Origin: an uncultured Lachnospiraceae bacterium
GTDB taxonomy: Bacteria > Bacillota > Clostridia > Lachnospirales > Lachnospiraceae
Reading direction: 5' to 3'
Length of the DNA stretch: 14,892 bases
NCBI GenBank assembly: GCA_947068385.1
Contig: CAMTBF010000026.1
Span: 1 to 14,892 of the forward strand
Shown: positions 1 through 14,892 of the stretch, in pieces
How the letters are laid out: each line of letters starts with the position of its first letter
Position numbering within the stretch: position 1 is the stretch's first letter
Notes under the pieces: model-generated
Databases searched by the model: none
The model's input: the letters and a program-made list of their open reading frames with translations, nothing else
What the model was told of the DNA's origin: nothing
Translations under genes and position numbers: made by a program

Positions 1-1
1 G

Positions 2-55
2 GTCACCTACGATGTGCCCAACCAGAAGCTGGGGATGCTCTCCGTACCCCGTGAT
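2..55 (+). other. Out-of-frame fragment resembling a LytR-CpsA-Psr (LCP) protein
   Basis: Reading from base 2, the sequence encodes YDVPNQKLGMLSVPRD, which fits the strand-turn of LCP family cell-wall glycopolymer ligases (a hydrophobic/Tyr-Asp stretch, then [LM]S[IV]PRD, whose Arg-Asp belongs to the active site). This frame meets a stop at 68-70. From about base 51 the next frame becomes glycogen phosphorylase. The two frames overlap at a short string, CGTGATGTA (50-58), that both genes could plausibly contain. The LCP match is recognised by eye from about 16 residues, so it is suggestive only. An assembly or library chimera at a contig edge is the likeliest explanation; a real rearrangement cannot be excluded. 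Confidence 0.5.
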
Positions 56-821
56 GTATCTGTACAATGAGCTGAAGGCCCATCCGGAGATGGAGTTCTT
101 CCCCAGGACGTTCATCTTCGGGGCCAAGGCGGCTGCTGGCTATAAGAACGCCAAGCTGACCATCAAGCTGATCAACGCGGTGGCGGAGGTGGTGAACAAC
201 GACGCTTCCATCGGCGGCAAGATCAAGGTGGTGTTCATAGAGAACTACAATGTGTCCAACGCGGAGATCATCTTCGCCGCGGCGGACGTGTCCGAGCAGA
301 TCTCCACCGCCAGCAAGGAGGCCTCCGGCACGGGCAACATGAAGTTCATGCTGAACGGCGCGCTGACCCTTGGCACCATGGACGGCGCCAATGTGGAGAT
401 CGTGGAAGAGGTGGGAGAGGAGAACGCGTTCATCTTCGGCCTGTCCTCCGATGAGGTCATAAACTACGAGAACAACGGCGGCTATGACCCCATGAAGATC
501 TACAACAGCGACAAGGACATCCACATGGTGCTGACCCAGCTAATCGACGGGACCTACGACAAGGACAAGGAGCTGTTCCGCACCCTGTACAATTCCCTGC
601 TGAACACCCTGTCCACCTCCAGGGCGGATACCTACTTCATCCTGAAGGACTTCAAGCCCTATGCGGAGGCCCAGAAGAAGGTAGAGGCTGCCTACAGAGA
701 CAGGGAGGGCTGGGCGAAGAGCGCCATCCTGAACGTGGCCTGCTCCGGCAAGTTCACCTCCGACAGGACCATCCAGCAGTATGTGGACGAGATCTGGCAT
801 CTGGACAAGGTGACCCTGTAA
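51..821 (+). CDS. glgP: Glycogen/maltodextrin phosphorylase, C-terminal part (5' end missing)
   Basis: This is the last ~256 residues of a GT35 alpha-glucan phosphorylase, a cytoplasmic PLP enzyme that releases glucose 1-phosphate from the non-reducing ends of glycogen or maltodextrins. Homology starts at VMYLYNELK (from base 51) and continues through PRTFIFGAKAAAGY and the family signature EASGTGNMKFMLNGA. In that signature the Lys (codon 342-344) is the residue that carries PLP. The segment TMDGANVEI follows, as in rabbit and E. coli enzymes. Family members are about 750-820 residues, so some 500-550 N-terminal residues are missing. In normal enzymes VMYLYN is preceded by a conserved stretch of the type RQLLNALH. 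Here it is preceded by unrelated residues, so homology breaks at about base 50 even though the frame stays open. A lipoprotein gene follows closely. Identity is firm; whether the gene is intact in the genome is not known. Confidence 0.95.
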   Translation: MMYLYNELKAHPEMEFFPRTFIFGAKAAAGYKNAKLTIKLINAVAEVVNNDASIGGKIKVVFIENYNVSNAEIIFAAADVSEQISTASKEASGTGNMKFMLNGALTLGTMDGANVEIVEEVGEENAFIFGLSSDEVINYENNGGYDPMKIYNSDKDIHMVLTQLIDGTYDKDKELFRTLYNSLLNTLSTSRADTYFILKDFKPYAEAQKKVEAAYRDREGWAKSAILNVACSGKFTSDRTIQQYVDEIWHLDKVTL

Positions 822-863
822 TCTGGAGAAACAGAAGTGCATTATTTGGACAAAAAGGAAAAA

Positions 864-1850
864 ATGTTGCGAAGGCGTGCGATCGGGCACGCCTTTGCAG
901 TCATATCCCTGCTGGCCCTGGCCGCTCTGACGGGCTGCGGCGATGCCGGTGAGGGAGGCCGGAAGGATGGCCAAGCGGAAGGGACGGCGGCCCGGGGAGC
1001 CTGGGAGAAGCATATCACGGAGGAGACTGTCCGGCTGAAAGGGCTTACGGGGGAGTATACCCTACTGTTCCTGACGGATACCCATGCAATCGTCCGAAGC
1101 CAGGAGGCCTCGGAGCAGGAGGCGGCCAACGAGGAGGCCAGGTATCCCACCTTCTTCAACGAGGAAGGGGTGCCGTCAGCGGAGCAGTTCCCGGAGTGGA
1201 TACGGTATGCCAATGAGAACCAGGTGGATGTCGTCCTGTTGGGCGGAGACATCATCGACACGCCCTCCCAGGCCAATGTGCAGTGGCTGGCCGAACAGCT
1301 GGGAGCGCTGGACATGCCCTATCTCTATGTCAACGGCAACCATGACTGGACCTATCCCTGGGAGTATATGACGGAGGCGGGGAAGGAGAGCTACCTGCCC
1401 CTGCTGGAGCCGTTCATGCAGGACAATACGGCAATCCATTCGCTGGATTTCGGAGAGTTTTCCATCGTGGGCATAGACGACAGCCCCGGGCAGGTGGACG
1501 TGGGCGTGTTCCCGGCATATGAGGAGATCCTGGCAGAGGGCAGGCCGGTGATCGTCCTGGCCCATGTGCCCTTCATGACCCAGTCGGTGCTGGGGAAGGC
1601 CAAAGAGGCCTGGGGCAGCCCTGTGGTGATAGGGGCTGGCAATTACGGCGGGATATACCCCAATGAGGAATCCGAAAAGTTCGTGTCCCTGACCACCGGG
1701 GCGGATAGCCCGGTGGAGCTGGTGCTGGCAGGCCATGTCCACTTTTATGACAGGGATGTCATAGAGGGGGAAAGGCAGGTGCTGCAATTGGTAGGCGGAG
1801 CCGGATTCCGGGGGGAGGCGATCCTGATCCATATCACCGGCGGGGAATGA
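864..1850 (+). CDS. Lipoprotein calcineurin-like metallophosphoesterase
   Basis: A predicted surface-anchored metal-dependent phosphoesterase of 328 residues. From ATG 864 it starts with a short Arg-rich n-region (RRR), a hydrophobic core and the lipobox LTGC with Cys25, so it should be lipid-modified on the outer face of the membrane. All classical calcineurin-like motifs are present in order: TDTH (Asp72, His74), GGD (Asp129), GNHD (158-161), a lone His in LAHVP (His234) and GHVH (290-293). These would hold a two-metal centre. The substrate cannot be read from sequence; family members cleave phosphomonoesters, phosphodiesters, nucleotides or phospholipids. The start is a choice: AAGGAAAAA lies 5 bases before ATG 864 and gives a classical signal peptide. 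A GTG at 837 behind GGAG (825-828) would add nine residues. The gene lies just after glgP with no terminator between, so they may be co-transcribed. Confidence 0.88.
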   Translation: MLRRRAIGHAFAVISLLALAALTGCGDAGEGGRKDGQAEGTAARGAWEKHITEETVRLKGLTGEYTLLFLTDTHAIVRSQEASEQEAANEEARYPTFFNEEGVPSAEQFPEWIRYANENQVDVVLLGGDIIDTPSQANVQWLAEQLGALDMPYLYVNGNHDWTYPWEYMTEAGKESYLPLLEPFMQDNTAIHSLDFGEFSIVGIDDSPGQVDVGVFPAYEEILAEGRPVIVLAHVPFMTQSVLGKAKEAWGSPVVIGAGNYGGIYPNEESEKFVSLTTGADSPVELVLAGHVHFYDRDVIEGERQVLQLVGGAGFRGEAILIHITGGE

Positions 1851-1919
1851 ACCGCGGCGATTCTATAAATGAGGCAGCAAGCAGGGGAAGCATGTAAAAA
1901 TGAGAGAGGAGCCCAATCT

Positions 1920-4232
1920 ATGATAGAATTATTACAAGGCGGCGCGTACCTGGTAAACGGCAGGGAGATCATCGCCGACACGCCGGAGGCGCAGAAGGCG
2001 CTTTTGGCCAAAACAGGAAAGGAAATCACCAGGGAAGAGGCGGCGAAACAGACAATCAGCTACGGTATCCTGGAGAGCCACAACACCTCCGGCGATATGG
2101 ACAGGCTGAAGATCAGGTTCGACAAGCTCACCAGCCATGACATCACCTTCGTGGGCATCATCCAGACCGCCAGGGCCTCGGGGCTGCAGAAGTTCCCCAT
2201 GCCCTATGTGCTCACCAACTGCCACAATTCCCTGTGCGCCGTGGGCGGCACCATCAATGAGGACGACCATATGTTCGGCCTGACCTGCGCCAAGAAGTAC
2301 GGCGGCGTCTATGTGCCCCCTCACCAGGCGGTGATTCACCAGTACGCCAGGGAGATGCTCTCGGGCGGCGGGCAGATGATTTTAGGCTCAGATTCCCACA
2401 CGCGCTACGGGGCGCTGGGCACCATGGCCGTGGGCGAGGGCGGCCCGGAGCTGGTGAAGCAGTTGCTGAACCAGACCTATGACATTAACAGGCCCCAGGT
2501 GGTGGGCGTGTACCTGACGGGAGAGCCCGTGAAGGGCGTGGGCCCTCAGGACGTGGCCCTGGCCATCATCGGCGCCGTATTTAAGAACGGCTATGTGAAG
2601 AACAAGGTCATGGAGTTCGTAGGCCCCGGCGTGGCGTCCCTGAGCGCGGACTTCCGTATCGGCATCGATGTGATGACCACGGAGACCACATGCCTGTCGT
2701 CCATCTGGGAGACAGACCAGGAGATTGAGGACTTCTATGAAATCCACGGGCGCAAAGGCGACTACAGGAAGCTGGCCCCCGGGGAAGTGGCCTATTATGA
2801 CGGCATGATCCAGGTAGACCTGTCCAAGGTGCGGCCCATGATCGCCATGCCCTTCCATCCCAGCAACACCTATACCATAGAGGAGCTGAACGCTAATCTC
2901 ATGGACATCCTGGAGGAGACGGAGAAACGTGCTCTGGTGAGCCTGGGCGGCGCAAAGGGCCCGGACGGCGAACCCCTGCAGTTCCATTTAAGGGACAAGG
3001 TGAAGAACGGGAAGTTCATGGTGGAGCAGGGCATCATCGCGGGCTGCGCAGGCGGCGGCTTCGAGAACATCTGCGCCGCGGCCGACATCCTGAAGGGCAG
3101 CTCCATCGGCGCGGACAGCTTCACTTTGAGCGTGTACCCCGCATCCATGCCCGTGTATATGGAGCTGGTGAGAAACGGCTGTGCCGCGGCGATTATGGAG
3201 ACCGGCGCTGTCATGAAGACGGCCTTCTGCGGCCCCTGCTTCGGCGCGGGCGACACCCCGGCCAACAATGCGTTCAGCATCCGCCATTCCACCCGCAACT
3301 TCCCCAACAGGGAGGGAAGCAAGCTCCAGAACGGCCAGATTTCCTCCGTGGCCCTGATGGACGCCCGCTCCATCGCTGCCACAGCGGCCAACAAGGGCGT
3401 GCTGACCCCGGCCACGGACTTCGACGGGGAGATCGGGAAATACAAATATCATTTCGACAGCAAAATATACGCAAACCGCGTCTTCGACTCCAAGGGCGTG
3501 GCCGACCCTGACGTGGAGATCCAGCTTGGGCCCAACATCAAGGACTGGCCCGAGATGGGGGCGCTGCCGGAGAACCTTCTCCTGCAGGTGGTCAGCGAGA
3601 TCCACGACCCTGTCACCACCACGGACGAGCTGATTCCCTCCGGGGAGACCTCCTCCTACCGCTCCAATCCCCTGGGGCTGGCGGAGTTCACCTTAAGCCG
3701 CAAGGATCCGGAATATGTGGGCCGCGCCAAGGAGATCCAGAAGGCGGAGAAGGCCCGCATGGCCGGAGGGCATCCCTGCCAGGAGCTGCCCATCCTGAAG
3801 GAGCTGATGGGCGTGATCAAGGGGCAGTACCCGGAGGCCAACCATTCCAACACCGGCTTCGGCTCCACCATCTTCGCCGTGAAGCCCGGGGACGGCTCCG
3901 CCAGGGAGCAGGCCGCCTCCTGCCAGAAGGTGCTGGGGGGCTGGGCAAATATCGCCAACGAATACGCGACAAAGCGTTACCGTTCCAACCTGATCAACTG
4001 GGGCATGCTGCCCTTCCTTATCGAGGAGGGAGAGCTGCCCTTCCGGAATCTGGACTATCTCTTCCTTCCCGGCATCCGCAAGGCCGTGGAGGAGAAGGCG
4101 GAGACCATTGCCGCCTATACGGTGGGCAAGGACGGTCTGAGCGCCTTCGGACTGCGCCTGGGCGAGCTGACGGACGAGGAGCGGCAGATTATCCTGAAGG
4201 GCTGCCTGATCAATTACAACCGGGTGGGATGA
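1920..4232 (+). CDS. Aconitase-family hydratase (YbhJ-like), [4Fe-4S] enzyme
   Basis: A 770-residue member of the aconitase superfamily, predicted to dehydrate and rehydrate a di- or tricarboxylic acid such as citrate/isocitrate in the cytoplasm. The N-terminal catalytic domains carry GSDSHTRYG (156-164) and three Fe-S cysteines in aconitase positions: Cys376 in AGCAGG, and Cys437 and Cys440 in FCGPCFG. The C-terminal swivel domain has [11 protein letters not shown] (from 574) and [10 protein letters not shown] (657-666), matching the substrate-binding Ser/Arg loop GSSREHAA of mitochondrial aconitase. Length also fits the mitochondrial type and E. coli YbhJ. The start is taken at ATG 1920 because AGAGGAG ends 8 bases upstream; an in-frame ATG at 1869 would add 17 unremarkable residues and lacks a good ribosome site. 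Aconitase itself is the best guess for function, but no citrate synthase or isocitrate dehydrogenase gene is nearby, so another hydroxy acid is possible. Confidence 0.9.
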
Positions 4233-4387
4233 CGGAGAAGCGGAGGGCAGGGCCATGTGCGGCTTCTGCCCTTTCTGCAGAGCCGGGGATTCGGCGCAGA
4301 AGGGAAGCCAGAAGGAAAAGGGAAGCAAAAGGAAGCGGAGGAAAGGGACCGGTGCCACGACGGATACCGGGAAAGGCGGTGGATATC

Positions 4388-4936
4388 ATGTTGATTGAAC
4401 CAAGGGAGATGACGCTCCGAGCGGGAGGGCATGTCACCATCCGGAGCGCGGCGGCAGAGGACGCGGAGTCCCTCTGCGCCCACCGGACGATCACATCGGC
4501 GGAGACTTATTTCATGTCCCGGTATCCGGAGGAGTGCGATTATGACATAAGTGTCATGAGAGCCAACCTGACGGAGATCGCGGAGGATTCAAAATGCTTC
4601 ATGGTGACGGCCTTCCTGGAGGGGCGCGTTGTGGCGGACCTGGGGGTATCCTATGTCCGCCGCTACCTGAAATATTGCCACAGGGCCTACCTAGGGGTCT
4701 CTATCCAGCAGAGCTGCTGTAACTTAGGGCTGGGTGGCATCATGCTGGAGATCGCCATAGAGCAAAGCCGGAAGAACGGCTTCGAGCAGCTGGAGCTCGG
4801 CACCTTCGAGGACAACGCCAGGGCGCTCCACCTGTACGAAAAGCACGGCTTCCGGAGATACGGCGTCCAGCCCAGGGCCTTCAAGCTAAAGGACGGCACC
4901 TACCGGGATGAGGTCATCATGGTGAAGATGCTGTGA
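4388..4936 (+). CDS. GNAT family N-acetyltransferase
   Basis: A 182-residue Gcn5-type acetyltransferase, expected to move acetyl from acetyl-CoA to an unknown amine. The N-terminal part has the usual VTIRSAAAEDAESL opening. The acetyl-CoA loop is YLGVSIQQSCCNLGLGG (101-117), less Arg/Gly-rich than the typical RGxGIG. The C-terminal motif ARALHLYEKHGF (144-155) is standard. The start is uncertain. ATG 4388 is preceded by GGTGG at good spacing and gives a protein that begins right at the fold. An in-frame ATG at 4229 overlaps the hydratase stop (ATGA) but would add 53 residues of basic, low-complexity sequence (RRRREARRKREAKG), which I regard as untranslated or at least not part of the domain. 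The gene follows the hydratase on the same strand with no terminator and precedes the GH43 gene by 37 bases, so read-through is likely. The substrate is unknown. Confidence 0.85.
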   Translation: MLIEPREMTLRAGGHVTIRSAAAEDAESLCAHRTITSAETYFMSRYPEECDYDISVMRANLTEIAEDSKCFMVTAFLEGRVVADLGVSYVRRYLKYCHRAYLGVSIQQSCCNLGLGGIMLEIAIEQSRKNGFEQLELGTFEDNARALHLYEKHGFRRYGVQPRAFKLKDGTYRDEVIMVKML

Positions 4937-4973
4937 CAGAGGCGGCGAAGCATCAGGGACAAGGGAGAAAAAA

Positions 4974-6758
4974 ATGACAGCATATCTGTTCGTACATTTC
5001 ATCGGTGAGCAAAAGGACGGGGAGCAGATTTACTTTTCGGTCAGCAGGGACGGGCTTCACTGGGAGGATCTGAATGACGGGAAACCGGTTCTTTATTCAC
5101 GAATCGGCATGAGGGGGGTCAGGGATCCATACCCGGTGCGCAGCCCCCTGGACGGCAAAATCTACCTCATCGCCACGGATCTGCGCATCCAGGCCGGACA
5201 TGGCTGGGAGGATGCCCAGTACAGGGGGAGCCGGGATCTGATCGTCTGGGAGTCGGAGGATCTGGTGCACTGGAGCGGGGAGAGGGCCTGCCAGGTAGGC
5301 TTGCCGGAAGCGGGCTGCGTATGGGCCCCGGAGGCCGTGTTCGACCGGGAGAGAGGGGAATTCCTGGTGTTCTTCGCCTCCATGGTAAAGGCCGCCTCGG
5401 AGGAGAGGAGCAAGCAGCGGATATACGCCGCGTACACAAAGGATTTCAGGGCATTTTCCGACACCTTCCTCTACATGGAGCGGGACGACCATGTCATCGA
5501 TACCACCATCCTGGAGAGCGGCGGCAGGTACTACCGCGTCTCCAAGGATGAGGTGACCAAGCGCCTGATCCTGGAGCAGGCGGATTCCCTGCTGGGGGAA
5601 TTCACCCAGATAGACTCCCCGATGCTGCGGGATCTGGTGGGCGTGGAGGGGCCGGAGGGGTACCGGCTGCCGGACGGGAGCTGGTGCCTGATCGCGGATC
5701 GGTTCCTGGAGGGGAAGGGATATCTGCCCATGGTGACGGAGAATCTGGATTCCGGAGAGTTTCGGATTCTTTCCCCGGAGCAGTACGACATGGGGGATAC
5801 GAAAAAGCGCCACGGCGGTGTCATGATGATTACAGAGAAGGAATACGAGGCGCTGCAGGAAGCGTATGGCAGAAAGAACCCGGTGGCGGAGGGGCTGTAC
5901 GCAGACCCTGACTTGTATTACGAGGATGGCGTGTATTATCTGTACCCCACCACGGACGGCTTCCCCCATTGGTCGGGAACGGAATTCTACGTGTTCACCT
6001 CCAAGGACGGCAGGCATTTCCGGAGAGGGGAGAGGATCCTGGACGTGTCCCGGGAGGTTCCCTGGGCCGTGGGCAGCGCCTGGGCGCCCTGCGTCACGAA
6101 AAAGGGAGAGGAGTATTTCTTCTACTTCTGCGCCAAGGACAAAAGCGGCACATCCTGCATCGGCGCAGCAACGGCAAAGTCCCCCACAGGGCCTTTCCGG
6201 GCCATGGAGGAGCCGCTGCTGACCATGGAGATGATGCACCGCAGAGGCATCCGCATGGGCCAGACCATCGACCCTTCCCTGTACTGGGAGGAGGACAGAT
6301 GCTTTCTGCTGTTCGGAAACGGAGCCGCTGCTATGGTGCGGCTGGCACAGGACATGCTCCATGTGGAGGAGGATACGCTGCAGAACATAGACGGACTTAC
6401 GGATTTCCGTGAAGCTGTGACCGTGCTGAAAAGAGGGGGCCTCTATCATTTCACCTGGTCCTGCGATGACACGGGCAGCGAGGACTATCATGTGAACTAC
6501 GGCGTGTCGGAAAAGCTGGAGGGGCCGGTGGAATTCAAATATCCCATTCTGCAGAAGGATGCCAGCCGTGGCATCCTGGGCACAGGCCACCACAGCATTC
6601 TGAAGCTGCCCGGCCGGGACAGCTACCTGATAGCGTACCACCGCTTCGGGACACCGCTGGAGGACTACCCCGAGGGGAAGGGCTGGCACAGGGAGCTGTG
6701 CGTCGGGCGGATTGGGTTTGACGCACAGGGATACATGCTGCCGGTGGAGGTGAGATGA
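4974..6758 (+). CDS. Tandem two-domain GH43 glycoside hydrolase (arabinosidase/xylosidase type)
   Basis: A 594-residue protein made of two five-bladed beta-propeller domains of glycoside hydrolase family 43, whose members act with inversion on arabinans, xylans and related plant polysaccharides. Domain 1 (about 1-285) has VRDP with Asp51 as likely base, VIDTTIL with Asp176 as pKa-setting acid, and VEGPEGY with Glu225 as likely acid. Domain 2 (about 300-594) repeats the scheme: YADPDLYY (Asp311), TIDPSLYW (Asp433) and FREAVTVL (Glu480). It also has GTGHHS (536-541), the His site that holds a metal in endo-arabinanases. There is no signal peptide or membrane segment, so it should act inside the cell on imported oligosaccharides. 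AGGGAG (4962-4967) lies 6 bases before the ATG. The exact bond cleaved cannot be assigned; arabinofuranosidase/arabinanase activity is favoured by domain 2. It is the last gene of the + strand run, before a strong terminator. Confidence 0.88.
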   Translation: MTAYLFVHFIGEQKDGEQIYFSVSRDGLHWEDLNDGKPVLYSRIGMRGVRDPYPVRSPLDGKIYLIATDLRIQAGHGWEDAQYRGSRDLIVWESEDLVHWSGERACQVGLPEAGCVWAPEAVFDRERGEFLVFFASMVKAASEERSKQRIYAAYTKDFRAFSDTFLYMERDDHVIDTTILESGGRYYRVSKDEVTKRLILEQADSLLGEFTQIDSPMLRDLVGVEGPEGYRLPDGSWCLIADRFLEGKGYLPMVTENLDSGEFRILSPEQYDMGDTKKRHGGVMMITEKEYEALQEAYGRKNPVAEGLYADPDLYYEDGVYYLYPTTDGFPHWSGTEFYVFTSKDGRHFRRGERILDVSREVPWAVGSAWAPCVTKKGEEYFFYFCAKDKSGTSCIGAATAKSPTGPFRAMEEPLLTMEMMHRRGIRMGQTIDPSLYWEEDRCFLLFGNGAAAMVRLAQDMLHVEEDTLQNIDGLTDFREAVTVLKRGGLYHFTWSCDDTGSEDYHVNYGVSEKLEGPVEFKYPILQKDASRGILGTGHHSILKLPGRDSYLIAYHRFGTPLEDYPEGKGWHRELCVGRIGFDAQGYMLPVEVR

Positions 6759-6800
6759 CAAGACAGGGCGGATGATGCCGGGATGAACTGCAATAAAATG

Positions 6801-6837
6801 CAGGGCTGTCAGGAATAACCATGTCCTGACAGCCCTG
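6801..6837. terminator. Perfect 14-bp stem terminator between convergent genes
   Basis: The arms at 6801-6814 and 6824-6837 are exact inverted repeats (CAGGGCTGTCAGGA and its complement) with a 9-base loop. A further four pairs are possible after a one-base bulge. On the - strand the stem is followed by CATTTTATTG, a good U-tract for ending the pruA transcript. On the + strand the following TGCATTTATAG is weaker but adequate. It therefore probably works in both directions, closing the GH43 and pruA units. Confidence 0.88.
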
Positions 6838-6872
6838 TGCATTTATAGAGAAACAAACTCTTTCTAATGATA

Positions 6873-8501
6873 CTACGCCTCCGTCATATAAGGATAAGCA
6901 ATAGCGCTGGAAGGGCTGAAGGTCTCCTTCACCGTATGGGGGCTGACCCAGCGGATCATGTTCAGCACGGTGCCCGCCTTGTCGTTGGTGCCGGAAGCCC
7001 GGGCCCCGCCGAAGGGCTGCTGTCCTACCACGGCGCCGGTGCACTTGTCGTTGATGTAGAAGTTGCCCGAGGAGTTGCGCAGGGCCTTCTCCATCTTCAC
7101 GATGACCTCCCTGTCCTGGGCGAAGATGGCCCCGGTGAGGGCGTAAGGGGAGGCGCTGTCGCAGATGGCCAGGGTCTCCTCCAGCTTGTCGTCCTCATAC
7201 ACATAGATGGAGACGATGGGCCCGAAGATCTCCTTCACCATGGACTCGTAGGTGGGCGTCTTGCAGCGGATGATGGTGGGCTGCACGAACCAGCCCTTGC
7301 TGTCGTCATAGCTGCCCCCTGCCACGAACTCGCACTCCGGCGATGCGGCGGCCCTGTCGATGTACCCCTTGCAGGTCTCGAAGGATGCCTTGTCGATGAC
7401 TGCGGCCATGAAGGTATCGAACTCCTGCACGTCCCCCACCTTCAAAGTGGCGGTCTGCTCCTTTAAGCGCTTCTCCACCACAGGCCAGATGCTGGCGGGC
7501 ACGAAAGCCCTGGAGCAGGCGGAGCATTTCTGTCCCTGGTACTCGAAGGAGCCACGGACGATTGCCGCCACCAGAGGCTCGATATCGGCGGTATTGTGGG
7601 CGAAGATGAAGTCCTTGCCGCCGGTCTCCCCCACCAGCCTGGGATAATTGGCGTAGGAGGCGATGTTCTCCCCCACCTGCTTCCACACGCTCTGGAAGAC
7701 CCCGGTGGAGCCGGTGAAGTGGAAGCCCGCCATCTTGGGATGGCTCACCACATATTTGCTCATGTCGCCGCCGGTGCAGGGCACGAAGTTGATGACCCCC
7801 GCGGGCAGGCCGCACCACTGGAGCAGCTTCATGTAATAATAGTTGGAGAGCACCGCCGTGCGGGAAGGCTTCCACAGGGCCACATTGCCTACGATGGCAG
7901 GGGCCGTGGGCAGGTTTCCGCCGATGGAGGTGAAGTTAAAGGGAGAGATGGCGCAGATGAAGCCGTCCAGGGGGCGATAGTCCTGCCTGTTCCACACCCC
8001 GGCGCTGCTGGCGGGCTGGTCCCCGAAGATCTCCTGTGCTCCCCACACGCCGAAGCGCAGGAAGTCCGCCAGCTCCGCGATGTCGATTTCCGCCTGGAAC
8101 ACGGTCTTGGACTGGCCCAGCATGGTGGAAGCGTTCAGCACCTGGCGGTAGGAGCCGGTGATCATGTCCGCCGCTTTCAGGAAGATGGCGGAGCGGTGTT
8201 CCCAGGGCATGGCCTCCCAGGCGTCCTTGGCTTCCAAAGCGGCTTCGATGGCCATGTTCAGCTCTTTTTCCCCGGCCATGCAGCACTCTGCGATGACGTG
8301 CTTGTGGTCATGCGGCATGGTGACCTGGATGGTGTCCTCGGTCCAGACCTCCTTCCCGCCGATGATCAGGGGAATCTTCACCACCTCAGCGGACTGCTTC
8401 GCCAGCTCCGCCTTCAGCGCGGCCCGCTCGGGGCTGCCGGGAAGATACCCTTTGAAGGCATCATTGTCCGGCCTTTGAATGGTAAAATATGCGTTTGGCA
8501 T
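6873..8501 (-). CDS. pruA: L-glutamate gamma-semialdehyde (1-pyrroline-5-carboxylate) dehydrogenase
   Basis: A 542-residue aldehyde dehydrogenase that oxidises glutamate semialdehyde/P5C to glutamate with NAD+, the last step of proline and of ornithine/arginine breakdown. It closely resembles the stand-alone mitochondrial (ALDH4A1) type over its whole length: SPFNFTSIGGNL (186-197), KPS (211-213), the general-base Glu292 in GETGGK, and the catalytic Cys326 in GQKCSACSR. The C-terminal half adds EIFGPIVSIYVY, NFYINDKCTGAVVGQQPFGG and GARASGTNDK. No proline dehydrogenase domain is fused and none is encoded nearby, so the P5C could come from ornithine or from a distant proline dehydrogenase. The start is ATG 8501, since GGAGGTG (8511-8517) lies 9 bases upstream. 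The in-frame GTG at 8513 is itself part of that Shine-Dalgarno sequence. It is a single-gene unit with its own strong promoter and terminator. Confidence 0.95.
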   Translation of the reverse strand: MPNAYFTIQRPDNDAFKGYLPGSPERAALKAELAKQSAEVVKIPLIIGGKEVWTEDTIQVTMPHDHKHVIAECCMAGEKELNMAIEAALEAKDAWEAMPWEHRSAIFLKAADMITGSYRQVLNASTMLGQSKTVFQAEIDIAELADFLRFGVWGAQEIFGDQPASSAGVWNRQDYRPLDGFICAISPFNFTSIGGNLPTAPAIVGNVALWKPSRTAVLSNYYYMKLLQWCGLPAGVINFVPCTGGDMSKYVVSHPKMAGFHFTGSTGVFQSVWKQVGENIASYANYPRLVGETGGKDFIFAHNTADIEPLVAAIVRGSFEYQGQKCSACSRAFVPASIWPVVEKRLKEQTATLKVGDVQEFDTFMAAVIDKASFETCKGYIDRAAASPECEFVAGGSYDDSKGWFVQPTIIRCKTPTYESMVKEIFGPIVSIYVYEDDKLEETLAICDSASPYALTGAIFAQDREVIVKMEKALRNSSGNFYINDKCTGAVVGQQPFGGARASGTNDKAGTVLNMIRWVSPHTVKETFSPSSAIAYPYMTEA

Positions 8502-8510
8502 GTTCTTATG

Positions 8511-8517
8511 CACCTCC
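8511..8517 (-). promoter_or_regulatory. Ribosome binding site that fixes the pruA start
   Basis: The - strand reads GGAGGTG here, a near-perfect Shine-Dalgarno sequence 9 bases before ATG 8501. The GTG at 8513 that would extend the frame by four residues lies inside it, so it can hardly be the initiation codon. Confidence 0.8.
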
Positions 8518-8543
8518 GTATTTTGATAGATTATGGTATTTTC

Positions 8544-8572
8544 AGTATACTATCTGGCTTTTCCAGTGTCAA
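8544..8572 (-). promoter_or_regulatory. Strong sigma-70/sigma-A type promoter of pruA
   Basis: On the - strand TTGACA (8572-8567) is followed after exactly 17 bases by TATACT (8549-8544): a consensus -35, the ideal spacer, and one mismatch in the -10. Transcription should start near 8537, giving a leader of about 36 bases with the GGAGGTG site. A weak GATAG/CTATC inverted repeat (8525-8529 and 8550-8554) flanks the -10 box but is too short to call an operator. Confidence 0.85.
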
Positions 8573-8665
8573 GCTTTCACGGCTTCGCGGCTCTCCTCAT
8601 TCCGCGCCATTCCGCTTCCTTCAACCGTCAGGTGAATTCTTTGCAGGGATTCCCCCTCCGCGTTA

Positions 8666-8694
8666 TTGCGCTCCCCGCCTTCTTGTATTAGGAT
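8666..8694 (+). promoter_or_regulatory. Possible promoter of the HTH-methyltransferase gene
   Basis: TTGCGC (8666-8671), a 17-base spacer and TAGGAT (8689-8694) give four matches in each box. The gap between the divergent genes must hold a + strand promoter, and this is the best candidate I see. It would give a leader of about 40 bases. Confidence 0.4.
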
Positions 8695-8742
8695 AAAAGA
8701 GTCACGATAGCAATGCATCCCACAGGAGAAAGGCGGCAGACA

Positions 8743-9582
8743 ATGGAACATCTAAAAACTGGAGAAGTCATCAGCAAGAGGCGCAGGGAGCTGGGCCTGA
8801 CCCAGAACCAGCTGGCAAAGACCCTGAACATTTCCTTCCAGGCGGTGTCGAAATGGGAGAACAGCACCGCCTACCCGGACATCGAGATGCTGCCTAAGCT
8901 GGCGGCGGCCCTGAACACCACCGTGGACGCCCTGCTGGGCTACCGCAGCGTGGTGACGGACTACGACAAGCGGTATGAGACAGAGGAATATTACTGGGGG
9001 CTCCAGCCCAACCGCATCTGCTACGACATCATGAAGCTCCTTCCCCCCATCAGGCCCTACCGGGTGCTGGACATGGGCTGCGGGGAGGGGAAGGATGCGG
9101 TGTTCCTGGCCAAATGCGGCTACAGCGTCACTGCCTTCGACATCTCGGAGCAGGGCATCGACAAGGCCAAGCGCCTGGCGGAGCACAACGCGGTGGCCGT
9201 AAGGCTTTTCAAGGCCGACATCCTGGACTACCAGCCGGATGACGACTACGATATCATCTTCAGCAGCGGCATGCTCCACTTCATCCCGAAGCCCCGCAGG
9301 CAGGAGCTCTGCGTCAGCTGTAAGGCCCATACCAGGGAGGGAGGGTTCAACGCGTTGAACGTCTTCGTCCGAAAGCCCTTCATCACCCGGGCCTGGGACA
9401 GCACCAGGGACGAAAAGCTGCGGCACCCCTGGCTTTCCGGGGAGCTGTTCGGCTATTACCACGACTGGCTGTTCCACACCTGCAGGGAGGAGGTCTTCGA
9501 CTGCAACAGCGGCGGCGTGCCCCATAAGCACTGCATGGACACCCTGATCGCCCAGAAGCTGGAAGCGGGGGCACAACTGTAG
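8743..9582 (+). CDS. XRE-type helix-turn-helix fused to a TehB-like SAM methyltransferase
   Basis: A 279-residue protein with two parts. Residues 6-67 form a Cro/CI-type (XRE) DNA-binding domain: ISKRRRELGLTQNQLAKTL, then the recognition-helix region SFQAVSKWENSTAYPD and the end LNTTVDALLG. From about 80 a class I methyltransferase follows, with SAM motif I VLDMGCGEGKDAVFLA (108-123), the acidic Asp133 ending the next strand, and motif IV region DIIFSSGMLHFI (170-181). The segment RRQELCVSCKAHTREGGFN and the order of motifs resemble tellurite-resistance methyltransferase TehB. It may sense or detoxify a small thiol or oxyanion and control its own gene, but the substrate and DNA target are unknown. 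ATG 8743 is preferred, with AGGAG (8724-8728) and AAAGG (8729-8733) upstream; ATG 8713 would add ten residues ahead of the ribosome sites. The gene is divergent from pruA and ends in a terminator. Confidence 0.88.
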   Translation: MEHLKTGEVISKRRRELGLTQNQLAKTLNISFQAVSKWENSTAYPDIEMLPKLAAALNTTVDALLGYRSVVTDYDKRYETEEYYWGLQPNRICYDIMKLLPPIRPYRVLDMGCGEGKDAVFLAKCGYSVTAFDISEQGIDKAKRLAEHNAVAVRLFKADILDYQPDDDYDIIFSSGMLHFIPKPRRQELCVSCKAHTREGGFNALNVFVRKPFITRAWDSTRDEKLRHPWLSGELFGYYHDWLFHTCREEVFDCNSGGVPHKHCMDTLIAQKLEAGAQL

Positions 9583-9588
9583 ACACAG

Positions 9589-9631
9589 AAATCCCCTCTC
9601 CGCCGGAAACCCCGGCAGGGAGGGGATTTTT
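9589..9631. terminator. Hairpin terminator, probably bidirectional
   Basis: AAATCCCCTC (9589-9598) pairs with GAGGGGATTT (9620-9629), and GCCGG (9602-9606) pairs with CCGGC (9612-9616) inside. T's at 9627-9631 make a U-tract for the + strand methyltransferase transcript. The opposite direction has A/T at the stem base and a weaker tail, and would serve the kinase gene whose stop is 14 bases away. Confidence 0.85.
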
Positions 9632-9644
9632 CATGCTTTATGCT

Positions 9645-12600
9645 TCATCCTAAATACTTGCCCAGGATCTTCAGGAACAGTTCGATGTCGATCGGCTTCG
9701 CCACATGGGCGTTCATGCCGTTCTTCAGGGCGTTCTCCTTGTCCTCCTCCATGGCGTTGGCCGTCATGGCGATGATGGGCAGGGTCTTCACGTCCTGCCT
9801 GGGCAGGGCCCGGATGGTCCTGGTGGCCTCGTAGCCGTCCATCACGGGCATCTGCACGTCCATGAGGACGGCATCGTAATAATGCTCCCCGGACTGGCGG
9901 ACCATGTCCACCGCATCCGTGCCGTCCGGCGCGGACTCCACCTCGAAGCCGGTCTCCGTCAGGATGGCCTCCGCGATCTCCCGGTTCAGCTCATTGTCCT
10001 CCACCAGGAGGATGCGCTTGCCGGAGAAATCCGCCTCTGTCCAGGAAGCGGGTTCCCCTTCCTTTTCGATGAGATGGTTGGCGGCCAGCAGGGCGGCCTT
10101 CAAGTCGGACATGAACAGCGGCTTGGCGCAGAAGGCGGTGACCCCTGCCTGCTTGGCCTCCTCCTCGATGTCCGTCCAGTCGTAGGCGGTGAGGATGATG
10201 ATGGGGGCTTCGCGGCCGATGGCCTCGCGGATGCGCCTGCAGGTCTCCAGCCCGCTCATCTCCGGCATCTGCCAGTCGATGATATAGGTGTGGTAGGAAT
10301 CCCCCTCATTGTAGGCGCTCTTCGCCCGATAGACCGCCTCCTTCCCGGAGGTGGTCCATTCCGCCCGCATGCCGATCTGGGCCAGCATCCTGCTCACGCT
10401 CTCGCAGCTGTCGCAGTCATCGTCCACCACGATGGCCCGAAGCCCCTCCAGCTCCTTGATCTGGGCCGCGTTCCGCTCGGTATCCTGGAGCTTTAGGCTC
10501 AGCTCCACCCTGAACTCGCTGCCCTGCCCCTTCTCGCTCTGGACGGTGATGGTGCCGCCCATCATCTCCACGATGTTCTTGGTGATGGCCATGCCTAAGC
10601 CCGTGCCCTGGATGCCGGTCTTGGTGGTGCTGGCCTCCCGCTCAAAGGGCTCGAAGATATGCTCCACGAAGTCCGGCGCCATGCCGATGCCATTGTCCTT
10701 GACGATGAAGACGTAGTCGCCCCTGCCCCGGTGGAAGGTGGACTGCTGCTGGATGCGGAAGCTCACGGTGCCTCCCGCGGGGGTGTACTTCACCGCATTG
10801 CTCAAGAGGTTCACGAAGACCTGGCTCAGCTTCAGGGGATCGGCGATCACGTCCTCGTTGTTCACGTTGAAGGTATCGATGAACAGGTCCAGCTGCTTGG
10901 CCGTCACCTGGGGCTGTATGATGTTCACCAGGTTGTGGGTCAGCTCGGAGATGTTGCACTCCTGCTCCTTGATCTGCACCTTTCCGCTCTCGATGCGGCT
11001 CATGTCCAGGATATCGTTGATCAGGCTCAGGAGGTGGTTGCTGGAGGAGAGCACCTTCTGCAGGCAGTCCCTCACCTGATCCCGGTTGTCGATATGGCTG
11101 GCCGCGATGGTGGCGAAGCCGATGATGGCGTTCATGGGGGTGCGGATGTCGTGGGACATATTGGAGAGGAAGGTGGTCTTGGCCTGGTTGGCCCTCTGGG
11201 CCTGCATCAGGGCGTCCTGCAGGGCGCGGGTCTGCTCCCGCTGCTTCTGCACCTGGGCGGTGATGTCCTTGGACACCACCATGACCATGATGTCCCCCGT
11301 GGCGCCCTCCCGGTTCATGATGAAGGACTGGCGCACGCACATGGGCTGCCTGGCCTCGCCAAAGCCCCAGTAATCCAGGTTGACGTCCATCTCACCCTGC
11401 TCGAAGCGCTGCCGCAGATGCTCTAAACTGACCACGGCCCCGTACTCCTCCAGGGATTCCTCCATGATGAAGGACTTCCAGCCCTCGAAGCATGCGGAGG
11501 CGGTGCAGGGGGCCGCCAGGCCGATCCTTTCCAGCAGGGAGACCTGCCGCCCGCCTACGGAGATGGTGATGTCCTGCTCGATGAGGTCGCGGCTGAGGTT
11601 GAACTCGAAGGTGCAGAAGGCCGTGGAGGTGATGGCTATCCGGTACTGCCGCTCCTTGCGGTTCATGACGGACAGCGCCTTCTGGCTCTGGAGCTCCCGC
11701 TGCTTCAGCTCCGTGATGTTCTGGCGGACGAACAGGATCCGGACGGCCCGCCCGGCCTCCCGCTGGAGGCGCACCGCTATCAGATGCTCCCAGTCCTCTT
11801 TCCCGTTCCGGGAGACATGGCATTCGTAGGTGAAGGTGTCCTGCTCCGAGAGGGCCTTTGCGATGGCTTCGGGGCTGAAGGCCTGGAGGAACCGTTCCTT
11901 CTCCTCCTCCTCGATGAGGTCCTGGGCATTGGCCCGCATGACGTCATCATAGGAGCCCTCCCTGGCCAGGCTGCTGCTCAGGGGCTGGATGCCGGCCAGG
12001 TAGGAATAGGTGTTGGTCTCCAGGTCCACCGTGAGATATCTGGAGGAAAAGAGGGTGTTCAGGCCGTCCAGCACATAGCCGAACTGGGTGTTCTGCTTTT
12101 CCAGGATCTTCCGCCGCATGCGGCTGTGGAACAGCAGGACGATGATATAGACGACGAACAGGCAGATCAGGATGACCTGCAGCACCATGCCTGCATGGTT
12201 GGCCTCATGGAGCATGGTCTGGGTCACGCTCTGGGGGAACGCCTGGACCAGTATGTACTCGCTGTCCGGTATGCGGAATACGCACAGATTGTCGGACAGG
12301 CTCTCAGGCGGGCACTGGAAGCCCGCGCTCTCGGTGCCGCTTTGGAAAGCCTCCCGCACCGCGTCGGCGGTGCCCGCATCGATGTTGCCGGATTCCAGGA
12401 GCAGATCGGCCAGAGGCCGGTCGCTGTTGCCTGCCACGGAGCTGGCGATGATCCCGCCGTCCTGGCTGCACAGATAGGCGTCCGCCGGTTCGCCGAAGTA
12501 GCTGGCGGTCAGCATGTCCCGGAGGTAATCCTCCGCGAAGTACAGCCCCAGCAGCACGCCGATGATCTCGCCGTCGTGCTCCACGGGGGCGTAGAATACC

Positions 12601-13040
12601 GTCATCATCTGGTCGGTGATCCTGGACCGGAGCACCTCCATGCCGCTCTTCCCCTGCATCCCGTTCAGGAAATAGTTCCGGTCCCGGCTGTCGTTGGTCT
12701 GCCCGTCGGAGGCCGTATTGAGGCCTTGGGCATTGGTGAAGCGGATGGCGTCGAAGGAGGCGTGCTCCTCCATCCCCCGGAGCAGCTCCGGGGTGATCTC
12801 CGGCCGGTCCTGGCTGATGCCCAGCAGATAGGCGTAGTTGCGCATCCGGAGCTGGGCGCTGTGGAACTCGCCCTTGATCCGCCTGGCCGTCTGGTCGGCG
12901 GAATCCATGGCGTAATTCAGGTTCTGCTTCTCGATTCGGAGCCTGTTGGTAGTGGAATACCATTGGAACAGCAGACTGATCCCCACCAGCAGGATGCAGA
13001 TATATACGATGTTCTTCCAGTTCTTTTTCGGTAAATGCAT
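9645..13040 (-). CDS. Membrane hybrid sensor histidine kinase with two receiver domains
   Basis: A 1131-residue hybrid kinase. TM1 (about 11-25) and TM2 (about 286-304) bracket an extracellular sensor of Cache type, including RDRNYFLNGMQGKSG and FYAPVEHDGEIIGVLLGLYF. Then comes a cytoplasmic region of about 300 residues that looks like two divergent PAS-type modules. HisKA follows with SHDIRTPMNAI (His630), then the ATPase with NLLSNAVKYTP (about 743), DNGIGM (about 780) and GTGLGM (about 810). Receiver 1 (about 867-985) has phospho-acceptor Asp922 in IIDWQMPEMSG; receiver 2 (about 1008-1128) has Asp1061 in LMDVQMPVMDG. No HPt or DNA-binding domain is present, so output must go through a separate phosphotransfer protein or an atypical route. 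The start is ATG 13040: AGGAGA (13051-13046) precedes it, and the promoter -10 box overlaps the upstream in-frame ATG at 13103, ruling that one out. The ligand is unknown. Divergent transcription from the amylosucrase gene hints at, but does not prove, a sugar-related role. Confidence 0.93.
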   Translation of the reverse strand: MHLPKKNWKNIVYICILLVGISLLFQWYSTTNRLRIEKQNLNYAMDSADQTARRIKGEFHSAQLRMRNYAYLLGISQDRPEITPELLRGMEEHASFDAIRFTNAQGLNTASDGQTNDSRDRNYFLNGMQGKSGMEVLRSRITDQMMTVFYAPVEHDGEIIGVLLGLYFAEDYLRDMLTASYFGEPADAYLCSQDGGIIASSVAGNSDRPLADLLLESGNIDAGTADAVREAFQSGTESAGFQCPPESLSDNLCVFRIPDSEYILVQAFPQSVTQTMLHEANHAGMVLQVILICLFVVYIIVLLFHSRMRRKILEKQNTQFGYVLDGLNTLFSSRYLTVDLETNTYSYLAGIQPLSSSLAREGSYDDVMRANAQDLIEEEEKERFLQAFSPEAIAKALSEQDTFTYECHVSRNGKEDWEHLIAVRLQREAGRAVRILFVRQNITELKQRELQSQKALSVMNRKERQYRIAITSTAFCTFEFNLSRDLIEQDITISVGGRQVSLLERIGLAAPCTASACFEGWKSFIMEESLEEYGAVVSLEHLRQRFEQGEMDVNLDYWGFGEARQPMCVRQSFIMNREGATGDIMVMVVSKDITAQVQKQREQTRALQDALMQAQRANQAKTTFLSNMSHDIRTPMNAIIGFATIAASHIDNRDQVRDCLQKVLSSSNHLLSLINDILDMSRIESGKVQIKEQECNISELTHNLVNIIQPQVTAKQLDLFIDTFNVNNEDVIADPLKLSQVFVNLLSNAVKYTPAGGTVSFRIQQQSTFHRGRGDYVFIVKDNGIGMAPDFVEHIFEPFEREASTTKTGIQGTGLGMAITKNIVEMMGGTITVQSEKGQGSEFRVELSLKLQDTERNAAQIKELEGLRAIVVDDDCDSCESVSRMLAQIGMRAEWTTSGKEAVYRAKSAYNEGDSYHTYIIDWQMPEMSGLETCRRIREAIGREAPIIILTAYDWTDIEEEAKQAGVTAFCAKPLFMSDLKAALLAANHLIEKEGEPASWTEADFSGKRILLVEDNELNREIAEAILTETGFEVESAPDGTDAVDMVRQSGEHYYDAVLMDVQMPVMDGYEATRTIRALPRQDVKTLPIIAMTANAMEEDKENALKNGMNAHVAKPIDIELFLKILGKYLG

Positions 13041-13045
13041 AAGAC

Positions 13046-13051
13046 TCTCCT
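13046..13051 (-). promoter_or_regulatory. Ribosome binding site that fixes the kinase start
   Basis: The - strand reads AGGAGA, five bases before ATG 13040, which opens MHLPKKNWKN directly before the first membrane helix. Longer in-frame starts (13103, 13196) lie at or upstream of the promoter. Confidence 0.75.
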
Positions 13052-13101
13052 CTGTCCGCCATGGCATTTCTGCCGGATTTCTGATAATAATCTGTTTTTC
13101 C

Positions 13102-13130
13102 ATTATACCACCTGTACGGCGATTTTTGAA
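13102..13130 (-). promoter_or_regulatory. Promoter of the hybrid kinase gene (extended -10)
   Basis: On the - strand TTCAAA (13130-13125), a 17-base spacer and a perfect TATAAT (13107-13102) preceded by TGG, an extended -10. The start point would be near 13095, giving a leader of about 55 bases before ATG 13040. Confidence 0.7.
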
Positions 13131-13149
13131 GATATATTTTTTGCCAGTC

Positions 13150-13178
13150 TTTACGGATTCCGAATAATGAGGTATACT
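13150..13178 (+). promoter_or_regulatory. Promoter of the LacI-remnant/amylosucrase gene
   Basis: TTTACG (13150-13155), a 17-base spacer and TATACT (13173-13178). The start point would be near 13185 and the leader about 60 bases. The -35 boxes of this and the divergent kinase promoter are only 19 bases apart, so regulators bound here could affect both. Confidence 0.65.
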
Positions 13179-13191
13179 GGGGGAAAGAAAT

Positions 13192-13205
13192 GACAACCGC
13201 TTGTC
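13192..13205 (+). promoter_or_regulatory. LacI-family operator candidate
   Basis: GACAACCGCTTGTC is a palindrome apart from one central pair of positions. It carries the AAnCGnTT core typical of LacI/GalR family operators (compare the cre core). It lies at about +8 to +21 of the predicted transcript, where a bound repressor would block initiation or elongation. It precedes a gene that begins with a LacI helix-turn-helix, consistent with an autoregulatory site of the lost repressor. Function is inferred. Confidence 0.6.
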
Positions 13206-13243
13206 CCATAGAAGGGCGGCAATGTGGAAAAGGGAGTGATGAA

Positions 13244-13315
13244 ATGGCTATGTTGAAGGATGTGGCGAGGGAATCGGGGCTTACGGTAGGCACGGAGTCC
13301 CGGGTGCTGGACAAT
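13244..13315 (+). pseudogene. Remnant of a LacI-family repressor gene (first ~24 codons)
   Basis: The first residues after ATG 13244 include KDVARESGLTVGTESRVL. This matches the N-terminal helix-turn-helix of LacI-family repressors, whose usual form is LKDVAKESGLTVGTVSRVLNN. Similarity stops at about Asn24, and the amylosucrase N-terminal domain follows in frame. A Glu stands where the second helix normally has Val (GTVSRVL), so even the remaining helix is no longer ideal. The hinge helix and sugar-binding domain are gone. Confidence 0.75.
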
Positions 13316-14892
13316 ACTTTTGAGGAACGGCTGGCAAGGCATCATGACGAGCTGCGCTGGCTCTACATGGAGCTGTACCACAACGGGGACATGTTCGCCG
13401 AGCTGTGCGACAATATGGAGAGATTCTACAGGGAGCGGGACCAGGGGCTGAAGGCCATGGACGCGGAGAGGGAGGACTGCCCGGACTGGTACAAGGGCAA
13501 CGGCCTGCTGGGCATGATGTTCTATATAGACAATTTCGCGGGGAACATGAAGGGCGTGACCGAAAAGCTGGACTATATTGAGCGGTGCGGCGTGAACTAC
13601 ATCCATCTGATGCCCTTCCTGGACACCCCCAAGGGCAGGTCCGACGGGGGGTACGCCGTGTCGGATTTCCGGAAGGTGCAGGAAAATCTGGGATCCATGG
13701 AGGATCTGGAGCGCCTTACGGCCGCCTGCCACAAAAAGGGGATCAATGTGTGCATGGATTTTGTCATGAACCACACCTCGGAGGAGCACGACTGGGCAAG
13801 GCGGGCCCGCCAGGGGGACGGGGAATACATGAGCCGGTATTTTTTCTATGACAATGGGGACATCCCCTCCCGGTACGAGCAGACGGTGCCCCAGGTATTC
13901 CCTACCACGGCCCCGGGGAACTTCACCTGGCTGCCTGACTGCGGCCATTATGTGATGACCACGTTCTATCCCTACCAGTGGGACCTGAACTACCGCAACC
14001 CCAGGGTATTCAATGAAATGATGTACAATTTCCTGTATCTGGCAGGCAGGGGGATTGACATCATCCGCATCGATGCGGTACCCTATATCTGGAAGGAGCT
14101 GGGCACCAGCTGCCGCAACCTCCCCCAGGTGCATACGATTGTGCGCATGATGCGCATGATTGGAGAAATCGTCTGTCCGGGCATCCTGCTGCTGGGGGAG
14201 GTGGTCATGGAGCCGGAGAAGGTGGTGCCCTACTTCGGCACGGTGGAGAAGCCGGAGTGCCATATGCTCTACAATGTGACCACCATGGCAACTACCTGGC
14301 ATACGGTGGCCACCAGGGACGTGAGGCTCTTGAAGCGCCAGCTGGATATCGTGAACTCCCTGCCCAAGGAATACGTGTTCCTGAATTACCTGCGCTGCCA
14401 TGACGACATCGGCTGGGGGCTGGACTATCCCGCCCTGAAGGGGGAGGGCATCGAGGAGCGCTCCCACAAGAAGTACTTAAACGACTATTTCCAGGGCTAC
14501 GCCGGGGACAGCGAGAGCCGGGGGGAGCTCTACAACGCGGATCCCGTGACGGGGGACGCCAGGTTCTGCGGCACCACGGCCTCCATGTGCGGCATTGAGA
14601 AGGCAGGGTTCGAGCAGGATGGGGAGGCCATGGAGAGGGCCATCCGCAAGGATGTGATGCTCCACGCCTACATGTTCATGCAGTCCGGCATCCCGGTGCT
14701 CTACGGCGGGGATGAGATTGCCCAGGTGAATGACTATACCTACAAGGAGAATCCGGACAAGGCGGCGGACTCCAGATACATCCACCGGGGAGCCATGAAC
14801 TGGGAGCTGGCAGGCAACATAGACGACCCCGACACCGTGGAGGGGAAGCTCTTCGGAAGGCTGAAGGCCCTGGAGGAGATCCGGAAGCGGGA
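13244..14892 (+). CDS. Amylosucrase-like GH13 enzyme with LacI-derived N-terminus (3' end beyond window)
   Basis: The visible 549 residues match amylosucrase (GH13 subfamily 4), a transglucosylase that builds alpha-1,4-glucan from sucrose and frees fructose; a sucrose hydrolase of the same subfamily is possible. From residue 26 (FEERLARHHDELRWLY) the helical N-domain is recognisable, then FYIDNFAGNMKGV and the barrel: SDGGYAVSDF (Asp134), DFVMNHTSEEH (His177), IRIDAVPYIWK with nucleophile Asp277, LGEVV with acid/base Glu319, and CHDDIGW with Asp387 and Asp388. Spacing is close to the Neisseria enzyme (286, 328, 393). The sucrose-holding salt-bridge pair corresponding to Asp144/Arg509 is kept (Asp134, Arg511 in DSRYIHR). 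The start has AGGGAG (13231-13236) 7 bases upstream. About 80-90 C-terminal residues should lie outside the window. Residues 1-24 come from a LacI-type repressor; without them the next Met is residue 42, inside the N-domain. No signal peptide: cytoplasmic. Confidence 0.9.
   Translation, partial: MAMLKDVARESGLTVGTESRVLDNTFEERLARHHDELRWLYMELYHNGDMFAELCDNMERFYRERDQGLKAMDAEREDCPDWYKGNGLLGMMFYIDNFAGNMKGVTEKLDYIERCGVNYIHLMPFLDTPKGRSDGGYAVSDFRKVQENLGSMEDLERLTAACHKKGINVCMDFVMNHTSEEHDWARRARQGDGEYMSRYFFYDNGDIPSRYEQTVPQVFPTTAPGNFTWLPDCGHYVMTTFYPYQWDLNYRNPRVFNEMMYNFLYLAGRGIDIIRIDAVPYIWKELGTSCRNLPQVHTIVRMMRMIGEIVCPGILLLGEVVMEPEKVVPYFGTVEKPECHMLYNVTTMATTWHTVATRDVRLLKRQLDIVNSLPKEYVFLNYLRCHDDIGWGLDYPALKGEGIEERSHKKYLNDYFQGYAGDSESRGELYNADPVTGDARFCGTTASMCGIEKAGFEQDGEAMERAIRKDVMLHAYMFMQSGIPVLYGGDEIAQVNDYTYKENPDKAADSRYIHRGAMNWELAGNIDDPDTVEGKLFGRLKALEEIRKR

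Follow-up and report, generated by a model that had tools for sequence, protein, structure and literature searches.

Repressors fused to the gene that they control are a classical product of the laboratory, and the E. coli lacI-lacZ deletion fusions of Mueller-Hill and Kania are said to have been selected there with nearly the whole of the repressor kept. Repressors of the LacI type and amylosucrases are also found together in unfused arrangements. At the sux locus of Xanthomonas campestris the LacI-type regulator SuxR controls both the amylosucrase-type gene suxB and itself, and the account of a suxR mutant without sucrose gives increases of 176-fold for suxB and 10-fold for suxR (PMC1790865). 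A fructan cluster of Faecalibacterium prausnitzii is described as containing a LacI regulator, an ABC transporter, and an amylosucrase (PMC8894670). Finally, experimental evolution of Pseudomonas fluorescens SBW25 has yielded deletions by which a gene becomes the in-frame extension of the one upstream of it; transcription reportedly rose 23- and 219-fold in two of these fusions, while a third showed a nonsignificant 3.9-fold increase (eLife 2015, PMC4395868).

The stretch of DNA analyzed here, which we refer to as the window (14,892 nucleotides), is probably a natural case of deletion fusion with the operon's own repressor as the donor, and comparison with these systems reveals several differences. 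First, the SBW25 fusions arose under laboratory selection and involve diguanylate cyclases, and the available text does not describe the donors as the target's own repressor (PMC4395868), whereas the donor in the window would be the repressor of its own operon. Secondly, the sux genes of X. campestris are presented as intact and separate and are associated with TonB-type uptake (PMC1790865), whereas those of the window are fused. Thirdly, the F. prausnitzii cluster is similar in gene content and also belongs to a gut member of the Bacillota, but no fusion is described in the available text of that report (PMC8894670). Among the matches listed in searches of the open-access literature there was no natural lacI-amylosucrase fusion, nor any other comparable fusion beyond the SBW25 examples; deletion fusion with capture of a promoter is a known kind of event, and we know of no earlier report of a lacI-amylosucrase example. 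As in the E. coli lacI-lacZ fusions, a repressor gene appears to have been fused by deletion to an adjacent enzyme gene, but those reportedly retain an almost complete repressor, whereas only half of a helix-turn-helix remains in the window.

The window corresponds to the whole of contig C26 in a draft assembly (G000) of 581 contigs that is 89.5% complete. The fusion ORF begins with the ATG at 13244 and its frame remains open to the contig end at 14892, the nearest upstream in-frame stop being at 13127; it encodes 24 residues of a LacI-type helix-turn-helix followed in the same frame by an amylosucrase. We consider it likely that a deletion in this lineage destroyed the sucrose repressor and joined lacI codons 1–24 in frame to the amylosucrase gene, with the enzyme now using the lacI promoter, ribosome-binding site, and start codon. 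The closest genome found to that of the window, G063, serves as a reference for both halves. DNA alignment pairs window positions 9600–13314 with G063 contig C285, which carries the kinase and lacI genes (88%), and positions 13314–14892 with a separate contig, C376, which carries the amylosucrase gene (93%). Because the two matches meet at 13314 the break is sharp at that position, and the junction (13314..13315, + strand) coincides with the one placed near 13315 in an earlier sequence-only reading of this DNA. The segment from 13116 to 13314, with the promoter and leader included, matches the lacI region of G063 at 86% (E 1e-62), and since the match extends through the promoter and leader a chance resemblance of the stub is excluded. 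The join is in frame, for which the chance expectation is 1 in 3, and comparison of both sides of the break shows about one shared base. A longer homology at the junction is possible, in that the enzyme start inferred from the Met-Asp-Lys of the close relative P0001 may resemble lacI CTGAACAA. A crossover at such a CTGAACAA-like start with the loss of six bases may also account for the codon behind the N23D change, and an equally short route is a single-step join that uses about one shared base and is accompanied by one substitution.

The LacI stub (codons 1–24; 13244..13315, + strand) contains helix 1 and the recognition helix only, as seen from Pfam, alignment to G063, and comparison with orthologues. 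Residues 1–24 had been read as a LacI helix-turn-helix, and 21 of the 24 are indeed identical to those of the intact G063 lacI. Residues 4–25 match positions 2–23 of the 46 in the Pfam LacI profile (PF00356), with scores of 16.4 bits for the whole ORF and 20.1 bits for its first 69 amino acids; both are below the curated cut-off of 27, reflecting the presence of only half a domain. The ORF has no complete 46-position LacI helix-turn-helix domain, the missing profile positions being those that we take to correspond to helix 3 and the hinge, and Pfam finds no sugar-binding (periplasmic-binding-protein-like) domain in it, whereas the intact orthologue of G026 has one. The stub residues M3, E18, and D23 are found in none of the 107 lacI orthologues counted, of which 105 have T3 and every one has V18 and N23 (the set is the 120 listed proteins minus 13 missed by the motif, and those 13 show the same Val and Asn by eye). 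The invariance of this valine supports the earlier suggestion that the Val-to-Glu change reflects decay. On the window branch there are three nonsynonymous and two synonymous changes in the stub versus four and 44 in the enzyme (one-sided Fisher p 0.013, on small numbers, or 0.061 without N23D, a change for which the second codon of the native enzyme is a possible source). For the enzyme, the G063 branch carries 17 nonsynonymous and 33 synonymous changes, with seven and nine unplaced, and across the same 24 codons ten pairs of intact lacI genes have 0–3 nonsynonymous and 1–17 synonymous differences. The neighboring kinase gene has 192 nonsynonymous and 198 synonymous differences from that of G063, and these numerous replacements, which suggest that the lineage tolerates protein change elsewhere too, count against the stub-decay argument. 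With a glutamate in the recognition helix and the remaining domain absent, DNA binding by the half helix-turn-helix is unlikely.

The amylosucrase part (GH13; 13316..14892, + strand) is cut by the end of the contig, and the C-terminal end of the enzyme is thus unseen. Residues 96–365 match Pfam Alpha-amylase (E 2e-51), and solved amylosucrases match at E 2e-133 and weaker. The best of these, 7esh_A (E 2e-133), aligns from residue 25, in keeping with the earlier assignment of amylosucrase from residue 26; the leading entries of the PDB listing mostly align from residues 24–26, and the first 18 are amylosucrases or sucrose hydrolases, one being named 'amylosucrase or alpha amylase'. D277, E319, and D388, which we take to be the catalytic Asp, Glu, and Asp of amylosucrase, occupy invariant columns in 20 aligned sequences, the window included, and from its sequence and these residues the enzyme part is predicted to be a GH13 amylosucrase. 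There are no private changes at strongly conserved columns of an alignment of 120 relatives and the window, and the three deviations at columns with at least 95% conservation are all common to P0001. This protein differs from the window enzyme at only eight of 525 residues and has a normal N-terminus, MDKTHTFEERL. Another relative, P0241, begins like P0001 but differs from it at 129 of 525 positions (ungapped), nearly all from residue 122 onwards, and is probably chimeric. Among the NCBIfam matches listed, no model exceeds its cut-off for the fusion ORF, for P0001, or for the lacI of G063.

The N-terminus of the fusion is unusual for the family. The sequence-only reading had raised the alternative that amylosucrases of this clade carry such an N-terminus by coincidence, and this can be rejected, as a LacI motif is absent from the first 140 residues of all 230 relatives inspected (the best 120 of 7,994 and 110 further proteins from the best 120 of 2,617). 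Among the 30 genomes of the genus with this amylosucrase, its own included, residues 1–8 are covered only by the window's own match; the match in G036 begins at residue 9, and a motif scan shows no helix-turn-helix motif there. The number of residues ahead of the LRWLY motif varies from 14 to 174 in relatives and is 37 in the window, so an added tail should be tolerated. Several relatives, including P0061, P0091, and P0114, are extended at the N-terminus by about 100 or more residues rich in Ala, Glu, and Lys. The enzyme part had been noted to lack a start codon before residue 42, and the ATG of codon 42 (13367) is indeed the first in-frame ATG, GTG, or TTG beyond the junction; an in-frame GTG at codon 21 (13304) lies inside the stub and was absent from that account.

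The amylosucrase gene is present in 30 of 138 genomes of the genus (own included; E 1e-100 or better), and this lacI in four (G026, G116, G059, and G063; E 1e-110 or better). In three of these four lacI is upstream of the amylosucrase gene on the same strand and contig, and in G063 both are at contig ends. The arrangement that had been proposed for relatives, a complete lacI followed by a separate amylosucrase gene, is thus seen in G026, G116, and G059, where both genes are intact and in the same order. On one strand of both G026 and G116 the genes are arranged as lacI, solute-binding protein, two permeases, amylosucrase, GH32, and MATE (the G026 proteins being named by Pfam). In G059, as in L028, which is more distant, an N gap lies in the interval between lacI and the amylosucrase gene downstream. 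The earlier proposal that some 300 lacI codons and the enzyme start were deleted holds in that both, along with the enzyme's leader, are absent from the window, but needs refinement, as lacI and the amylosucrase gene of G026 and G116 are separated by three transporter genes. Contig C285 of G063 contains the divergent histidine kinase gene and an intact lacI encoding 325 amino acids from the ATG at 4630 (350 in the mechanical ORF), and contig C376 contains the amylosucrase gene with its own start, MGKTHTFEERL. Positions 1–186 of C376 (L137), ahead of the amylosucrase gene, resemble a deletion scar. This stretch is similar first to the promoter of the G026 solute-binding protein gene (84% over 76 bases) and then to the end of the second permease gene (80% over 71 bases compared to G047), and these remnants suggest that most of the transporter was probably lost from G063 in an earlier deletion. 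The fusion would have removed at least about 1.3 kb if the ancestor was G063-like and about 4.65 kb if it was G026-like.

To the left of the fusion is the divergent histidine kinase gene (9645..13103, − strand), with Pfam matches to HisKA, HATPase_c, and two Response_reg stretches corresponding to two receiver domains; its product is 87% identical to that encoded beside the intact lacI in G063. Window positions 8737–9579 contain an ORF with HTH_3 and methyltransferase domains, a second helix-turn-helix–enzyme combination in the window and a conserved one, being present in G063 at 93%. The interval between lacI and the amylosucrase gene seems hard to assemble in several relatives. In L028 a 68-base direct repeat (3449–3516 and 3694–3761; 98.5% identical) flanks the N gap between the two genes, and the end of C285 in G063 (L108, about 5809–5858) has adapter-like sequence, presumably from a Nextera adapter. 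The DNA downstream of lacI does not appear as a dispersed repeat in five genomes, matching only its own place in G063, with an inverted self-match, and a short stretch behind lacI in G026.

The control region of lacI is retained in the window. A putative promoter, now probably that of the fusion, is located at 13150..13178 (+ strand; TTTACG and TATACT separated by 17 bases, with nine of 12 consensus matches); the promoter scan reports four sites, versus 0.6 in shuffles, and the same elements are visible by eye in the G063 lacI leader. A candidate autoregulatory LacI operator, the inverted repeat TGACAACCGCTTGTCC with a central CG, lies at 13191..13206 (+ strand). On visual inspection, similar central-CG inverted repeats occupy the corresponding position of the lacI leader in G026, G116, G059, G063, and G047, and in relatives a similar repeat overlaps the −35 element of the binding-protein or enzyme promoter, where it may also act as an operator. 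The lacI ribosome-binding site, GGGAG (13232..13236, + strand), is seven bases before the ATG at 13244, and its calculated pairing with a generic 16S tail is −11.4 kcal/mol, equal to that of the G063 lacI.

The ancestral LacI would, like SuxR acting on suxB in Xanthomonas, repress its own gene together with the sucrose genes. The deletion would have taken lacI from codon 25 onwards, everything between lacI and the amylosucrase gene, and the enzyme's own promoter, leader, start codon, and first five codons, a single event removing the repressor and the enzyme promoter together. Transcription and translation of the enzyme would then proceed from the lacI signals, giving a protein with a 24-residue tail in place of about five native residues and a half helix-turn-helix that would be unable to bind DNA. 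Loss of the cognate repressor would free expression from sucrose control, corresponding to the loss of local repression predicted previously, and the enzyme is probably either expressed constitutively, at the level set by the lacI promoter, or governed by another regulator.

The main rival explanation is an artefact of assembly or library construction, in which a chimeric read, or a scaffolder joining contig ends without Ns over a stretch that is difficult to assemble, would have created the junction and the real genome would keep both genes intact. We regard this as unlikely, although it deserves serious weight: the draft is fragmented into its 581 contigs, the junction is close to a contig end (1.6 kb beyond it, inside the enzyme gene), G059, L028, and G063 each have an N gap or a contig end at the lacI-amylosucrase interval, P0001 has a normal start, and P0241, which looks like a chimera of two amylosucrases, indicates that chimeric assemblies occur among such sequences. 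However, the join is in frame and within ordinary coding sequence, only about one base is shared at the break, three conserved stub residues are changed, and a comparable deletion is present on a long contig of G047. Furthermore, the missing part of lacI is not found elsewhere in G000, where the nearest paralogue is 34% identical, and the DNA before and behind the G063 amylosucrase gene, as well as the transporter, is not found there either, weak matches elsewhere aside; with this genome about 10% incomplete and the transporter search lacking a positive control, these absences are modest evidence.

A second alternative, which we consider improbable, accepts the deletion but has the enzyme made mainly from the GTG of codon 21. 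The V18E change turned GGTG into GGAG (13294–13297), six bases ahead of this in-frame GTG (the possible, and speculative, internal start thus spanning 13294..13306, + strand), and the product would begin MLDNTFEERL, near the native N-terminus of P0001. The calculated pairing of −6.1 kcal/mol is, however, weaker than that of the lacI site and no better than with the codon 18 of relatives (−8.2 kcal/mol), 36 of 45 single changes ahead of the GTG reach the window's pairing value, and the idea arose after the fact. Least probable of all, and in our view very improbable, is a working chimera in which the LacI stub still touches the operator, as the sequence-only reading had allowed, and the enzyme regulates its own promoter, for despite the close match of the stub to G063 and the candidate operator just upstream, only profile positions 2–23 remain and V18E alters the recognition helix at an invariant residue.

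The deletion fusion that we favor has a counterpart in G047, which has a truncated lacI in a 276,778-base contig (minus strand, at about 1500–1750 of L186, which is G047:C5:211000–216000; the same place is covered by L140 and L009). Here the first 28 lacI codons, preceded by the lacI promoter, candidate operator, and ribosome-binding site, run out of frame into the second permease gene at about residue 53, and the amylosucrase gene is next after it. A search of G047 at E 1e-110 did not recover the remainder of lacI, and the genes for the binding protein and first permease are absent from the 5 kb examined. This deletion is independent of that in the window, and it places the lacI promoter ahead of the transporter and amylosucrase genes. 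A motif scan of 115 loci, which left out the window's own, gave seven hits in all and a short lacI only in G047 (three overlapping loci at one place). The left ends of the window and G047 deletions are 13 bases apart in lacI. A DNA hairpin at lacI codons 24–28 was considered as a deletion hot spot and rejected, folding being no better than in shuffles (three sequences, z −0.44, 0.52, and −1.09).

We speculate, with considerable doubt, that the sucrose operon has been repeatedly rewired by deletions ending just behind the LacI helix-turn-helix, at codon 24 in the window and codon 28 in G047, each of which would kill the repressor and hand its autoregulated promoter to the remaining sucrose genes; in the window, V18E may add a ribosome-binding site that restores a near-native start. 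The case is of interest mainly because the ancestral, sister, and parallel states are all available, and since the genus provides a second, independent truncation besides the ancestral and sister arrangements, the step from a sucrose-induced to an uninduced amylosucrase is testable in a known direction. It also carries a warning for annotation, in that an enzyme with a partial LacI match may simply bear the scar of a deletion instead of representing a new regulatory architecture. If repeated rewiring is true, it would represent a natural and recurrent route from induced to constitutive conversion of sucrose to glucan in gut Lachnospiraceae.
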